Shown here: in pieces, positions 1-64,000 of the stretch | Layout of the letters: each line of letters starts with the position of its first letter | Position numbering within the stretch: position 1 is the first letter of the stretch | From: Bacteroidota bacterium | GTDB taxonomy: Bacteria; Bacteroidota; Bacteroidia; Chitinophagales; Chitinophagaceae | DNA: 64,000 bases | Direction: 5' to 3' | NCBI GenBank assembly: GCA_013289175.1 | Contig: JABDAN010000003.1 | Span: forward strand, 1-64,000 | Notes under the pieces: model-generated | Told to the model about the DNA's origin: nothing | The model's database searches: none | The model's input: the letters and a program-made list of their open reading frames with translations, nothing else | Position numbers and translations under genes: made by a program

Positions 1-1475
1 ATTCTCTGGGTAATACGGCAGAAGTTACCAAGGGGAAACTGTATCACCATTCCTTTCGGAACCTGAGTTACGATTTTGCCATCAATACCAATAAACTTCT
101 TTTGCTCAATACCAAGATTACCGACAACAATCAGTTTTACGGAACGCTGATCGGAAGGGCCAATATAAAATTGACAGGACCCCAGGAAGACCTTGAAATG
201 TATATCAAAGGGGAACCTACCGACAGTTCAAATATATACCTGCCGACTACGACGAGCCGCGAGAGCACGGAAGCCGATTTTATCGTCTGGAAAGTATATG
301 GCAAAGAAATGAAGCCCCAGAATGTGGCTTCCTCCGAAGGCAATTTCACCGTAACCCTAGATGTGACCGCCAATAATTATGCAAATGTTTATCTGATCAT
401 TGATCCCCTGACAAAAGATATTATCAAGGCAACCGGCCATGGCAACTTACAGATGCGGGTGGGAACCAATGAGGACATGTCCATGCGCGGACGCTATGTA
501 ATTGATCAGGGTAATTATAATTTCACTTTCCAGTCCTTTATCAAAAAGCCTTTTGTATTTATGCAGGGAGCCGACAACTACATCCAGTGGAGCGGCGATC
601 CCTATGATGCAGATATCAATGTACAGGCGGTTTACGAGGCGGAAAATATTCAGTTCAATGATTTAAAAGATGACAGAAACGGATCGGCGCTCAACACCGG
701 AAAGGTCAAAACCTACCGTGGACCGGTTTGGGTAGTGGCAACCCTGAAGGATAAGTTGATGCATCCGACCATCAGCTTTGAACTGCAGCTTCCTCCCACC
801 AGTGAAATGAAAAATGATGCGGGCGCAGTATTTCTTTTGGAACAAATCAACCAGGAACCCAGCGAACTCAATAAACAGGTGGCTTTTCTACTCGTCTTCA
901 ACAGTTTTGGCCCGTTGACAACCAGTAGTGCGGCATTTTCTGCCAATGACGCGGTAAGCGGAATACTCGTTTCCAGTATTTCAAGTTATATTTCGGGTGC
1001 GATGAGCAGTTGGTTTTCTTCTAAATTCCAGCAGGTATTCAGGGATAAAAGCATCCGAGTGAATTTTAATACGGCTGTTTACAACGGAACTGCCCTGGAG
1101 ACCAATGAACAGACCAATTCCAGCTCTTACGACCGAACCAATCTGAACCTCTCTGTTATCAAAAGTTATATGAATGAACGGTTGACCTTTACCGTGGGAA
1201 GTGCCCTGGATTTTGGACTCTCCCAACAGCAGGCCAGTTATGCAGCGGTTCAGTTTCTTCCCAACGTAACAGCAGAATATAAACTGACTGAAAATGGGCG
1301 GGTTGTCCTGACTTTTTTTTACCGGGATTCTTACAATTATCTTTCGCTGGGAAACCACACCGCCAACAGTTCCGGTACGAGCATTTCATACCGCCGGGAT
1401 TTTGACAAACTCGATGAGATTTTTAAGAAAAAGAAACCGGCGCCCGCTGTGGACAGCACCGGTAAAAAGGATTAA
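1..1475 (+). CDS. tamB: Translocation/assembly module TamB-like protein, C-terminal part (partial)
   Basis: The reading frame is open from base 3 with no upstream stop, so only the C-terminal ~490 residues are inside the window. The visible part is a long run of short alternating polar/hydrophobic beta strands ending in a region compatible with the DUF490/TamB C-terminal domain (for example the segments around SMRGRYVIDQGNYNF and the final Lys-rich tail). TamB-type proteins bridge inner and outer membranes and take part in outer-membrane protein or lipid delivery; that role is family knowledge, not visible here. The next gene (ribBA) is convergent, 29 nt away. The partner outer-membrane subunit is not in the window. 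Confidence 0.8.
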   Translation, partial: SLGNTAEVTKGKLYHHSFRNLSYDFAINTNKLLLLNTKITDNNQFYGTLIGRANIKLTGPQEDLEMYIKGEPTDSSNIYLPTTTSRESTEADFIVWKVYGKEMKPQNVASSEGNFTVTLDVTANNYANVYLIIDPLTKDIIKATGHGNLQMRVGTNEDMSMRGRYVIDQGNYNFTFQSFIKKPFVFMQGADNYIQWSGDPYDADINVQAVYEAENIQFNDLKDDRNGSALNTGKVKTYRGPVWVVATLKDKLMHPTISFELQLPPTSEMKNDAGAVFLLEQINQEPSELNKQVAFLLVFNSFGPLTTSSAAFSANDAVSGILVSSISSYISGAMSSWFSSKFQQVFRDKSIRVNFNTAVYNGTALETNEQTNSSSYDRTNLNLSVIKSYMNERLTFTVGSALDFGLSQQQASYAAVQFLPNVTAEYKLTENGRVVLTFFYRDSYNYLSLGNHTANSSGTSISYRRDFDKLDEIFKKKKPAPAVDSTGKKD

Positions 1476-1504
1476 TTCATCCGACTACCCCTTGCAGCTA
1501 TTGT

Positions 1505-2698
1505 TTAAAATATATGCCCCAGCTTATCCCGCTTGGTATTAAGATATTTTTCGTTGTGGGGATTTGATGGAATCTGAATGGGAACGGTTTCCACAATTTC
1601 CAATCCATATCCGGAAAGGCCTGTTCGTTTTTTGGGGTTGTTGCTGATGAGTTTTAAACGCCTCACACCGAGATAACGAAGAATCTGTGCGCCGACCCCG
1701 TAGTCCCTTTTATCCATGGGAAAACCCAAATGCAGGTTTGCTTCGACGGTATCCATCCCGTCTTCTTGAAGTTTGTAGGCTTTTAGTTTATTCACCAGTC
1801 CGATGCCCCTTCCTTCCTGATTCATATATAAAATAATCCCGGTTTGGTTGGCTTCCACCATTTGCATGGCTTTGTGCAACTGGTCTCCACAATCACAGCG
1901 CATCGATCCGAGAATGTCACCCGTAAAGCAGGAGCTATGCACCCGTACCAATACCGGCTCTTCTTCCTTCCATTCCCCTTTTATCAAAGCCAGGTGTTCG
2001 TTGGAAGTGTTTTTTTCCTGAAAAGCGATCAGTTTAAAATGGCCATATTTCGTAGGCATATCTACCCGCACGATTTCTTCAATCAGGGAATCGGTCTTCA
2101 TCCGGTATTCGATGAGATCCCGGATGGAGATGAGTTTGAAATCAAACCGCCTGGCAATTTCTTTGAGCTGTGGAAGCCTGGCCATACTGCCGTCCTCATT
2201 CATAATTTCTACCAGGATGCCTGCTGGTTCAAAACCTGCCAGCCGTGCCAGATCGATGGTGGCTTCCGTATGTCCTGTCCTTCTCAATACCCCGCCTTTT
2301 TTTGCCCGCAGTGGGAAAATATGTCCCGGTCTTCCCAGGTCGCTGGGTTTGGTGGATGGATTGATCAGGGCTTGTATGGTCAAGGCACGGTCGTGCGCTG
2401 AAATACCGGTCGTACAACCGTGACCCAGCAAGTCAACCGATACGGTAAAGGCGGTTTCGTGCAAGGCCGTGTTGTTGTTGACCATGAGCTCCAGTCCCAA
2501 TTGGTCACAACGGTCCTCTATCAAGGGGGCGCAGATCAGGCCCCGGCCGTGTTTACTCATGAAATTGATCACTTCCGGGGTTGCGTTGCGGGCAGCCGTG
2601 ATGAAATCCCCTTCGTTTTCCCGGTCTTCATCATCGACCACAATGACCAGCCGGCCCTGACGGATCTCTTCAATCGCGTCCTCAATTCTGTCTAACAT
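1505..2698 (-). CDS. ribBA: Bifunctional 3,4-dihydroxy-2-butanone-4-phosphate synthase / GTP cyclohydrolase II (RibBA)
   Basis: Riboflavin biosynthesis: makes dihydroxybutanone phosphate from ribulose 5-phosphate and opens the imidazole ring of GTP. The 397-residue protein has the RibB domain first (acidic [10 protein letters not shown] motif at residues 22-31; HTEAT near 143) and the RibA domain from about residue 205, with zinc-binding cysteines C257, C268 and C270 in SSCFTGD...RCDCGDQ and the [10 protein letters not shown] motif. I chose the ATG at 2698 rather than the upstream start at 2725, because a TAnnTTTG element (2713-2720, minus strand) lies between them and the family usually begins close to this Met. 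No FMN riboswitch fits in the short leader. It is a single-gene unit, convergent with the TamB-like gene. Confidence 0.97.
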
Positions 2699-2712
2699 AA
2701 AAAAATTATACC

Positions 2713-2720
2713 CAAAGTTA
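2713..2720 (-). promoter_or_regulatory. Bacteroidota -7 element upstream of ribBA
   Basis: TAACTTTG on the minus strand matches the Bacteroidetes sigma-A -7 consensus TAnnTTTG. It ends 14 nt before the chosen ribBA ATG, giving a leader of only about 12 nt. I saw no good -33 TTTG. Confidence 0.6.
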
Positions 2721-2746
2721 CGCAAAATTGGCCGCCCGGCATAGGG

Positions 2747-3685
2747 CTATAACCCGCTGTGTTGCTGTGATCCAAACAGATCGGTGGGGTGTATGCCGGT
2801 ATCGGTAACTGGATGCTGCGCAGAAATTCCACTCCCAGTATCTGAGAGATTGCCGGTCCATTTTATTTTTTTTTCACCATAGGCCCAGCTAAGAAAAACG
2901 GGAAAGGCTGCCGACCAGGTTGGAAGATCGTGTTTGCCGTCAGCAATCTCATGATAACAGATATCGCTCAGTGGATCGTAACCCTTTCTAATAAGCGCCG
3001 CAATCAGATCTTTGGTATCGTCAATGGAATCGATGATGCCGTTTGCGTTGCGGTCTTCGACTTCATCGGCTGTCCCGCATTCAAAAAAGAACTTCATGTC
3101 CGGAACAAAAAGGGTGTCCCGAATCTGGTTGTGCATAATGCGGTGTTTTTCGTCTTTATATTCCGGATCATCCTTATCCAGGGTTCTCCACCAGAGGGAT
3201 CCGGAAAAGACCCCGGCCAGGTGGAATAACTGACCATGCCGCCAACTGATATCCAGGGCACTGAGCCCACCGAGGGAAAAGCCAGCAAAAGCCCAGCGTG
3301 TCTTGAGCTTCCCTGGGAATAGCTGATGCACGGCTGGCACCAACTCCTCCACTACAAAAGACATGTAACGCCTAGCCAGGTTTCCCCTTCCCTTATAGTC
3401 GGCCGTCAGGGCGGTGCCATATTCAAATTTGCGCAAAGGGCCCGCATGAATTCCGATGCACAGCAGGGGACGGATTTCGCCAGCCAGATAGAGTTTTTGA
3501 AGAATCGAATCAAAATCCATGATTTCCAGATCCTGTCCGTCATTGATCAGCAGCACGTCAAAACCTTCCTCCAGGTTGTTGCTTTGCGGGGGCAGGTAAA
3601 AATCGATCCGCAGGTTTCTTTCCAGTATTTCAGATGGAAACAAAAGGGTCTCCAGTGTTTTGATTTCCGGGTCTACAGAGGGCAT
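2747..3685 (-). CDS. Alpha/beta-hydrolase fold esterase (putative esterase, PF00756-like) with an EF-hand-like loop
   Basis: A 312-residue hydrolase with no signal peptide. The nucleophile elbow G-F-S-L-G-G follows WAFA, and the acid/His part is in FFECGTADE ... DGKHDLPTW, matching the enterochelin-esterase/esterase-D-like superfamily. Between them lies an unusual D-x-N-x-N-G-x-I-D-x-x-D-D segment that resembles a calcium-binding EF-hand/dockerin loop. I chose the ATG at 3685 because a TAnnTTTG element (3691-3698) lies just upstream and would overlap the coding region if the Met at 3718 were used. It is divergent from a second esterase at 3773; an ATP-grasp ligase and a YbdK-like ligase follow, so it may act on the product or substrate of those ligases. 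The substrate is unknown. Confidence 0.82.
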   Translation of the reverse strand: MPSVDPEIKTLETLLFPSEILERNLRIDFYLPPQSNNLEEGFDVLLINDGQDLEIMDFDSILQKLYLAGEIRPLLCIGIHAGPLRKFEYGTALTADYKGRGNLARRYMSFVVEELVPAVHQLFPGKLKTRWAFAGFSLGGLSALDISWRHGQLFHLAGVFSGSLWWRTLDKDDPEYKDEKHRIMHNQIRDTLFVPDMKFFFECGTADEVEDRNANGIIDSIDDTKDLIAALIRKGYDPLSDICYHEIADGKHDLPTWSAAFPVFLSWAYGEKKIKWTGNLSDTGSGISAQHPVTDTGIHPTDLFGSQQHSGL

Positions 3686-3690
3686 ATTCT

Positions 3691-3698
3691 CAAAAATA
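3691..3698 (-). promoter_or_regulatory. -7 element, near-leaderless start of the esterase gene
   Basis: TATTTTTG on the minus strand matches TAnnTTTG and ends 5 nt before the ATG at 3685. If transcription starts about 3 nt after the box, the mRNA has essentially no 5' leader. It also decides the start codon. Confidence 0.55.
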
Positions 3699-3741
3699 AG
3701 TAAGAATAAGGAGTTCATTTGTTTTTATAGCATTTTAAAAA

Positions 3742-3749
3742 TAAATTTG
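3742..3749 (+). promoter_or_regulatory. -7 element upstream of the second esterase
   Basis: TAAATTTG matches TAnnTTTG, 23 nt before the ATG at 3773. It lies about 45 bp from the divergent promoter at 3691-3698, so both units of this locus fire from one short intergenic region. Confidence 0.55.
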
Positions 3750-3772
3750 GATGCCCACCAATCCCTTTTAGC

Positions 3773-4486
3773 ATGAATATCAAGGAAGAATATTATAAGT
3801 GGCATTCCCCTTCCCTGGATCGAGATATGGAGATGCTTGTCTTTGGACATGGCGGGCAACCCGTGGTACTTTTCCCCACATCCAAGGGCGAATATTATCA
3901 GAATAAAGACCAGGGCATGATTGCAGCGGCCTCCTGGTTTTTAGAAAACGGGAAAGTGAAAATATATTGCCCATCCAGCAACGACGCCGAAAGCTGGTAC
4001 AACAAATCCATTCCGCCCCATGCCAGAGCCTGGAACCAGGAAAAATTTGACCGGATGGTTTCTACCGAACTGGTACCCTGGGCCCAACACGAAACGGGCT
4101 ACGAACGGATCGCTTTTGCGGGCTGCAGTTTCGGAGGATACCACGCCTTAAACAGTGCATTCCGACATCCCAATCTGGCGAGTTATTGTTTTTCGATGAG
4201 CGGCGCCTTTGATATAAAACAATTTACAGATGGGTTCTATGACGATACGATTTATTTCAACAATCCGGTAGACTACATTCCCAATGACAACAATCCAAAT
4301 CTTTGGAAAATGGGCATTATACTGGGTACCAGCGAATTTGATATTTGCAAACCTGACAATGAACGGATGGATCTCATCCTGCAGCAAAAAAATATCCGAC
4401 ACTGGCTGGACCTGCGTCCACAGGCCACACACGACTGGCCTGTATGGCGTGAAATGTTTCCACATTATCTGTCTCTAATCAATTAA
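3773..4486 (+). CDS. Esterase family protein (small alpha/beta hydrolase)
   Basis: A 237-residue cytoplasmic-looking protein of the putative-esterase superfamily. It has an HGG oxyanion-type motif near residue 26, the nucleophile elbow G-C-S-F-G-G near residue 123, an LGTSEFD acid-loop candidate near residue 187, and a C-terminal THDWPVWREMFP segment supplying the likely catalytic His. It starts 23 nt downstream of a clear -7 element. Twenty-one nt after its stop the ATP-grasp ligase begins on the same strand, so the two are very likely co-transcribed. Pairing of such an esterase with ligases suggests hydrolysis or acyl transfer on a peptide-like metabolite, but nothing in the sequence identifies the substrate. 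Confidence 0.82.
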   Translation: MNIKEEYYKWHSPSLDRDMEMLVFGHGGQPVVLFPTSKGEYYQNKDQGMIAAASWFLENGKVKIYCPSSNDAESWYNKSIPPHARAWNQEKFDRMVSTELVPWAQHETGYERIAFAGCSFGGYHALNSAFRHPNLASYCFSMSGAFDIKQFTDGFYDDTIYFNNPVDYIPNDNNPNLWKMGIILGTSEFDICKPDNERMDLILQQKNIRHWLDLRPQATHDWPVWREMFPHYLSLIN

Positions 4487-4507
4487 CTTTCTGAAATAAT
4501 AAAATGC

Positions 4508-5464
4508 ATGAAAAAAATCGGCGTTCTTTACGGCAAAGAAAGGAGCTTCCCCATGGCTTTCATTGAAGCCGTAAACGGAAGGAATGTACGGGGAATTCGT
4601 GCCGAATCCGTTTTGATTGACAAAGTGATGCAGGGATATCCCTGCGGCTATAGTGTCATCATCGACCGCATTTCCCAGGACGTACCGTTTTACAGGGCCT
4701 TCCTGAAGAATGCGGCCATCAGTGGGACGGCTGTGATCAACAATCCATTCTGGTGGAGCGCCGATGAAAAGTTTTTCAACAACGCGTTGGCAACCAAAAT
4801 CGGCGTCCCCGTTCCAAAAACTGTGATTCTTCCCTCCCGGGATCTTCCGGAAGATACTTCTGATCTCTCGTTTTCGAACCTGGCTTATCCGCTCGACTGG
4901 GAATCGATTTTTAAATATGTGGGCTTCCCCGCTTATATGAAACCTTTTGCTGGAGGCGGATGGAAAAATGTTTACCGGATCAAGAATGCGGAGGATTTTT
5001 ATCAGAAACACAGTGAGACGGGTCGACTGGTGATGCTTCTGCAGGAAGAAATCGTATTTGAAGAATACTACCGGTGTTACTGCATTGGTGGAAAATATGT
5101 ACGGATCATGCCCTATGAACCGCGCAATCCCCATCACCTGCGTTATGTAGCGGATTTCTCTCCCTCCGAAGAACGTCTCCATCAGATGGAGCAGATTGTC
5201 CTGCGCATCAATCACTATCTGGGATATGATTTCAATACCGTTGAGCTGGCGCTCAAGGATGGCATTCCCTATGCAATTGACTTCTGCAATCCCGCACCGG
5301 ACGCTGAGGTGACCAGCGTGGGAGAGGAAAATTTTAAATGGGTCGTGGAAACAGCCGCAACCTATGCCATCGAAAGAGCGCTCGAAGCCAAGGAAGGACT
5401 CGATAACCTGACCTGGGGAGAGTATATCAAAAGAAGTACGGTACAAAAGCCGCTAATGGGTTAG
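4508..5464 (+). CDS. ATP-grasp domain-containing ligase (RimK/D-Ala-D-Ala-ligase-like)
   Basis: A 318-residue protein with ATP-grasp features: a central lysine in AYMKPFAGGGW (about residue 142), a LLQEEIVFEEY segment compatible with the adenine-contacting hinge, and a C-terminal IDFCNPAPDAE block in the place of the usual metal-binding E/D-x-N motif. ATP-grasp enzymes join a carboxylate to an amine or thiol through an acyl phosphate. It lies 21 nt behind an esterase gene and 225 nt ahead of a YbdK-like carboxylate-amine ligase, a second and unrelated amide-bond-forming fold, which suggests stepwise assembly of a small peptide or amide. A 323-codon open frame on the opposite strand is a shadow. 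The exact substrate is unknown. Confidence 0.8.
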   Translation: MKKIGVLYGKERSFPMAFIEAVNGRNVRGIRAESVLIDKVMQGYPCGYSVIIDRISQDVPFYRAFLKNAAISGTAVINNPFWWSADEKFFNNALATKIGVPVPKTVILPSRDLPEDTSDLSFSNLAYPLDWESIFKYVGFPAYMKPFAGGGWKNVYRIKNAEDFYQKHSETGRLVMLLQEEIVFEEYYRCYCIGGKYVRIMPYEPRNPHHLRYVADFSPSEERLHQMEQIVLRINHYLGYDFNTVELALKDGIPYAIDFCNPAPDAEVTSVGEENFKWVVETAATYAIERALEAKEGLDNLTWGEYIKRSTVQKPLMG

Positions 5465-5688
5465 GAAAAGGTGTGCAGATCTTCGATAAAAAAGAAGTTG
5501 AAAAAAGGCCGCCGTAATCTTAAGGGAGACAAAAAAGAAAAGAGCGCGGAGTAAAAGAAAGTATTTCATTGAAGCAGCCTGATCGCTTTGAAGGGTGAGT
5601 CCGCCGGGTGGTCGTTCATCCAAGTACCGGGTCTTGTTAAAACCGGGCAGTTTTTAAAAGATAATCATCATTTCTCATCATCACTTTT

Positions 5689-6801
5689 ATGGTAAACATC
5701 AATTACCAGAATTTCACGCTAGGCATTGAAGAAGAATATATGGTATTGGATCCCCAGACGCGGGAGCTAAAAAGTCACGAGCAGAAAATCGTAATTGAAG
5801 GCCAGAAAATAATCCGCGACAAAGTAAAAGCAGAAATGCATCAGGCCGTCGTGGAAGTTGGAACCGATATTTGTCGGGATATTTCGGAGGCTTACCAGGA
5901 TGTTTCTACTTTGCGCAAAACCATTTCCCAGATCGCCGCAGACCAAGGTCTTTGGATAGGGGCATCAGGAACCCATCCCTTCAGTCACTGGGAAAGTCAG
6001 TTGATTACCGATCATATCCGTTACAATGAAATCGTCAATGAATTGCAGGAAGCCGCACGCAGCAACCTGATCTTCGGATTGCATGTCCATGTAGGCATGG
6101 AAAGCCGGGAAATGGCCAACCACATCGCCAACTCCACGCGCTATTTTTTACCCCATATTTATGCACTGAGTACAAACTCCCCTTTCTGGGAAGGCAGAAG
6201 CACCGGATATAAATCTTTCCGGACCAAAGTCTTTGACAAATTTCCCCGCACAGGCATCCCGGAATATTTTGAAAGCATCGAAGCGTACGAAAATTTTATC
6301 AAACTGCTGGTCAAGACCAATTGCATCGACAATGCAAAAAAAGTCTGGTGGGATCTACGGGTACATCCTTTTTTCAACACGGTCGAGTTTCGTATTTGTG
6401 ATGTTCCGATGACCGTGGAAGAAACAATCTGCATTGCAGCTTTGTTTCAGGCCATCTGTGCAAAAATTTATAAACTCAGGACACAGAACCTGAATTTTAT
6501 TATTTATCAGAGAGCCCTGATCAATGAAAATAAGTGGCGAGCCAGCCGCTACGGAATTGATGGCCACCTGATCGATTTCGGTAAAGAAGAAGAAGTAAAT
6601 ACCCGCGTACTGATTTATGAGCTGCTGGATTTTATTGACGATGTGCTCGATCCGCTGGGCAGCCGCGAGGCGGTCAGTATCATACCCAAAATGTTTGAAA
6701 ATGGTACCGGCGCCGACCGGCAATTAAAAGTTTTTGAAGAATCCAAAAGCCTCGTCAAAGTGGTTGACTACATCCACGATCAGTTCTTGTATGGCCTATG
6801 A
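5689..6801 (+). CDS. ybdK: Carboxylate-amine ligase, YbdK / glutamate-cysteine ligase type 2 family
   Basis: A 370-residue protein, the normal length for this family. The N-terminus carries the family signature LGIEEEYMVLD (residues ~9-19), followed by IGASGTHPFSHW and GLHVHVGM, which supply metal/ATP-binding residues in GCS2 enzymes, and a C-terminal ADRQLKVFEE block. E. coli YbdK has weak gamma-glutamylcysteine ligase activity, but the physiological role of most homologues is unknown. It is probably the last gene of the esterase/ATP-grasp locus. Its TGA abuts the stop of the convergent thiolase gene, with 6 nt of coding overlap. The 225-nt gap upstream shows no clear -7 element. Confidence 0.88.
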   Translation: MVNINYQNFTLGIEEEYMVLDPQTRELKSHEQKIVIEGQKIIRDKVKAEMHQAVVEVGTDICRDISEAYQDVSTLRKTISQIAADQGLWIGASGTHPFSHWESQLITDHIRYNEIVNELQEAARSNLIFGLHVHVGMESREMANHIANSTRYFLPHIYALSTNSPFWEGRSTGYKSFRTKVFDKFPRTGIPEYFESIEAYENFIKLLVKTNCIDNAKKVWWDLRVHPFFNTVEFRICDVPMTVEETICIAALFQAICAKIYKLRTQNLNFIIYQRALINENKWRASRYGIDGHLIDFGKEEEVNTRVLIYELLDFIDDVLDPLGSREAVSIIPKMFENGTGADRQLKVFEESKSLVKVVDYIHDQFLYGL

Positions 6802-7980
6802 GAGGTTTTCAAGAACCATGGCACTGGCTCCTCCCCCTCCGTTGCAGATGCCGGCTGCTCCATAACGCGCTTTTTGCTGGCGCAGGATATAAAGCAAGGT
6901 CACCAGGATTCTTGTCCCGCTGCAACCCAGCGGATGCCCCAGGGCGACCGCGCCTCCATGTATGTTAACGGTGGCAGGATCCAGTTCCATCCGTTTAGAA
7001 TTCTCAATGCCGACCACCGCAAACGCTTCATTGAGTTCCCAAAACCCAATATCCTTCATCTGCAAACCTGCTTTTTGTACCGCCCTGGGCACGGCTATAG
7101 ATGGAGAAGTGGTAAACCATTCCGGCGCCTGTTCTGCATCGGCATAAGAAACGATCCTGGCCAGCGGTTGAAGATTTTCCTGTTTTAATTTCTCTTCGCT
7201 AACCAGTACCATGGCTGCCGCTCCGTCGTTCATGGAACTGGCATTGGCAGCGGTCACGGTCCCATCTTTTTGAAAAGCAGGTTTGAGGTTCGGAATTTTC
7301 TCAAACTTCACCTGGAAGGGTTCTTCGTCCTGTTCAATTCGGCTGGTCTCTCCTTTTTTCTGAATCTCCAGTCCTAGGACTTCGTCTTTGAATTTTCCTG
7401 TCTTCCATGCCTGTTGCGCCCGGTGATAACTTTCGATGGCAAATGCGTCCTGTTCCTCCCGGGAAATCTTGCAGGTCGAAGCGCAGAGTTCTGCGGCATT
7501 GCCCATGGCTTTGCCATCGTATACATCCGTCAGTCCGTCCTTTGCCAGGCCATCAATAAACAAACTGTTTCCATATTTATTTCCCCACCTCAACTGTTCG
7601 GCATAAAATGGCACATTGCTCATGGATTCCATTCCTCCGGCTACAACGACTTGTGCATCTCCCAGCAGGATACTTTGCGCGCCGATTGCAACAGATTTCA
7701 TACCACTGGCACACACTTTATTGATGGTTGTGCAATTGACTTTATCGGGCAGTCCTGCAAATTTTGCAGCCTGTCTAGCAGGAGCCTGACCCAGGTTGGC
7801 CTGCAGCACCGATCCCATGAGTACATCATCGATCTGGGAAAGGGGAAAGGAAATCCGCGAAAGGGCTTCCCGGACTGCGAAGCCTCCCAGGCGAGTTGCT
7901 GAAAAGTCTTTGAGCACGCCTCCAAAACTTCCTATGGGTGTACGAAGGGCGGAAACGATGTATACGGCAGATGTTTTCAT
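6796..7980 (-). CDS. Acetyl-CoA C-acyltransferase (thiolase)
   Basis: A 394-residue type II/biosynthetic-length thiolase. The catalytic residues are present: nucleophile C90 in NKVCASGMKS, H349 in GHPLGCSG, and C379 in GICNGGGGAS. It catalyses reversible condensation or thiolytic cleavage between acetyl-CoA and (3-oxo)acyl-CoA; chain-length preference cannot be read from the sequence, though the overall layout is closest to acetyl-CoA acetyltransferases. I used the ATG at 7980, because the upstream alternative at 7986 is a TTG. It is monocistronic, convergent with ybdK and divergent from the GMC oxidoreductase gene. No other beta-oxidation gene is nearby. Confidence 0.94.
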   Translation of the reverse strand: MKTSAVYIVSALRTPIGSFGGVLKDFSATRLGGFAVREALSRISFPLSQIDDVLMGSVLQANLGQAPARQAAKFAGLPDKVNCTTINKVCASGMKSVAIGAQSILLGDAQVVVAGGMESMSNVPFYAEQLRWGNKYGNSLFIDGLAKDGLTDVYDGKAMGNAAELCASTCKISREEQDAFAIESYHRAQQAWKTGKFKDEVLGLEIQKKGETSRIEQDEEPFQVKFEKIPNLKPAFQKDGTVTAANASSMNDGAAAMVLVSEEKLKQENLQPLARIVSYADAEQAPEWFTTSPSIAVPRAVQKAGLQMKDIGFWELNEAFAVVGIENSKRMELDPATVNIHGGAVALGHPLGCSGTRILVTLLYILRQQKARYGAAGICNGGGGASAMVLENLS

Positions 7981-8122
7981 CTCCAATTTTCAGGCAAGTT
8001 ATGGCAAAAGCGCTAAGGCCAAATCTTAAAAATTAACGCGCCTCTCATAATAAAAATAGGATGATCTAAATATTTATCCTTTAAATTTATTCTTCGAATA
8101 ATTTTCACATTACAACGATTCT

Positions 8123-9862
8123 ATGGGAGATCTTCAGGTCCTTAAGCAGCCAAAAAAATATGATGCAGTTATTGTGGGTTCTGGTGCAGGAGGAGGAATG
8201 GCAGCGTATGTGCTGGCACATGCCGGATTAAAAGTCTGTCTGCTCGAAGCCGGCCCGATGTTCGATCCAAAAATTGATTCCAATCAGTTAAAAAATCCCT
8301 GGGAATCTCCCAGGCGGGGCGCAAGTACGAAATTCAGGCCCTTCGGAGATTTCGATGGATGTTATTGGGGTTGGGAGATCGATGGGGAGCCTTACACCCA
8401 TGTGGGTGATACCAAGTGGGAATGGTGGCGGGCGCGTATGCTGGGTGGAAGAACCAATCATTGGGGGAGAATATCGCTTCGTTTTGGTCCTTTGGATTTC
8501 AAAAGAAAAAGTATTGACGGACTGGGAGACGATTGGCCAATTGGTTATGAGGATGTAAAACCCTATTATGATAAAATAGACCGGATGCTGGGCGTTTTTG
8601 GAACCAACGAAGGATTGTTCAACGATCCGGACGGCATTTTTCTTCCGCCACCCAAACCCAGGCTTCACGAATTGTTTATCAAAAGAGCCGGAAAGAACGT
8701 TGGTGTACCGGTAATTCCCTCCCGTCTTTCCATTCTCACCAAACAAATCAACAAAGAAAGGGGCGCATGTTTTTTTTGTGCTCAGTGCGGTCGCAGTTGT
8801 AAGGTATACGGAGATTTTTCATCCTCCTCCTGTCTGGTCATTCCGGCCCTGAAAACGGGCAATGTAGATCTGGTGACCAATGCCATGGCACGGGAAGTGC
8901 TCACCGACCGGGATGGTCTGGCTACCGGCATCTCCTATATCAATAAGGAAAACATGCAGGAATATCAGGTAAGCGGCCGAACGGTTATCCTGGCTGCCAG
9001 CGCCTGCGAGAGTGCCCGCCTGCTGATGAATTCAAAATCTACCAGACATCCCAACGGACTGGCCAACAGCAGCGATGTGGTGGGAAGATATCTGCACGAT
9101 TCCACCGGTGCCGACATGGGTGGCATCATTCCGGAATTATTCGATAGAAAAAGATACAACGAAGATGGTGTGGGTGGGATGCATGTCTACAGCCCCTGGT
9201 GGCTGGACAATAAAAAACTAGATTTCCCCCGCGGATATCATATTGAATATGGCGGAGGATTTGGTATGCCCCTGTATGGGTTTAACTGGGGCATTGAAAA
9301 TCTCAACGGCGCCTACAAAATCAAAGGCCAGCAAAAGGAAGCAGGTGGTTATGGGGCCTCCCTTAAGGAAGACTACCGTTATTTTTTTGGTGCCCATGTG
9401 GGAATGGCCGGCCGAGGAGAAGCCATTGCCAGAAGAGAGAGCCTCTGCGAAATAGATCCGAATGTGGTGGACAAATATGGAATTCCGGTATTGAGATTCA
9501 ACACCTCTTATACCGACTATGAAATCAACCAGGCAAAACACATGAAAGAAACCTTTTCGGAGATCCTGCACAGTATGGGCGCCGTAGTTACCTGGGGAGG
9601 TGATGACGGGAAAGAAAACAACTACGGACTTCACGCACCGGGGAACATCATTCATGAAGCCGGTACCGTGAGAATGGGAAACGATCCTAAAAATTCTCCA
9701 TTAAATAAGTGGAGCCAGGCACATGATTGTAAAAATCTTTTTTGTGTAGACGGAGGGCCCTTTGTTTCTCAGGCTGACAAAAATATCACCTGGACCATCC
9801 TGGCGCTTTCCATGAGAACCAGTGAATACATCGTTGATGAACTGAAAAAACAAAACATTTAA
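8123..9862 (+). CDS. GMC family oxidoreductase (FAD-dependent sugar/alcohol dehydrogenase, catalytic subunit)
   Basis: A 579-residue flavoprotein. The Rossmann FAD motif is VIVGSGAGGG (residues 17-26), followed by the GMC region GGRTNHWGR (109-116), and the C-terminal HEAGTVRMG and NITWTILALS blocks carry the active-site His region. A cysteine cluster C-x2-C-x2-C-x3-C (C216, C219, C222, C226, with C237 nearby) sits where the FAD-dependent glucose dehydrogenase of Burkholderia type binds an Fe-S cluster. There is no signal peptide of its own. The gene is followed after 10 nt by the gluconate 2-dehydrogenase subunit 3-like gene, whose Tat-like signal could carry the complex across the membrane. 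The substrate is unknown. Confidence 0.9.
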   Translation: MGDLQVLKQPKKYDAVIVGSGAGGGMAAYVLAHAGLKVCLLEAGPMFDPKIDSNQLKNPWESPRRGASTKFRPFGDFDGCYWGWEIDGEPYTHVGDTKWEWWRARMLGGRTNHWGRISLRFGPLDFKRKSIDGLGDDWPIGYEDVKPYYDKIDRMLGVFGTNEGLFNDPDGIFLPPPKPRLHELFIKRAGKNVGVPVIPSRLSILTKQINKERGACFFCAQCGRSCKVYGDFSSSSCLVIPALKTGNVDLVTNAMAREVLTDRDGLATGISYINKENMQEYQVSGRTVILAASACESARLLMNSKSTRHPNGLANSSDVVGRYLHDSTGADMGGIIPELFDRKRYNEDGVGGMHVYSPWWLDNKKLDFPRGYHIEYGGGFGMPLYGFNWGIENLNGAYKIKGQQKEAGGYGASLKEDYRYFFGAHVGMAGRGEAIARRESLCEIDPNVVDKYGIPVLRFNTSYTDYEINQAKHMKETFSEILHSMGAVVTWGGDDGKENNYGLHAPGNIIHEAGTVRMGNDPKNSPLNKWSQAHDCKNLFCVDGGPFVSQADKNITWTILALSMRTSEYIVDELKKQNI

Positions 9863-9872
9863 AATAACGGAA

Positions 9873-10544
9873 ATGGACAGACGAAAATCGATAAAGACGC
9901 TGGTGATAGGAGGTATTTCCATTGGCGCAATCGCCGAAGCCTGTAAACTGCACGAGAACAGTCCTGTCCCGCCCACTTCGGCGGAAAAAGAAGCCGTTGT
10001 CTCCGGACTGAACCGCATGAAGGAAGAGATCGCTCATTTGAAAAACGTGGACAGTGAGCCCGCCTTTTTTTCACCGGAAGAAATGGCGACCATTACCATT
10101 TTGGGGGATATCATCATTCCCCGCGATGCCGTTAGCGGTAGCGCTTCCGATGCCAAAGTGCCTGATTTTATGGAATTCATCGTCAAAGACAAACCCGAGC
10201 TTCAAACGCCTTTGCAGGGTGGTTTGCGCTGGCTGGATTTGCAATGCCTGACTCGTTATTCAAACCCCTTTAAAGCTTGTGATTTAAAACAGCAGATGGA
10301 GATGGTGGATGAAATTGCCTGGCCCAAAAAAGCAAAACCGGAAATGTCGCAGGGGGTCGCTTTTTTTAATCTGATGCGCAACCTAGTCGCTACTGGTTTT
10401 TATACTTCAGAAATCGGCGTTAAGGATGTGGGTTATATTGGCAATGTGCCCAACCAATGGAATGGTGTACCAGAAGATGTATTGCGGCAATACAACCTGG
10501 CCTATTCAGAAAAGGAACTCAAGGAGTGTGTCAGTTTTTCCTGA
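9873..10544 (+). CDS. Gluconate 2-dehydrogenase subunit 3 family protein (small subunit of the GMC complex)
   Basis: A 223-residue protein starting with a twin-arginine-like leader (DRRKSIK followed by a hydrophobic VIGGISIGAIAEA stretch), then a helical domain characteristic of the Gluconate_2-dh3 family: FFSPEEMATITILGDIIIPRD near residues 65-85, a central PDFMEFIVKD, and a C-terminal NQWNGVPEDV. In related FAD-dehydrogenases this small subunit is needed for folding and Tat export of the catalytic subunit encoded just upstream. A Cys at residue 24 follows the hydrophobic stretch but does not form a canonical lipobox. No cytochrome c subunit follows, so the electron acceptor must be encoded elsewhere. 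Confidence 0.88.
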   Translation: MDRRKSIKTLVIGGISIGAIAEACKLHENSPVPPTSAEKEAVVSGLNRMKEEIAHLKNVDSEPAFFSPEEMATITILGDIIIPRDAVSGSASDAKVPDFMEFIVKDKPELQTPLQGGLRWLDLQCLTRYSNPFKACDLKQQMEMVDEIAWPKKAKPEMSQGVAFFNLMRNLVATGFYTSEIGVKDVGYIGNVPNQWNGVPEDVLRQYNLAYSEKELKECVSFS

Positions 10545-10553
10545 TCTGAAATC

Positions 10554-10808
10554 TTAATTTTCAAGTGGATTCATGTAATAGCCTTCTTCGCTCAATACGA
10601 AACTATTGGGAACAAAAGAAAGCAAGGACTGCGTGATCATGGATGCTGCTTCCCTTAAGTAGGTTGCGCCGATTTCAGGTGTACGGACGGCAAACTGCCA
10701 GCTTTGAATTTTCAGAAACGCAACTTTACTTTCCTGGATAACCTGGTTATCCTGTTGGCGGAAGATCTCAGCGAGACGATCCTGCTGATTGTCGATTTTC
10801 GGGGACAT
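10554..10808 (-). CDS. Conserved hypothetical small protein
   Basis: An 84-residue protein that I do not recognise. It is polar and probably alpha-helical (a Q/D/E-rich first third, then a mixed region ending in EEGYYMNPLEN), with no signal peptide or membrane segment. The longer frame to 10865 starts with TTG; the ATG at 10808 gives the more typical start. It lies 9 nt from the convergent end of the preceding gene and downstream of a subtilase gene on the same strand (81 nt), so it may share that transcript. Codon use looks like its neighbours. It could belong to one of the uncharacterised Bacteroidota-specific families. Confidence 0.5.
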   Translation of the reverse strand: MSPKIDNQQDRLAEIFRQQDNQVIQESKVAFLKIQSWQFAVRTPEIGATYLREAASMITQSLLSFVPNSFVLSEEGYYMNPLEN

Positions 10809-10889
10809 AGGGATCAGATTTTGGGTTTTCAAAGGTTGATGAATATGTAACGGTTTTAGGCTCAAAAAAATTGTCCCGCCGTTGCAATA

Positions 10890-12551
10890 TCAATCCTTGT
10901 TTACGCCCTGGATCCGTGTTTTTTCCGACATTTTACGCTCTCCTTTCATAGTAGCCGCCAATTTTAAGGCGTTGTAAGCATTTACGATTCCCCCACTGGC
11001 TGATAATTGACTAAAATCAACCGTACCCCCACCGGGCCACTTAACCTGGTTATCGGGCAGCTTCATGACAGATTTCAACAGAATATATTTGACCTGCCGG
11101 GCACTTAAATTCGGGTAATACTCAAGGATCAGCGCGGCAATACCGGCTACCACCGGACTGGCCATGCTCGTACCACTGTATGCGGCATACTGATTACCGG
11201 GCAAAGTTGAATAAACACGAACTCCCGGAGCAAAAAGATCCACATCATTTTTCCCATAATTGGAAAAACGCGCCATCACCAAACTATCCGGACCACTGGT
11301 ACTCGCGCCGACGGTAATCCAGCAGCAGGATTTTTCCAACGAGGATTCATACACAGGATTGGGATAATGAGCGACCGAATCCAGATTTTGAAATTCGTTG
11401 CCGGCCGCACTGACAATGAGTACGTCATGGATTTCCGCATATTTTACTGCATCATCGACCCATTTTTTTCCGGGAGACAGATATTTCCCAAAACTCATAT
11501 TGATAATACGGGCATGGTTGTCCACAGCATAACGAATGGCCAGGGCAATGTCTTTATCTCGTTCATCCCCTTCGGGTACCACCCGAAGCGCCATGATAAA
11601 AACATGGGCGTCTATTCCATCCATGCCAATCCCATTTCCGCGAGTAGCTGCAATGATTCCCGCCACATGGGTGCCGTGACTGGGCGTTCCTGCCGATACA
11701 TTGTTGTTCCCGTATCCTCTGCTATTTAAATCGTCGTAGTCATCGCCCACGATCTCTTTGCGCTGTTGATTGGGATCGCCAGAAAAATATTTCAGTTTTT
11801 CCCGCGTAATAACCAGGTATTCCTGTGCTTCCTGGATAAACATGCCCAGGGACATGTCGGTAGCAATTCCATTTCTCTTGAAAAACATTAGCGTATTTTT
11901 CTTCAACAACTTACCGGCCGAATCCGTAGGCTGATAGTCCATCACTTCCCAGGCATACACCGAATCTTTTTGAAGTAGGTTTTTATAGATGCTGTCTGAA
12001 GCCTGCATCTCGGGCAATACTTCTTCCAATACCGAAATGGCATGGGCTTGCTGTAGAGAATCCTTCAAAAAATATTTTTTTACCCTTTCCCGGTACAAGA
12101 TATCGGAAGGGTCCAGGGTAAGGGGGATCGACTGCAGCCGGTAGTACTCGCGGTAGGATTCATAGCTTTCTACCAGAATATTTCTTCCATTTTTACCGCC
12201 GAGGAAATTCCAACCATGGATATCGTCGACATATCCATTGTGGTCATCGTCAATTCCGTTGCCTGGAATTTCTTTTGTATTGGTCCAAATATGACCTACC
12301 AGGTCTTCGTGGGCCGTATCCACTCCGGCATCTATTACGGCAACAATGACCGGGCAAGGTTTTTTGTTCTTGAGCAGTTCCGCATAAGCCCGGTTTACAC
12401 CCGTGCCAAAAACACTATCGCTTTGATAGTCCTGCAGCTGCCATCCATGGGCGGCATAATTGGGAGGCTGGGCTTGGACGTTGAAAATGGAAATAAAAAG
12501 GCAGATCCCCAACAAAACCAACACGTCAAAAATTCTCTTCTTCCCTTTCAT
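10890..12551 (-). CDS. Secreted S8 family serine peptidase (subtilase)
   Basis: A 553-residue protein with a Sec signal peptide (about residues 1-28, ending QAQ). The catalytic triad is visible: D74 in AVIDAGVDT, H292 in SHGTHVAG, S462 in GTSMASP. About 218 residues separate Asp and His, against a few tens in subtilisin; the insert is charged and helical and contains an acidic NGIDDDHNGYVDD segment next to the Asp. Domains downstream of Ser are short, and there is no T9SS sorting domain, so it is probably periplasmic or released. The ATG at 12551 is used (12554 is a TTG). Divergent from the MFS gene. Confidence 0.92.
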   Translation of the reverse strand: MKGKKRIFDVLVLLGICLFISIFNVQAQPPNYAAHGWQLQDYQSDSVFGTGVNRAYAELLKNKKPCPVIVAVIDAGVDTAHEDLVGHIWTNTKEIPGNGIDDDHNGYVDDIHGWNFLGGKNGRNILVESYESYREYYRLQSIPLTLDPSDILYRERVKKYFLKDSLQQAHAISVLEEVLPEMQASDSIYKNLLQKDSVYAWEVMDYQPTDSAGKLLKKNTLMFFKRNGIATDMSLGMFIQEAQEYLVITREKLKYFSGDPNQQRKEIVGDDYDDLNSRGYGNNNVSAGTPSHGTHVAGIIAATRGNGIGMDGIDAHVFIMALRVVPEGDERDKDIALAIRYAVDNHARIINMSFGKYLSPGKKWVDDAVKYAEIHDVLIVSAAGNEFQNLDSVAHYPNPVYESSLEKSCCWITVGASTSGPDSLVMARFSNYGKNDVDLFAPGVRVYSTLPGNQYAAYSGTSMASPVVAGIAALILEYYPNLSARQVKYILLKSVMKLPDNQVKWPGGGTVDFSQLSASGGIVNAYNALKLAATMKGERKMSEKTRIQGVNKD

Positions 12552-12572
12552 CAATTAATTTTTAGGCTTTCT

Positions 12573-12580
12573 TATTTTTG
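12573..12580 (+). promoter_or_regulatory. -7 element upstream of the MFS transporter
   Basis: TATTTTTG matches TAnnTTTG, 61 nt before the chosen ATG at 12642. It makes any start further upstream (the open frame runs back to 12216) very unlikely. Confidence 0.5.
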
Positions 12581-12641
12581 CCCACTGGCAATTTATACAA
12601 AATTTGAGTTTCCCTCATTTCCTGCAGGTTCTAATTTAAGG

Positions 12642-13850
12642 ATGAACTTTCTCAAACCTTTGCGGCATACCCGATCGCTTTATGCGAATGCGTACAGCGG
12701 TTTATCCCGCTCCACCTGGCTTTTATCATTGGTCATGCTGGTAAACCGGAGCGGAACGATGGTACTTCCTTTCATGACCATTTACCTGACCGGAATCGGA
12801 TTTTCAATTTTTCAAGCGGGTGTTGTTGTTGGGATGTTTGGAGCTGGCGCTGTCTGCGGGGCTTTTCTGGGTGGAAAATTCACAGACCGGATTGGATTTC
12901 ACCGCGTCCAGCTCATTACGCTGACGGGTGGAGGCATATTGTTCATTTTATTGGGCTTGATGAAGAGTTATCCCCTGATCTGCATTTTTACTTTTGTCCT
13001 CAGTCTGGTCAACGATGCTTTCAGACCGGCAAACAACTCTGCGATTGCCCAATACAGCCGGCCTGAAAATCGTACCCGGTCTTATTCCCTGAATCGCCTA
13101 GCCATCAACCTGGGATGGGCCGTGGGTGGCACCCTGGGTGGTTTCATTGCTTCTTTTAACTACCATCTCTTATTCTGGATAGACGGTTTTACCAATATTA
13201 CCGCTGCCCTGCTGCTATATTATTTATTAAAGCCTGCTGATCGGAGGGTGAAAGAAACCGTCTCAACCCCCAGACCTCTGGCAGAAAATTCTCCATTGAA
13301 GGACAAAAAGTTTACGCTATTCACTGTCCTGGTTATTTTATATGGTCTTTGTTTTTATCAGTTGTATTCCACCATACCGGTCTACTACAAAAATGTGTAC
13401 CATCTCTCCGAAGCATATATCGGCGTCTTGATGGGTCTCAATGGGCTTATCATTGTAGGGATTGAAATGGTGCTGATCTTTCACCTGGAATCAAAAAATA
13501 AAACACTGCTCTTCATTTCTCACGGACTCGTGCTGACGGCTCTGTCTTTTCTGGTATATATTTTTCTTCCTCAACTGGCCATCACCGCCCTGGTCTCCGT
13601 GATACTGGTTACCGTGGGAGAGATCCTGGCGATGCCCTTTATGAATAACTACTGGGCCTCCCGTGCATCGGTGCATAACCGAGGGCAGTATGCGGGTTAT
13701 TATGCCATGGCCTGGTCGCTATCGCAAGTACTGGGCCCCACAGGCGGTACCTGGATTGCCGGACACTGGGGATTTGACATCTTGTGGTGGATCACCGCGG
13801 TTCTTTGTGCGATCACAGCCCTGTTGTTCCGGGTATTGAAACTCACCTAA
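12642..13850 (+). CDS. Major facilitator superfamily (MFS) transporter
   Basis: A 402-residue polytopic protein with about 12 predicted membrane segments. The MFS motif A-like loop GGKFTDRIGFHRV is between TM2 and TM3, and NRLAINLGWAVGGTLGG lies near TM5. It resembles drug/proton antiporter-type members (DHA1-like), but substrate assignment is not possible. The frame is open 426 nt further upstream over the antisense strand of the subtilase gene; that part has no MFS features, and the ATG at 12642, just after a weak AAGG, is taken as the start. The 3' end overlaps the convergent DUF4197 gene by 4 nt. Confidence 0.88.
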   Translation: MNFLKPLRHTRSLYANAYSGLSRSTWLLSLVMLVNRSGTMVLPFMTIYLTGIGFSIFQAGVVVGMFGAGAVCGAFLGGKFTDRIGFHRVQLITLTGGGILFILLGLMKSYPLICIFTFVLSLVNDAFRPANNSAIAQYSRPENRTRSYSLNRLAINLGWAVGGTLGGFIASFNYHLLFWIDGFTNITAALLLYYLLKPADRRVKETVSTPRPLAENSPLKDKKFTLFTVLVILYGLCFYQLYSTIPVYYKNVYHLSEAYIGVLMGLNGLIIVGIEMVLIFHLESKNKTLLFISHGLVLTALSFLVYIFLPQLAITALVSVILVTVGEILAMPFMNNYWASRASVHNRGQYAGYYAMAWSLSQVLGPTGGTWIAGHWGFDILWWITAVLCAITALLFRVLKLT

Positions 13851-14566
13851 TTGCTGCCAAATACTTTTTTGAGCAGGTCGGTGACCTGGGCAGCCGGATC
13901 CTTTCTAATCAATATTTCTTCCTGAGCCACGTAATAGAAAATCCCGTTGATGGCTTTTTGGGTTACATAGGAAGATAAATTGGGATCTACTTTGGTTACA
14001 AATGGAATTTTGTTATAGGTATCAAAAACATCTTTCCAGTATTTGGTAGCGCCGGTTTTCTGCAGTGCCGAATCGATGACAGGCGTATAGGCCTTGGTCA
14101 GTTCCGGTGTAGCGGAATGGCGCAGGTAGGCAGTCGCGGCCGTATCCGGGCCTTTTAAGATGTTTAACCCATCGGTAACCGTCATATTCTTAATGGCATT
14201 TACAAAGATGGGTGCCGCCGATTTAGAGGCATCCTCTGCCGCGTGGTTCATACTGGTAATGGCATCGTCTACCATTTTGCCCATGCCCATGCTTCTCAAG
14301 GTTTTTTCTACCTGCTGGGCTTGGGGAGGCATAAGAATTTCAACTGCTTTGTCGCCTAAAAATCCATTCACTGCTGAGAGGCGATCGGCGCTTTTTTCGG
14401 CTCCCAGCGTCAGGGCTTGCTTTAAACCCGCCGTAATATCCGAGGAACTCAAAGAGGAAGAACCTCCACTACCCCCCACCGTTTTTTTGATACTGTTGAG
14501 CAAACTGGATTGGCCCATTGCTGTAACTGCTGAAATAACGAGTAAAACCGTCAGTAATTTTTTCAT
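13847..14566 (-). CDS. DUF4197 domain-containing exported protein
   Basis: A 239-residue protein with a short Sec signal peptide (to about residue 18, AMGQ), a low-complexity GGSGGSSSLSSS linker, and then a helical DUF4197 domain (segments ITAGLKQALTLGAEKSADRLS and TKAINGIFYYVAQEE-like near the end). Members are widespread in Bacteroidota and Proteobacteria and have no established function. The mature protein is probably periplasmic. It is monocistronic, overlapping the MFS gene tail-to-tail, with 178 nt of AT-rich intergenic DNA to the divergent FKBP gene. Confidence 0.9.
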   Translation of the reverse strand: MKKLLTVLLVISAVTAMGQSSLLNSIKKTVGGSGGSSSLSSSDITAGLKQALTLGAEKSADRLSAVNGFLGDKAVEILMPPQAQQVEKTLRSMGMGKMVDDAITSMNHAAEDASKSAAPIFVNAIKNMTVTDGLNILKGPDTAATAYLRHSATPELTKAYTPVIDSALQKTGATKYWKDVFDTYNKIPFVTKVDPNLSSYVTQKAINGIFYYVAQEEILIRKDPAAQVTDLLKKVFGSN

Positions 14567-14717
14567 TTGAATTGAATTGTTTCGGATGCGTCTGTCAATT
14601 TAAACGCTGGTTTGCCCACTATATTACAATGGAAAGGCTTAAAAGTATTCACTAAAAAACAAAGGAAATGTTAACTCCTGCCCCGGACAAAAAAGTACAG
14701 GGGAAGATGAGTTTTCT

Positions 14718-14725
14718 TATTTTTG
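14718..14725 (+). promoter_or_regulatory. -7 element upstream of the FKBP gene
   Basis: TATTTTTG matches TAnnTTTG, 19 nt before the ATG at 14745. Confidence 0.55.
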
Positions 14726-14744
14726 CGACTGCAAAAAATAAAAT

Positions 14745-15455
14745 ATGAAAAACTGCCTTTTATTGCTCTGCCTTTCTTTTCTCTGTTTTTCCCTGACGGC
14801 CCAGACCAAGAAGAAGACCCCTGTTTCATCTGGCGCTGAAAACACCCCCGTTAGCCTGAAGGATCAGACCGATTCTTTGAGTTACAGCGTTGGGGTGATG
14901 ATCGCAAATTTTTACAAACAACAGGGCATAACAAAAATCAACAATGCCCTGGTTCAAAAAGGCATGCTGGAAGAGATGAACGGAGACAAAACGGTTCTGA
15001 GTATTCAGGAGTGTAACCAGGTATTGATGGGTTATATTGAAAAAGTAAAAGCCGATAAAGCGATGGCTTCCAAACGGCAGGCGATCGCTTTTCTGACGGA
15101 TAACAAAAACAAACCGGGCGTGATCACGACTGCCTCCGGTTTACAATACATAGTACTCAAAGAAGGAACCGGTCCCAAGCCGCTGGCAACCGACAAAGTA
15201 AAATGTGATTACGAAGGAAAACTAATCGATGGAACCGTATTTGACTCTTCGATCAAACAGGGCAAACCCATAGAATTTCAGGTTAACGGCGTCATCCGCG
15301 GTTGGACCGAAGCCCTGCAGCTGATGAATACCGGCAGCAAATACAGGCTATTCATTCCTCCCGACCTCGGATATGGTGACCAGCAGATGGGACCCGATAT
15401 TAAACCCGGATCCTTGTTGATCTTTGACGTGGAACTGATTGAAATCGTCAAGTAA
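14745..15455 (+). CDS. FKBP-type peptidyl-prolyl cis-trans isomerase, exported
   Basis: A 236-residue protein with a Sec signal peptide (MKNCLLLLCLSFLCFSLTAQ), an N-terminal helical FKBP dimerisation domain (KDQTDSLSYSVGVMIANFYK onward), and a C-terminal FKBP catalytic domain (KCDYEGKLIDGTVFDSS, FQVNGVIRGWTEALQLM, YRLFIPPDLGYG, LLIFDVELIEI). This is the FkpA/Mip layout: a periplasmic or outer-membrane-associated folding catalyst with chaperone activity. Its own promoter is 19 nt upstream. A hairpin at 15510-15541 separates it from the convergent glucan phosphorylase-like gene. Confidence 0.95.
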   Translation: MKNCLLLLCLSFLCFSLTAQTKKKTPVSSGAENTPVSLKDQTDSLSYSVGVMIANFYKQQGITKINNALVQKGMLEEMNGDKTVLSIQECNQVLMGYIEKVKADKAMASKRQAIAFLTDNKNKPGVITTASGLQYIVLKEGTGPKPLATDKVKCDYEGKLIDGTVFDSSIKQGKPIEFQVNGVIRGWTEALQLMNTGSKYRLFIPPDLGYGDQQMGPDIKPGSLLIFDVELIEIVK

Positions 15456-15509
15456 GGCAATTGGTCAAAACGAAAACGCTTTTTTCCTTTGGAAAGGGTT
15501 TGAGATCCG

Positions 15510-15541
15510 GCATAGTCAGTGGTTTTAAACCCCGACTATGC
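15510..15541. repeat. Inverted repeat at the convergent FKBP / phosphorylase-like 3' ends
   Basis: GCATAGTC (15510-15517) is matched by GACTATGC (15534-15541), and between them GGTTT/AAACC forms a second nested stem. The right arm contains the TAG stop of the phosphorylase-like gene. No T-run follows directly, so a classical terminator is uncertain; it may be a bidirectional 3'-end stabiliser. Confidence 0.5.
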
Positions 15542-17191
15542 GTAGAGTTTCTCATAGTACTCTGTCACCATGCGTCCTGAATCAAATTGGAAACGCACGT
15601 CTGCCATGCCGTTTTTAACGACCTGACGCCAAGTATCTCTTTGTTCATAATAGAGCGGGAGAATTTGGTTTTGCAAGACATCATACAGGGAGTTCAGGTC
15701 ATAGGCATCTTGTTCCGGCACGGACATATCCGAATAATCGGATTTTCCAATGACAAAACCGTTGTTCCCGTGATTGATAAATTCCGGAATCCAGCCATCG
15801 TTGTTTGAAAAATTTAAAGCCCCGTTCATGGCGGCCGTCATGCCGCTGGTACCGGAGGCTTCCCTGGGAACCCGGGGATTGTTGAGCCAGCAGTCTGCGG
15901 ACTGTTTCAAGCGCTTGGACAATCCCAGTTCATATCCGGTCAGTACGGCTACCTGAGGATATTCTTTGCTGAGCTGAACCAGGTAATTGAAATCATTGAT
16001 GGCAGGATAATCCATCGGATAGGGCTTGCCCGCCCAAATGAGTTGAACAGGATATTTTCTGTTGTTCAGCAGTTCCGTAAATCTTTTTTTATCCCGGGCT
16101 ATCAGGTCAGCCCGTTTGTATCCGGCAAATCTTCTTGCCCAAACAATGGTGAATATATCGGGATTGAATAATCTACCGGTTTGATCGGCTACGATTTCAA
16201 ATGCCCTTTTTTTCAGAAAACGTTTGCGGTCATCCCACCAGAAATTGTCTCCGTCTTCCAGTTTTTTGTAAAGTTGTTTGTCGGCCCAATAAGTCCAGTT
16301 CTGCGCGTTGGTGATATAAATGATCGGACATATCCCCTTGTATTTGCTCCACATCGCATTGGATACTTCGCCATGCAACCTGGAAACTCCGTTGGCCAGG
16401 TGGGCAAAACGAAGGGCAGCCAGTGAATGATTAAAAAGATGGTCTTCCATCCCCGTGAGGGTCGCGGCTTCTTCAATGGAAAGGCCGCAAAAATAACTCA
16501 TGTCGAAACAAAGTTTCATGTCATGTTTTTCATTTCCGGCTTCTTCTGGTGTATGGGTGGTAAAGACCAGCCGTTTTCTTACCTCCGAAATGTTTTTATT
16601 AAACTTCTGGTAGAGATAGAAAGCAGCACTGATACCATGGGCCTCATTGAGGTGATAGAGTTCCGGCTGAAAATTCAGGTGATCGACCAGGGTGGCTCCC
16701 CCAACACCGAGCAGGATGAATTGCGCTACTTTGGTAGCCAGATTGGCGTCATATAAGCGATGGGAGATCGTTTGGGAAACATAGTCATTTTCTGAAAGGT
16801 CCGTGCTGAGCAGAAACAGGGGCGCTCCGTTGAAAGTTTCAGGTGCCAAATAAAAAGCTTTGACCCAGACAGGATGGTCATGGATATTGATCTGAAATTT
16901 TATTCCAGTGTCTTGTAAAAATGGGTATTGTTTTTCAACCCAGGTCACCTGAAGACTCTGGTCCTGATTGCGGGCCTGATCATAGTATCCATATTTCCAG
17001 AGGATACCAATGAAAATGGTATTTTGACGGAGTTCATACGCACTGCGAACGTGAGAGCCTGCCAAGAACCCCAACCCACCGCTATAAATTTTCAGGGGTT
17101 GGTGAACGGCAAATTCCATGGAGAAATAAGCTACTTTCTTAGAAAACCGGGTGTCAACAGCGTAAGGGACTTCAAATTTGGTAAAATTCAT
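15536..17191 (-). CDS. Alpha-glucan family phosphorylase-like protein (GT35) lacking the PLP lysine
   Basis: A 551-residue protein of the short alpha-glucan phosphorylase family (glycogen/maltodextrin phosphorolysis). Family blocks: VAYFSMEFAVHQPLKIYSGGLG (residues ~20-41), YHLNEAHGISA (179-189), TTHTPEEAGNEKHD (211-224), phosphate-site-like R354-x4-K359 in RRFAGYKR, and EASGTSGM (444-451). In characterised phosphorylases the residue after that last Met is the lysine that forms the Schiff base with pyridoxal phosphate; here it is T452. The protein therefore may not bind PLP covalently and may not be a phosphorylase. It is monocistronic, with no glycogen-metabolism gene beside it. Confidence 0.85.
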   Translation of the reverse strand: MNFTKFEVPYAVDTRFSKKVAYFSMEFAVHQPLKIYSGGLGFLAGSHVRSAYELRQNTIFIGILWKYGYYDQARNQDQSLQVTWVEKQYPFLQDTGIKFQINIHDHPVWVKAFYLAPETFNGAPLFLLSTDLSENDYVSQTISHRLYDANLATKVAQFILLGVGGATLVDHLNFQPELYHLNEAHGISAAFYLYQKFNKNISEVRKRLVFTTHTPEEAGNEKHDMKLCFDMSYFCGLSIEEAATLTGMEDHLFNHSLAALRFAHLANGVSRLHGEVSNAMWSKYKGICPIIYITNAQNWTYWADKQLYKKLEDGDNFWWDDRKRFLKKRAFEIVADQTGRLFNPDIFTIVWARRFAGYKRADLIARDKKRFTELLNNRKYPVQLIWAGKPYPMDYPAINDFNYLVQLSKEYPQVAVLTGYELGLSKRLKQSADCWLNNPRVPREASGTSGMTAAMNGALNFSNNDGWIPEFINHGNNGFVIGKSDYSDMSVPEQDAYDLNSLYDVLQNQILPLYYEQRDTWRQVVKNGMADVRFQFDSGRMVTEYYEKLYA

Positions 17192-17234
17192 AATTGAATG
17201 AATAAACGGACAGGGTTTTGATTTATTTTATTGT

Positions 17235-18206
17235 CTATCGTCGTTTGGATTTTGACGGTTTCGGTGGGGCTTCTTTGCGTTTGGTATAAAGGCCATCAAA
17301 ATAGCATTTGATATCCCGGTGATTTCCACAGCCTTCCAGTTCCTTCATCCGCACATTCTTTTCAGTAAAGCTAAACTCAATAGAGCAGGGATCTCCGTTC
17401 GCAATATAGCGGGCAAGGCTGGAACTAACAAAACGGGCTTCTCCTTTTAGTTCACCCTTGCAGCTTCCGTTGTCCTTTTCAAAATGTACAAAAAACCGAA
17501 TTAGGGAATTGTTCTTCCCATCGCGAAAAGAAATAAAATTCCGTTTGTCTATTAGGTAATCTCCCGTGAATTTATGTTTGTGGGAAAGCGTGTCGATGGG
17601 ATTGTATATCTGGGCTATCCTGGGTTTGCCTTCGTTGGATTCTGTCATGATCAACATAAACAAGCCTTCGCTATAAACATACACGGTTCTGACAAAAAAG
17701 CTTTTGCCCTCCGGGTCCCGGAGTATCCTGCTCACCGAGATCGCATATTTATTGTCGATGTTAAAGGCATATTTGGTTTCTGAGTCATCTTCCCGGATAA
17801 TGGCGGGCATGCCGGTGGTGAATTTTCCATCTTTATCCAGACAAATCACATAGAGTATTTTTTTGGTTGGGGTAAGGGCCTTTACAAACAAATAAGTCTC
17901 CGCATTTTTTACGACAAGTTTTCCACTGGCCAATAATCGGGGTTTGGCCGATTTGCCAAAATTCTTTTGTAAAAGCGAATCCGGAAAAAACTGATGGAAT
18001 ACCTGGATGGAAAAGGAGGAATCGGTAGTTTTTTTAGAAAGGGAACTATCGGAGAAATTCACCGGCAGACCGAGTGGATGGAACATGGCCAAAAAATCAT
18101 CGGGATCTATTTTGACGGCCGTTCCAGCCGGGGTACCTCCTTTCTGATGGCAGCATACGAACACAGTGAGACCACAAACAAGCAACAGGAACTTCAATAA
18201 CCGCAT
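17235..18206 (-). CDS. Putative lipoprotein of unknown function
   Basis: A 323-residue protein (ATG at 18206 preferred over the one 9 nt upstream). The N-terminus is a hydrophobic leader FLLLVCGLTVFVCC followed by HQKGG, consistent with a Bacteroidota lipoprotein signal although the lipobox is not canonical. The body is beta-rich and polar with no motif I recognise, and it ends in a very basic tail (KRKEAPPKPSKSKRR), unusual for an outer-membrane lipoprotein. A -7 element lies 17 nt upstream. The downstream phosphorylase-like gene is on the same strand (43 nt gap), so co-transcription is possible. Confidence 0.6.
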   Translation of the reverse strand: MRLLKFLLLVCGLTVFVCCHQKGGTPAGTAVKIDPDDFLAMFHPLGLPVNFSDSSLSKKTTDSSFSIQVFHQFFPDSLLQKNFGKSAKPRLLASGKLVVKNAETYLFVKALTPTKKILYVICLDKDGKFTTGMPAIIREDDSETKYAFNIDNKYAISVSRILRDPEGKSFFVRTVYVYSEGLFMLIMTESNEGKPRIAQIYNPIDTLSHKHKFTGDYLIDKRNFISFRDGKNNSLIRFFVHFEKDNGSCKGELKGEARFVSSSLARYIANGDPCSIEFSFTEKNVRMKELEGCGNHRDIKCYFDGLYTKRKEAPPKPSKSKRR

Positions 18207-18223
18207 GAAAGCCAATTAAAATT

Positions 18224-18231
18224 CAAAAGTA
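18224..18231 (-). promoter_or_regulatory. -7 element upstream of the lipoprotein gene
   Basis: TACTTTTG on the minus strand matches TAnnTTTG, 17 nt before the ATG at 18206. Confidence 0.5.
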
Positions 18232-18290
18232 AAGAATCATCAATTACCCGGCCGCCTATTGTTTTCCCTTTAATTATAGCGAACAAATTT

Positions 18291-18298
18291 TAGATTTG
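18291..18298 (+). promoter_or_regulatory. -7 element upstream of the Nramp-Usp gene
   Basis: TAGATTTG matches TAnnTTTG, 45 nt before the ATG at 18344. It overlaps a TTG at 18296 in the same frame, so that codon cannot be the start. Confidence 0.55.
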
Positions 18299-18343
18299 TC
18301 AGAACCGGATACCGCCAGGACGGCAAAAATCCGAGACAAACCG

Positions 18344-20224
18344 ATGAAGCAACGCCCATTCAGCGACCTGTCTCTCAGTGATGTGCATGGTTCAGTAGAA
18401 GTGAACCAAACGGGTTCACGCTGGAAACAGGTCTTCTCCTTTTTTGGCCCAGCCTACCTGGTCAGTGTTGGCTATATGGATCCGGGGAACTGGGCTACCG
18501 ATATCGCCGGGGGGAGCCAATTTGGCTACCGGCTTCTTTGGGTTTTGTTGATGAGTAATGGGATGGCCCTCTTGCTGCAGGGTATGGCAGCCCGTCTGGG
18601 CATCGTCCGGGGCAGGGACCTGGCACAGGCCAACCGGGAAGCCTATCCCCGGTCCATCAATTTCTGTTTGTATGTCCTGGCTGAAATTGCCATCACGGCC
18701 TGTGATCTAGCCGAAGTGCTGGGCATGGCCATCGGCATTCAACTGCTCACCGGGCTTCCCCTGATTTACGGGGTGGCCATAACGGCGCTCGATACCTTTT
18801 TGCTCCTCTTTCTTCAGCGACTGGGCATGCGCAGGCTGGAAGTGTTTATTCTGGGCCTGATTGCCGTGGTCGGTATATCTTTTTTTATTGAAATCTTCCT
18901 GGCCAAACCGAGTCTGGGGGAAATCAGCCAGGGACTGGTACCCTCCTTGCCGGGTCGTGCAGCCCTCTATATTGCCATCGGCATCATTGGAGCCACGGTC
19001 ATGCCGCACAATCTTTATCTGCATTCTGCCCTGGTGCAAACCAGGAAGATCAAAAGGGAGGATAAATTCATCAAACAGGCCTTAAAACTGGCGCGGTTGG
19101 ATTCGGCCATCGCCCTGAACCTGGCTTTTTTTGTCAACGCGGCCATTCTGGTTTTAGCCGGCGCCGTTTTCTTCAAATCCGGCCGTACCCAGGTTGCATC
19201 CATTGGGGAAGCCCATCAACTGCTTTCACCCCTGTTGGGCAGCCGGATGGCTTCGGTCCTGTTTGCTACGGCTTTGATCGCCGCCGGGCAAAGCTCCACC
19301 ATTACCGGGACCCTGGCTGGACAAATTGTGATGGAAGGACACCTGCGCCTGCGGATAAACCCCGTTTTGCGCCGAATCATCACCCGGATGCTGGCCATTG
19401 TTCCGGCCGTCATTGTCATCGGAATTTCCGGTGAAAACCAGGTCGACCGGCTATTGGTATTCAGCCAGGTCATCCTTAGCCTTCAGTTGGGGTTTGCCGT
19501 AATCCCGCTGATCCATTTTGTGAGCGATAGAAAAAAGATGGGGATCTTTCAGATCAAAATAGTTACCCGGTTTTTCGCCTGGGCCATTGCCGCCCTGCTG
19601 GTGTTCCTGAACCTAAAACTGGTAGCCGAAGAAGGCCAGTACTTTTTCTCATTGCCGGGATACGGCATCTTTAAAATTTTATCGGTTATCGTGCTGCTGG
19701 GAGCCATCGCGCTGTTATTTTATATATTCATCCATCCCTGGAAAAGCCGGTCCGAGGTGAAGGATGTTACTTTACACGGTGAAGGAAAAATACCCGCCAT
19801 GCTCGAGGTACCAAAATTCAAAAATATTGCCGTTGCCTTGGATTTCAGTCCGAAGGATGAAAAACTGCTGGCTTTCGCTATTGGGCAGGGCAACCCCGAT
19901 AGTAACTATATTCTTATCCATGTGGTTGAAAGTGCTTCGGCCCGGATGCTCGGCAAACAAAGCGATGATCTGGAAACCAGAACCGATGAGGAGAGATTAA
20001 ATTCCTACAAGCAGACGCTGGAAAATAATCACTGCAAAGCGGTTACCCGCCTGGGTTATATCAACCGGAGCAAAGAAATCGTTCGGATTGTTCATGAAGA
20101 AATGGCTGAGATACTTGTCATTGGAGCTCATGGACACACCGGATTGAAAGACTTTATTTATGGAGAAACCGTCAATACCGTACGCCACGAATTAAAAATC
20201 CCCGTGCTGATTGTAAATCTATGA
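18344..20224 (+). CDS. Nramp family divalent metal transporter fused to a C-terminal universal stress protein domain
   Basis: A 626-residue fusion. Residues ~30-470 form an Nramp/MntH transporter: the metal-binding DPGN motif at 46-49 in TM1, MPHN at 220-223 in TM6, and about 11 membrane segments. Residues ~490-626 form a UspA-like domain (FKNIAVALDFS at its start; GAHG-x9-G near the end, the ATP-loop pattern with the final S/T replaced by E). Nramp proteins import Mn2+/Fe2+ with protons; Usp domains bind nucleotides and respond to stress, so the tail may regulate transport. The start is the ATG after the -7 element. The 3' end overlaps the convergent Crp/Fnr gene by 6 nt. Confidence 0.93.
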   Translation: MKQRPFSDLSLSDVHGSVEVNQTGSRWKQVFSFFGPAYLVSVGYMDPGNWATDIAGGSQFGYRLLWVLLMSNGMALLLQGMAARLGIVRGRDLAQANREAYPRSINFCLYVLAEIAITACDLAEVLGMAIGIQLLTGLPLIYGVAITALDTFLLLFLQRLGMRRLEVFILGLIAVVGISFFIEIFLAKPSLGEISQGLVPSLPGRAALYIAIGIIGATVMPHNLYLHSALVQTRKIKREDKFIKQALKLARLDSAIALNLAFFVNAAILVLAGAVFFKSGRTQVASIGEAHQLLSPLLGSRMASVLFATALIAAGQSSTITGTLAGQIVMEGHLRLRINPVLRRIITRMLAIVPAVIVIGISGENQVDRLLVFSQVILSLQLGFAVIPLIHFVSDRKKMGIFQIKIVTRFFAWAIAALLVFLNLKLVAEEGQYFFSLPGYGIFKILSVIVLLGAIALLFYIFIHPWKSRSEVKDVTLHGEGKIPAMLEVPKFKNIAVALDFSPKDEKLLAFAIGQGNPDSNYILIHVVESASARMLGKQSDDLETRTDEERLNSYKQTLENNHCKAVTRLGYINRSKEIVRIVHEEMAEILVIGAHGHTGLKDFIYGETVNTVRHELKIPVLIVNL

Positions 20225-20821
20225 AGGCTTTTTCATCAGATGTTTTAACCTACTGAAGGTCTCCGGTTTCATATTCAGATAGGATGCAAGGTATTTTTGA
20301 GGAACACGTTGCAAGAGATAACCGTTGTTGCGGATAAAATTTATAAATCGCTCCTGTGAACTCAAGCGAACCCGGTTGTATTCAAAACTTTCTTTTTTAA
20401 GATATTCCTGTGTTGCGATCAAACGGCCAAGGCGTTCCATTTTCGGGCTGAATTCGTAGAGTTTTTCCACATTTTCCAGGGTAATGGATACGACGACCAT
20501 GTCTTCGAGCGCTTCCACCGAAAAATTAGAAGGTTCTCCGGACATAAAGGAATCATAACAGCAAATAATTTCATTTTCCCTCGAAAACTGCATGACCATC
20601 TCATCATTTTTTCGGATAAAAAACTTACGGGCCAGCCCTTGTAAGATGAAATTCAGATATCGTTCCACTTCCCCTTCCTCTACCAGTTTCTGTCTTTTTA
20701 CAAAATTTCTTAAAACAAACAAACTCGATAGATAGGTGAATTCCTGTTCGCTCAGCGAAACATAATTTGATATGTAACCTTTTACGATATCAATGAGATC
20801 CATGAATAATTTTTTGTCCAT
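20219..20821 (-). CDS. Crp/Fnr family transcriptional regulator
   Basis: A 200-residue protein with an N-terminal cyclic-nucleotide-binding-type beta roll (KRQKLVEEGEVERYLNFILQGLARKFF, ~residues 37-63; NEIICCYDSFMSGEPS near 85-100) and a C-terminal helix-turn-helix (PQKYLASYLNMKPETFSRLKHLM, ~residues 173-196). There are no Fnr-type iron-sulfur cysteines, and the PRS-type cAMP signature is not seen, so the ligand is unknown. Bacteroidota encode many such Crp/Fnr-like proteins. It is convergent with the Nramp-Usp gene, which it might or might not regulate. Confidence 0.9.
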   Translation of the reverse strand: MDKKLFMDLIDIVKGYISNYVSLSEQEFTYLSSLFVLRNFVKRQKLVEEGEVERYLNFILQGLARKFFIRKNDEMVMQFSRENEIICCYDSFMSGEPSNFSVEALEDMVVVSITLENVEKLYEFSPKMERLGRLIATQEYLKKESFEYNRVRLSSQERFINFIRNNGYLLQRVPQKYLASYLNMKPETFSRLKHLMKKPS

Positions 20822-20982
20822 CCAAGATACAATAAAATGTGCAGATCCGTTGATGTGCCGATGAGTATTGTTTCGAAGGATTTTTTTGTTTTAATATTGG
20901 AGGCAACTAAATTTTTGAAATTCAAGGCAAGCCGGTAGAATGGATTAATTTTACCTGGCAATAGAGGCTGACCAGCGACCTG

Positions 20983-21013
20983 TTTGCGCATTTACACATT
21001 TTCAGTACGTTTG
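20983..21013 (+). promoter_or_regulatory. Promoter of icd (-33 TTTG, 19 bp, -7 TACGTTTG)
   Basis: TTTG at 20983-20986 and TACGTTTG at 21006-21013 are separated by 19 bp, an exact match to the Bacteroidota consensus. The -7 box ends 26 nt before the icd ATG. It is one of the best promoters in the window. Confidence 0.75.
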
Positions 21014-21039
21014 CAGACTTTTCTAAAAAGTTTATTTCC

Positions 21040-22269
21040 ATGGCTAATAAAATTAAGGTTGCCAACCCGGTAGTTGAACTGGATGGCGATGAAATGACAA
21101 GAATAATCTGGAAGTTTATTAAGGACAAATTGATTCTTCCTTATCTGGATCTCCAAATCAAATATTATGACCTGGGGATTGAACACAGGGACCAAACCAA
21201 TGATCAGGTCACCATCGATGCCGCCAACGCCATCAAGGAAACCGGTGTCGGAATTAAATGCGCCACCATTACGCCCGACGAGGCAAGGGTGGAAGAATTC
21301 CATCTGAAGCAAATGTGGAAAAGTCCGAATGGCACCATTCGCAATATATTGGACGGGACCGTTTTCCGCGAACCCATCGTCATTAAAAATATTCCAAGGC
21401 TGGTAACGAATTGGACGGCTCCCATCATTGTTGGTCGCCATGCATTCGGAGATCAGTACCGGGCTACCGACACCGTCATCCGGGGAAAGGGGAAACTCAC
21501 CATGACTTTTACACCCGCTGATGGAAGCAAGCCCCAGACTTTTGAAGTATATGATTTTAAAGGCGACGGGGTAGCACTGTCGATGTACAATACCGACGAA
21601 AGTATAATGGGATTTGCCAGGAGTTGTTTCAATATGGCGCTTAGCAAAAAATGGCCGCTTTATCTCTCTACCAAGAATACGATTCTGAAAAAATATGACG
21701 GGCGTTTTAAAGATATTTTTGAGGATATCTACCAAAAGGAGTTCAAGCAAAAATTTCAGGAAGCCAAAATTACTTATGAGCACCGGTTAATAGATGATAT
21801 GGTCGCCAGTGCCCTTAAATGGAATGGAAATTTCGTGTGGGCCTGTAAAAATTATGATGGGGATGTACAAAGCGATACGGTAGCACAGGGTTTTGGCTCA
21901 CTGGGTCTGATGACCTCGGTCCTGATAACACCGGACGGAAAAATTATGGAAGCAGAAGCAGCCCATGGAACCGTTACCCGTCATTACCGGGACCACCAGG
22001 CAGGAAAGCCTACTTCCACCAATCCCATCGCCTCCATATTCGCCTGGACCCGTGGACTGGCCTTCAGAGGCAAATTGGATAACAACCAGCCGCTGATCCA
22101 GTTTTGTGCGGACCTGGAACAGGTTTGCATTGAAACCGTTGAAAACGGGAAGATGACCAAGGACCTGGCTGTTTGTCTTTACGGCAACAAGGTGACGGCC
22201 AAAGACTACCTGAATACCGAGGAATTTCTCGATGCCATTGATCAGAACCTCAAGAAAAAAATTGGATAG
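21040..22269 (+). CDS. icd: NADP-dependent isocitrate dehydrogenase
   Basis: A 409-residue homodimeric (eukaryote-like, subfamily II) isocitrate dehydrogenase converting isocitrate to 2-oxoglutarate and CO2 in the TCA cycle. Characteristic segments: [14 protein letters not shown] at the N-terminus, [17 protein letters not shown], the isocitrate-binding region [32 protein letters not shown], the metal-ligand region [13 protein letters not shown], and [13 protein letters not shown]. Full length. It has a strong promoter of its own and is monocistronic, followed by a 107-nt gap to a convergent small gene. Confidence 0.97.
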
Positions 22270-22376
22270 GGGTAAAAACCACCAAAAGAAAAAGCCACCC
22301 CTGCTTGGTCGACTCCTTTTTAGAGAAGAACAAGAAGAAGTGGCCTTCCTCTAACGATTGCTTGCTAAGAAATTAA

Positions 22377-22583
22377 TTACTTCTTAAGAGAATCAGTTTT
22401 TGCTTTCAGGGTATCTGTTACCGCTTTAGCAGTTGAATCAATCTTTGCTTTAGCAGAATCAGCTACCGCAGTAACGCTATCCTTAGCGACTGTTGCTGTT
22501 GAATCTACCTTAGCTTCTGTGCTGGAAGCGCCATTACAAGCTGCAAAAGAACCAATTGCTAAAACGACAAAAAGTTTTTTCAT
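22377..22583 (-). CDS. Small repeat-containing putative lipoprotein
   Basis: 68 residues. A short hydrophobic leader (KKLFVVLAIGSFAAC) ends in a Cys, suggesting lipid attachment though with Phe at -3. The mature part is almost entirely Ala, Lys, Asp, Ser and Thr in a repeating pattern with DS/DT about every 10-11 residues (VDSTATVAKDS, VADSAKAKIDS, VTDTLKAKTDS), which predicts an amphipathic helix. I do not recognise a family; it recalls small abundant Ala-rich envelope peptides. It is monocistronic and convergent with icd. Confidence 0.65.
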   Translation of the reverse strand: MKKLFVVLAIGSFAACNGASSTEAKVDSTATVAKDSVTAVADSAKAKIDSTAKAVTDTLKAKTDSLKK

Positions 22584-22827
22584 TGTTATTTGTTTGTGTG
22601 TGTGAATGATTTCATGTTAATACAGGGAACGGAAAAAAGTAACCTCCGATTTCTCCTAAAATCTGAGATAATTTAAAAAATAAAATATAACTATCTGACA
22701 ATTAATCGATTATCAAATCAGATGCCTGTAAACTTCTTTTTAGATCCCGTAATAAAAGGACATTTATTTTGTTTTTCCATTTTCATTTGGGTTACGATTC
22801 TTTACTTTCAGTATTAAATAAAGACTG

Positions 22828-23394
22828 GTGACTACCGACAGTAATGAGCAGGGTCTATTGAAGGGATTGGCAGGCAACGACCGAAAGTCTATAGAGACCA
22901 TTTACAGGACCCATTATAGCATGATCCAGACCCTGATCATCAACAACAGCGGCACATCAGATGATGCACGGGACGTATTCCAGGAGGCCATCATTGTACT
23001 GTATGAAAAGGCCAAATCGGGAAGTTTTGAACTGCATGCACAACTCAAGACCTATATCTACGCGGTATGCCGGCGTTTGTGGTTAAAAAGACTTGCATTG
23101 CAACAAAGGTTTTCTTCAGACCTGGCCAACGCCCAGGAGACGATCGCCACCGATGAAGACCTGGAAATGTATGAACACCGAACGGAGGATTTTGAATTGA
23201 TGGAAAAGGCGTTGATGAACCTGGGTGAGCCTTGTAAGGAGTTGTTGGAGAGTTATTATTTGCGAAAAAAAAATATGTCAGAGATCGCCAAGGAATTTGG
23301 GTATACCAATGCCGACAACGCAAAAAACCAGAAATACAAATGTTTGATGCGTTTGAAAAAGATATTCTTTGGGCACTATAACAATTCACTTTAA
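22828..23394 (+). CDS. RNA polymerase sigma factor, ECF/sigma-70 family
   Basis: 188 residues. Region 2 spans about residues 20-95 (IYRTHYSMIQTLI, DDARDVFQEAIIVLYEKAK, LKTYIYAVCRRLWLKRL) and region 4 about 130-180 (MEKALMNLGEPCKELLESYYLRKKNMSEIAKEFGY, the helix-turn-helix). The start is a GTG; no in-frame ATG exists nearby. Eighteen nt downstream begins a membrane protein whose N-terminus looks like an anti-sigma domain and whose C-terminus is a serine protease, so the pair probably forms a signal-responsive unit. The target promoters are not visible. Confidence 0.92.
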   Translation: MTTDSNEQGLLKGLAGNDRKSIETIYRTHYSMIQTLIINNSGTSDDARDVFQEAIIVLYEKAKSGSFELHAQLKTYIYAVCRRLWLKRLALQQRFSSDLANAQETIATDEDLEMYEHRTEDFELMEKALMNLGEPCKELLESYYLRKKNMSEIAKEFGYTNADNAKNQKYKCLMRLKKIFFGHYNNSL

Positions 23395-23412
23395 TCATTT
23401 ATAAAGGAAAGA

Positions 23413-24501
23413 ATGGAAGAGAGACTGATTTTGGAATCGATCGAAAGGTATATCCGCGGTGAAATGCTTGCCGAGGAAAGGAAGTTTTTTGAAGAACTCA
23501 GAAAATCAAATCCCAGTGTCGACCAGATGGTGGTGGAGCACACTGTTTTCCTGCACCTGATGGAAAAATATGGTGACCGCAAAAACATCAAGTCCACTTT
23601 ACAGGATGTGCACAATGAACTATTTGAAACGGGTCAGATCAAACAATCCAAAGAAACCAAAGTCGTTCGTCTTTGGCTGAAATACCGCAAAGTGGTGGCC
23701 GTCGCAGCTTCCATTGCTTGCGTTACCGCGCTGTCCATCAGCGCCATTACTTCTTACTATACTCCCAGAATACCCAACACCCGCCTGGAAAACCTGGACC
23801 GGAAAATATCCTTGCTGGCATCGGGTCAGATAAAAATCAATGATAAATTAAATAAATCCATAGTCAAGGTACCGGTGGAACCCGATTTTAAATTGGGTGG
23901 AACAGTTTTTATGATTGATCCTAGGGGATACATTGTCACCAATGCACACGTGATCAGCAATTCGGCCGTCGTCATTGTCCAAAATGATAAGGGTCAGGAA
24001 TTCAAGACAAAAATTGTATACATCAGTCCCAATGCCGACCTGGCTTTTTTGAAAATAGTTGACAGTGATTTCAAGGCCACCAATGTATTGCCTTATGCGA
24101 TCAGCAAGGGCAATATCGAATTGGGTGAAGCCATTTTTACACTGGGATATCCAAGGGATGAAATCGTTTACGGAGAAGGATACCTGAGTGCAAAAACAGG
24201 ATACAGTGGTGATACACTGGCCTGTCAGATTGCGATCGCCGCCAATCCGGGTAACAGCGGAGGTCCGGTTATAGACAAAAACGGTGAAGTCATCGGTGTA
24301 CTCAGCAATCGTCAGTCTCAGGCCCAAGGTGCTGTATTTGCCCTTCGTTCCAAAAATATCTACGCGGCCCTGGAGGAAATGAAATCAGATACCAGCCTGG
24401 CTGTCATTCATCCCACCCAGATTTCCACGGTAAAAAATATGGACCGGGTGGGACAGATCAAGAAAATTGAAGACTATATCTATCTGGTAAAAAGCTATTA
24501 A
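23413..24501 (+). CDS. Membrane-anchored trypsin-like (S1C/HtrA-type) serine protease with an anti-sigma-like N-terminus
   Basis: 362 residues. Residues 1-50 (LESIERYIRGEML-x-EERKFFEELRKSNPS) resemble the short cytosolic segment seen at the N-terminus of Bacteroidota anti-sigma factors. One membrane span follows at ~93-113. The extracytoplasmic part is a trypsin-like domain with H179 in TNAHVIS, D209 in PNADLAFLKI and S282 in NPGNSGGPV, a full triad. There is no PDZ domain, unlike DegP/DegS. Encoded 18 nt after the ECF sigma gene, it could be an anti-sigma factor whose own outer domain is the sensor or protease. That role is inference; the protease assignment is firm. Confidence 0.88.
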   Translation: MEERLILESIERYIRGEMLAEERKFFEELRKSNPSVDQMVVEHTVFLHLMEKYGDRKNIKSTLQDVHNELFETGQIKQSKETKVVRLWLKYRKVVAVAASIACVTALSISAITSYYTPRIPNTRLENLDRKISLLASGQIKINDKLNKSIVKVPVEPDFKLGGTVFMIDPRGYIVTNAHVISNSAVVIVQNDKGQEFKTKIVYISPNADLAFLKIVDSDFKATNVLPYAISKGNIELGEAIFTLGYPRDEIVYGEGYLSAKTGYSGDTLACQIAIAANPGNSGGPVIDKNGEVIGVLSNRQSQAQGAVFALRSKNIYAALEEMKSDTSLAVIHPTQISTVKNMDRVGQIKKIEDYIYLVKSY

Positions 24502-24554
24502 GAAAACACCGGCGATCCGGATGGCATGATCAGCGGCACTCCGACTGGTTTCCT

Positions 24555-25457
24555 TTACTCATAGAGTTTGGCGGGATACACGCCTGAATCTACCAATGCA
24601 TTGATACTCGCCTGCACACCAGGGGCATCCTCTTTATAGGTAACGCCAAACCAACTGGCTTGCGTCGGGATGATTTTGATCCGGCCCTGTCCCTCGTGGA
24701 TAAAGCGATCCCCGATGATGGGTATAAAAAATTCAGATTTGGGTTCCTGACCACTTTTCGCCAAAAATTCCCGGAAGATTTTTTCTATGAAAGGAAAAAC
24801 TGCCGGATCGAAACACCAAAAATTCATGGATACCTTGGCCGTATCCGGAACTTCAAAGGTCTTGCCTTCTTCTTCATAAGTAATCTTGCCAGCTTGATTG
24901 CGGTAAATCTTGGTCCTTTCATGGATGGATACCAGATTGTTTTGATCATCCACCTGGCAGACACCCCGGCTTACAGAGCCGTTTTCAGAGAGGGTTTTGG
25001 CCAGGTCGTACCCAATGATACTATAGGTGGATGGATTACATCCGTCCCTAAGAAACTGATAAGCTTTTTCAAAAGCATCCCTTCCGTAAAAATCATCTGC
25101 ATTGATCACAGCAAAGGGGTCATGGATTGCCGGCATGGCACAGAGCACCGCGTGCGCCGTTCCCCAAGGTTTGGCTCGGTCAGCTGCAGGGATATAACCA
25201 TTCAGATAGGAATCCATTTCCTGATACACGTAAACGGTCTCCGCTTTATTCCCCCATTTGGGTTCGAAAATATTTTTAAAATCGGTCGCGAATTCTTTGC
25301 GGATGATGAATACGATTTTTTCAAACCCGCTCTGAATGGCATCATAAATGGAATAATCCATGATGGTTTCCCCGGAAGGTCCGAATGACTGGATCTGTTT
25401 CATGCTGCCGTACCGCGATGCCATTCCCGCCGCGAGTACACATAAGGTTGGTTTCAT
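24555..25457 (-). CDS. Sugar-phosphate nucleotidyltransferase family protein
   Basis: A 300-residue NTP_transferase-fold protein: the nucleotide loop LAAGMASRYGSMKQ at residues ~7-20 (a variant of the LAGG-x-GTRL-x-P signature), GPSGETIMDYSIYDA, and the metal/sugar-binding VINADDFYGRDAF near residue 115. It is related to glucose-1-phosphate uridylyl/thymidylyltransferases, but the Lys of the classical signature is shifted, so the substrate is uncertain. I chose the ATG at 25457 because it begins the conserved MKPTLCVLAAG strand; the longer frame adds a non-conserved leader. Divergent from the ACC deaminase-like gene. Confidence 0.85.
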   Translation of the reverse strand: MKPTLCVLAAGMASRYGSMKQIQSFGPSGETIMDYSIYDAIQSGFEKIVFIIRKEFATDFKNIFEPKWGNKAETVYVYQEMDSYLNGYIPAADRAKPWGTAHAVLCAMPAIHDPFAVINADDFYGRDAFEKAYQFLRDGCNPSTYSIIGYDLAKTLSENGSVSRGVCQVDDQNNLVSIHERTKIYRNQAGKITYEEEGKTFEVPDTAKVSMNFWCFDPAVFPFIEKIFREFLAKSGQEPKSEFFIPIIGDRFIHEGQGRIKIIPTQASWFGVTYKEDAPGVQASINALVDSGVYPAKLYE

Positions 25458-25518
25458 TCCCGTAATTTTATTGCGCGGTGAAATTAAATAATAAAGAGAC
25501 AAAAGAACAAGATTAATC

Positions 25519-26436
25519 GTGGAAGCCCTCGATCACGCATTAAGAAATATCAGCCTGGATCATTGGGTCCATCATCATTTCCGAAAACATGATTTGAAGG
25601 TGGAAGTACTGAGACTCGATAAAATTCATCCGGAAATCTCCGGCAATAAATGGTTCAAGTTAAAATACTATCTGCAAAAGGCCCGCCAGCAGGATATTCA
25701 ACAATTGGTCAGTTTTGGAGGTGCTTATTCCAACCATCTCTTGGCGCTGGCTGCTGGAGCCCGCATGGCGGGTTTTGCTTCTCTTGGATTGATACGCGGT
25801 GAAGAACCTACCAACTGGTCACCAATGCTGATTTCGGCCAGAAAATCGGGAATGGATATCAGATTTTTGTCGCGCGCTCTGTATGACCGTTATAAACATG
25901 GAGATCTTCCAATGGACCTCGAAGGAGTCCAGGAAAATGCCCTGCTCATACCCGAAGGTGGCGGGGGGCCGGAAGGTGTGCGAGGGGCTGAAGAAATATT
26001 GTCTACCGTGGACATCCATCCATACACTCATTTTATTTGTGCCGTAGGCACCGGAACTACCCTGGCAGGAATCATCAACAGCACCGGATCACATCAAAAA
26101 AAAATCGGCGTATCGGTCTTGAAGGGAACCACCGGATGGGAACCCTTAAACCAGGACTGGGTAAAAAATCCCACGAAATTGGACAATGTTCAAATGATCC
26201 ATGAAGATCACTTCGGTGGATATGCAAAATATTCTAAGGTCCTGCTGGATTTTATGAATGAACTTTATAAAACCTCCGGCATTCCGACTGATTTTGTCTA
26301 CACGGCGAAACTCTTTTATTCGGTGGTAAGAATGGCTGAAATGAAATCATTTTTACCGGGCAGCCGCCTGCTGGTTTTGCATACAGGCGGCCTTTCAGGC
26401 AACGACTCCCTGCGACCCGAGCTGCTGGAGTTTTAA
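25519..26436 (+). CDS. 1-aminocyclopropane-1-carboxylate deaminase / D-cysteine desulfhydrase family PLP enzyme
   Basis: A 305-residue fold-type II PLP enzyme. The PLP lysine is K44 in ISGNKWFKLKYYL; SFGGAYSNHLLALAA (about 64-78) binds the cofactor phosphate/substrate carboxylate, and GTGTTLAGI (~178) is the phosphate loop. Members deaminate ACC or D-cysteine or related D-amino acids; the specificity residues cannot be assigned here. The start is a GTG at 25519, with no better ATG in frame. Single gene. Confidence 0.9.
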   Translation: MEALDHALRNISLDHWVHHHFRKHDLKVEVLRLDKIHPEISGNKWFKLKYYLQKARQQDIQQLVSFGGAYSNHLLALAAGARMAGFASLGLIRGEEPTNWSPMLISARKSGMDIRFLSRALYDRYKHGDLPMDLEGVQENALLIPEGGGGPEGVRGAEEILSTVDIHPYTHFICAVGTGTTLAGIINSTGSHQKKIGVSVLKGTTGWEPLNQDWVKNPTKLDNVQMIHEDHFGGYAKYSKVLLDFMNELYKTSGIPTDFVYTAKLFYSVVRMAEMKSFLPGSRLLVLHTGGLSGNDSLRPELLEF

Positions 26437-26460
26437 TCCATGAGAAAGGGGGCCTTCCCT

Positions 26461-26468
26461 TATCTTTG
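26461..26468 (+). promoter_or_regulatory. -7 element upstream of the exported hypothetical at 26500
   Basis: TATCTTTG matches TAnnTTTG, 31 nt before the ATG at 26500 and 24 nt after the previous stop codon. Confidence 0.5.
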
Positions 26469-26499
26469 CGGGGTTCCTGATTAAAGATAAGTTCGTGCC

Positions 26500-27612
26500 A
26501 TGCGCCTTTTTTTTATAGCGTTTCTAACCTATGTCTTCATCCTGCCCAACGCAAAAGCACAGGAAACACTTCCTGGTTTTTCGGCTTCCCTCAAACCCAA
26601 CGGAAAGATTCTGATCAGCTGGCGCAATACCTACCCTTCTGTCAATCAAATCAGCATTCAACGATCTTCCGATAGCCTCCATAATTTCGTTACCCTGTTA
26701 ACGGTTCCAGATCCCCGCATACCTGAAAATGGTTTTGTGGACAGCAAAGCCAACGGTCGGAAGATGTACTACCGGATCTTTATTTTGTTTCCAAACAGCA
26801 AGTACCTGTTTACAAAATCCAAACGAGCGACCCTTGACACTGAAGAACCTCCCGTTGTAGTTGCAAAACCCACCGTAAAGGATAAACCGGCTAGTGTCGT
26901 TCAACCAGAAAGTTCCACACAGAAACAGCCATCCGTTCCTACAGAAAAACAAACAACCCCGCCACTAGAAAAAACAAAAGTCTTGCCTGCAGAACAACAG
27001 ACCCTGCAGCCTTCGGTAAACAACGCTGCAAAAACAGAAAAACCAGAAGTAGAAGAAGAAAAATACCTGGTTCTTCCCAAAATAGACAATTCCAGAATTT
27101 ATTATATGGTGGAATCACCCAATATTAAAAAACCTACCGTCAACAATCCCAATAAAATAAAAGCACCGACTATTGAAGTAGATAAAGTGCTCTATGTAAA
27201 AAGAAGGGATTCGGTGATCATGTTGCTGCCGGGCAACCAGGTTCGGCGATTCAGCGATTCGCTGGTCAAACAAACCAAGGACACGTTATTTTTCGTAAAC
27301 GCGGACACTTTGCAGATCAAGCCTTTTGTGGAAGTCTACCATGAGCCCAAAGAAGTCTATAAAATCTCTACCTACGTATTCACCTCAAAAGATGGCAATG
27401 TAACCATTGCATTGCCCGACTATAGTCACAAAAAATATTATGTGGCATTTTACGAGATGGACAGCACACAGGTAATGGCTGTCAAAGATATAAAGGATGC
27501 GCAGCTCATCATCGACAAAACAAATTTCGGGCATTCCGGATGGTTTCGATTTGAGCTTTATGAAGATGGAAAACTAAAGGAGAAAAATAAGTTCCTTATC
27601 CCAAGGGAATAG
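26500..27612 (+). CDS. Exported protein of unknown function with FN3-like N-terminal domain and Pro/Thr/Lys-rich linker
   Basis: 370 residues. The Sec signal peptide ends at KAQ (about residue 21). Residues ~25-108 look like a fibronectin-III/Ig-like beta domain (FSASLKPNGKILISWRN ... MYYRIF). A low-complexity linker rich in Pro, Thr, Lys, Val and Gln spans ~115-185 and probably crosses a gap in the envelope. The C-terminal half is beta-rich (KVLYVKRRDSVIML, YKISTYVFTSKDGNVTIALPDYSHKKYYVAFYE). No T9SS sorting signal is seen. I do not recognise a named family; the layout recalls envelope proteins of Chitinophagaceae. The neighbour lipB is convergent. Confidence 0.7.
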   Translation: MRLFFIAFLTYVFILPNAKAQETLPGFSASLKPNGKILISWRNTYPSVNQISIQRSSDSLHNFVTLLTVPDPRIPENGFVDSKANGRKMYYRIFILFPNSKYLFTKSKRATLDTEEPPVVVAKPTVKDKPASVVQPESSTQKQPSVPTEKQTTPPLEKTKVLPAEQQTLQPSVNNAAKTEKPEVEEEKYLVLPKIDNSRIYYMVESPNIKKPTVNNPNKIKAPTIEVDKVLYVKRRDSVIMLLPGNQVRRFSDSLVKQTKDTLFFVNADTLQIKPFVEVYHEPKEVYKISTYVFTSKDGNVTIALPDYSHKKYYVAFYEMDSTQVMAVKDIKDAQLIIDKTNFGHSGWFRFELYEDGKLKEKNKFLIPRE

Positions 27613-27637
27613 TAAAATACGTGACCACCCGGTCAGG

Positions 27638-28378
27638 TCAAATCGTCGGGATGGGATTTTCTATCATTGGACTGAGTTCCGCTTCAAAAACGTCTTCAAA
27701 ATGAATTTTGAGTTTTTCCTTCACTTCCCCCAGGTTGATCTGCCTACCCAACTCGCGGGCCAGCGAGGTGACTTGTTTGTTTTTGATTCCGCAGGGAACA
27801 ATTCCTTCAAAATATTCCAGATCGGTATTTACATTAAAGGCAAATCCGTGCATGGTGATCCAGCGGCTGCAACGCACACCAAAAGCCGCAATTTTTCTTT
27901 CCCTTCCTACGATCCCGGGTTGGAGCCATACACCTGTCTCACCACTTGACCGGTCTCCCTGTATTCCATAGTCCGCCAAGGTACGGATGACTATCTCTTC
28001 CAAATTGCGGAGGTATTTACCGATATCCGTTCCAAATTTTTCAAGATCCAGGATGGGATATCCGACGATTTGTTCAGGCCCATGAAAAGTAATATCACCC
28101 CCGCGGTTTGTTCGAACAAAAAGAATTCCTCTGTCTTGCAGTTCTGTTTCGTCCAGCAAGATGTTTTCTTCATGTCCTGTTTTGCCGAGCGTATAAACCG
28201 GTGGATGTTCAACAAAAAGCAGGTAATTGGTCGTAGAGTTTTTTCGTTGCTTTTGTTGAGCGGAATGGTAACGGGTTTTAATTTCTACATTCTGTTTGAG
28301 CAGGGTTTCCTGATATTCCCAGGCTTCCGTATATCCCATAACACCCAAGTCCTTAAAATAAACCGGCTGCTTTTGCAT
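27638..28378 (-). CDS. lipB: Lipoyl(octanoyl) transferase LipB
   Basis: 246 residues. It transfers octanoyl from acyl-carrier protein to lipoyl domains of 2-oxoacid dehydrogenases and GcvH. Conserved blocks: LFVEHPPVYTLGKTGHEENIL, RGGDITFHGPEQIVGYPILDL, GETGVWL, KIAAFGVRCSRWITMHGFAFNVNTDL (Lys and the following region are catalytic) and GIVPCGI with the catalytic Cys. The -7 element lies only 4 nt before the ATG, so the mRNA is predicted to be leaderless. Divergent from the RluA-type gene; no lipA is adjacent. Confidence 0.96.
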   Translation of the reverse strand: MQKQPVYFKDLGVMGYTEAWEYQETLLKQNVEIKTRYHSAQQKQRKNSTTNYLLFVEHPPVYTLGKTGHEENILLDETELQDRGILFVRTNRGGDITFHGPEQIVGYPILDLEKFGTDIGKYLRNLEEIVIRTLADYGIQGDRSSGETGVWLQPGIVGRERKIAAFGVRCSRWITMHGFAFNVNTDLEYFEGIVPCGIKNKQVTSLARELGRQINLGEVKEKLKIHFEDVFEAELSPMIENPIPTI

Positions 28379-28382
28379 CCTG

Positions 28383-28390
28383 CAAATTTA
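28383..28390 (-). promoter_or_regulatory. -7 element, leaderless lipB promoter
   Basis: TAAATTTG on the minus strand matches TAnnTTTG and ends 4 nt before the lipB ATG. Confidence 0.6.
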
Positions 28391-28503
28391 CGCAATTTAA
28401 GTGGCGTTGAAATCCGGCAGCGGAAGAGAAGAATCCGAAATGAAGATATCCATCGAAAATCGACTGCCCTGGGGCCACCCGCCTGGCTTTAAGCCTAAAC
28501 CCG

Positions 28504-28511
28504 TATTTTTG
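28504..28511 (+). promoter_or_regulatory. -7 element, leaderless RluA-type promoter
   Basis: TATTTTTG matches TAnnTTTG and ends 3 nt before the ATG at 28515. It fixes the start, since the open frame extends back to 28401. Confidence 0.55.
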
Positions 28512-28514
28512 GCA

Positions 28515-29636
28515 ATGTCCATGAAAACAAACAAATCTGCCGGTTTGAATCCGGACAAAGATCCCGGTGATGGGGAGGGGTTCCCCAGCACGCCGGCCGC
28601 TTCGGAAAGTGAAGAGGACGGTTCCGAATTTTCGGAAGTCTTGTATGAACGCATGAACCTGGTGGTGAGCAATGGTCAGGAACCCATGCGACTGGACAAA
28701 TTCCTCACGGCGCGCATAGAAAATATTTCCCGAAACAAAGTGCAACAGGCCATCGATGGTCAAAGAGTGTTGGTGAACAATAAATCCGCTTCGGCCAATT
28801 ATAAAATCAAGCCCGGGGACAATATTGTTTGTTTTTCAGATAAACAGACAGTCGGGGAAGAAATTATTCCCGAGAAAATACCCCTGAATATTTTTTACGA
28901 GGATGAAGAAATTCTGATCATCAATAAACCTCCGGGTCTGGTGGTTCATCCCGCATCCGGTAATTATTCCGGAACCCTGATCAATGGGGTCGCTTTCTAT
29001 CTACAGGAACACAATAAAAAAATATCAGAAGAGACTCTGCCCCGTTTTGGTTTGGTCCATCGCATTGACAAAAATACCAGTGGGTTGCTTGTACTGGCCA
29101 AGACGAGCCAGGCAGTCGCCAACCTCGCAAAGCAGTTTTTTGATCACTCTATTCAACGCGAATATCAGGCCCTGGTCTGGGGTGACCTCCAGGAAAACAG
29201 CGGAACGATCATTGCCCATGTGGGACGACATCAGCGACATCGAAAATTATTTGAAGCCTACCCGGAAGGTGATTTTGGTAAGGAAGCCATTACACATTAT
29301 GAAGTGCTGGAAAAATTCGGATACGTGACTTTGGTAAAATGCGTTTTGGAAACCGGTCGAACCCACCAGATCCGTGTACATATGAAATCCATCGGCCATC
29401 CCCTTTTCAATGATGAAACCTACGGAGGGAATAAAATTCTCAAGGGAACCATCTTTAGCAAGTATAAACAGTTTGTGGACAACTGTTTTACAATTTGTCC
29501 TCGACAGGCGCTGCATGCCAAAACGCTCGGATTTATTCATCCCTCCACTCAGGAGGAAATGTTGTTTGTCAGCGAGCTGCCTGAAGATATGGAGCAGGTA
29601 ATTGAAAAATGGCGCGCCTATACGCGTAAACTTTGA
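28515..29636 (+). CDS. RluA family 23S rRNA pseudouridine synthase
   Basis: 373 residues. After an acidic, poorly conserved N-terminal stretch of about 50 residues comes an S4 RNA-binding domain (RLDKFLTARIENISRNKVQQAI), then the RluA catalytic domain with the nucleophile D185 in HRIDKNTSGLLVLAK and the ETGRTHQIRVHM motif. It is of RluD type by layout; it converts uridines to pseudouridine in rRNA. The ATG at 28515 is used because the upstream 38 codons lie before a -7 element. An alternative ATG at 28521 is 2 codons later. Confidence 0.93.
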   Translation: MSMKTNKSAGLNPDKDPGDGEGFPSTPAASESEEDGSEFSEVLYERMNLVVSNGQEPMRLDKFLTARIENISRNKVQQAIDGQRVLVNNKSASANYKIKPGDNIVCFSDKQTVGEEIIPEKIPLNIFYEDEEILIINKPPGLVVHPASGNYSGTLINGVAFYLQEHNKKISEETLPRFGLVHRIDKNTSGLLVLAKTSQAVANLAKQFFDHSIQREYQALVWGDLQENSGTIIAHVGRHQRHRKLFEAYPEGDFGKEAITHYEVLEKFGYVTLVKCVLETGRTHQIRVHMKSIGHPLFNDETYGGNKILKGTIFSKYKQFVDNCFTICPRQALHAKTLGFIHPSTQEEMLFVSELPEDMEQVIEKWRAYTRKL

Positions 29637-29720
29637 ATCAGGAAGGGAGGTTCTGATGAGATTTTGTAAGTGTTGGCCAAAAGTCGGCCAGCGCAAGGAA
29701 ATGAAACCAGGGTGTCTTTC

Positions 29721-30299
29721 TTAGTTTGCGAAACTCATTTTGTAGTCCACCGTTATTTTGCCTTTGGAGATATCATCGAGTTTACCCTTCAATAATTTTT
29801 TCTTTAACGGTTTTAGATAGTCGATAAACAGTTTCCCTTCTATATGATCGTATTCATGTAGGATAACTCTTCCGGTCAACCCGTTAAAGGTTTTGGTATG
29901 ATGTACAAACTGCGCATCCTCATAGGCCAGGGTCACTTCTTCGTTTCGAAAAATTTCCTCGCGGATCTTTGGAATGCTTAAGCAGCCTTCGGTATAAGGC
30001 CATGGCTCGCCATTGAGCGCTATTATCCGGGCGTTGATGAATACTTCCTTCAAACCCGGTGCGTCCGGATATTTCCCCTGTTCATCGTCTTCCAGGTTAT
30101 TAAAAATCTGGGTGCTGTCAATGACAAACAGTCGAATCGGCCGGTTGATCTGGGGAGCAGCCAGACCCACGCCGCTGCTTTCATACATGGTTTCCCACAT
30201 GTCTTCGATCAATTTTTCCAATTCCGGGTAATCGGCTTGGATTTCTTGCCCCTTCGTTCTCAATACAGACGCCCCATAGGCGACAATAGGAAGTATCAT
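29721..30299 (-). CDS. def: Peptide deformylase
   Basis: 192 residues. It removes the formyl group from the N-terminal Met of new proteins. All three motifs are present: GVGLAAPQI (GXGXAAXQ), EGCLSIP (EGCLS, Cys metal ligand), and HEYDHIEG (HEXDH, catalytic Glu and two His ligands). The ATG at 30299 is used, because the -7 element at 30304-30311 lies between it and the alternative upstream start. It is the last gene of the TrmH-type gene-ubiA-ruvX-def run, but has its own near-leaderless promoter in the 31-nt gap after ruvX. Confidence 0.97.
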   Translation of the reverse strand: MILPIVAYGASVLRTKGQEIQADYPELEKLIEDMWETMYESSGVGLAAPQINRPIRLFVIDSTQIFNNLEDDEQGKYPDAPGLKEVFINARIIALNGEPWPYTEGCLSIPKIREEIFRNEEVTLAYEDAQFVHHTKTFNGLTGRVILHEYDHIEGKLFIDYLKPLKKKLLKGKLDDISKGKITVDYKMSFAN

Positions 30300-30303
30300 G
30301 GTG

Positions 30304-30311
30304 CAAAAATA
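30304..30311 (-). promoter_or_regulatory. -7 element, leaderless def promoter
   Basis: TATTTTTG on the minus strand matches TAnnTTTG and ends 4 nt before the def ATG. Confidence 0.6.
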
Positions 30312-30330
30312 AGATTTTACCCTCAACGCT

Positions 30331-30741
30331 CTAGGCTTTCGACATGTATTCCTGGAGCATCATGGTAGCGGCAATCTGGTCCACCATCGCCTTTTCCCGG
30401 CGTTGTTTTTTCTTCATCCCCATGTCCACCATGGCCCTGGAGGCCATCATGGAACTATAGCGCTCATCTACCGGCAGTACTGGGATTTCCGGGAACTTCC
30501 GTTTCAGGATACCAATGATCCGTTGCACTTCCGGGGTCATATCCGTAGGGCTGTCATCGAGGTTGCGGGGATCGCCAATCAAGATAAGAGAAACAGTTTC
30601 CGTTTTCAGGTATTTTTCCAGGAAGGTAAAAAGCCGGGGGGACTCGATGGTAGTCAATGATGAAGCGATGATCTGCAGGGGATCCGTTACGGCGATGCCG
30701 GTTCTTTTTAATCCATAATCCAGGGCGATGATCCTCCCCAT
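30331..30741 (-). CDS. ruvX: RuvX/YqgF family putative pre-16S rRNA nuclease (Holliday-junction resolvase fold)
   Basis: 136 residues, the usual length. The RNase H-like fold opens with RIIALDYGLKRTGIAVTDP, has GDPRNLDD in the middle and ends with DERYSSMMA...MVDQIAATMMLQEYM, where the conserved D/E residues bind metal. Members mature the 5' end of 16S rRNA. The gene starts 5 nt after ubiA on the same strand, so it is translated from the same transcript. Confidence 0.94.
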   Translation of the reverse strand: MGRIIALDYGLKRTGIAVTDPLQIIASSLTTIESPRLFTFLEKYLKTETVSLILIGDPRNLDDSPTDMTPEVQRIIGILKRKFPEIPVLPVDERYSSMMASRAMVDMGMKKKQRREKAMVDQIAATMMLQEYMSKA

Positions 30742-30746
30742 ACCGG

Positions 30747-31643
30747 TCAGTGTTTATGGGTCATGACAATATCGGTTATTACAAAAAGGGCAAAAACCAC
30801 ACTGGCAATACCATTGGTTGTCATAAAAGCCAGGTTTACACGACTTAGGTCGTGGGGCTTTACAATGAGGTGCTGATAGACCAGCATGCCGGCAAACAAC
30901 AATATCCCGATCCAGTACCAGGCGCCAAATCCGCCAACCCTTCCGGCCGCCACCACAAAAAGAATGCAAAAAATATGCAAGAGGGTAGAAATTCTGAGGG
31001 ATTGTATTTTCCCTACCGCCGTGGGAATGGAGTAAAGGTTTTCAGATTTATCAAAATCCACATCCTGCATAGCATAAATAATGTCAAATCCGCTGACCCA
31101 ACAAATAACCGCTCCGGAAAATAACAGGGGCAGCAGTTCAAAACGGCCAGTGACCGCTAAAAAAGCGCCGATCGGAGCCAGCGATAATCCGATACCCAGG
31201 ACGACATGGCAGAGGGCCGTAAAGCGCTTGGTATAACTATAAAAAAGAATGACGAACAAGGCTACGGGCGAAAGATAAAAACAAAGCGGGTTTATCAGCC
31301 AGCAGGACAGCGTAAATAAAATGCAGCAAACGATCACCAACCGCAAAGCGCTGTTTGGTGCAATAATGCCGCGGGGAATCTCCCGGATGGCAGTTCGGGG
31401 ATTGCGGGCGTCGAAATGTCGGTCTAAAAACCGATTGAACGCCATGGCAGCGCTCCTGGCCGTAACCATGCACAGGAGGACAAGTAAAAACCGGATCCAT
31501 AAAACCGAATCGGTTTGAGTGCTGTTGATTCCAGTGCTTTGTTGAGCAAAAACGCCCAGAAAAAAACCGATCATCGCAAAAGGCAATGCAAATAAGGTAT
31601 GGGAGAACTTGACAAGACTGAGATAATTTTTAAACTGGGACAT
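30747..31643 (-). CDS. ubiA: UbiA family prenyltransferase (4-hydroxybenzoate octaprenyltransferase-like; possibly MqnP)
   Basis: 298 residues with about 8-9 membrane helices. The first aspartate-rich motif is N70-x3-D74-x3-D78 (NRFLDRHFDARNPRT), and the second is YAMQDVDFDKSENLYS near residue 195; both bind Mg-prenyl diphosphate. In Bacteroidota without ubiquinone, UbiA-like proteins of this type are usually assigned to menaquinone synthesis (the futalosine pathway MqnP), so the real substrate may be a 6-amino-6-deoxyfutalosine-pathway naphthoate rather than 4-hydroxybenzoate. It sits 19 nt after the TrmH-type gene and 5 nt before ruvX. Confidence 0.92.
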   Translation of the reverse strand: MSQFKNYLSLVKFSHTLFALPFAMIGFFLGVFAQQSTGINSTQTDSVLWIRFLLVLLCMVTARSAAMAFNRFLDRHFDARNPRTAIREIPRGIIAPNSALRLVIVCCILFTLSCWLINPLCFYLSPVALFVILFYSYTKRFTALCHVVLGIGLSLAPIGAFLAVTGRFELLPLLFSGAVICWVSGFDIIYAMQDVDFDKSENLYSIPTAVGKIQSLRISTLLHIFCILFVVAAGRVGGFGAWYWIGILLFAGMLVYQHLIVKPHDLSRVNLAFMTTNGIASVVFALFVITDIVMTHKH

Positions 31644-31662
31644 ATCTTGGAATTATAATGGA

Positions 31663-32190
31663 CTAAATGGTTGATCGAACCCGCTCCCACAATACCATTC
31701 CGGCGGCCACTGAAATGTTGAGCGAATGTTTCATGCCGAACTGAGGAATTTCTATACAATCGTCACAGTGTGCCAGCAATGTCTCACTGACCCCTTCCAC
31801 CTCGTTGCCAAATATCAACACTACTTTTCCCGCATCCTTGAAGGAAAAATCCTGTAGGGGAATGCTCCCTTCAACCTGTTCCACCCCAACGATCCGGTAA
31901 CCCGATGATTTGAGTGTCTGAACAGCGTCCAGGGCCGATTCCTCGTATTTCCAGGCTACGGTTTCCGTTGCACCCAATGCCGTCTTGTGGATATCGCGGT
32001 GGGGCGGCCGGGGCGTATAACCACACAGGTAAATGGCCTCTGCTAAAAAAGCGTCCGCGGTTCTGAAAACACTTCCAATATTGTGCATGCTCCGGATATT
32101 TTCCATCAGCAGGACCACTGGCAGCTTTTTCACTTGTTGAATCGCTGTTTGGCTCTTGCGCGGAAGTTCGTCCATACGAAGTTTTCGCAT
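31663..32190 (-). CDS. TrmH/SpoU family RNA methyltransferase
   Basis: 175 residues. It has the three SPOUT motifs of the family: motif 1 NIGSVFRTADAF (residues ~36-47), motif 2 LIFGNEVEGV (~125-134) and motif 3 IPQFGMKHSLNISVAAGMVLWE (~149-170), which build the trefoil-knot S-adenosylmethionine site. It 2'-O-methylates tRNA or rRNA ribose; the target is unknown. The -7 element ends 4 nt before the first ATG, so a leaderless start is predicted; an internal Met at residue 6 is an alternative. First gene of the run leading to def. Confidence 0.92.
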   Translation of the reverse strand: MRKLRMDELPRKSQTAIQQVKKLPVVLLMENIRSMHNIGSVFRTADAFLAEAIYLCGYTPRPPHRDIHKTALGATETVAWKYEESALDAVQTLKSSGYRIVGVEQVEGSIPLQDFSFKDAGKVVLIFGNEVEGVSETLLAHCDDCIEIPQFGMKHSLNISVAAGMVLWERVRSTI

Positions 32191-32194
32191 GCTG

Positions 32195-32202
32195 CAAAGA
32201 TA
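32195..32202 (-). promoter_or_regulatory. -7 element, leaderless promoter of the TrmH-type gene
   Basis: TATCTTTG on the minus strand matches TAnnTTTG and ends 4 nt before the ATG at 32190. It is divergent from the mutS -7 element 48 bp away. Confidence 0.6.
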
Positions 32203-32250
32203 CGCCTAAGGTCTAAAGTGTGCGGGCCGTCCCAGGTCTGCACATTTACT

Positions 32251-32258
32251 TACTTTTG
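32251..32258 (+). promoter_or_regulatory. -7 element upstream of mutS
   Basis: TACTTTTG matches TAnnTTTG, 50 nt before the mutS ATG. Confidence 0.5.
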
Positions 32259-32308
32259 CGTCCTGGCGGTACTCGAAAATCCCGGATTGACTGTACCTTA
32301 ACAATTCC

Positions 32309-34912
32309 ATGCTGAAAACTTCCGCAGATACCCCCCTGATGCAACAACATCGGGCGATAAAACAAAAATATCCCGATGCAATCCTTTTGTTCCGGGTGGG
32401 AGATTTTTATGAAACCTTCGGAGAAGATGCGATTCATGCCTCCCGAATTCTGGGCATCACGCTTACCAAAAGAAACAATGGTTCGGCGGCTTCCAGCGAA
32501 CTGGCCGGTTTCCCTTATCATGCATTGGATACTTATTTGCATAAGCTGGTCAAAGGCGGCTTCCGCGTGGCCATCTGCGATCAGTTGGAAGATCCGAAAC
32601 TCGCCAAAGGCATCGTAAAACGTGGTGTGACAGAGATGGTAACCCCCGGCACCGCCACTCAGGACAAACTCCTGGAAAACCGGAGTAATAATTTTCTAGC
32701 TGCCATCCATTTTGGAGATCCCCTGACCGGGATTGCCTTTTTAGATATCTCTACAGGTGAGTTTTTTACCACGGAAGGATTGCCGGAATATATCGACCAG
32801 CTTTTGCAGACCTTAAAACCCGCCGAAGTCATCTTCCAAAGAAATCACCAGAAATTGTTCCGTGAAAATTTCGGAAATCTTTTTTATACCTATACACTGG
32901 AAAGCTGGGTCTTTGATGAATCCTATGCGAGGGAAAACCTGTTGAAACATTTTCAGACGCATTCCTTAAAGGGATTCGGCATTGAATCCCTTGCGCAAGG
33001 CATCATCGCTGCCGGAGCTATTCTACATTATCTGAAAGACACCGAACATCCGCACCTCGAACACATTACCCGGATCCAGCGTCTGGATCGGGAAAATTAT
33101 TTGTGGATGGACCGGTTTACCGTCCGCAATCTGGAACTCCTGCCTTCCGGTGACCATCGTTTTTCCCTTTTGCAGACCCTGGACAATACGGTTTCTCCCA
33201 TGGGAGCACGTCTTTTGAAAAGATGGATGCTCATGCCGTTAAACGATATACGGGCCATCCGGGACAGACTCGCCCTGGTGGAATTTTTTATTAAAGAACC
33301 TGAACTACGTCCCCAGCTGACGGATCATATCAGAGCCTGCGGCGATATGGAAAGAATGTTATCCAGGCTCCCATCAAAAAAAATCAATCCAAGGGAACTT
33401 TTGCAACTCGGCCGCGGGTTGCAGCAGATAGGACAGATTAAAATTCGCTGTAACAGTAGTACAAATCCACCTCTCCAAAAATTGGTTGATGGCCTGGATC
33501 CCTGCGAGCAGATAGCTGACCGGATTCTAACTGAATTGGCAGAAATGCCGCCGGCGCTCGCACAGAAAGGGAATATATTCCGTCCAGGTATCGATCCGGC
33601 ACTGGACGATCTGCGAGACATGGCTGCCAACGGAAAACAATGGCTGGCCGAACTTCAACGGAAAGAATCGCTGAATACCGGAATATCCTCTCTGAAAATC
33701 AGTTTCAACAATGTATTCGGTTACTATCTGGAAGTAACCCATTCTCACAAACATAAGGTACCTGAAACCTGGATCCGAAAACAAACCCTGACCAATGCTG
33801 AAAGATACATTACACCGGAACTGAAAGAATATGAGGAAAAAATTATGGGGGCTGAAGAAAAAATTCTTTCGATCGAACTGAGCCGCTATGACGACCTCAT
33901 GATGGCCCTAGGAGAATATATCGGTCGGATACAAACCAATTGTGGGATTTTGGCAACCATGGACTGTCTGATTTGTTTTGCCGGAAACGCCATTCACTAT
34001 AACTATAAAAAGCCGGAAATTTCAGAGGATTCACTGTTGGAACTAAAAGATAGCCGTCATCCGGTAATTGAAAAAAATCTTTCCCCGGGTGAAGAATACA
34101 TTACCAATGATATACTGCTGGATCCAACCTTTCAGCAAATCATTATTCTTACGGGACCCAATATGAGTGGCAAATCAGCCCTGCTCCGGCAGGTTGCTCT
34201 GATCACCCTAATGAGTCATATGGGAAGTTTTGTTCCTGCCTCCAGGGCGAACATTCCACTGACCGATAAAATCTTCACCCGGGTAGGCGCTTCTGACAAT
34301 GTCAGTGGAGGGGAATCTACCTTCTTGGTGGAAATGAACGAAACCGCCAGCATCCTGAACAATATCACGTCGCGAAGCCTCATCATTCTCGATGAAATTG
34401 GAAGGGGAACTTCTACCTATGATGGTATCTCTATTGCCTGGAGCATTGCTGAATTTTTGCAAGCGTCTGCTCACCAGCCCAAGACCTTGTTTGCAACCCA
34501 TTATCACGAGCTCAATGAACTGGAAAATAAGTTTCCCAGGATTAAAAATTTTCATATTACCAGCCGGGAACTGGGGAACAAAATTATCTTCCTTCGAAAG
34601 CTCGCTCCAGGGGGATCCACCCACAGCTTTGGGATACATGTGGCCCGGATGGCCGGATTACCCGCCAGTCTCATCCACCGGGCCAATGAGATGCTCAAAC
34701 AACTGGAGGAAAGCCGGGGGACTGGTGAATCTGCCAACCTGGAACAGGGAATCAAAAAAGTGTCCGCACCCCATGTGCAACTCTCCATTTTTGATGCCCA
34801 CTCCCAGACTTTTGATCAAATCCGCCAGATGTTGCAAGACCTCGATATCAACCGGCTGACCCCGGTTGAAGCCCTCTTGAAACTGGATGAAATCAAGGGA
34901 CTTTTGCGCTAA
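32309..34912 (+). CDS. mutS: DNA mismatch repair protein MutS
   Basis: 867 residues, full length. The mismatch-reading F-x-E motif is in GDFYETFGEDA (~residues 29-39); then come the connector, core/lever (DRFTVRNLELL) and clamp regions; the ATPase has Walker A GPNMSGKSALLRQ (~618), Walker B SLIILDEIGRGTSTYDG, and ATHYHEL, with SFGIHVARMAG near the C-terminus. It recognises mispairs and recruits MutL. MutL is not in this window. Divergent from the TrmH-type gene. Confidence 0.98.
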   Translation: MLKTSADTPLMQQHRAIKQKYPDAILLFRVGDFYETFGEDAIHASRILGITLTKRNNGSAASSELAGFPYHALDTYLHKLVKGGFRVAICDQLEDPKLAKGIVKRGVTEMVTPGTATQDKLLENRSNNFLAAIHFGDPLTGIAFLDISTGEFFTTEGLPEYIDQLLQTLKPAEVIFQRNHQKLFRENFGNLFYTYTLESWVFDESYARENLLKHFQTHSLKGFGIESLAQGIIAAGAILHYLKDTEHPHLEHITRIQRLDRENYLWMDRFTVRNLELLPSGDHRFSLLQTLDNTVSPMGARLLKRWMLMPLNDIRAIRDRLALVEFFIKEPELRPQLTDHIRACGDMERMLSRLPSKKINPRELLQLGRGLQQIGQIKIRCNSSTNPPLQKLVDGLDPCEQIADRILTELAEMPPALAQKGNIFRPGIDPALDDLRDMAANGKQWLAELQRKESLNTGISSLKISFNNVFGYYLEVTHSHKHKVPETWIRKQTLTNAERYITPELKEYEEKIMGAEEKILSIELSRYDDLMMALGEYIGRIQTNCGILATMDCLICFAGNAIHYNYKKPEISEDSLLELKDSRHPVIEKNLSPGEEYITNDILLDPTFQQIIILTGPNMSGKSALLRQVALITLMSHMGSFVPASRANIPLTDKIFTRVGASDNVSGGESTFLVEMNETASILNNITSRSLIILDEIGRGTSTYDGISIAWSIAEFLQASAHQPKTLFATHYHELNELENKFPRIKNFHITSRELGNKIIFLRKLAPGGSTHSFGIHVARMAGLPASLIHRANEMLKQLEESRGTGESANLEQGIKKVSAPHVQLSIFDAHSQTFDQIRQMLQDLDINRLTPVEALLKLDEIKGLLR

Positions 34913-35095
34913 ATATTCCCGCCGATGCCCGGGACCGGGAGGATCCATCTGCCACCTGGGCTTAAAAATTCCAATTTTCCGGGAATCTTTCCCGTTGCGG
35001 GAAATCCCCATGCCAAAGAGAAGTTGTAATGAATTGACATACAGCAATTTAACTAATGGCATCCCGATTGAATTTACATCCCTGTAATCAATTTT

Positions 35096-35803
35096 ATGAA
35101 AACAACACTCATCCTTGCCGCCTTGTTCTTTACCAGAACCCTCAGTTATGCCTGTTGCATTCCTTCAGGAGATGTTACTGCATACGGAAACAGCGATAGT
35201 CTCAGTATGTCGGGACAGGGCGATGCGGTTCTGTCGATTAACCTGCTCAATTTTGAAGGTATGTTGACAAATCAGTCAGGCGTTGCCCTGAGCTGGAACA
35301 CCATGATGGAAATGAATGTAGATCATTTTGAAATTGAGCGCAGCGGTGATGGCATGACATTTCAGGACATCATTAAAGTGGTATCGCAGATGAAGATTTC
35401 TACCAATGTTTATCAATTGAAATATCAGGCCACCGATCCAAATCCACTTCCCGGCTTATCTTATTATAGAATTAAAGTGATCGGTAAAAATGGAGCAACC
35501 AGCCTGTCTCCGGTAATACAAATCAGTAATTCCAATTTGGTGGACGGAACAAAAATATATCCAACCCTGGTGCAGAATAATATGGTTTTTGTTGAATCCG
35601 ATAAGAGCCTGCACAGTGTCCGGATGGAATTTTTTGACCTCTCCGGTAAAAAAATCAGCGAAACAGATTGGGACACTTTGGATGGTCGTCAGTCTGCTTC
35701 GGTTTCAAGATCTGGTTACCTGCCTACAGGTACTTACTTGGCCAGACTTACAGCCAATGGACAGAATGTTAAAAATCAACTGGTAATTGTACAAAGCCAT
35801 TAA
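35096..35803 (+). CDS. Secreted T9SS type A sorting domain-containing protein
   Basis: 235 residues. The Sec signal peptide covers about 1-18 (LILAALFFTRTLSYA, followed by CC). The middle (~60-140) is an Ig/FN3-like domain (ALSWNTMMEMNVDHFEIERSGDG ... LSYYRIKV). The last ~75 residues match the type A C-terminal sorting domain of the type IX secretion system (IYPTLVQNNMVFVE, FFDLSGKKI, LPTGTYLARLTANGQ and a final basic strand), so the protein is predicted to be exported and anchored or released at the cell surface. Its function beyond that is unknown. A terminator-like hairpin lies 168 nt downstream. Confidence 0.85.
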   Translation: MKTTLILAALFFTRTLSYACCIPSGDVTAYGNSDSLSMSGQGDAVLSINLLNFEGMLTNQSGVALSWNTMMEMNVDHFEIERSGDGMTFQDIIKVVSQMKISTNVYQLKYQATDPNPLPGLSYYRIKVIGKNGATSLSPVIQISNSNLVDGTKIYPTLVQNNMVFVESDKSLHSVRMEFFDLSGKKISETDWDTLDGRQSASVSRSGYLPTGTYLARLTANGQNVKNQLVIVQSH

Positions 35804-35970
35804 CAGTCTTTAAAAAAAATGTTAACATTCTCTCGTTGACCGCTATGTGAAAAAGTTTTGTGCCGGGGTTTTTATCCTTTACCTATAAGAATGTAAATTT
35901 GCCATTGAAAGCGCCCGTTTTTGGTCCAAGATCCATCTGATCCCTTCGAAGATGATATACTAAACACATA

Positions 35971-36000
35971 AAAAGATCCAGCTAGTTACTGGGTTTTTTT
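35971..36000. terminator. Bidirectional terminator-like hairpin between the T9SS protein and iscS
   Basis: AAAAGATCCAG and CTGGGTTTTTTT pair (with G-T wobbles) around the loop CTAGTTA. A T-run follows on the plus strand and an A-run precedes it, so it can serve both convergent genes. Confidence 0.6.
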
Positions 36001-36009
36001 ATGTCCCTA

Positions 36010-37137
36010 CTACACCAGTGTTTTCAATTTCGTCACGACTTCATCTACTTCATCGCGGGTATTGTGCCGGCTAAAAGAAAAGCGCACCGTGGTCCGTTCA
36101 GAGTCCGGGTAGATGGCGCGAATGACATGGGAGCCCTGCTGCGCACCACTGGTGCAGGCGCTTCCTCCGGATGCACAAATATGGTTGATGTCCAGATTGA
36201 ACAAGAGCATTTCCGATTTTTCTGTTTTTGGAAAACTGACGCTTAGAATGGTATACAATGTTTTTCCAAAAGCATCTCCATTAAAATGAACCGTCGGAAT
36301 ATTTTTTTTCAGCTCATCAGCCATATACATTCTCAGGTTCTTGATATAGGCAGCGTCCTCTTCCATGCGCTCAGAAGCCAACTCCATTGCTTTTGCAAAG
36401 CCGACGATACCGTATACATTTTCGGTCCCCGCCCTCATATTGCGTTCCTGAGATCCGCCGTGAATATTTGGTTTTACTTTTATTGCCTGGTTGATGTAGA
36501 GCATACCGATCCCCTTGGGGCCATGGAATTTATGAGCCGCTCCGGTAATAAAATGTACGGGAAGCTTGCTGAGGTCCAAGGCATAGTGACCCAGGGTCTG
36601 AACGGTATCGGAATGAAAAATGGCATGATGTTTCTGACAAAGCGCCGCCGCTGTATGGATGTCCAGCAAATTTCCAGTTTCGTTGTTGGCGTGCATGAGC
36701 GAGACCAGTGCTTTGCCATCCAGACCTTGCAGCAGGTTGTCGAGTTGTTCCAGGTCCAAGTGTCCATCGGGCAACACATTTAAAAAATGTAATTCCGCTT
36801 CACCCCTTTGCTGGTAATAGGCGATGGTATGTAAGGTAGCATGGTGTTCCAGTGGAGAGCTGATGATATGACGGCATCCCAGATCCTGGACGGCAGCCCG
36901 GATCGCTGCATTGCTGCTTTCGGTTCCCCCGCTGGTAAAAAAGATTTCAGCTGGTTGGGCATGCAGCAAGCGGGCCACGGTTTTTCTGGACTGTTCGATG
37001 GCCATCCGGTTTTCTCTACCATAAGAGTAAATCGATGAAGGATTTCCAAATTTTTCAGTCAGGTAAGGCAACATGGTTTCGAGAACCGCTGGATCGAGCG
37101 GTGTAGTTGCCGCATTGTCAAAGTATATTCTACCCAT
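36010..37137 (-). CDS. iscS: Cysteine desulfurase (NifS/IscS family)
   Basis: A 375-residue PLP enzyme that removes sulfur from cysteine for Fe-S cluster and thio-cofactor synthesis. Visible: IYFDNAATTPLDPAVL at the N-terminus, TSGGTESSN, the PLP lysine in GAAHKFHGPKG, RAGTENVYGI, and the persulfide Cys in GGSACTSGAQQGSHV. The short loop around that Cys is of the group I (IscS/NifS) type. It starts 23 nt after glmM on the same strand; no iscU or iscA is next to it. Confidence 0.95.
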   Translation of the reverse strand: MGRIYFDNAATTPLDPAVLETMLPYLTEKFGNPSSIYSYGRENRMAIEQSRKTVARLLHAQPAEIFFTSGGTESSNAAIRAAVQDLGCRHIISSPLEHHATLHTIAYYQQRGEAELHFLNVLPDGHLDLEQLDNLLQGLDGKALVSLMHANNETGNLLDIHTAAALCQKHHAIFHSDTVQTLGHYALDLSKLPVHFITGAAHKFHGPKGIGMLYINQAIKVKPNIHGGSQERNMRAGTENVYGIVGFAKAMELASERMEEDAAYIKNLRMYMADELKKNIPTVHFNGDAFGKTLYTILSVSFPKTEKSEMLLFNLDINHICASGGSACTSGAQQGSHVIRAIYPDSERTTVRFSFSRHNTRDEVDEVVTKLKTLV

Positions 37138-37160
37138 AAGTACAGTAAAAATTTGAGGGG

Positions 37161-38543
37161 CTATATAAACTCCTGGATATCTTTCATCAGGCGTCGGGCG
37201 ATATTGTTGGCCGTCGTTTCGAAATTGCTCTCCGCATATATACGGATGATGGGTTCAGTGTTCGAAGTACGCAGATGAACCCAGTCTTCGTCAAATTCAA
37301 TCTTTAAACCATCTTCGGTATTTGCCGGATGATTTTTATATTTTGTTTTTATCTGGTCAAAAATTTTGTCAACGTCTACTCCTTTTTGCAGCTCAATTTT
37401 ATTTTTGGAAATAAAATAATCCGGGTATTTAGACCGGAAAGAACGCATGCCGTTTTTATGGAGGGCCAGTGCACTCAGGAACAATCCGATGCCGATCAGT
37501 GCGTCGCGTCCATAGTGCATATCGGGAACGATGATTCCGCCATTGCCTTCCCCTCCAATGACCGCCTTAACTTCTTTCATTTTATTGACTACATTGACTT
37601 CCCCAACAGCAGAGGGGAAATACTGCCCACCGTGTTTGAGGGTAATTTCCTTGAGCGCCTTGGTACTGCTCATATTGCTGACGGTATTACCCGGTTTTTG
37701 GGAAAGGACATAATCGGCCACGGCTACCAATGTGAATTCTTCGCCGAACATGGTACCATCCTCACAAACAAAACAAAGTCTATCGACATCCGGATCAACG
37801 GCAATTCCCAAATCTGCTCCTGATTTTTTTACTTCTGCACTCAGGGCCGCAAGATTCTCTGGCAATGGTTCGGGATTGTGCGTGAATTTCCCATTTACTT
37901 CTTCATTGAGTACACGAATATTTTCAATGCCCAGTGCACGAAGCAGCGGTGGAATGAATAAGGAACCGGTGGAATTGATGGTATCGACAACCACTTTAAA
38001 ATGCTTTCCCCGGATGGCTGTTAAATCGATCAGGGGGTAGTCTACGACCGCCTGGATATGCTTATAGAGATAACTGTTGTCAACCGTATAACTGCCGAGT
38101 TTGTCCACCGAAGCAAAAGCAAAGGTTTCTTTGGCTGCCCGTTCTAAAATCCACAATCCATTCTCAGCGCTGATGAATTCGCCGGAACTGTTGAGCAATT
38201 TAAGGGCATTCCATTCTTTGGCATTGTGGCTGGCCGTTATGATGATGCCTCCCGCCGCTTTCTCTCCCACTACGGCCATTTCCACGGTGGGCGTTGTAGA
38301 CAGACCCAGGTCATGCACATCCAATCCCAGTCCGGTAAGGGTGTTGGCTACCAGATTGCGCACCATCTCTCCACTGATCCGGCCGTCTCTGCCAATGATG
38401 ATTTTTTTTGAATGGGTGACGGATTCCTTAACCCAGGTACCAAACGCTGCCGTAAAACGCACAATGTCCAATGGTGTAAAGTTTTCATTGGGCTTTCCGC
38501 CAATCGTTCCTCGGATTCCTGAAATACTCTTTATCAATGCCAC
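37161..38543 (-). CDS. glmM: Phosphoglucosamine mutase
   Basis: 460 residues. It interconverts glucosamine 6-phosphate and glucosamine 1-phosphate for UDP-GlcNAc and cell-wall synthesis. It has ALIKSISGIRGTIGGKP at the N-terminus, the active serine in ITASHNAKEWNALK, the metal loop VDPDVDRL, GEGNGGII for sugar binding and RTSNTEPIIRIYAE for phosphate binding. I chose the GTG at 38543: the in-frame ATG at 38567 overlaps a -7 element, and the family normally starts at (M)ALIKSISG. Other alpha-phosphohexomutase specificities remain possible. Followed by iscS after 23 nt. Confidence 0.9.
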   Translation of the reverse strand: MALIKSISGIRGTIGGKPNENFTPLDIVRFTAAFGTWVKESVTHSKKIIIGRDGRISGEMVRNLVANTLTGLGLDVHDLGLSTTPTVEMAVVGEKAAGGIIITASHNAKEWNALKLLNSSGEFISAENGLWILERAAKETFAFASVDKLGSYTVDNSYLYKHIQAVVDYPLIDLTAIRGKHFKVVVDTINSTGSLFIPPLLRALGIENIRVLNEEVNGKFTHNPEPLPENLAALSAEVKKSGADLGIAVDPDVDRLCFVCEDGTMFGEEFTLVAVADYVLSQKPGNTVSNMSSTKALKEITLKHGGQYFPSAVGEVNVVNKMKEVKAVIGGEGNGGIIVPDMHYGRDALIGIGLFLSALALHKNGMRSFRSKYPDYFISKNKIELQKGVDVDKIFDQIKTKYKNHPANTEDGLKIEFDEDWVHLRTSNTEPIIRIYAESNFETTANNIARRLMKDIQEFI

Positions 38544-38564
38544 GATGCTAAGGTTTAATGACTG

Positions 38565-38572
38565 CAAAAATA
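38565..38572 (-). promoter_or_regulatory. -7 element upstream of glmM
   Basis: TATTTTTG on the minus strand matches TAnnTTTG. It ends 21 nt before the GTG at 38543 and overlaps the ATG at 38565-38567, supporting the GTG start. Confidence 0.55.
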
Positions 38573-38705
38573 CATCATTCAGCTTAACGCTAAACGCTTA
38601 ACACGTAAGCTCTTTTCTATGCTTAAATAACTGTGATGGAGCAGATTGTCCGATTCATCCCTCTTCTATTGCCTGAGACGGTTCTTGGATACTTCTGGTT
38701 GTGTC

Positions 38706-39806
38706 TTAAGCTTTTTTGATCAGATTGATGAATTCATCAAAAAGATACCGACTGTCGTGAGGACCGGGAGTTGCTTCCGGATGGTATTGCACGGAAAAAA
38801 CCGGGCGGTTTTTCAGGCGGATCCCTTCTATCGAATCGTCGTTGAGGTTTACATGGGTGACTTCGACTTCGGTACTCTTGCGAACGGATACCGGATCTAC
38901 ACCGAACCCGTGGTTTTGAGTGGTGATCTCACATTTTCCGGTGACCAGGTTAATGACCGGATGATTCAGTCCCCGATGACCATGGTGCATTTTGAAAGTA
39001 GGAATCCCATTGGCAAGGGCCAGCAACTGGTGTCCCAGGCAAATACCAAACAGGGGTTTTTTTTCTTTTAATAAATCTTTGACCGTTTCCACGGCATACT
39101 CCATGGCGGCCGGGTCACCCGGACCGTTGGAAAGAAAATATCCGGAAGGATTGAATTTTTTTAGGGTTTCCAGATTGGTCTTGGCGGGAAACACTTTCAC
39201 AAAAGCCCCTCTTTGAATCATGCATTCCACAATATTCTTTTTAACTCCGTAATCCAGTACCGCTATTCTGACTTTGGAACCTGGATCTCCGGCTTCGTAG
39301 GTATTTTTGGTCGATACAGCGGAAGCCAGTTCAAGTCCATCCATATTCGGAACGGCATCCAATTGTTTTTTCAACTCGGTCACGTCCTGAATTTCAGATG
39401 AAATGATACAGTTCATGGCGCCTTTTTGACGCACATGGGTTACCAGGGCGCGGGTATCTACCCCTTCGATACAAACAATCTGATTGGCTTTCAGGTAGTC
39501 ATCGAGCGAACCTTTGGCCTGTATGCGGGAAAACTGCTCTTCGAGGTTTCGACCAATCAGTCCCCGGATCTTTACGCTGTCTGATTCCACATCTTCGTCC
39601 TTTACCCCATAATTCCCAATGTGCACGCTGTTCATAATCAATACCTGGCCAAAATAGCTGGGGTCTGTAAATACTTCTTGATAGCCGGTCATTCCCGTGT
39701 TAAAACAGATCTCCCCACCGGTCGTCCCGATTTTACCAAATGCTTGTCCCAGGTGAACGGATCCGTCCTGCAGGACGAGGGTTGCGGGTTTTGGAGTTGA
39801 AGGCAT
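38706..39806 (-). CDS. carA: Carbamoyl-phosphate synthase small subunit (glutaminase)
   Basis: 366 residues from the chosen ATG. It feeds ammonia from glutamine to CarB for pyrimidine and arginine synthesis. N-terminal domain: LVLQDGSVHLGQAFG, GEICFNTGMTGYQEVFTDPSY; the C-terminal class I amidotransferase has the nucleophile Cys in LFGICLGHQLLALANG and the His/Glu pair in FSVQYHPEATPGPHD. The ATG at 39806 starts the conserved region; the longer frame to 39890 adds a leader unlike the family. carB is absent from the window. It follows the rplQ terminator on the same strand, a neighbourhood common in Bacteroidota. Confidence 0.96.
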   Translation of the reverse strand: MPSTPKPATLVLQDGSVHLGQAFGKIGTTGGEICFNTGMTGYQEVFTDPSYFGQVLIMNSVHIGNYGVKDEDVESDSVKIRGLIGRNLEEQFSRIQAKGSLDDYLKANQIVCIEGVDTRALVTHVRQKGAMNCIISSEIQDVTELKKQLDAVPNMDGLELASAVSTKNTYEAGDPGSKVRIAVLDYGVKKNIVECMIQRGAFVKVFPAKTNLETLKKFNPSGYFLSNGPGDPAAMEYAVETVKDLLKEKKPLFGICLGHQLLALANGIPTFKMHHGHRGLNHPVINLVTGKCEITTQNHGFGVDPVSVRKSTEVEVTHVNLNDDSIEGIRLKNRPVFSVQYHPEATPGPHDSRYLFDEFINLIKKA

Positions 39807-39957
39807 AGTCTTTAAAAATATTTTGCAAATAAAAGAAATTCTAATCTGGGAATTCCGGATTTTGGGGGTTTGGGAATATCTTCTTAACAATTCATCCGCT
39901 CAATCCCTGATGGCTACCCAAAGCCTCAGGGAAGAAACCGAAGGATTTGGAAAGGAC

Positions 39958-39992
39958 AAAAAAAAGCGGTCTGGGCTGAGCCAAGACCGCTT
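39958..39992 (-). terminator. Intrinsic terminator of the ribosomal alpha operon
   Basis: A perfect 10-bp stem (AAAGCGGTCT / AGACCGCTTT, 39962-39971 and 39983-39992), read on the minus strand and followed by seven T residues (39964-39958), 24 nt after the rplQ stop. This is the strongest terminator of the window. Confidence 0.85.
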
Positions 39993-40015
39993 TAAGAATA
40001 TCATCAGATTCCGCA

Positions 40016-40510
40016 CTATTCCGCTGGTTTTTCTTTTGTGTCTGTTGCTTTTTCACTCGTCGCCGCTGCCGGTTCCGCTTTTTTCTTTCCTCCAGACCGA
40101 CGAGTTCTTTTACCGGCTTCTTTCGCTTCTCCCTTGCCTTTACCGTAGATATCATTGAAGTCTACCAGTTCGATCATAGCGGTTTCAGCTGCATCTCCGG
40201 TTCTGGTGCCCAGTTTGATGATACGGGTATAGCCACCTGGGCGGCCAGCTACTTTTTCAGCCACCGTTCCAAAAAGTTCTGTGATGGCTTCCTTATCCTG
40301 CAGATAGCTGAATACTACCCTGCGTTGGTGTGTGGTATTTTCTTTGGCCTTGGTGATCAGGGGCTCAATATAGGTTCTGAGCACTTTTGCCTTTGCCAGG
40401 GTTGTAACAATCCTTTTATGGGTAATTAACTGGCTGGCGAGATTGCTGAGCAGGGCGGCCCTGTGAGAGGCTGTTCTGCCGAGGTTATTGATTTTGTCTC
40501 CGTGACGCAT
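40016..40510 (-). CDS. rplQ: 50S ribosomal protein L17
   Basis: 164 residues. The first ~115 are the conserved L17 domain ([71 protein letters not shown]). The last ~40 form a Lys/Glu/Ala-rich tail ([18 protein letters not shown]) typical of Bacteroidota L17 and absent from E. coli. It is the last gene of the alpha operon, 81 nt after rpoA, with a strong terminator 24 nt downstream. Confidence 0.97.
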
Positions 40511-40591
40511 GACTTGTTTCGTTTAAGCTCTGCACCGTGTCAGGAATTGCAAAGCGTGTTATAATAATTCGGGAACCTGTCCCCTGATTGC

Positions 40592-41587
40592 TTATTCGTC
40601 GTCTAATTTCAATTTCGAAAGGTCCATACCGAAATGCAAACCTCTTTCATGCAAAACCTGTTCGATTTCCGCCAGAGATTTCTGACCGAAATTCCGGAAT
40701 TTCATCAGGTCTTCCTGTTCGTAGGTAACCAGTTCGCTCAGGCTGTTGATTTTGGCTGCTTTCAGGCAATTAAATGCCCGTACAGAAAGATCCAGGTCTT
40801 CCAGCGGAGTCTTCAGCACTTTGCGCAGCTGCAGGGTTTGTTCATCGACGAGGTCTTCTTTCTTTTCCTCTTTGTTATCAAAGGTGATGTTTTCATCGGT
40901 GATGATCATCAGGTGCTGAATGAGGATGCGGGAAGCTTGTTTTACTGCTTCTTCGGGATGGATGGTACCATCCGTAGAAACTTCCATCAACAGCTTTTCA
41001 AAATCCGTTCTTTGTTCTACACGGGTATTTTCAATGGAATACCGCACATTTTTTATGGGCGTGAAGATGGCGTCTGTTGGAATATATCCAAAAACAGCGT
41101 CCTTGGGTTTGTTGTCTTCAGCAGGCACATAACCTCTTCCCTTGCCAATGGTGATTTCAATATCTACCCGGGCTGAAGCATCCATGGTACAAATGAGTAA
41201 TCCTGGATTCATTACTTCAAAACTGGGCAGTGCGTCACCAATGGTAGCAGCGGTGAATTCAGTTTTATTTTTCAGGCTCAGGGTAATTTTTTCCTGAGTC
41301 ACTTCATGGTCAACTTTCTTTTTAAAACGGACTTGCTTCAGATTGAGGATAATTTCCACCACATCTTCCGTAACCCCTTTCAGGGTTGCGAATTCATGGT
41401 CTGCGCCCTCGATTTTTACTCCGATGATCGCGTATCCTTCCAATGAGTTGAGCAATACCCTGCGCAAGGCATTACCGATGGTTACTCCGTAACCTGGCTC
41501 CAGCGGGCGAAATTCGAACTGTGCTTCGAAATCTGTCGCTTTCTGAAGTATGATTTTGTCTGGTTTCTGGAAATTTAAAATGGCCAT
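40592..41587 (-). CDS. rpoA: DNA-directed RNA polymerase subunit alpha
   Basis: 331 residues, full length. The N-terminal domain (assembly platform) shows FEFRPLEPGYGVTIGNALRRVLLNSLEGYAI and the GRGYVPAEDNK region; an acidic linker (NKEEKKEDLVDEQ) precedes the C-terminal domain with VRAFNCLKAAKINSLSELVTYEQEDLMKFRNFGQKSLAEIEQVL, the DNA/UP-element and activator-contacting part. It is translated between rpsD (43 nt) and rplQ (81 nt). Confidence 0.98.
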   Translation of the reverse strand: MAILNFQKPDKIILQKATDFEAQFEFRPLEPGYGVTIGNALRRVLLNSLEGYAIIGVKIEGADHEFATLKGVTEDVVEIILNLKQVRFKKKVDHEVTQEKITLSLKNKTEFTAATIGDALPSFEVMNPGLLICTMDASARVDIEITIGKGRGYVPAEDNKPKDAVFGYIPTDAIFTPIKNVRYSIENTRVEQRTDFEKLLMEVSTDGTIHPEEAVKQASRILIQHLMIITDENITFDNKEEKKEDLVDEQTLQLRKVLKTPLEDLDLSVRAFNCLKAAKINSLSELVTYEQEDLMKFRNFGQKSLAEIEQVLHERGLHFGMDLSKLKLDDE

Positions 41588-41630
41588 ATTTAAATTTTCG
41601 ATTTAACGAATGATGAATGCGAATAGGTGA

Positions 41631-42236
41631 TTACTTGCTGTACAATTCCACGATCAGTTGTTCCTTGATATTTTCAGGGATGCTCTCTCTTTCCGGAAAA
41701 GCAATGAATGTTCCTTTCATTTCTGCTTCGTTCCAGTCGAGCCAGTTGATCTTGTTGTTTTTTCCACGGGCAGCACTGGTAATACCTGCATTGGTCTGAG
41801 ACGATGCTTTGAGTCCAATGCTGTCTCCTGGTTTGAGCTGAAAGGATGGCACATTCACCACTTCACCATTTACGGTAATGTGTTTATGAGATACCAGCTG
41901 CCTTGCACCCGGACGTGAAATCGCAATACCCAATCTGTAGACGGTATTGTCCAGTCTGGATTCCAGCAATCTGATCAGATTTTCACCGGTCACCCCTTTT
42001 TTACGAGCAGCTTCTTCGAATGTTTTGCGGAACTGGCGTTCAAGAACACCATAAGTGTATTTCGCTTTCTGTTTTTCCTTAAGCTGAATGGCATATTCTC
42101 CCAAGGTCTTACGCTTTTTGGTAGCGCCATGCTGACCTGGAGGGTTGCTGGTCTTGGTAAGCCATTTGCCGTTTCCTAAAATAGGTTCTCCGAATTTTCG
42201 ACAGATTTTTGTCTTCGGACCAATGTAACGTGCCAT
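41631..42236 (-). CDS. rpsD: 30S ribosomal protein S4
   Basis: 201 residues. It has the S4 signature (ARYIGPKTKICRKFGEPI at the N-terminus; LESRLDNTVYRLGIAISRPGARQLVSHKHITVNGE forms the S4 RNA-binding domain, about residues 90-125) and the usual C-terminal ELYSK. It is a primary 16S rRNA binder and, in many bacteria, the autoregulator of this operon; I see no recognisable S4 regulatory fold here. Spacers of 153 nt to rpsK and 43 nt to rpoA. Confidence 0.98.
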   Translation of the reverse strand: MARYIGPKTKICRKFGEPILGNGKWLTKTSNPPGQHGATKKRKTLGEYAIQLKEKQKAKYTYGVLERQFRKTFEEAARKKGVTGENLIRLLESRLDNTVYRLGIAISRPGARQLVSHKHITVNGEVVNVPSFQLKPGDSIGLKASSQTNAGITSAARGKNNKINWLDWNEAEMKGTFIAFPERESIPENIKEQLIVELYSK

Positions 42237-42389
42237 AATTTGTAGTAGATTTTTGAGTACCCGGACCGCATTATGAAAAATCTAAAAATTGAATGCTGTC
42301 CAGCTTGTTATAAAATTCGAGTATTCCTCTTCTTTCAGAATTCGGGTATATCCATCAGGAATTCCCGATTCATGTATTAATATTAAATA

Positions 42390-42797
42390 TTAAACGCGTC
42401 TTTTCTTTGGAGGACGACAACCATTGTGTGGTAAGGGTGTAACGTCTTTGATCATAACCACTTCAATGCCGTTGTTTGCCAGGGAGCGAATGGAACTTTC
42501 TCTTCCAGATCCCGGACCTTTCACGTAGACATCCACTCTTTTCAGTCCAGCATCCAGCGCTGTCTTTGCAGCGTCGGCCGAAGCCATCTGTGCAGCGTAG
42601 GGTGTATTTTTCTTGGAACCTTTGAATCCCATTTTTCCAGCGCTGCTCCATGAAATGAGCTGGCCGTTTTTGTTGGTGATGCTGATGATGATGTTGTTGA
42701 AACTCGCCGAGATATGCGCATCTCCGTAAGCATCCACTTTAACCACTCTTTTTTTTGCAGCCGCTTTCGCGCTGGTCGCATGTTGTGCTTTTGCCAT
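42390..42797 (-). CDS. rpsK: 30S ribosomal protein S11
   Basis: 135 residues. Conserved core: [47 protein letters not shown], then [18 protein letters not shown] and a C-terminal [16 protein letters not shown]. The N-terminus carries an Ala/Lys-rich stretch ([12 protein letters not shown]) longer than in E. coli. 142 nt separate it from rpsM. Confidence 0.98.
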
Positions 42798-42939
42798 GTT
42801 AAATCAAATAGGTAATCTGGTTATAAAATGTCCCGCCATAGTCGGGGGCGAATCGACCTCCTCGTGCATCCCGTATCCGGTTCGATTCTAGAATGATGCT
42901 ATAAAAAATTACTCAAATAATATATTGTCTGCTCCCATC

Positions 42940-43320
42940 CTATTTCTTCGGTGCTTTCTTCTTACCCGCTACTGTTCTGCGTTTACCTTTTCTGGTACGG
43001 CTATTGGTTCTTGTACGTTGGCCACGGACAGGCAATCCTTTACGATGGCGAACCCCGCGATAGCAGGCAATATCCAAAAGACGTTTGATGCTCATCTGAA
43101 CTTCAGAACGCAGGGCTCCTTCCACTTTCAGTTCGTTGGTAATGATATTACGAATTGAATTCAATTCTTCATCATTCCATTGATTCACTTTCTTATCCAG
43201 GCTGATACCAGCCTTTCCAAGAATATACTTTGCGGTGGAAGGACCTATTCCGAAAATATAGGTCAGGCCTATTTCCCCTCTTTTGTTTTTTGGCAAGTCT
43301 ACTCCGGCAATTCGCGCCAT
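42940..43320 (-). CDS. rpsM: 30S ribosomal protein S13
   Basis: 126 residues: [34 protein letters not shown] at the start, the helix-two-turn-helix middle, and the basic [27 protein letters not shown] end that contacts 16S rRNA and P-site tRNA. Typical length. It follows rpmJ after a 106-nt spacer with GC-rich imperfect repeats. Confidence 0.98.
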
Positions 43321-43426
43321 CTTTTACTTTTTTTAGGCTGAAGGCTGCGGGCTGACGCTTGAGGCGTGAGTCCTGCGGCTCTTCTGATTTTTAACGATTA
43401 ATTCTCCGCTCTTTACAAAACTATCC

Positions 43427-43543
43427 TTATCCCTGACGCTGTTTGAAGCGTGGGTTTTTCTTGTTGATGATGTATAATTTGCCTTTGCGGCGCACGATCT
43501 TACAGTCAACACTGCGCTTTTTTATGGATGCCCTTACTTTCAT
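43427..43543 (-). CDS. rpmJ: 50S ribosomal protein L36
   Basis: 38 residues, short enough to be missed by length cut-offs: it starts [11 protein letters not shown] and ends NPRFKQRQG. It has a single Cys followed by the basic [16 protein letters not shown] stretch, so it is the variant lacking the full C-x2-C-x12-C-x4-H zinc ribbon (only one of the usual zinc ligands is kept). It is located between infA (28 nt) and rpsM, exactly where rpmJ sits in the alpha operon. Confidence 0.96.
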
Positions 43544-43571
43544 ACAACTATTATTAACTTTTACTTTGTCT

Positions 43572-43790
43572 TTATTTGTACCTAAAAATGATTCTGCCCC
43601 TGGTTAAATCATAAGGACTCATCTCCACACCCACTTTATCCCCAGGCAAAATCCTTATATAATGCATCCTCATCTTTCCAGAAATGGTTGCCAGAATTTC
43701 GTGCCCATTTTCCAGCTTAACCTTAAACATGGCATTGGATAGTGCTTCGACAATTGATCCATCCTGTTTAATTAGCGCTTGTTTAGCCAT
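43572..43790 (-). CDS. infA: Translation initiation factor IF-1
   Basis: 72 residues, standard length. OB-fold: [52 protein letters not shown] and the end [11 protein letters not shown]. It is the first gene of the alpha operon here; a -7 element lies 14 nt upstream. In many Bacteroidota secY and map precede it, but here the upstream gene is an unrelated small protein, so the operon is detached from the spc cluster. Confidence 0.98.
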
Positions 43791-43804
43791 AGATTTTGGG
43801 AGCG

Positions 43805-43812
43805 CAAAGATA
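43805..43812 (-). promoter_or_regulatory. -7 element of the infA-rplQ operon
   Basis: TATCTTTG on the minus strand matches TAnnTTTG, 14 nt before the infA ATG. It probably drives infA, rpmJ, rpsM, rpsK, rpsD, rpoA and rplQ. Confidence 0.65.
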
Positions 43813-43910
43813 ATATTACTCAGCGAAAGAATAAAATTTCAAGGAAGAAATATCCCGCTACTCCTTAAATAAGAGGGAGAAAGGCCAAAAAACCTGCCAA
43901 AATACGCGGA

Positions 43911-44309
43911 TCAGACCCGGCTGAGGTCCACTTTGGTCATTTGGTGGTAAAAATTCTGTAAATCATGGACTCCGATGGGGTGGTGAATATGGCGGCGGTC
44001 CTCCCGATACCAGATTTCCAGCTCGTTAAACTGGTCCGGAGCTCCGATGAGCAGGCGGAAAGGCCCCCGCATATATTTAACAGACTTATCCCCATTGGTG
44101 AGTTTTTCGAAGCCCAGTCTTCCCAATTGTTGGTCGTCCAGGGGGATGACAAACAGATCGCCTGGTTCGAACCAGTCGTCCTGGTCTCCATTGTGTACAC
44201 AAACCTGTCTGTCTTCATGGTTTAGTTCGGTTACAACTCCGTCAAAGCGCTGACCCCCGAAATCTGCTTGAATGATGTCTCCAACTCTGAGATCCTGAAA
44301 TCTGATCAT
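43911..44309 (-). CDS. Conserved hypothetical protein
   Basis: 132 residues, acidic and aromatic-rich, with no signal peptide or membrane segment. The N-terminal part (RFQDLRVGDIIQADFGGQRFDGVVTELNHEDRQVCVHNG) looks like a small beta-barrel of SH3/Tudor-like type; the C-terminal part has LEIWYREDRRHIHHPIGVHDLQNFYHQM. I do not recognise a named family. It lies 36 nt after the b561-like membrane protein gene and may share its transcript. Confidence 0.7.
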   Translation of the reverse strand: MIRFQDLRVGDIIQADFGGQRFDGVVTELNHEDRQVCVHNGDQDDWFEPGDLFVIPLDDQQLGRLGFEKLTNGDKSVKYMRGPFRLLIGAPDQFNELEIWYREDRRHIHHPIGVHDLQNFYHQMTKVDLSRV

Positions 44310-44345
44310 ATGACCGACCTTTTAAGGGTATGAATATAAAAAAAT

Positions 44346-44846
44346 TTATGAGAAACTGATGAACCCCCTACATGGGTTTGGAAAATTTATGGAGAGTCCC
44401 CGACCGACGATTTCCCTGCCCGGCCAAGGGATCATGGCCAGGATAATCAAAAGGGCTACCAGAAAAAACCAAAAAGCCCTTTTATATTTAAGTGGGTCGG
44501 TAATTTGTTTTTTGACCTGTCCCCGTCCCAGGGTAATGGCGATGGTGGCCAGGATCATCGCGGTGGGGTGTTCTACCCAGTAGAACCGGTAAAAGCTATC
44601 CTTCATCAGCACTACCCCTTCAGGCAAACCGCTGCTCAGGATTCCAAAACGACCAAAAAACAACAAAATCAGGCCGACCAATAAGGTGGTATGGGTGCAG
44701 ATCATGGTGAAAAGCCATAACATGGCATCGCCTTCGCGGAGTTCCCGGTGTTTTATCCATCCGATAAAACTTCTGACAATGGAAAAAATCAACAAAACGA
44801 GTAATACCCATCTTAAGATGCTATGTACCTGAACTAAAATGGACAT
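44346..44846 (-). CDS. Small integral membrane protein (cytochrome b561-like, Bacteroidota type)
   Basis: 166 residues with four to five hydrophobic segments (about 8-28, 43-65, 92-110 and 125-145). Histidines (H8, H52, H93) lie near membrane borders and could be haem ligands as in b561-like proteins, but the classical pattern is not proven. The C-terminal ~25 residues (GREIVGRGLSINFPNPCRGF) are hydrophilic. No peptide signal. Divergent from the TPR lipoprotein gene. Confidence 0.65.
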   Translation of the reverse strand: MSILVQVHSILRWVLLVLLIFSIVRSFIGWIKHRELREGDAMLWLFTMICTHTTLLVGLILLFFGRFGILSSGLPEGVVLMKDSFYRFYWVEHPTAMILATIAITLGRGQVKKQITDPLKYKRAFWFFLVALLIILAMIPWPGREIVGRGLSINFPNPCRGFISFS

Positions 44847-44913
44847 AACGGCTAGTTTGCCATGAAATTAAAGCATTTCATTATCACCCAGCGAAAGCGC
44901 AAGGGGAATGATT

Positions 44914-44921
44914 TAAATTTG
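44914..44921 (+). promoter_or_regulatory. -7 element, leaderless promoter of the TPR lipoprotein
   Basis: TAAATTTG matches TAnnTTTG and ends 3 nt before the ATG at 44925, which it selects over the earlier in-frame ATG at 44862. Confidence 0.55.
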
Positions 44922-44924
44922 TGG

Positions 44925-45962
44925 ATGTCCTTTCTAAAATATCCTGTTTGCTTTCTACTATTAGGGCTTTTTTTTGCAACGCTTGCCTGTAAGAACAAAA
45001 GCAGTCATTCCGACGAGCCGGTTTCACCGGTTGAAAATGAAACGGCATTCAAACCCCTCAACGACAGCATACACCAGTTCCCGGGCGACGCCTCCCTTTA
45101 TTTACAGCGGGCCGTTCGCCTGACACAAGAAAATTCCCACGAACTGGCAACCATGGATTTTCAGAAATCCTGGTCTCTTCAACCCGGATTGGACAACGGT
45201 CTTCCCTTTGCAGCCAATCTCGCCATCCTGGACAAACAGGCCGAAAGACTCAGTCTACTTGAATCCATGAACCGACTTTTTCCAAACAATCCACAGGTCG
45301 GCAGGTTGCTGGCAGACGCCTATACCAATTCCGGAAAGCCGGCCCGAGCCCTCGCCCTTTACAAAGACATCCTGGCAAAGGATTCCCTGGATCCGGAAAC
45401 CCTCTATGAAAAAGCACTATTGCTGGAACAGTTGAAGGATACTGCCGGGGCGATCGAAGCACTTCGGAAAGCCTATGCTTACCAGGGTGTGGATACCTAT
45501 GGGCTGGAACTGGCCCATTTGTATGCAGAGCAAAAAAATCCAAGATCCCTTGAACTGTGCGACTATATTTTAAAAAAGGATTCAGCCGGATTGCTCATAG
45601 ATCCCCTTTTTATCAAAGGCATCTACTATGCCAACGTAAAACAAAATCTGAAAGCCATTGCCCAATTTGATTCCTGCATTCTAAGGGACTGGAAAACAAC
45701 AGATGCCTACCTGGAAAAGGGAAGGGTTTATTTTCATATGCAAAACATGAAAGCCGCTATGGGAACTTTTAACATGGCTATCACCGTTACCAATACGGAT
45801 CCCGATGCGTATTACTGGCTGGGCCGATGTTATGAGAACCAGCACCAAAAAACAGAAGCGATCAACAATTACCGCAAAGCGATTTCCCTGGATAAGGACT
45901 TTGTAGAAGCCAGACAACGGGTTGAAAACCTTGAGCATGGATTTGCTCATCCTTCGCACTAA
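44925..45962 (+). CDS. TPR-repeat lipoprotein
   Basis: 345 residues. Signal: MSFLKYPVCFLLLGLFFATLAC with the probable lipid-anchored Cys at position 22. The rest is a tetratricopeptide-repeat solenoid of about 8 repeats (e.g. PQVGRLLADAYTNSGKPARALALYKDIL, DPDAYYWLGRCYENQHQKTEAINNYRKAISLD). Such proteins act as scaffolds in the periplasm or outer membrane. The start was moved to 44925 because the preceding 21 codons are charged and lie upstream of a -7 element. rpe follows 41 nt later from its own promoter. Confidence 0.85.
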   Translation: MSFLKYPVCFLLLGLFFATLACKNKSSHSDEPVSPVENETAFKPLNDSIHQFPGDASLYLQRAVRLTQENSHELATMDFQKSWSLQPGLDNGLPFAANLAILDKQAERLSLLESMNRLFPNNPQVGRLLADAYTNSGKPARALALYKDILAKDSLDPETLYEKALLLEQLKDTAGAIEALRKAYAYQGVDTYGLELAHLYAEQKNPRSLELCDYILKKDSAGLLIDPLFIKGIYYANVKQNLKAIAQFDSCILRDWKTTDAYLEKGRVYFHMQNMKAAMGTFNMAITVTNTDPDAYYWLGRCYENQHQKTEAINNYRKAISLDKDFVEARQRVENLEHGFAHPSH

Positions 45963-45974
45963 CCCTACATTTGT
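45942..45974 (+). promoter_or_regulatory. Promoter of rpe (-33 TTTG, 21 bp, -7 TACATTTG)
   Basis: TTTG at 45942-45945 and TACATTTG at 45967-45974 with a 21-bp spacer, overlapping the end of the TPR gene; 29 nt leader to the rpe ATG. Confidence 0.7.
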
Positions 45975-46003
45975 TTATTCAGATTTGAATTAAAAATAAC
46001 CCC

Positions 46004-46654
46004 ATGCCCCTGATTGCACCCTCCCTTCTTGCCGCTGATTTTTTACACCTGGAAGCGGTTTGCAAAATGGTCGATGAAAGCGATGCAGATTGGTTTCACC
46101 TGGATGTGATGGATGGACGGTTTGTTCCCAATATCAGCTTCGGCATACCCATCATTGAGCATATCCGCAAAGAATCAAAAAAGATATTTGATGTTCACCT
46201 GATGATTGAAGAGCCCGAAAAGCTCACACCGGCATTCAAAAAAGCTGGTGCAGATATCCTGATCGTTCATTTGGAAACCTGCCGCAATCTGCACAGTAAT
46301 ATTCAACAGATCCGCGCCCTGGGTATGAAGCCTGCTGTCGCCATCAATCCACATACACCCGTTGATTCCCTCAAAGATATTCTGGCTGACTTATACCATG
46401 TACTCGTCATGAGCGTTAATCCAGGTTTTGGGGGACAGTCCTTTATACCCCATTCGCTGGAGAAAGTGCGTGAAATGAAAAAAATGATTCAGAAAACCGG
46501 AAAAGACATCCTCATCGAAGTGGATGGGGGTATCACACTGGAAAACGCCCCCGCTTTGGTGGAAGCAGGGGCCGACATTTTAGTGGCAGGCAGCAGTATT
46601 TTTCAGTCCAAGGATCCAAAAGAAACCATCCGGCTCATGAAGCGGATCGCATGA
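46004..46654 (+). CDS. rpe: Ribulose-phosphate 3-epimerase
   Basis: A 216-residue TIM barrel of the pentose phosphate pathway (ribulose 5-phosphate to xylulose 5-phosphate). Motifs: IAPSLLAADF, FHLDVMDGRFVPNISFG (catalytic Asp and metal ligands), DVHLMIEEPE, VMSVNPGFGGQSF and EVDGGI (second catalytic Asp), GSSIF near the end. Standard length. Its TGA overlaps the ATG of the following TonB-dependent receptor gene (ATGA), so the two are translationally coupled, an unusual pairing. Confidence 0.97.
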   Translation: MPLIAPSLLAADFLHLEAVCKMVDESDADWFHLDVMDGRFVPNISFGIPIIEHIRKESKKIFDVHLMIEEPEKLTPAFKKAGADILIVHLETCRNLHSNIQQIRALGMKPAVAINPHTPVDSLKDILADLYHVLVMSVNPGFGGQSFIPHSLEKVREMKKMIQKTGKDILIEVDGGITLENAPALVEAGADILVAGSSIFQSKDPKETIRLMKRIA

Positions 46655-49128
46655 GGAGCCCTATTCTCATATTTATATTCCTTTTCCATTTCCTGAACGG
46701 GAATGCCCAGAAATCAGGTGCCTTGGTATCCGGAAAGGTGCTGGATGAAAATGAGAAACCGCTTGCTGGGGTTTCCATCATCATGCTGGGGAAAGAAACC
46801 GGAATGGTGACGTCCGATTCAGGCACTTTTCGGATGCACGTACCGGCTGACAAAGCCTTTGCCCTCGTTTTTTCCTTTACGGGATATAAAAACCTCCAGC
46901 AGAATTTCATATTAAATGACAAAGAGGAAGAGCGCGTGGTGATCCGTTTGGAAAGGGCGACCGTAAACCTGCAAAATGTAACGGTCACCGATGACCGAAA
47001 CAGGAAGGAGGCCGGGCTTATTACAATCAATCCGAAAGATGCCATCAACATACCAACCCCCATTGGAGGTATTGAGAGCATGATCAAAGTTTATGTTGGT
47101 TCCAACAACGAATTGACTTCTCAATATTCCGTTCGCGGAGGAAACTATGATGAAAACCTCATCTACATCAATGACTACGAAGTATTCAGACCTTATCTGG
47201 TAAGTAATGCACAACAAGAAGGTTTGAGTTTTATCAATCCGGAAATGACCCGCAATGTAAACTTTTATACAGGTGGATTTCAAGCCAAATATGGCGACAA
47301 AATTTCTTCCGTTTTGGATATTCAATATAAAAAACCTTCGGAGTTCGGGGGGTCCGCTTATATTAGTCTGCTCGAGCAGGGAATAGAACTGGAGGGTGCA
47401 TCTAAAAACAGTAAATTCAGCTATATCGTAGGTGCACGCAACAGGAATTTTACCAACCTGCTGAGCGCACAGGAAACCAAGGGAGACTACACCCCCTCCT
47501 CCACCGATGTGCAAGGCTTGTTCACCTACCAGCTGGATCCAAAAAATTCCCTGGAACTTTTCACGGTTTATTCCCAAACTTCCTTCAACCTGATCCCGCT
47601 TTCTGCCCAACTGAGCACAGCCGTTTTCTCGCCTTATTTTACAGCCAACCTCGGTCTGGACATTTTTTTTAACGGACAGGAAAAAGACAAATACAAAACC
47701 GGGCTTATCGGACTGACCTGGAATCGACAGGTCAATAAAAACTTAAAACTGAAATGGATGGTTTCCAGTTTCAGTGATATTGAAAGCCAGAACTACGACA
47801 TTACCGGAGACTATTTATTCGGGGAAAGAGATTTTGATAAAAGCAGTCCGGATTTTGGCCAGATCACTACACCCCTGGGGATCGGAAGCAATCAGAACTT
47901 TGCCCGCGACAACCTCAATATTCATCTCTATAGCCTGGCCCACAAAGGTTACTTCACCAAAGAGAACCATTTCCTGCAATGGGGTCTGAGTGCCGACCTG
48001 CAAACCATCAAAGATCAGCTGCATGAATGGGCATATGAAGATTCAGTCGGTTATTCCCTGCCTTTTCAACCAGGTACCCTGACGCTGCCTTATGTGGTAA
48101 ACGGCAATCACAATCTGCAAATAGGCCGTTTCACCGGATTCCTACAGGACAATATCAATTTCAAAAACATTCCCGGGTTCACCATGCAGGCCGGAGCCCG
48201 TTTGAATTATAATACTTTCACTCAGCAGTTGTTGTTTTCTCCCCGCCTGGGCGTTTCCTGGAAACCTAAAAACTCGAGCCAGGATATCATCTATAAGGCT
48301 GCCATCGGAATTTATGATCAGCCTCCGTTTTACCGGGAGCTGCGCGCACCCGACGGGACGATCAACCCGGATGTAAAAGCCCAACAGAGTTTTCAAGCAA
48401 CCGCTGGATTCGACATCAATTTCCATAAGGACAACAAACCTTTCCGATTGTCGGTGGAAGCCTACTACAAGGACCTCTGGAACGTAAACCCATACAATAT
48501 CAACAATGTAAGCATTCAGTATGATGCCAATAACAATGCACGGGCATATGCCGTCGGCGTGGAAGGAAGGTTGTTCGCAAACCTGGTAAAAGATGCCGAA
48601 AGCTGGGTAAGTATTGGTTTGATGCAAACAAAAGAAAAAATCGGCGGGGCGAGCTACTATGATTATACGCTAGATTCCTTAAACAAACCCCTGGACAGTA
48701 CTCTGGTACAACAGGGCTGGATCCGCAGACCGACCGACAGGTTATTTACCCTCGGTATGTTTATCCAGGACTACTTGTCTACCAACAAAAACTTCCGGGT
48801 TTATCTGAATCTCATTTATGGATCCAACCTTCCTTACAGCGTGCCGGGAAGTGTTAAATACCGGGACGCCCTGATCATAGAGCCTTATATCCGGGCGGAT
48901 GTCGGATTCAGTGCTTTGCTCATGGACAGCGATAAATCCAACCGGAGAAGTCATAGTCCCTTCCGTAAACTGGAGAATATCTGGGCCACACTGGAAATCT
49001 TTAATATCATTGACCGGGAGAATACCATTTCTTATTTATTTGTAAAGGACTTTTCCAATACGGTCTATGCCATGCCCCAAAGACTGACGCCCCGCATCAT
49101 CAATCTGAAGCTGGTTACCCGATTTTAA
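46651..49128 (+). CDS. TonB-dependent outer-membrane receptor with N-terminal carboxypeptidase-like regulatory domain
   Basis: 825 residues. A Sec signal peptide ends at NAQ (about 19). Residues ~25-105 are a CarbopepD_reg-like domain (SGKVLDENEKPLAGVSIIMLGKETGMVTSDSGTF), followed by a plug domain (IGGIESMIKVYVGSNNELTSQYSVRGGNYDENLIYINDYEVFRPY) and a 22-strand-type barrel ending in LKLVTRF, a normal C-terminal aromatic signature. No SusD partner is adjacent, so it is not a classic glycan-utilisation pair. Energised by TonB-ExbBD encoded elsewhere. Starts inside the rpe stop codon. Confidence 0.93.
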   Translation: MRSPILIFIFLFHFLNGNAQKSGALVSGKVLDENEKPLAGVSIIMLGKETGMVTSDSGTFRMHVPADKAFALVFSFTGYKNLQQNFILNDKEEERVVIRLERATVNLQNVTVTDDRNRKEAGLITINPKDAINIPTPIGGIESMIKVYVGSNNELTSQYSVRGGNYDENLIYINDYEVFRPYLVSNAQQEGLSFINPEMTRNVNFYTGGFQAKYGDKISSVLDIQYKKPSEFGGSAYISLLEQGIELEGASKNSKFSYIVGARNRNFTNLLSAQETKGDYTPSSTDVQGLFTYQLDPKNSLELFTVYSQTSFNLIPLSAQLSTAVFSPYFTANLGLDIFFNGQEKDKYKTGLIGLTWNRQVNKNLKLKWMVSSFSDIESQNYDITGDYLFGERDFDKSSPDFGQITTPLGIGSNQNFARDNLNIHLYSLAHKGYFTKENHFLQWGLSADLQTIKDQLHEWAYEDSVGYSLPFQPGTLTLPYVVNGNHNLQIGRFTGFLQDNINFKNIPGFTMQAGARLNYNTFTQQLLFSPRLGVSWKPKNSSQDIIYKAAIGIYDQPPFYRELRAPDGTINPDVKAQQSFQATAGFDINFHKDNKPFRLSVEAYYKDLWNVNPYNINNVSIQYDANNNARAYAVGVEGRLFANLVKDAESWVSIGLMQTKEKIGGASYYDYTLDSLNKPLDSTLVQQGWIRRPTDRLFTLGMFIQDYLSTNKNFRVYLNLIYGSNLPYSVPGSVKYRDALIIEPYIRADVGFSALLMDSDKSNRRSHSPFRKLENIWATLEIFNIIDRENTISYLFVKDFSNTVYAMPQRLTPRIINLKLVTRF

Positions 49129-49259
49129 GAAAGCTTCCAAAAACGGCCTTCCTCTTCCCAATCCGGGAGAATTCCAGTCCCAAGTGTTCTCGTAATCAAT
49201 TGATCATAAACATGTTACAATCTGGCAGGCAAATCGATATATACCTACCAAACAATCTT

Positions 49260-49412
49260 ATGAAAACGATCCAAGACCTGATTGAAACCCTGAAAGACCT
49301 TATCTCTGAAGCGACACAAAGTCGTTCGGATTATGAGAATATGCGGTTAATTCCGATCCCTGTTCAAAACCAGGACAGGAAGATGCCCATGAACAATTCA
49401 AACAATCATTAA
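49260..49412 (+). CDS. Small hypothetical protein
   Basis: 50 residues from the ATG at 49260; the frame could start at 49200. The first half (KTIQDLIETLKDLISEATQSRSDYENM) predicts one amphipathic helix; the rest is Pro/Asn/Gln-rich. I recognise no family. Its TAA overlaps the strong ribosome-binding site of the next gene, 12 nt upstream, which suggests the two form a small operon. Low confidence because of the size. Confidence 0.4.
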   Translation: MKTIQDLIETLKDLISEATQSRSDYENMRLIPIPVQNQDRKMPMNNSNNH

Positions 49413-49418
49413 AGGAGG
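49411..49418 (+). promoter_or_regulatory. Perfect Shine-Dalgarno sequence AAAGGAGG
   Basis: AAAGGAGG, complementary to the 16S 3' end, lies 6 nt before the GTG at 49425 and decides that start. Such sites are nearly absent from the rest of the window. Confidence 0.7.
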
Positions 49419-49424
49419 CGCCCG

Positions 49425-49703
49425 GTGATCCAACAATCCATTGTCATGGAAATCTCAACCTACCCCCAGAAATTCTCCGACGATATAACCGTGGAGATCA
49501 GTGCCGATACAGAAGACCATTGCATTATCGTGGTGGCCAATCATCTCGGATATATCCTGCGGATGATGGGCGTGAATGTAGGCCTCGGAAGAACCGAAAT
49601 TCACATACACAATGTTCATGCGCTGGAATCTGGCACCTATCAGCTCAGCGTAAAAAATAAAAATTCAAACGTTTTATATAGTTCAATGCTTACAAAGTCA
49701 TAA
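49425..49703 (+). CDS. Small protein resembling an isolated T9SS type A sorting domain
   Basis: 92 residues from a GTG start. The body reads like a free-standing type IX C-terminal sorting domain: STYPQKFSDDITVEIS (compare the usual YPNPF...L-x-V/I), ANHLGYILRMMG in the place of the (V/I)-x(N/D)-x-x-G-x-x(V/L) strand, and LESGTYQLSVKNKN before a final ML-x-K-S strand. There is no signal peptide in front, so export is not obvious and it may bind to or mimic the sorting machinery. The strong Shine-Dalgarno makes translation credible. Followed by a good terminator. Confidence 0.55.
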   Translation: MIQQSIVMEISTYPQKFSDDITVEISADTEDHCIIVVANHLGYILRMMGVNVGLGRTEIHIHNVHALESGTYQLSVKNKNSNVLYSSMLTKS

Positions 49704-49745
49704 CACCGTTACCAGGTTTTATTACTGTACTACGATAGGATTTCA

Positions 49746-49777
49746 AAAAGAGGCTTTTCCAAGCCTCTTTTCTTTTT
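49746..49777 (+). terminator. Intrinsic terminator
   Basis: A perfect 11-bp stem AAAAGAGGCTT / AAGCCTCTTTT with loop TTCC (49746-49771), followed by a CTTTTT tail. It ends the unit of the two small genes 43 nt after the second stop. Confidence 0.85.
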
Positions 49778-49867
49778 ACGGCACCCTGCCGGCGTTCGAT
49801 ATCGAGATTTTTCAATCGCCCCTGTTAGTTTGCGTCATCATTTTGAATTTGCCTTGTGCTTATAAAT

Positions 49868-49875
49868 TAACTTTG
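49868..49875 (+). promoter_or_regulatory. -7 element, leaderless pdxJ promoter
   Basis: TAACTTTG matches TAnnTTTG and ends 4 nt before the pdxJ ATG. A TTTG at 49842-49845 is 22 bp upstream. Confidence 0.6.
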
Positions 49876-49879
49876 CCAG

Positions 49880-50608
49880 ATGACCAGGCTTTCGGTTAAC
49901 ATCAATAAATTCGCCACCCTTCGCAACAGCCGGGGCGGAAACATTCCGGATGTCATCAAGGCGGCAGTGGACGCCCAGCGGTTTGGTGCAGACGGCGTCA
50001 CCGTACACCCGAGACCTGACGAACGGCATATCCGTTACCAGGATGTGTATGACATTAAGAAAATTATCCAAACGGAATTCAATATTGAGGGGAACTGTCA
50101 GGAACAAAAGTTCATTGACCTGGTACTGGCAGTAAAACCGGACCAGGTAACACTGGTGCCGGATGCGCTGGATCAAATCACTTCCAATCACGGTTGGGAC
50201 ACACTGCGTCATGCAGACTATTTGAAAAAAATTATTCCTGTTTTCAAGAAGGCCGGGATTCGTGTATCGATTTTTGTAGATCCTTCCATCGCAATGATAC
50301 GGGGTGCAGCAGAAACCGGAACCGATCGCATCGAGCTTTATACGGAGTCCTATGCAGCAAATTTTCAGAGCCATCCGCAAGAAGCCATTGCTCCTTATAT
50401 AAAGGCAGCGGCCAAAGCAAAAGAACTGGGACTGGGAGTCAATGCCGGTCATGACCTGAATCTGGAAAACCTAAAATTTTTTGCACAGCATATTCCCGGG
50501 TTGGATGAAGTATCCATCGGGCATGCCCTGATCAGCGATGCTTTGTACCTGGGATATGAAAATGCCGTGCAATTGTACAAACGCCAGCTAGAAATGGGAG
50601 ACCGGTAA
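49880..50608 (+). CDS. pdxJ: Pyridoxine 5'-phosphate synthase
   Basis: A 242-residue TIM barrel that condenses 1-deoxyxylulose 5-phosphate with 3-amino-2-oxopropyl phosphate in vitamin B6 synthesis. Motifs: [32 protein letters not shown] (catalytic His and Arg), [45 protein letters not shown] and [13 protein letters not shown]. Predicted leaderless mRNA. It is convergent with the TlpA-like gene that ends the trp-his run, 42 nt away. Confidence 0.97.
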
Positions 50609-50650
50609 AATGGCCAGCGGGATGACGCTCGTCGTAGGAAGTCTAGGACC

Positions 50651-51748
50651 CTAGTTACAGCCGAGTAGCGCACAAAGTTTGGAATCCAAATCCGAACCCC
50701 GCAGATTCTTACCAATGATCTTTCCGTTCGGGTCTACCAGGAAGTTTTGGGGTATTTGTGAAATTCGGTACTCCCTCGCTACCTCATTGTTCCAGAATTT
50801 CAAATCGCTGACCTGGGACCAGGCCAGTTTGTCGTCCTGTATCGCTTTGATCCAGGATGCCCGATTCTGGTCAAGAGAAACGCCGAGCACGGTAAAATTT
50901 TTGGCCTTGAATTTCTCATAAGCTTCCAGCACATTGGGGTTTTCCATTCTGCAGGGCTTGCACCAACTGGCCCAAAAATCTACCAGCACATATTTTCCTT
51001 TGAAAGATGAAAGACTTACCGGCATTCCGGCGGTATCGTTCTGGGTAAAATCCATGGCTTCACTGCCAATGGCTCCTACTTTGCCGTTGTCGATCTGTTC
51101 CTGTAAATATTTTCCATACATACTTTGTTGGACTGTGGGCGAGAGGGATTGCAGGCGGCGTTCCAGCAAAAACACATCTTCCGATAGTTGGTTTACCACC
51201 ACCAACAAAAATGGGCTTACATAGGACGACCGGTTTAACTGAATAAAACTATCCACTTTCATCTGAATGGTCATGGCCTGGTTCTGATAGGCCATCATGA
51301 TCGAATCTTTTTTTGCAGCCCCCTGGGGTGAATTGGCCAACTGGCTGAGTACATTCATCTGACCAAACAAGGGATTGAATTCCTTTTCAAAACGTTGAAA
51401 ATCCAGCTCGCTGGCAGATCCCGTTACCGCGATGCTCCCCAGATCGGACACGTCTCCATTTATCAAAACGTTTTCGTTGCCAATAAACAAGGTGGTTTTC
51501 TTTTGCGCCGATATAAAACTGATGACAAACAGGTTTGGCTCCAGTACATGACCGGTAAGGATAAATATTCCACCTTTTACGGTCGTCCGTGCCAGGGTAT
51601 CGGTCGGTTTATTGGCGTCCGTCAGAACCACCGTGGACCGGTCGGCTACTCCCCGGATATGTCCCTCAATGCGAAACCCTGCGGGTTTCGTTTGCTGGGC
51701 CTGGAGACTGCCAATGATGAATACAAGAAATATGGAGTATTTTTTCAT
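50651..51748 (-). CDS. Exported thioredoxin-like (TlpA/AhpC-TSA) protein with an N-terminal DUF4369-like domain
   Basis: 365 residues. Sec signal peptide to about residue 18 (IIGSLQAQQ). Residues ~24-110 form a DUF4369-like beta domain; a helical linker follows; residues ~230-365 are a thioredoxin fold with the redox pair C263-K-P-C266 in FWASWCKPCRMENP and a cis-Pro in SQIPQNFLVD. It is likely a periplasmic disulfide or thiol reductase, common in Bacteroidota. Its ATG overlaps the hisIE stop by 4 nt, so it is the last gene of the trp-his transcript although its job is unrelated. Confidence 0.9.
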   Translation of the reverse strand: MKKYSIFLVFIIGSLQAQQTKPAGFRIEGHIRGVADRSTVVLTDANKPTDTLARTTVKGGIFILTGHVLEPNLFVISFISAQKKTTLFIGNENVLINGDVSDLGSIAVTGSASELDFQRFEKEFNPLFGQMNVLSQLANSPQGAAKKDSIMMAYQNQAMTIQMKVDSFIQLNRSSYVSPFLLVVVNQLSEDVFLLERRLQSLSPTVQQSMYGKYLQEQIDNGKVGAIGSEAMDFTQNDTAGMPVSLSSFKGKYVLVDFWASWCKPCRMENPNVLEAYEKFKAKNFTVLGVSLDQNRASWIKAIQDDKLAWSQVSDLKFWNNEVAREYRISQIPQNFLVDPNGKIIGKNLRGSDLDSKLCALLGCN

Positions 51749-52350
51749 GCCTTTTTTTTATCATGTCGTTCCTGAAGAACGCTGGTAACCTCTTTTAAAT
51801 TATGTCCTTTTGCCTCTAATAATATGAGAAAATGAAAGAGCAGATCGGCCGCTTCATTCAAAAACAAACCATCATCGCCGTCTTTTGACTCAATTACCAA
51901 CTCAACGGCTTCCTCCCCTACTTTCTGAGCGATTTTATTGATTCCTTTCTTAAACAAACCGGAAACATAAGAGTTCTCTGACGGTTGATTTTTTCTTTCA
52001 TAAATGATTTTTTCAAGTTCTTGCAGAAAATCGTCCGTTTCATTGGTTTCGTTCCAGCAGGTATCTGCTCCCGTATGACAAACCGGCCCCTGCGGCTCAG
52101 CTTTGATCAGCAGGGTGTCCTGGTCACAATCCAGTTTGATGTCTTTTAGAATCAGGAAATGACCACTTTCTTCACCCTTGGTCCACAATCTTTTTTTTGA
52201 CCGGCTGTAAAAACAAACCTTCCCCTGGTTGCGGGTTTTGTCGAGTGCCTCCTGGTTCATGAATCCGAGCATGAGTACTTTATGGGTACTATCATCCTGC
52301 ACGATGGCCGGTACCAGCCCGTCACCGTATTTTGAAAAATTAACTTCCAT
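51745..52350 (-). CDS. hisIE: Bifunctional phosphoribosyl-AMP cyclohydrolase / phosphoribosyl-ATP pyrophosphatase (HisIE)
   Basis: 201 residues; steps 2 and 3 of histidine synthesis. The HisI domain (1-~105) has MLGFMNQEALDKT, FYSRSKKRLWTKGEESGHF and CDQDTLL...GPVCHTGADTCW with zinc/magnesium ligands; the HisE domain (~110-201) has SYVSGLFKKGINKIAQKVGEEAVELVIES and EAADLLFHFLILL, an all-alpha NTP pyrophosphatase. It starts 9 nt after hisF; a -7-like element overlaps the hisF stop. Overlaps the TlpA-like start by 4 nt. Confidence 0.97.
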   Translation of the reverse strand: MEVNFSKYGDGLVPAIVQDDSTHKVLMLGFMNQEALDKTRNQGKVCFYSRSKKRLWTKGEESGHFLILKDIKLDCDQDTLLIKAEPQGPVCHTGADTCWNETNETDDFLQELEKIIYERKNQPSENSYVSGLFKKGINKIAQKVGEEAVELVIESKDGDDGLFLNEAADLLFHFLILLEAKGHNLKEVTSVLQERHDKKKA

Positions 52351-52354
52351 GTGT

Positions 52355-52362
52355 CAAAATTA
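52355..52362 (-). promoter_or_regulatory. Possible internal -7 element, leaderless hisIE
   Basis: TAATTTTG on the minus strand matches TAnnTTTG, ends 4 nt before the hisIE ATG and contains the hisF stop codon. It may be chance in an operon, but it repeats the spacing seen at lipB, def and pdxJ. Confidence 0.4.
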
Positions 52363-53118
52363 TATTCTAATATCTATGCCCTCACTGTTGAGATACCGTT
52401 TTAAATCCGGAATGGAAATTTCCCGAAAATGAAAGATACTGGCTGCCAGGGCTGCATCCGCTTTCCCCTCCTTAAATATTTCAGAAAAATGAGACATCTT
52501 TCCACCGCCTCCCGAAGCGATGACCGGAACCCGGAGATTTTCAGCGAGCAAGCGGGTTAACTCCAAAGCAAAACCTGCTTTGGTTCCGTCATGATCCATG
52601 GAGGTCAATAAAATTTCTCCGGCTCCCATATCCACGCCCCTTTTTGCCCAGTCCAAACACTGGGTTTGGGTCGCAACCCGTCCCCCATTCAAATAAACAT
52701 AGTCTTGATTGTCCGGCCCTTTTTTTACATCGATGGCCAGCACCACACACTGGCTGCCAAATGCCCTTGCCAATTCTGAGATGAGTGCTGGTTTTTTAAA
52801 TGCAGCGGTATTAACGGAAATTTTATCGGCTCCGTTATTCAACAACAAGCTCACATCATCAATCGAAGAAATTCCACCTCCTACAGTAAAGGGAATATTG
52901 ATATGGTGGGCAATGCGGCGCGCCAGGTCACTCAGTGTTTTTCTTTTCTCATGTGTAGCAGTAATATCCAGAAAAACGAGTTCATCTGCACCTTCCGACG
53001 CATATCGCATACCCAGTTCCACGGGATCACCTGCATCGCGCAGGTCAACAAAATTGGTGCCCTTTACCGTTCTTCCATCCCGGATATCCAGACAGGGTAT
53101 GATTCGTTTAGTTAACAT
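52360..53118 (-). CDS. hisF: Imidazole glycerol phosphate synthase subunit HisF
   Basis: A 252-residue (beta/alpha)8 barrel that, with HisH, makes imidazole glycerol phosphate and AICAR. The catalytic aspartates are D11 in IPCLDIRDG and that in VLAIDVKKG (~130); phosphate sites are FTVGGGISS and VIASGGGGK. It overlaps the hisA end by 11 nt, which suggests translational coupling. Confidence 0.98.
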
Positions 53119-53830
53119 GGGCGAGTTCCTTGAGTGTGATCAATCCCTCATAAATTGCTTTGCCGACTATAACCCCCCGGCATCCTGCTTCCTCCAACTC
53201 GAAAATGTCTTGCAAGGAACGGACTCCTCCACTGGCAATAAAGTGTAGGTCACTGAAACGTTTCAGGATCTTCTTATAAAGCGTGAAGGAGGGACCTTTC
53301 ATCGCCCCATCCAGGTGGATATCGGTACAAAAGATTTGTTTGACGCCCGCTGTTTTGAAATTTTCTATAAAATCAAAAACGGAAATTTCCGTGTCGACCG
53401 TCCATCCTGTAATGGAAATTTTCTCATCCCGGACATCCGCCCCCAAAATGAATTTATCTGCCTGGTATTGAATCAGCCATTTTTTCAGCAGGGCCTCATC
53501 CTTAACCGCCAGGCTTCCCAGCGTTGCAAAACGTGCGCCTGAATCAAAAACAATTTGCAGATCTTTTGCAGACCCGATTCCGCCTCCAAAATCAACGATA
53601 AGGTTGGTCTTCCCAGCAACCTGTTCAAGCACATTCCAATTTTTAACCCGTCCTTCCCGGGCACCATCCAGGTCTACCAGATGAAGCCTTTTCAATCCAG
53701 CATCTTCGAACTGCTGCGCTACTTCCAGTGGATGTTCGTTATAGATTTTCTGGCTCGAATAATCGCCCTGGGTCAATCGCACGCATTTCCCATGCAGAAT
53801 ATCAATGGCAGGAATAATTTCTATGGACAT
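53108..53830 (-). CDS. hisA: 1-(5-phosphoribosyl)-5-[(5-phosphoribosylamino)methylideneamino]imidazole-4-carboxamide isomerase HisA
   Basis: A 240-residue (beta/alpha)8 barrel, homologous to HisF. D8 in [16 protein letters not shown] and the second catalytic Asp in [15 protein letters not shown] (~170); phosphate loops DFGGGIGS and IASGGVRS. It isomerises ProFAR to PRFAR. Nine nt after hisH. Some organisms use one PriA enzyme for HisA and TrpF, but here a separate trpF is present. Confidence 0.97.
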
Positions 53831-53839
53831 GAGATGATA

Positions 53840-54433
53840 CTACAATTGAATAAAATTTCTAAGAATGTTTTCCCCTACGCTTGCGCTCTTTTCCGGATGA
53901 AACTGAACGCCATAAAAATTTCCCCTGTGCAGTGCCGAACTGTAGGGCTGGACATAATCCGTTTTCGCGATGGTCGTTTCACCGAGCCCAGCATAATATC
54001 CGTGAACGCAATAACAAAAACTATTCTCCGCAATCCCGGTAAACAGTGCCGATTTGAGGTCATAGATATTATTCCAACCCGTTTGTGGCACTTTAAGGGA
54101 CTGTCCGGGAGAAGGTTGAAATTTCTTGACCTGTTCACTGAATATTCCCAGGCACTCCGTGTCATTTTCCTCCGAGTGACGACAAAGCAACTGCATGCCT
54201 AGACATACACCGAGCACCGGCTGATTCAGATTTCGAATCAGGGCATCCAGTTTTCTTTCCTTCAGATAATTCATAGCCGAACTGGCTTCACCCACGCCAG
54301 GAAAAATAACTTTGTCCGCACCCTGGATCCGTTCCGGATCGTCGGTTACCTCGGCACTGGCATCAATTCGTTCCAGCGCGAATAAAACCGACTGAATATT
54401 GCCCGCATTGTATTTGATGATAACAATTTTCAT
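53840..54433 (-). CDS. hisH: Imidazole glycerol phosphate synthase glutamine amidotransferase subunit HisH
   Basis: A 197-residue class I glutaminase that supplies ammonia to HisF. The nucleophile is C77 in VLGVCLGMQLLC, with the His/Glu dyad in FYGVQFHPEKSA near the C-terminus; PGVGEA is the oxyanion-hole region. The start ATG overlaps the trpA stop by 4 nt (ATGA), the exact junction between the trp and his gene sets. Confidence 0.98.
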   Translation of the reverse strand: MKIVIIKYNAGNIQSVLFALERIDASAEVTDDPERIQGADKVIFPGVGEASSAMNYLKERKLDALIRNLNQPVLGVCLGMQLLCRHSEENDTECLGIFSEQVKKFQPSPGQSLKVPQTGWNNIYDLKSALFTGIAENSFCYCVHGYYAGLGETTIAKTDYVQPYSSALHRGNFYGVQFHPEKSASVGENILRNFIQL

Positions 54434-55203
54434 CTTAGGGATTTAATGAACTGGACCGTACGACGATGGATGTCTTGCTCGGACGCCCCATCCAGTACCT
54501 TAATATAAGCTGTTCCTATAATGGCGCCTTGGGCCAGGGAGCAGGCAGCAGTGAAGCTGGTCTTGTCCTTGATGCCAAAACCAATCAGGACCGGGTTTTT
54601 TAGTTTCATGGATTGAAGTCTTCTGAAATAAGGTTCCTGATCTGACAGGGCCGCATTTTTTCCGGTAGTGGAAGACGAGGAAACCGCATAAAGAAATCCA
54701 CTGCTTAACTCATCGAGCTGCATGATTCGTTCGTCGCTGGTTTCCGGTGTCACCAGAAATACAAAATCCAGTTGGTACTTTTTAATTATCTCACCAAATT
54801 CCCGTTCAAATTCAAACATGGGTAGGTCCGGTAAAATCAAGCCGTCGATGCCTGCGTGGGCAGCATCTGCACAAAATTTTTCAAACCCGTACTGTAAAAT
54901 CGGATTCATATAGCCCATGAGCAGTACGGGTAAATGTATTTCCTTCCGAAAATCTTTTAGCTGTTCAAAGAGTGTTCTGATGGACATTCCATTTTGCAGC
55001 GCCCGGGCACTGCTGGATTGGATTACCGGACCGTCAGCCAATGGATCACTATAGGGCATTCCCAATTCGATCATATCGGCACCCGCTTCCTGCAGTGCTT
55101 TCATAACCGGTATGGTATCCCCTAAGGCAGGAAATCCCGCCGTGAAATAAACATTCAGGACCTCCTTTTTTTTTCTTTCCAACAATGACTGGATACGACT
55201 CAT
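54430..55203 (-). CDS. trpA: Tryptophan synthase alpha subunit
   Basis: A 257-residue TIM barrel cleaving indole-3-glycerol phosphate to indole. Catalytic E46 in ADMIELGMPYSDPLADGP with the nearby Asp of the same block; GFGIKDK binds phosphate. It starts 4 nt after trpB, and its stop overlaps the hisH start. The 3' end is therefore the point where tryptophan genes pass directly into histidine genes. Confidence 0.98.
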   Translation of the reverse strand: MSRIQSLLERKKKEVLNVYFTAGFPALGDTIPVMKALQEAGADMIELGMPYSDPLADGPVIQSSSARALQNGMSIRTLFEQLKDFRKEIHLPVLLMGYMNPILQYGFEKFCADAAHAGIDGLILPDLPMFEFEREFGEIIKKYQLDFVFLVTPETSDERIMQLDELSSGFLYAVSSSSTTGKNAALSDQEPYFRRLQSMKLKNPVLIGFGIKDKTSFTAACSLAQGAIIGTAYIKVLDGASEQDIHRRTVQFIKSLR

Positions 55204-55207
55204 AAGA

Positions 55208-56443
55208 TCAGTTGACTGGGGAGGAGGGATGAAATGTGGAAGTTTCAGGTTTTGCCATGGCCTGCATGTAGGTGTCTAGATCCTTGTCACCCCGGCCGCT
55301 CAGGCAAATCACTATGTTGTCTTGTTTTGCAAAATGAATTTTTTCAAGGATAGCCAGCGCATGGGCGGATTCAAGGGCCGGTATGATACCCTCCAGTCTG
55401 GCCAGCTGGAAAGCGGCTTTTAAAGCTTCTTGGTCGGTGGCACTATAAAATTCAGCCCTTTTTGATTTAAACAGATGAGCATGCATCGGGCCAATGCCGG
55501 GATAATCCAGTCCCGCTGAAATACTGTGTGGCTCTGTGACCTGCCCGTCTTGGGTTTGCATGACCAGGCTCCGGCTGCCGTGCAGGATTCCGTTTGTTCC
55601 CAGTGCGGTAGTGGCAGCGGACCGGCCGCTGTGGACCCCCTCACCCGCCGCTTCCACGGCCAGAAGGCGTACTTGTTTTTCATCCAGGAAATGAAAAAAA
55701 GCACCCGCGGCATTGCTTCCTCCGCCCACACAGGCGATGACGGCTGCTGGATTTTCGTTTCCTGTTTTTTCTTTCAGCTGCACTTTGATTTCCCGGCTGA
55801 TCACACTTTGAAATCCTGCCACCATATCCGGATAGGGATGCGGACCCACCACGCTGCCAATGATATAGTGGGTATCCAAAGGATGGTTGATCCAGTCACG
55901 GATGGCTTCATTGGTTGCATCCTTTAACGTCTTGCTGCCACTGGTGGCGGGAACGACGGTGGCACCGAGCATCTTCATTCTGGCCACATTGGGCGCCTGT
56001 CGAAGGATATCCTTTTCACCCATATATACAATGCACTCGAGCCCCTTCAAAGCACAAACTGTCGCCGTAGCCACGCCATGCTGGCCAGCGCCGGTTTCAG
56101 CAATAATTCTTTTTTTTCCGAGTTTTTCTGCTAGCAGGATCTGACCAATCGTATTGTTGATTTTATGGGCTCCGGTATGACAGAGGTCTTCGCGTTTCAG
56201 AAAAATATTGGTACGGTATTCCTGGCTAAGCCGGGATGCGAAAAACAGTGGGGTTGGCCTGCCCGCATAGTCTTTTAAAAGCATTTCAAACTCCTGGATG
56301 AAAGCGGGATCGCTGGTAATTTCCAGGTACCGCGATCTTAACTCCTCCACATTGCCGAAAAGCATCTCGGGAATGAAAGCTCCGCCGAATTCACCGTAGT
56401 ATCCCTGTTCGGTCGGATGCTGATATGTTGGATTATCGCTCAT
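55208..56443 (-). CDS. trpB: Tryptophan synthase beta subunit
   Basis: 411 residues, full length, TrpB1 type. PLP lysine K94 in CHTGAHKINNTIGQ; catalytic Glu in ETGAGQHGVA; phosphate loop CVGGGSNAAG; LDYPGIGPMHA and the C-terminal CLSGRGDKD. It joins indole and serine. 43 nt after trpF, 4 nt before trpA. Confidence 0.98.
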   Translation of the reverse strand: MSDNPTYQHPTEQGYYGEFGGAFIPEMLFGNVEELRSRYLEITSDPAFIQEFEMLLKDYAGRPTPLFFASRLSQEYRTNIFLKREDLCHTGAHKINNTIGQILLAEKLGKKRIIAETGAGQHGVATATVCALKGLECIVYMGEKDILRQAPNVARMKMLGATVVPATSGSKTLKDATNEAIRDWINHPLDTHYIIGSVVGPHPYPDMVAGFQSVISREIKVQLKEKTGNENPAAVIACVGGGSNAAGAFFHFLDEKQVRLLAVEAAGEGVHSGRSAATTALGTNGILHGSRSLVMQTQDGQVTEPHSISAGLDYPGIGPMHAHLFKSKRAEFYSATDQEALKAAFQLARLEGIIPALESAHALAILEKIHFAKQDNIVICLSGRGDKDLDTYMQAMAKPETSTFHPSSPVN

Positions 56444-56486
56444 ATATTCTCCATTGTCTTTTCCTTACACCTAAAAACTTGCGACT

Positions 56487-57128
56487 TCAGGTTTTTGGAT
56501 TGAGGTCTTCTAAAAATGTTTTTATTTTGAGAAGGTCTTTGACCCCGTTTTGGATCTCGAACCGGCTGTTGATATCGACAGAAAATAGTTTTTTGGCGAC
56601 GTCTTCCTCAGCGAAAGACTTTAATTTTTCGGTGTCCTCAGGTTCGATACCCCCGCTTAGAAAAAAAAGTTTGTCTATACCAGCTGGTTTCAGAAGTTCC
56701 CAGTTGAACTTTTTTCCTGTTCCGCCATAACCCACACCCAGGGTGTCAAACAAAAACATGTCACAGGATTCTTCAAAGGGTTTGATTATCCAGGATATCG
56801 GATCGTTTTCACCGAGCCTGAACACTTTGATAACCGTAACATAATTGGCAATCTGCTCACAGGCCCGGGGTGTCTCATCTCCATGCAACTGCACCATATC
56901 CAGTCCGTAGTCATCCACCGTACGCATCATCTGCTCATAAGGCGTATTTACAAAAACGCCTACTTTGCCTATCCTCAGTTTTGCTTTTCGCATCTGTTCT
57001 CCCGAGATGTGATGACCGGCATACCGGGGTGACTTCTGGTAGAAGATAAATCCGGCAAAATCCACCCCCATATCTTCCAGCTTCTTAACCTGTGGGAGCT
57101 GCGTCATTCCGCAAACTTTTACTCTCAT
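56487..57128 (-). CDS. trpF: Phosphoribosylanthranilate isomerase
   Basis: A 213-residue barrel. KVCGMTQ carries the catalytic Cys at residue 6; GFIFYQKSPRY and QLHGDE are typical, the general-acid Asp is in LFDTLG, and FLSGGIEPED binds phosphate. The start overlaps the end of trpC by 44 nt, longer than the other overlaps of this operon, so the trpC C-terminus or the trpF start may deserve a check, although both frames look conserved. Confidence 0.96.
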   Translation of the reverse strand: MRVKVCGMTQLPQVKKLEDMGVDFAGFIFYQKSPRYAGHHISGEQMRKAKLRIGKVGVFVNTPYEQMMRTVDDYGLDMVQLHGDETPRACEQIANYVTVIKVFRLGENDPISWIIKPFEESCDMFLFDTLGVGYGGTGKKFNWELLKPAGIDKLFFLSGGIEPEDTEKLKSFAEEDVAKKLFSVDINSRFEIQNGVKDLLKIKTFLEDLNPKT

Positions 57129-57918
57129 AGCTATTGCTTTTTAGTTGGTCAACAAATGAGGCAAAAGCAATCGCGGGATCGGGTGACTTCATAAACTGCT
57201 CTCCGATCAGAAAACCGTCAAATCCAGCCGATTTCATGTTCAAAACAGTCTGGCTATCTGAGATACCACTCTCAGCAACCCGCAATATATGCAAGGGCAA
57301 TTGTTCAGCAAGCCGGATTGACCTTTCAATATCCACGGTAAATGTTTTCAAGTCCCGGTTATTGATACCCACCACATCCACCTCTTCACAAAAATGTTCA
57401 AGCTCCGATTCTTCGTGAATTTCCAGCAACACTTCCAAACCCAACTGATGGGCAAATTTAGCCAGGATACGGGTTTGACCCGGAACCAGGCAGGCGGCAA
57501 TCAGCAATATCACGTCCGCACCCATGGCTTTGGTTTCCACGACCTGATAGGCATCTACTATAAAATCCTTTCGGAGAATAGGAAGGGAATTGAAGCGGGC
57601 TTTTTCCAAGTCCTCCGTACTTCCGCCAAAAGATGGTCCATCGGTCAATACGGAAATTAGGGAAGCTCCGTGTGCAGCATACCCGGCTGTAACTTCCTCT
57701 ACCAACACCCGGTCATTGAGTATGCCCTTGGAAGGTGACTTTCTTTTGAATTCAGCAATAATGCCCGTTTTAGCGGGATCCTTCAGAAATTTTTTCATCG
57801 AGAAAACCTGCCTGGTAAATCCGGGTTGCCTCTCCAAAACCGCAACCGGCGTTTCCAGCTTTCTTTTTTCAATCTCTTCCATCTTGTAGGATATGATATG
57901 GTCCAAGATATTTTTCAT
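57085..57918 (-). CDS. trpC: Indole-3-glycerol phosphate synthase
   Basis: A 277-residue barrel. FAEFKRKSPSKG-type motif (IIAEFKRKSPSKGIL) with the catalytic Lys, LTDGPSFGGS, ILRKDFIVDAYQV, EVLLEIHEESEL, GINNRDLKTF and AESGI. A separate (non-fused) TrpC, as usual in Bacteroidota. 31 nt after trpD; its last 44 nt overlap trpF. Confidence 0.97.
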   Translation of the reverse strand: MKNILDHIISYKMEEIEKRKLETPVAVLERQPGFTRQVFSMKKFLKDPAKTGIIAEFKRKSPSKGILNDRVLVEEVTAGYAAHGASLISVLTDGPSFGGSTEDLEKARFNSLPILRKDFIVDAYQVVETKAMGADVILLIAACLVPGQTRILAKFAHQLGLEVLLEIHEESELEHFCEEVDVVGINNRDLKTFTVDIERSIRLAEQLPLHILRVAESGISDSQTVLNMKSAGFDGFLIGEQFMKSPDPAIAFASFVDQLKSNSYESKSLRNDAAPTG

Positions 57919-57949
57919 GCTTACTGGTTTGATGCCCGTTCTAAAGAGT

Positions 57950-58945
57950 TTATGATTGCAAATGTATCAGGGTTTCCATGCTGGATAAAGCCTTGCCACT
58001 TTCCAGACTTTCCACAGCCGCAGCAAAGGCTAGATCGTACTGGCTATAAGCACCTGTGCAATAAAGTGCCATGGCCGCATTGGCAAGCACTACGGCGTTC
58101 TGGGCCCAGCTTCCCTTCCCTTTCAATATCGTAAGGAATATGCTGGCCGCTTCTTCCGGACTATTCCCTCCATAAATATCAGAGGGAGAAACCATTCTCT
58201 TACCCAGCTCCTCGGGTGTCATCACCCTTTCCCCTTCATTGGTAATGACGCGCGCATCACTGGTAAGGGAGAGTTCATCATAACCGTCCAAACTGTGTAT
58301 GATGGCAAAAGACGCATTGCTTTTTTGCAGCAGGTAGGTATATATTCTGGCCATTTCCAAATTGTAAACACCAATCAGTTGAAATTTTGGAAAAGCCGGA
58401 TTGACCAGTGGACCCAGCATATTGAAAAAAGTCCGGATACCCAGGTTTTTGCGAATACCCCCGACCGCTTTGAGCGCCGGGTGAAAAAGCGGTGCGTGCA
58501 GAAAACAGAAATTGGATTTTTCCAATTCCGATTTCAGCTTACCCGGATCATTGCTGAGTTTATAACCGAGCTGTTCCATTACATTAGATGCTCCGCTGAT
58601 GCTCGTCGCTCCGTAGTTTCCATGTTTGGCAACCTTTTGCCCAGCTCCCGCCACGATGAAACAGGCCAGCGTGGAAATATTAAAAGTGTTCTTTCCATCC
58701 CCTCCGGTCCCTACCACATCTATTACATCGTAGGCTTCCAAACCAGCTCTTACCGACAGTTCCAGGAGTGCATCCTGAAATCCCATCAGCTCATCGATTG
58801 TAATACTGCGCATCAGGAATACCGTAATGAAGGAGGTTATCTCCGATTCATTGTATTGACCCTGGGAGATATTGGACAGTACCTCTTTTGCTTGTTGCCT
58901 GGACAATGTTTTATACTCGAATAACAATTGTAAAATCTTTTTCAT
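57950..58945 (-). CDS. trpD: Anthranilate phosphoribosyltransferase
   Basis: 331 residues. The PRPP-binding VGTGGDGKNTFNIST (~80-94) is followed by KHGNYGATSISGASNVMEQLG, and the second metal site DELSLT is present. It transfers phosphoribose to anthranilate. It is not fused to trpG. Between trpG (90 nt) and trpC (31 nt). Confidence 0.97.
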   Translation of the reverse strand: MKKILQLLFEYKTLSRQQAKEVLSNISQGQYNESEITSFITVFLMRSITIDELMGFQDALLELSVRAGLEAYDVIDVVGTGGDGKNTFNISTLACFIVAGAGQKVAKHGNYGATSISGASNVMEQLGYKLSNDPGKLKSELEKSNFCFLHAPLFHPALKAVGGIRKNLGIRTFFNMLGPLVNPAFPKFQLIGVYNLEMARIYTYLLQKSNASFAIIHSLDGYDELSLTSDARVITNEGERVMTPEELGKRMVSPSDIYGGNSPEEAASIFLTILKGKGSWAQNAVVLANAAMALYCTGAYSQYDLAFAAAVESLESGKALSSMETLIHLQS

Positions 58946-59035
58946 TTTATTTGCTTGGAGCTGACATTCACAGTGAAGGTTTTTTTGGTTTCATTTTTTA
59001 CTCAATTTATCCCGCCGGTAAAATCAATTTTCCGA

Positions 59036-59635
59036 TCAGACCCCTTGTCTGGAAAGCCAGTTTCGCATAATCCATTCTCCATCTGGAGTGAGTACGCTTT
59101 CCGGATGAAACTGTACACCCAGTACATCGTATTTCCTGTGACGAAGGGCCATGATTAGCCCCTGGTCATCAACAGCGGTTACTTCCAGGGTTTTGGGAAA
59201 TCCGTTTGGATCAACCACCCAGCTATGATAACGACCCGCCATAAATCCGTCCGACAATCCATTGAAAAGATCTGCGTTCACCAAACTGTTTCGTGGATTC
59301 TGGGGAACGATGTTGATCCTCGTGGCTACACCGTGGTATACGGTCGAAAGATTTAAAAGATTGGCACCAAAGGCTTCTGCAATGGCCTGATGCCCCAGGC
59401 ATACGCCTAAAATTGATTTGGTAGTACCATAGCGTTTAATCAAAGGGAGTAAAAGACCCGCTTCGGAGGGAATCCCCGGACCGGGTGATAAAATAATCTT
59501 GTCATATTTTTCAACATCATCCAGAGTAATTTGATCATTGCGATGCACGGCCACCTTATCCCCAATAATTTTTTCTACCAGGTGCACCAGGTTATAGGTG
59601 AATGAATCATAATTATCAAAAACAAGAATTTTCAT
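59036..59635 (-). CDS. trpG: Anthranilate synthase component II (glutamine amidotransferase)
   Basis: A 199-residue class I amidotransferase. DNYDSFTYNLVH at the start, PGPGIPSEAG, nucleophile C79 in LGVCLGHQAIAEAFG, and VQFHPESVLTP with the His/Glu dyad. It provides ammonia to TrpE; it could also serve 4-amino-4-deoxychorismate synthase (PabA role), as no other copy is visible. Eight nt after trpE. Confidence 0.97.
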   Translation of the reverse strand: MKILVFDNYDSFTYNLVHLVEKIIGDKVAVHRNDQITLDDVEKYDKIILSPGPGIPSEAGLLLPLIKRYGTTKSILGVCLGHQAIAEAFGANLLNLSTVYHGVATRINIVPQNPRNSLVNADLFNGLSDGFMAGRYHSWVVDPNGFPKTLEVTAVDDQGLIMALRHRKYDVLGVQFHPESVLTPDGEWIMRNWLSRQGV

Positions 59636-59643
59636 AATCAGTT

Positions 59644-61053
59644 TTATAAAGTTTCTGCTAGCGCAATCGCATTTTTTAAAGCCCCCAACTTGTGGTTCAC
59701 CTCTTCGAGTTCAGACTGCGGTTTGCTGGCTGCTACAATTCCTGCGCCGGCCTGGTAAGTCAGGGTATTGCGCCGACTCAGTAAACTGCGAATCATGATG
59801 GCTTGCGTACAGTTGCCATCGAAGCCAACAAATCCAATGCACCCGCCATAATAACTGCGGGCTGTAGGTTCATAACCGCTGATGAGTTCCATGGCGCGGA
59901 TTTTCGGTGCACCGCTGAGTGTACCCGCTGGAAAAGTAACTGCCAGTAGGTCAAATGGATTGGAAGCTTTTGGCAGCTTGCCTTTTACCTCGCTGACCAG
60001 GTGAATCACATGAGAATAATATTGAACTTCCCGGTAATAGACAACCGAAACCTCCGAACACTGCCGGCTCAGGTCATTGCGGGCCAGATCCACCAGCATG
60101 ACATGTTCTGCGTTTTCTTTGGCGTCTATTAAGAGCGCGTCGGCATTTTCCTTGTCTGTTTCATCGTTGCCTGTCCTTTTGCATGTTCCGGCAATGGGAT
60201 GCATGATGGCTTTGCCGTCCTTGATTAAAACCTGGGATTCTGGGGAAGAGCCCATCAGGCGGTAATCCCCGTAGTCGAAATAAAACAAATAGGGACTTGG
60301 ATTAACATTCCTGAGGGCCCGGTAGACATTGAATTCATCTCCGGTAAATCCTTGTTTGAATCGCCTGCTGAGTACAATTTGAAATACATCTCCACGCAAG
60401 CAGCTCTTAATGCCCTTGCTCACCATATCCCGGTAATCCTCATCGGTCATATTGCTGGTTTCCGGTCCCTGGAGTTGAAAAGGATAAACTGGCACGTCTT
60501 TGGAACGGATCAGCGATTCCACCAGCGCCAAATCGCTTTTTATTCCTTCGACCTGATTTTCACAAATATATAGTTCATCCTTAAAATGGTTGATGGCGAT
60601 CACGTATTGATAGAGGCGGTAACGCATCAGGGGAATAAGGGCAGGTTCCTGTTTTTCCTCCAGATGGATCTGGTCAAAAAAACGAACGGCATCATAGGTG
60701 GTATAACCAAAAAGGCTTTGAGCGGTTCGCACCGGTTTTTCGTCGGCTCCCTGCACATCAAAATGATCCATAAAGTCCCAGAGCAGGGACGGTACGCGGG
60801 CATCCTGAAGGGCGTATTTTTCTGTAGGCCGTCCGGGCAACTTACATTCCATTTGACGGGCATCGGAGATTTCAACGCCCCCAATGGCGTTGATACAAAT
60901 AAATGAAAAACTGTTTTCAGATGCGTGATAGTCGGTGCTTTCCAGCAATACCGTATCTCGAAACCGGTCACGAACCCGTAAATAGATTCCTACCGGCGTA
61001 TATATGTCCGACAGCAATTTTTTATAGGTCGTATGGAGAAGTATCTTTTTCAT
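59644..61053 (-). CDS. trpE: Anthranilate synthase component I
   Basis: 469 residues. C-terminal chorismate-binding domain: GDVFQIVLSRRF, SPEPS-like SSPESQVLIKDG, HPIAGTCKRTGNDETDKENADALLIDAKENAEHVMLVDLARND, and FPAGTLSGAPKIRAMELI. In the N-terminal domain the feedback motif for Trp (LLES) is seen as VLLESTDYHASENSFSF, so tryptophan inhibition is likely retained. First structural gene of the operon, 73 nt downstream of the attenuator T-run. Confidence 0.97.
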   Translation of the reverse strand: MKKILLHTTYKKLLSDIYTPVGIYLRVRDRFRDTVLLESTDYHASENSFSFICINAIGGVEISDARQMECKLPGRPTEKYALQDARVPSLLWDFMDHFDVQGADEKPVRTAQSLFGYTTYDAVRFFDQIHLEEKQEPALIPLMRYRLYQYVIAINHFKDELYICENQVEGIKSDLALVESLIRSKDVPVYPFQLQGPETSNMTDEDYRDMVSKGIKSCLRGDVFQIVLSRRFKQGFTGDEFNVYRALRNVNPSPYLFYFDYGDYRLMGSSPESQVLIKDGKAIMHPIAGTCKRTGNDETDKENADALLIDAKENAEHVMLVDLARNDLSRQCSEVSVVYYREVQYYSHVIHLVSEVKGKLPKASNPFDLLAVTFPAGTLSGAPKIRAMELISGYEPTARSYYGGCIGFVGFDGNCTQAIMIRSLLSRRNTLTYQAGAGIVAASKPQSELEEVNHKLGALKNAIALAETL

Positions 61054-61125
61054 TGTGAGAACTTACTTTTTTTAAAAACTAAGGCGTCGCCAGAAATTCT
61101 TTCTCTTAACCATTTGGGCTGAAAT

Positions 61126-61152
61126 AAAAAAAGCCCCGGAATGAACCGGGGC
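61126..61152 (-). terminator. trp attenuator terminator hairpin
   Basis: On the minus strand GCCCCGG (61152-61146), loop TTCATT, CCGGGGC (61139-61133), then seven T (61132-61126). It lies between trpL and trpE. The 5' arm can alternatively pair with CGGGGC at 61193-61188 inside the leader-peptide gene (antiterminator). Confidence 0.85.
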
Positions 61153-61181
61153 CTGATATGTTTAATAACATAGCGATCGCA

Positions 61182-61244
61182 TTACGCGCCCCGAACGGAG
61201 TTTGTATGCCACCACCATGCTTTATTGAGTATCTGATTTGTCAT
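61182..61244 (-). CDS. trpL: trp operon leader peptide with three consecutive Trp codons
   Basis: A 20-codon ORF (ATG at 61244, TAA ending at 61182). Residues 10-12 are Trp-Trp-Trp (three TGG codons at 61217-61209); the rest is a short ordinary peptide ending VRGA. A ribosome stalled on the Trp codons would leave CGGGGC (codons 18-19) free to pair with the terminator 5' arm and allow readthrough into trpE; a ribosome reaching the stop would cover it and let the terminator form. This arrangement fits the Bacteroidetes trp leader idea (compare the Bacteroid-trp RNA motif). Its own promoter is just upstream. Confidence 0.85.
   Translation of the reverse strand: MTNQILNKAWWWHTNSVRGA
61188..61193 (-). 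promoter_or_regulatory. Antiterminator arm within trpL
   Basis: CGGGGC on the minus strand is fully complementary to GCCCCG of the terminator 5' arm (61152-61147). It overlaps codons Arg18-Gly19 of the leader peptide, the position expected for translation-controlled attenuation. Confidence 0.7.
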
Positions 61245-61250
61245 GCTTTG

Positions 61251-61282
61251 CAAATATGCGTGTTCATTTTGAAATTACCAAA
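61251..61282 (-). promoter_or_regulatory. Promoter of the trp-his operon
   Basis: On the minus strand, TTTG (61282-61279), 20 bp, then CATATTTG (61258-61251), one mismatch from TAnnTTTG, ending 6 nt before the trpL ATG. It lies in the 43 nt between the hisB stop and trpL, so the trp unit has its own start. Confidence 0.6.
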
Positions 61283-61287
61283 TTCCC

Positions 61288-62436
61288 TTAAATTATCCCC
61301 TTGGTCGTCGGAAGCCCCTCCTGGAGCGGATCTTTCTTTACTGCCATTCGAATGGCTTTGGCGAACGCCTTGAAAATCGCTTCGATTTTGTGATGCTCGT
61401 TCTGGCCGTGGCAGCTGATATTGAGATTGCACCGGGCGGCATCTGAAAAAGATTTGAAAAAATGAAAGAACATCTCCGTCGGCATGTCTCCGACTTTTTC
61501 CCTTTGGAAATGCGCATTCCAGACTATCCAGTTCCTTCCGCCAAAATCCAGTAACACTTGAGCATCTGCTTCATCCATCGGCAAGGCGAAACCATATCGT
61601 TCCATCCCTCTTTTGTCAGCAAGCGCTTTGGACATGGCTTCTCCCAACGCAATGCCGGTATCTTCAATGGTATGGTGTTCATCAATATGGAGATCACCCT
61701 GGACATCAATTTTCAAATCCATTTTTCCATGACGTGCGATCTGATCGAGCATATGATCAAAAAAAGCAAGACCCGTATGGATATCGGCTTTCCCATTTCC
61801 ATCGGCATTCAATTCAATCCTGATTTTTGTTTCCCGGGTATTCCTTTCATGTACCACCTGCCGCAAACCCAGTTTCAGAAACGAGTAAATATCCGACCAG
61901 CAAGTGGATTCCAGGGCGACTACTTCCTCCAGAGCCTTCTGCGAATCCTGGACTTCTTTAGCACCCAGTTCGGCGTCTTGTTTCAACCAGATCGCTTTGC
62001 ACCCCAGATTTTTTGCCAATTGGACATCGGTGATGCGGTCGCCGATTACGTAAGATCCGGGAAGATCGTACCGGTTATTGTCCATATATTCTTTGAGCAT
62101 ACCTGTTCCCGGTTTTCTATTGGGAGAATGATCTTCCGGAAAAGATCGATCGATATGAACGGCACTGAAATCAATCCCCTCATTTGCAAAACTGTTCATG
62201 ACGAAGTTCTGTACCGGCCAAAAAGTATTTTCAGGAAAAGCAGTAGTTCCCAGTCCGTCCTGGTTGGTTACCATAACCAGTTCATAGTCCATTTCCCGGG
62301 CGATTCTTCCCATGAATTCAAACACCCCCTTATAAAATTCGAGTTTACTGAAATCATCCACCTGGTAGCTGGGTGGCGCTTCTTTGATCAGCGTTCCATC
62401 GCGGTCTATAAATAAAATTCTTTTCATCAGACTCAT
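61288..62436 (-). CDS. hisB: Bifunctional histidinol-phosphatase / imidazoleglycerol-phosphate dehydratase (HisB)
   Basis: 382 residues. The N-terminal HAD phosphatase ([11 protein letters not shown], ~8-18; [28 protein letters not shown]) removes phosphate from histidinol phosphate; the C-terminal dehydratase (~205-382) has the Mn-binding [16 protein letters not shown] and [18 protein letters not shown] motifs. The first ATG (62436) overlaps the stop of the cytochrome c gene; a second ATG at 62427 is 3 codons in. hisG, hisD and hisC are not in the window, and hisH-A-F-IE are 7-10 kb away behind the trp genes. Confidence 0.96.
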
Positions 62437-62876
62437 TTCAGCTTGCTTCGGGTTGATTTAACTTCCGAGGCCTTCACAGCCGACGCTTTGTTTCCAAAAC
62501 TGTTTCGGATATAGGTCAGCACATCTGCAATTTCCCTATCCTTCATTTCCGGATGAGGTGGCATCACATTTTGGTATTTGTTTCCATCTATTTCCTGATG
62601 GGTAGCGAGTCCTTTTATCACGATCTCTATAAGCTTATTTTTGTCACCTGAAACGTCCTTGCCATTCAAAGGTGGATTCATATTGGAAGCACCCAGGCCA
62701 TCTGCCTGGTGACAGGCCAGGCATAGGCGAGCATAAATGACTTTGCCCGAATCCATGGATATCCGAAAAGGTGATTTCTTTACCGCGCAGTGATTGGATT
62801 GCGCTTTCAAAAATACCGGCAAGGACAGCAAACAAAAAAAGAGAAAATAGAAAAAAACAGTCGAAAAAATTTTCAT
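62433..62876 (-). CDS. Exported c-type cytochrome
   Basis: 147 residues. Sec signal peptide ([19 protein letters not shown]). One haem-attachment motif C52-L-A-C55-H56, and a likely axial Met at M105 in NVMPPHPEM, the class I mono-haem pattern. The C-terminus is basic ([13 protein letters not shown]). It starts 1 nt after the PQQ-type dehydrogenase gene and ends overlapping hisB, so it probably takes electrons from the dehydrogenase. Confidence 0.9.
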
Positions 62877-62877
62877 T

Positions 62878-64000
62878 TTATTTATAGGTTATTCTCCAGA
62901 TCGTTCCTTTGCTGTCATCGGTCACATACAATGCCCCGTCGGGTCCTTGTGCCAGGCCGCAAGGGCGATGCATGGCTCTTCCCGACGCTGTTTTTTCAGG
63001 ACTACCCGAAAAATTATTGGCAAAAATTTCCCAATTACCAGATGGTTTGCCATTGCTGAAAGGTACGAAAGCTACATAAAAGCCCTCCTGAGGCTCCGGC
63101 GCCCGGTTCCAGGATCCATGGAATGCGATGAAAGCCCCGTTTTTATATTTTTCAGGAAACTGACTGCCGGTATAAAACAAAAGTCCGTTGGGGGCTGTAT
63201 GTGCCGGAAAAGCCACCACCGGATCAATGGCGTCTTCACCCGCAGTTTTTACCCCGTCTCCTCCATATTCAGGCATGAGTATTTTTTTGTTTTGTGCAGG
63301 ATCATAATAAATATAGGGCCAACCTGCATTGTCTCCCTTATGCAGTTCATACAGGCATTCGGCCGGAAGAACCGCATTTTTCTTATCATCATAATATTGG
63401 GGGAACATGGTCAATTGATCGCGGCCATGCTGCATGACAAACAAGGTATTGTTGGAAGTATTCCAATCAATTCCCACTACGTTGCGCAAACCAGTGGCGT
63501 AGCGGTTGCCGTCTGCATAAGTCTGATTGAGCTTGTCTGCCCGGAACTGCCAAATGCCGGCAGCAGAGTCCAAGATGGGACAGGGTTTCATTCCCAGAGA
63601 ACCCGTTTTTCTATCTTCAACCTGACAGGAATTGGAATAGGCTCCGATATTCACGTAGATGTTTCCGTCGTTGTCCAGTGTAAAAGCCTTGGCTTCGTGT
63701 TCTCCCCGGGAAATCAATCCGGAAATGATTTTTTCGGGAGCCGCCGCGTTGGCCACTGTTCCATCCTCATTGAGTTTAAAACGGAAAACATCCTGGTCTG
63801 AAGATGCATACAGGTATCCGTTTTTAATACCGATTCCGGTTCCCTTGAAGGTTCCAAAATCCAACTCCTCGTCGGCTACCCCATCGCCGTTGGTATCTTT
63901 TAGGCGAACGATCGTGCCTTTGTTTTTGGTCCCGTCCAGTTTGACATAAATATATCCAGAAGGGGTTACGCAGATATGGCGCGCTTTTCCCAAGCCGTCT
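62878..64000 (-). CDS. PQQ-dependent sugar (sorbosone) dehydrogenase family protein (partial)
   Basis: The frame is open to the window edge, so the N-terminus is missing; 373 C-terminal residues are visible. Beta-propeller repeats (ARHICVTPSGYIYVKLDG, NGYLYASSDQDVF, YATGLRNVVGIDWN, PNGLLFYTGSQFP, FIAFHGSWNR, PCGLAQGPDGALYVTDDSKGTIWRI) match soluble-type PQQ glucose/sorbosone dehydrogenases. FHGSWNR and RPCGLAQGPDGALYVTDD are the strongest signatures. It is coupled to a c-type cytochrome by a 1-nt gap, a classic electron-acceptor pairing. Confidence 0.9.
   Translation of the reverse strand, partial: DGLGKARHICVTPSGYIYVKLDGTKNKGTIVRLKDTNGDGVADEELDFGTFKGTGIGIKNGYLYASSDQDVFRFKLNEDGTVANAAAPEKIISGLISRGEHEAKAFTLDNDGNIYVNIGAYSNSCQVEDRKTGSLGMKPCPILDSAAGIWQFRADKLNQTYADGNRYATGLRNVVGIDWNTSNNTLFVMQHGRDQLTMFPQYYDDKKNAVLPAECLYELHKGDNAGWPYIYYDPAQNKKILMPEYGGDGVKTAGEDAIDPVVAFPAHTAPNGLLFYTGSQFPEKYKNGAFIAFHGSWNRAPEPQEGFYVAFVPFSNGKPSGNWEIFANNFSGSPEKTASGRAMHRPCGLAQGPDGALYVTDDSKGTIWRITYK

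Follow-up and report, generated by a model that had tools for sequence, protein, structure and literature searches.

Within the Bacteroidota, the nearest relative of the element considered here is the Bacteroid-trp RNA (Rfam RF01692; source paper PMC2864571). The trp operon of Flavobacterium psychrophilum has this element conserved upstream of it, and a protease gene may be co-expressed with the operon (PMC6414381); strong indications that leader peptides attenuate amino-acid operons have been reported in the same species (PMC9723704). In other phyla, the rnTrpL/peTrpL system of Sinorhizobium meliloti produces an RNA that starts at the leader ATG itself (PMC7298713), and leaderless leader peptides have been described in Streptomyces lividans (PMC8079986). 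The available portion of a further paper (PMC4833913) does not treat trp in Bacteroidetes, and no paper on a trp attenuator of the Chitinophagaceae was found in the open-access literature searched.

The window analysed here is a stretch of 64,000 nucleotides from a member of that family, in which the stop codon of hisB (61288) and the ATG of trpE (61053), both on the minus strand, are separated by a gap of 234 nt. A first-pass annotation, made from the letters alone, had placed in this gap a promoter, a leader peptide with three consecutive Trp residues (WWW), an antiterminator arm, a hairpin and a run of seven T residues, and each of these was found again where it had been described. Judged from its sequence, the element before trpE is very probably a ribosome-mediated attenuator of trp operon transcription. 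Its parts, and the genes that it would control, are the following:

61279-61282, minus strand: TTTG, -33 element (sequence, fetched loci)
61251-61258, minus strand: CATATTTG, -7 box of the Bacteroidota TAnnTTTG type (sequence, conservation)
61182-61244, minus strand: leader ORF MTNQILNKAWWWHTNSVRGA, proposed trpL, 20 codons and TAA (TAA at 61184-61182) (sequence, conservation)
61209-61217, minus strand: TGG TGG TGG, proposed stall site and 5' strand of the anti-antiterminator stem (invariant in alignment A1, 29 loci)
61197-61200, minus strand: CTCC, 5' arm of a small hairpin sequestering segment 2, its partner being GGGG at 61192-61189 (window fold, consensus fold of 29 loci)
61188-61193, minus strand: segment 2, CGGGGC, codons 18-19, antiterminator arm (pairs with segment 3)
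61167-61181, minus strand: post-stop segment pairing with the Trp codons (window fold, linker shuffles)
61146-61153, minus strand: segment 3, terminator 5' arm GGCCCCGG (fold, terminator scan, covariation)
61126-61139, minus strand: segment 4, terminator 3' arm CCGGGGCT (61132-61139) with seven T residues (61126-61132) (fold, scan, covariation)
54430-61053, minus strand: trpE-trpG-trpD-trpC-trpF-trpB-trpA, proposed regulated genes (ORFs, Pfam)
51745-54433, minus strand: hisH-hisA-hisF-hisIE, proposed to lie on the trp transcript (ORFs, gene order)

Pfam supports the names hisB, trpE, trpG, trpD, trpC, trpF, trpB and trpA, and recognises a glutamine amidotransferase domain in the hisH product; hisA, hisF and hisIE were named from their own sequence. 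Further upstream, positions 62433-63999 of the window, which sit between hisG and hisB, hold a cytochrome c gene (Pfam) with a 4-nt overlap with hisB. This gene is preceded by what we take to be a sugar dehydrogenase gene. A cytochrome c match also lies directly upstream of hisB in many of the named loci (among the best 80 listed).

The tryptophan leader and its terminator

TrpE-like matches were present in 57 of 58 genomes, and the 30 best loci (29 from the window's genus, including the window, and one from a sister genus) were used. A WWW leader precedes trpE in all 30, and only 13 of them showed a hisB, most of the fetched sequences having about 1.5 kb before trpE. The three TGG codons are invariant across the 29 loci of alignment A1, from which L030 was excluded, its pre-trpE sequence stopping inside the terminator. 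The wider family survey covered 195 genomes, 141 of them with this TrpE, distributed over 75 of 101 genera, and one genome was taken per genus: an ATG-initiated ORF with at least two consecutive TGG codons lies at most 460 nt from trpE in 72 of the 75. The three genera without such an ORF, inspected by eye, comprise a WWW leader with a GTG start (g108), a single-Trp leader (g75) and one genome with none (g97). Six of the best 80 named loci listed lack a tandem-Trp leader, including L214, which is the g75 genome, and L213, whose sequence begins at trpE, so that a leader could not show there. Three genomes, G124, G091 and G107, match such named records without a difference over the stretch compared (Limnovirga soli, a Hydrotalea sp. 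and an uncultured bacterium), the first two records being from Chitinophagaceae. Outside the family, an ATG-initiated ORF with two consecutive Trp residues precedes trpE in 23 of 32 families (one trpE each, hand count), a count that leaves aside the TrpE-bearing families f30, f71 and f93.

The TGGTGGTGG motif alone proves little, since it occurs three times in the window against 0.62 expected, with one shuffle in 100 reaching three (the two further sites are at 51196-51204 on the minus strand and 23528-23536 on the plus strand); chance is excluded because the leader is conserved in relatives. A search by pattern (TGGTGGTGGCAY...YGRGGY), with matches in 66 of 195 genomes, proved too restrictive and also returned chance matches without trpE (L038, L053, L060), so the position relative to trpE was used instead. 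Leaders of other shapes were also seen: L029 has a lengthened leader with repeated KDKM-type units before WWW, and a second leader type, WWLSRWQ.VNS, was recognised by eye in L081, L114 and L138 (g2, g84, g54), where the antiterminator seems to pair into the terminator loop.

A terminator scan of 51500-62500 returned 12 terminator-like sites, a number not above that of shuffles (13.5), among which the hairpin of the trpE leader was listed first, with nine pairs, seven of them G-C. The 7-bp GC hairpin and T tract of the first reading are present, the stem itself extending to 8-9 pairs with flanking weaker pairs. A script found a terminator between leader and trpE in 70 of the 72 genera; g81 and g87, in which it found none, are outside the terminator statistics. 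From these 70, 52 candidates were drawn, and 48 of them form alignment A2 (L083, L087, L103 and L139 were omitted as other leader types). Over 48 genera, the nine terminator pairs are formed in 97.5% of cells, with 26 double-change cells against 5.7 in shuffles, and six of the nine pairs are changed on both sides. The first-pass annotation had proposed stalling-controlled attenuation, and had held that relatives keeping neither tandem Trp codons nor the hairpin would speak against it: the codons were instead found in all 30 fetched loci and in 72 of the 75 genera, and the terminator in 70 of 72, which supports the proposal.

Two other readings of these parts have to be weighed. The hairpin follows hisB in the window, terminators of this sort are common, and it might merely end the hisB transcript, the short ORF being there by chance. 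This is very improbable, as leader, promoter and hairpin are retained before trpE where hisB is absent or distant (of 63 named loci for which 3 kb of upstream sequence was available, only 16 have the end of hisB 700 nt or less from trpE, against a leader in 74 of the best 80 listed), and leader and hairpin covary. Control of trp by a T-box, a TRAP-like protein or a riboswitch is known elsewhere in bacteria, and tryptophan might be sensed in such a way here; with sensing codons that are invariant across 29 loci, and with neither the window nor 20 relatives giving a match to any Rfam family at its cut-off, this is extremely improbable. Matches below the Rfam thresholds (sroD, STnc480, trpB motif and others) were taken as chance hairpin similarity.

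Alternative pairings and ribosome states

The leader RNA of the window is predicted to fold at -44.6 kcal/mol (z -5.8, 200 shuffles) and contains, in order, a stem between the Trp codons and the post-stop RNA, the CUCC/GGGG hairpin within it, and then the terminator. The WWW codons had been recognised at the outset, while the fact that they themselves pair with RNA past the stop codon had been overlooked. This pairing is present in 67 of 70 genera, and the structure becomes less stable when the post-stop linker alone is shuffled (mean z -3.0; 57 of 70 below -1.64).

For the antiterminator, the strongest evidence from sequence is a swap test, in which each leader's own pairing with its terminator arm beats swapped combinations (z -6.3, 0 of 20,000 permutations, the relatedness of genera not being removed from this figure). 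It was added alongside a within-genome shuffle test of the leader-terminator duplex, which is weak because the ORF tail is G-rich, and which gives p<0.05 in only 37 of 70 genera and p 0.13 in the window. Covariation for the antiterminator alone is modest. In its true register, 83.2% of cells are paired, whereas no slid position of the partner exceeds 59.6%; there are 10 double-change cells (6 of 500 shuffles have at least as many) and four doubly changed pairs (51 of 500 have at least as many), in an alignment that has one leader type out of register. When the partner is moved by -2 or -3 columns, 14-15 double-change cells and as many doubly changed pairs result, with far fewer paired cells than in the true register. 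In L027 and L049 the three arms vary together (CGAGGC/GCCTCG/CGAGGC), and in some lineages the pairing region is replaced altogether, as seen by eye in L087 (CGCTGTGA/TCACAGCG) and in L081 (GAACAGC/GCTGTTC).

A ribosome is assumed to cover the RNA up to 12 nt past the first base of its A-site codon. For an RNA ending with the terminator loop, and with a ribosome stalled on the TGG codons, 67 of 70 genera are predicted to form at least four pairs between leader and segment 3, a number that falls to 32 of the 70 when the ribosome is left out; in the window the predicted numbers are seven pairs when stalled and two without a ribosome. By counting, a ribosome on the stop codon covers segment 2. 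At the level of sequence, the locus has both the ORF with tandem codons and the intrinsic terminator expected of an attenuator, and the antiterminator freed by stalling is found by prediction.

From these parts, their conservation and their alternative pairings, all visible in the sequence, we infer a course of events from transcription start to readthrough. Transcription would begin at the leader ATG or 2-3 nt before it, so that a ribosome could load once the 5' end of the RNA emerges. When tRNA-Trp is charged, the ribosome would reach the stop codon and cover segment 2, leaving segments 3 and 4 to form the terminator. When tryptophan is short, it would stall on the three TGG codons and open the stem between these codons and the post-stop RNA; the opened stem would release segment 2, which may then pair with segment 3, and the antiterminated RNA polymerase would continue into trpEGDCFBA and, by overlap, into hisHAFIE. 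If the leader is not translated, the stem would hold segment 2 closed and termination would be the default. This default-off state is not general across the family, since the antiterminator is predicted without a ribosome in 32 of the 70 genera.

Promoter and predicted start of the leader RNA

In the window, TTTG is followed by 20 nt, then CATATTTG, then 6 nt and the leader ATG at 61244. The promoter first annotated is borne out, what had been missed being that the start codon lies at the predicted transcription start. Among the 30 fetched loci, 29 have a TTTG that ends 6-7 nt upstream of an in-frame ATG (an earlier count gave 27), the exception being L021, where an insertion separates the ATG from the -7 box and the leader is lengthened. 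Across the family, 63 of 72 genera have a box of the form.A..TT[TC]G that ends 4-9 nt upstream of the leader ATG, an arrangement shared by 10 of 616 control ORFs (ordinary ORFs from the named loci). Since the first ATG of each open frame was taken as the control start, some of these starts will be wrong, and the control count may be an underestimate. A first box finder (60 of 72 at 4-9 nt) picked the -33 element in some leaders and was replaced by a regular expression, and the sigma-70 scan of region 51500-62500 does not model Bacteroidota promoters.

In F. psychrophilum the -7 box is located at -12 to -5 (PMC9723704), a spacing that would put the transcript start of the window 2-3 nt before the ATG. 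The conserved proximity of box and ATG in these 63 genera leads to the prediction of a leaderless or near-leaderless transcript, and the leader gene appears, on this reading of the sequence, to begin at the 5'-terminal base of the RNA or no more than a few bases away. Short 5' UTRs are rare in the Bacteroidota, about 3.7% of 5' UTRs being shorter than 10 nt in B. thetaiotaomicron (PMC7366714) and 5.5% of transcripts being leaderless in F. psychrophilum (PMC9723704), so that a conserved short one is informative.

The attenuator might nevertheless be real and preceded by an ordinary 5' UTR, with a start further upstream: the start in the window is predicted with a box-to-start distance borrowed from Flavobacterium (PMC9723704), readthrough from hisB would carry the leader internally, and the close box is missing in 9 of 72 genera. 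Such an arrangement is unlikely given how rarely control ORFs have a box at 4-9 nt, and given that 28 of the 30 close relatives carry a TTG 20 nt upstream of the box, so that a start at or next to the ATG remains the preferred reading.

Spacing varies elsewhere in the phylum. In Bacteroid-trp loci the distance from -7 box to ATG is 16-22 nt in 16 of 20 and 5 nt in the other four (L066, L068, L075, L079), and these four suggest that near-leaderless starts may recur across the phylum. In L265 (G501, family f79), by eye, a Trp leader seems to be initiated by TTG 7 nt past the -7 box, and is possibly leaderless.

Bacteroidota mRNAs do not carry Shine-Dalgarno signals. How, then, would ribosome loading be fast enough for coupling to RNA polymerase on a 20-codon leader?

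The histidine genes and relation to known attenuators

In the window trpA and hisH overlap by 4 nt. Of 51 named loci, 38 continue from trpA straight into hisH-hisA-hisF, the distance between trpA and hisH ranging from -3 to 161 nt; no hisH was found in the other 13. The first-pass annotation had extended tryptophan control to the downstream histidine genes, and gene order (the overlap and these 38 loci) supports this: the trp switch probably gates these genes as well. What it could not see is that hisG, just beyond the window (G000:C3:66883-67347), has a His leader of its own. In 11 of the 12 genomes examined, hisG has upstream of it a short ORF with at least three consecutive His codons, followed, by eye, by a hairpin and a T tract. 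In L224, the stretch of G000:C3 upstream of 66883-67347, the His leader before hisG reads MKKSFTIHHHHSLPRR and then stop, and a GCTTATCGAAAGATAAG hairpin stands in at least three copies in a row, an arrangement not seen in the other hisG loci compared. With a His leader at hisG and a Trp leader before trpE, the cluster appears to hold a His switch first and a Trp switch mid-way.

A broader proposal, to which we give somewhat less than an even chance, is that the trp attenuator of this family evolved an essentially leaderless start of its leader, tying ribosome loading to the first transcribed bases, and that, within a his-trp-his cluster placed behind the His attenuator of hisG, the second half of the histidine pathway would be gated by both tryptophan and histidine. 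Why should histidine genes sit under a tryptophan switch? The mechanism is ordinary in kind and, as read from sequence, well supported, in a lineage without an Rfam model; new are the putative leaderless or near-leaderless start, the spread across the family and the apparent His-Trp arrangement. Leader-peptide attenuation would thereby extend beyond the Bacteroid-trp RNA to 72 of 75 sampled trp-bearing genera of one Bacteroidota family.

Bacteroid-trp (RF01692) shares with the present element a WWW leader peptide (YWW in one case), a hairpin over the Trp codons, a terminator and its host phylum. The covariance search with its model that the first-pass annotation had proposed gave no match at the Rfam threshold, and the window and 20 relatives are all below the 49-bit cut-off. 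With fast filters, 26 of 247 genomes in a phylum sample had Bacteroid-trp, these belonging to families f24 and f30; the window's family, of which at least eight genomes were sampled, contributed none of them. The Bacteroid-trp antiterminator, GTCGTGA/TCACGAC, seems by eye to involve the loop and 3' arm of the terminator.

A model of the present element, R1, built from 48 genera including the window, matches three of four Bacteroid-trp loci (L062 at 41.5, L061 at 34.7 and L064 at 31.6 bits; none in L066), with E values of 8e-8 to 3e-5 from a short calibration; these matches might reflect common descent, but could also come from the TGG codons and terminator that both share. It also matches 12 of 14 loci from other families at E<0.001. 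Within the family, R1 matches 116 of 195 genomes at E<1e-6, 68 of them outside the model (hand count). At E<=0.01 it matches 183 of 195, many with several weak matches, which we read as mostly chance terminators, so that only matches at E<1e-6 were counted.

The E. coli-type attenuator (Trp_leader, RF00513) has likewise tandem Trp codons, a competing antiterminator and a terminator before trpE, but the window reaches 19.1 bits where the cut-off is 41, the best of 10 loci examined being L085 (38.5) and L046 (28.1). The layout differs as well from that of E. coli: segment 2 is here part of the ORF, and the Trp codons pair with RNA past the stop. The leaderless systems of S. meliloti and S. lividans belong to other phyla and have other sequences, and the start in the window is predicted, probably 0-3 nt upstream of the ATG. 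Closer at hand, the attenuator-like leader peptides of F. psychrophilum resemble the present one in preceding amino-acid operons within the same phylum (PMC9723704).
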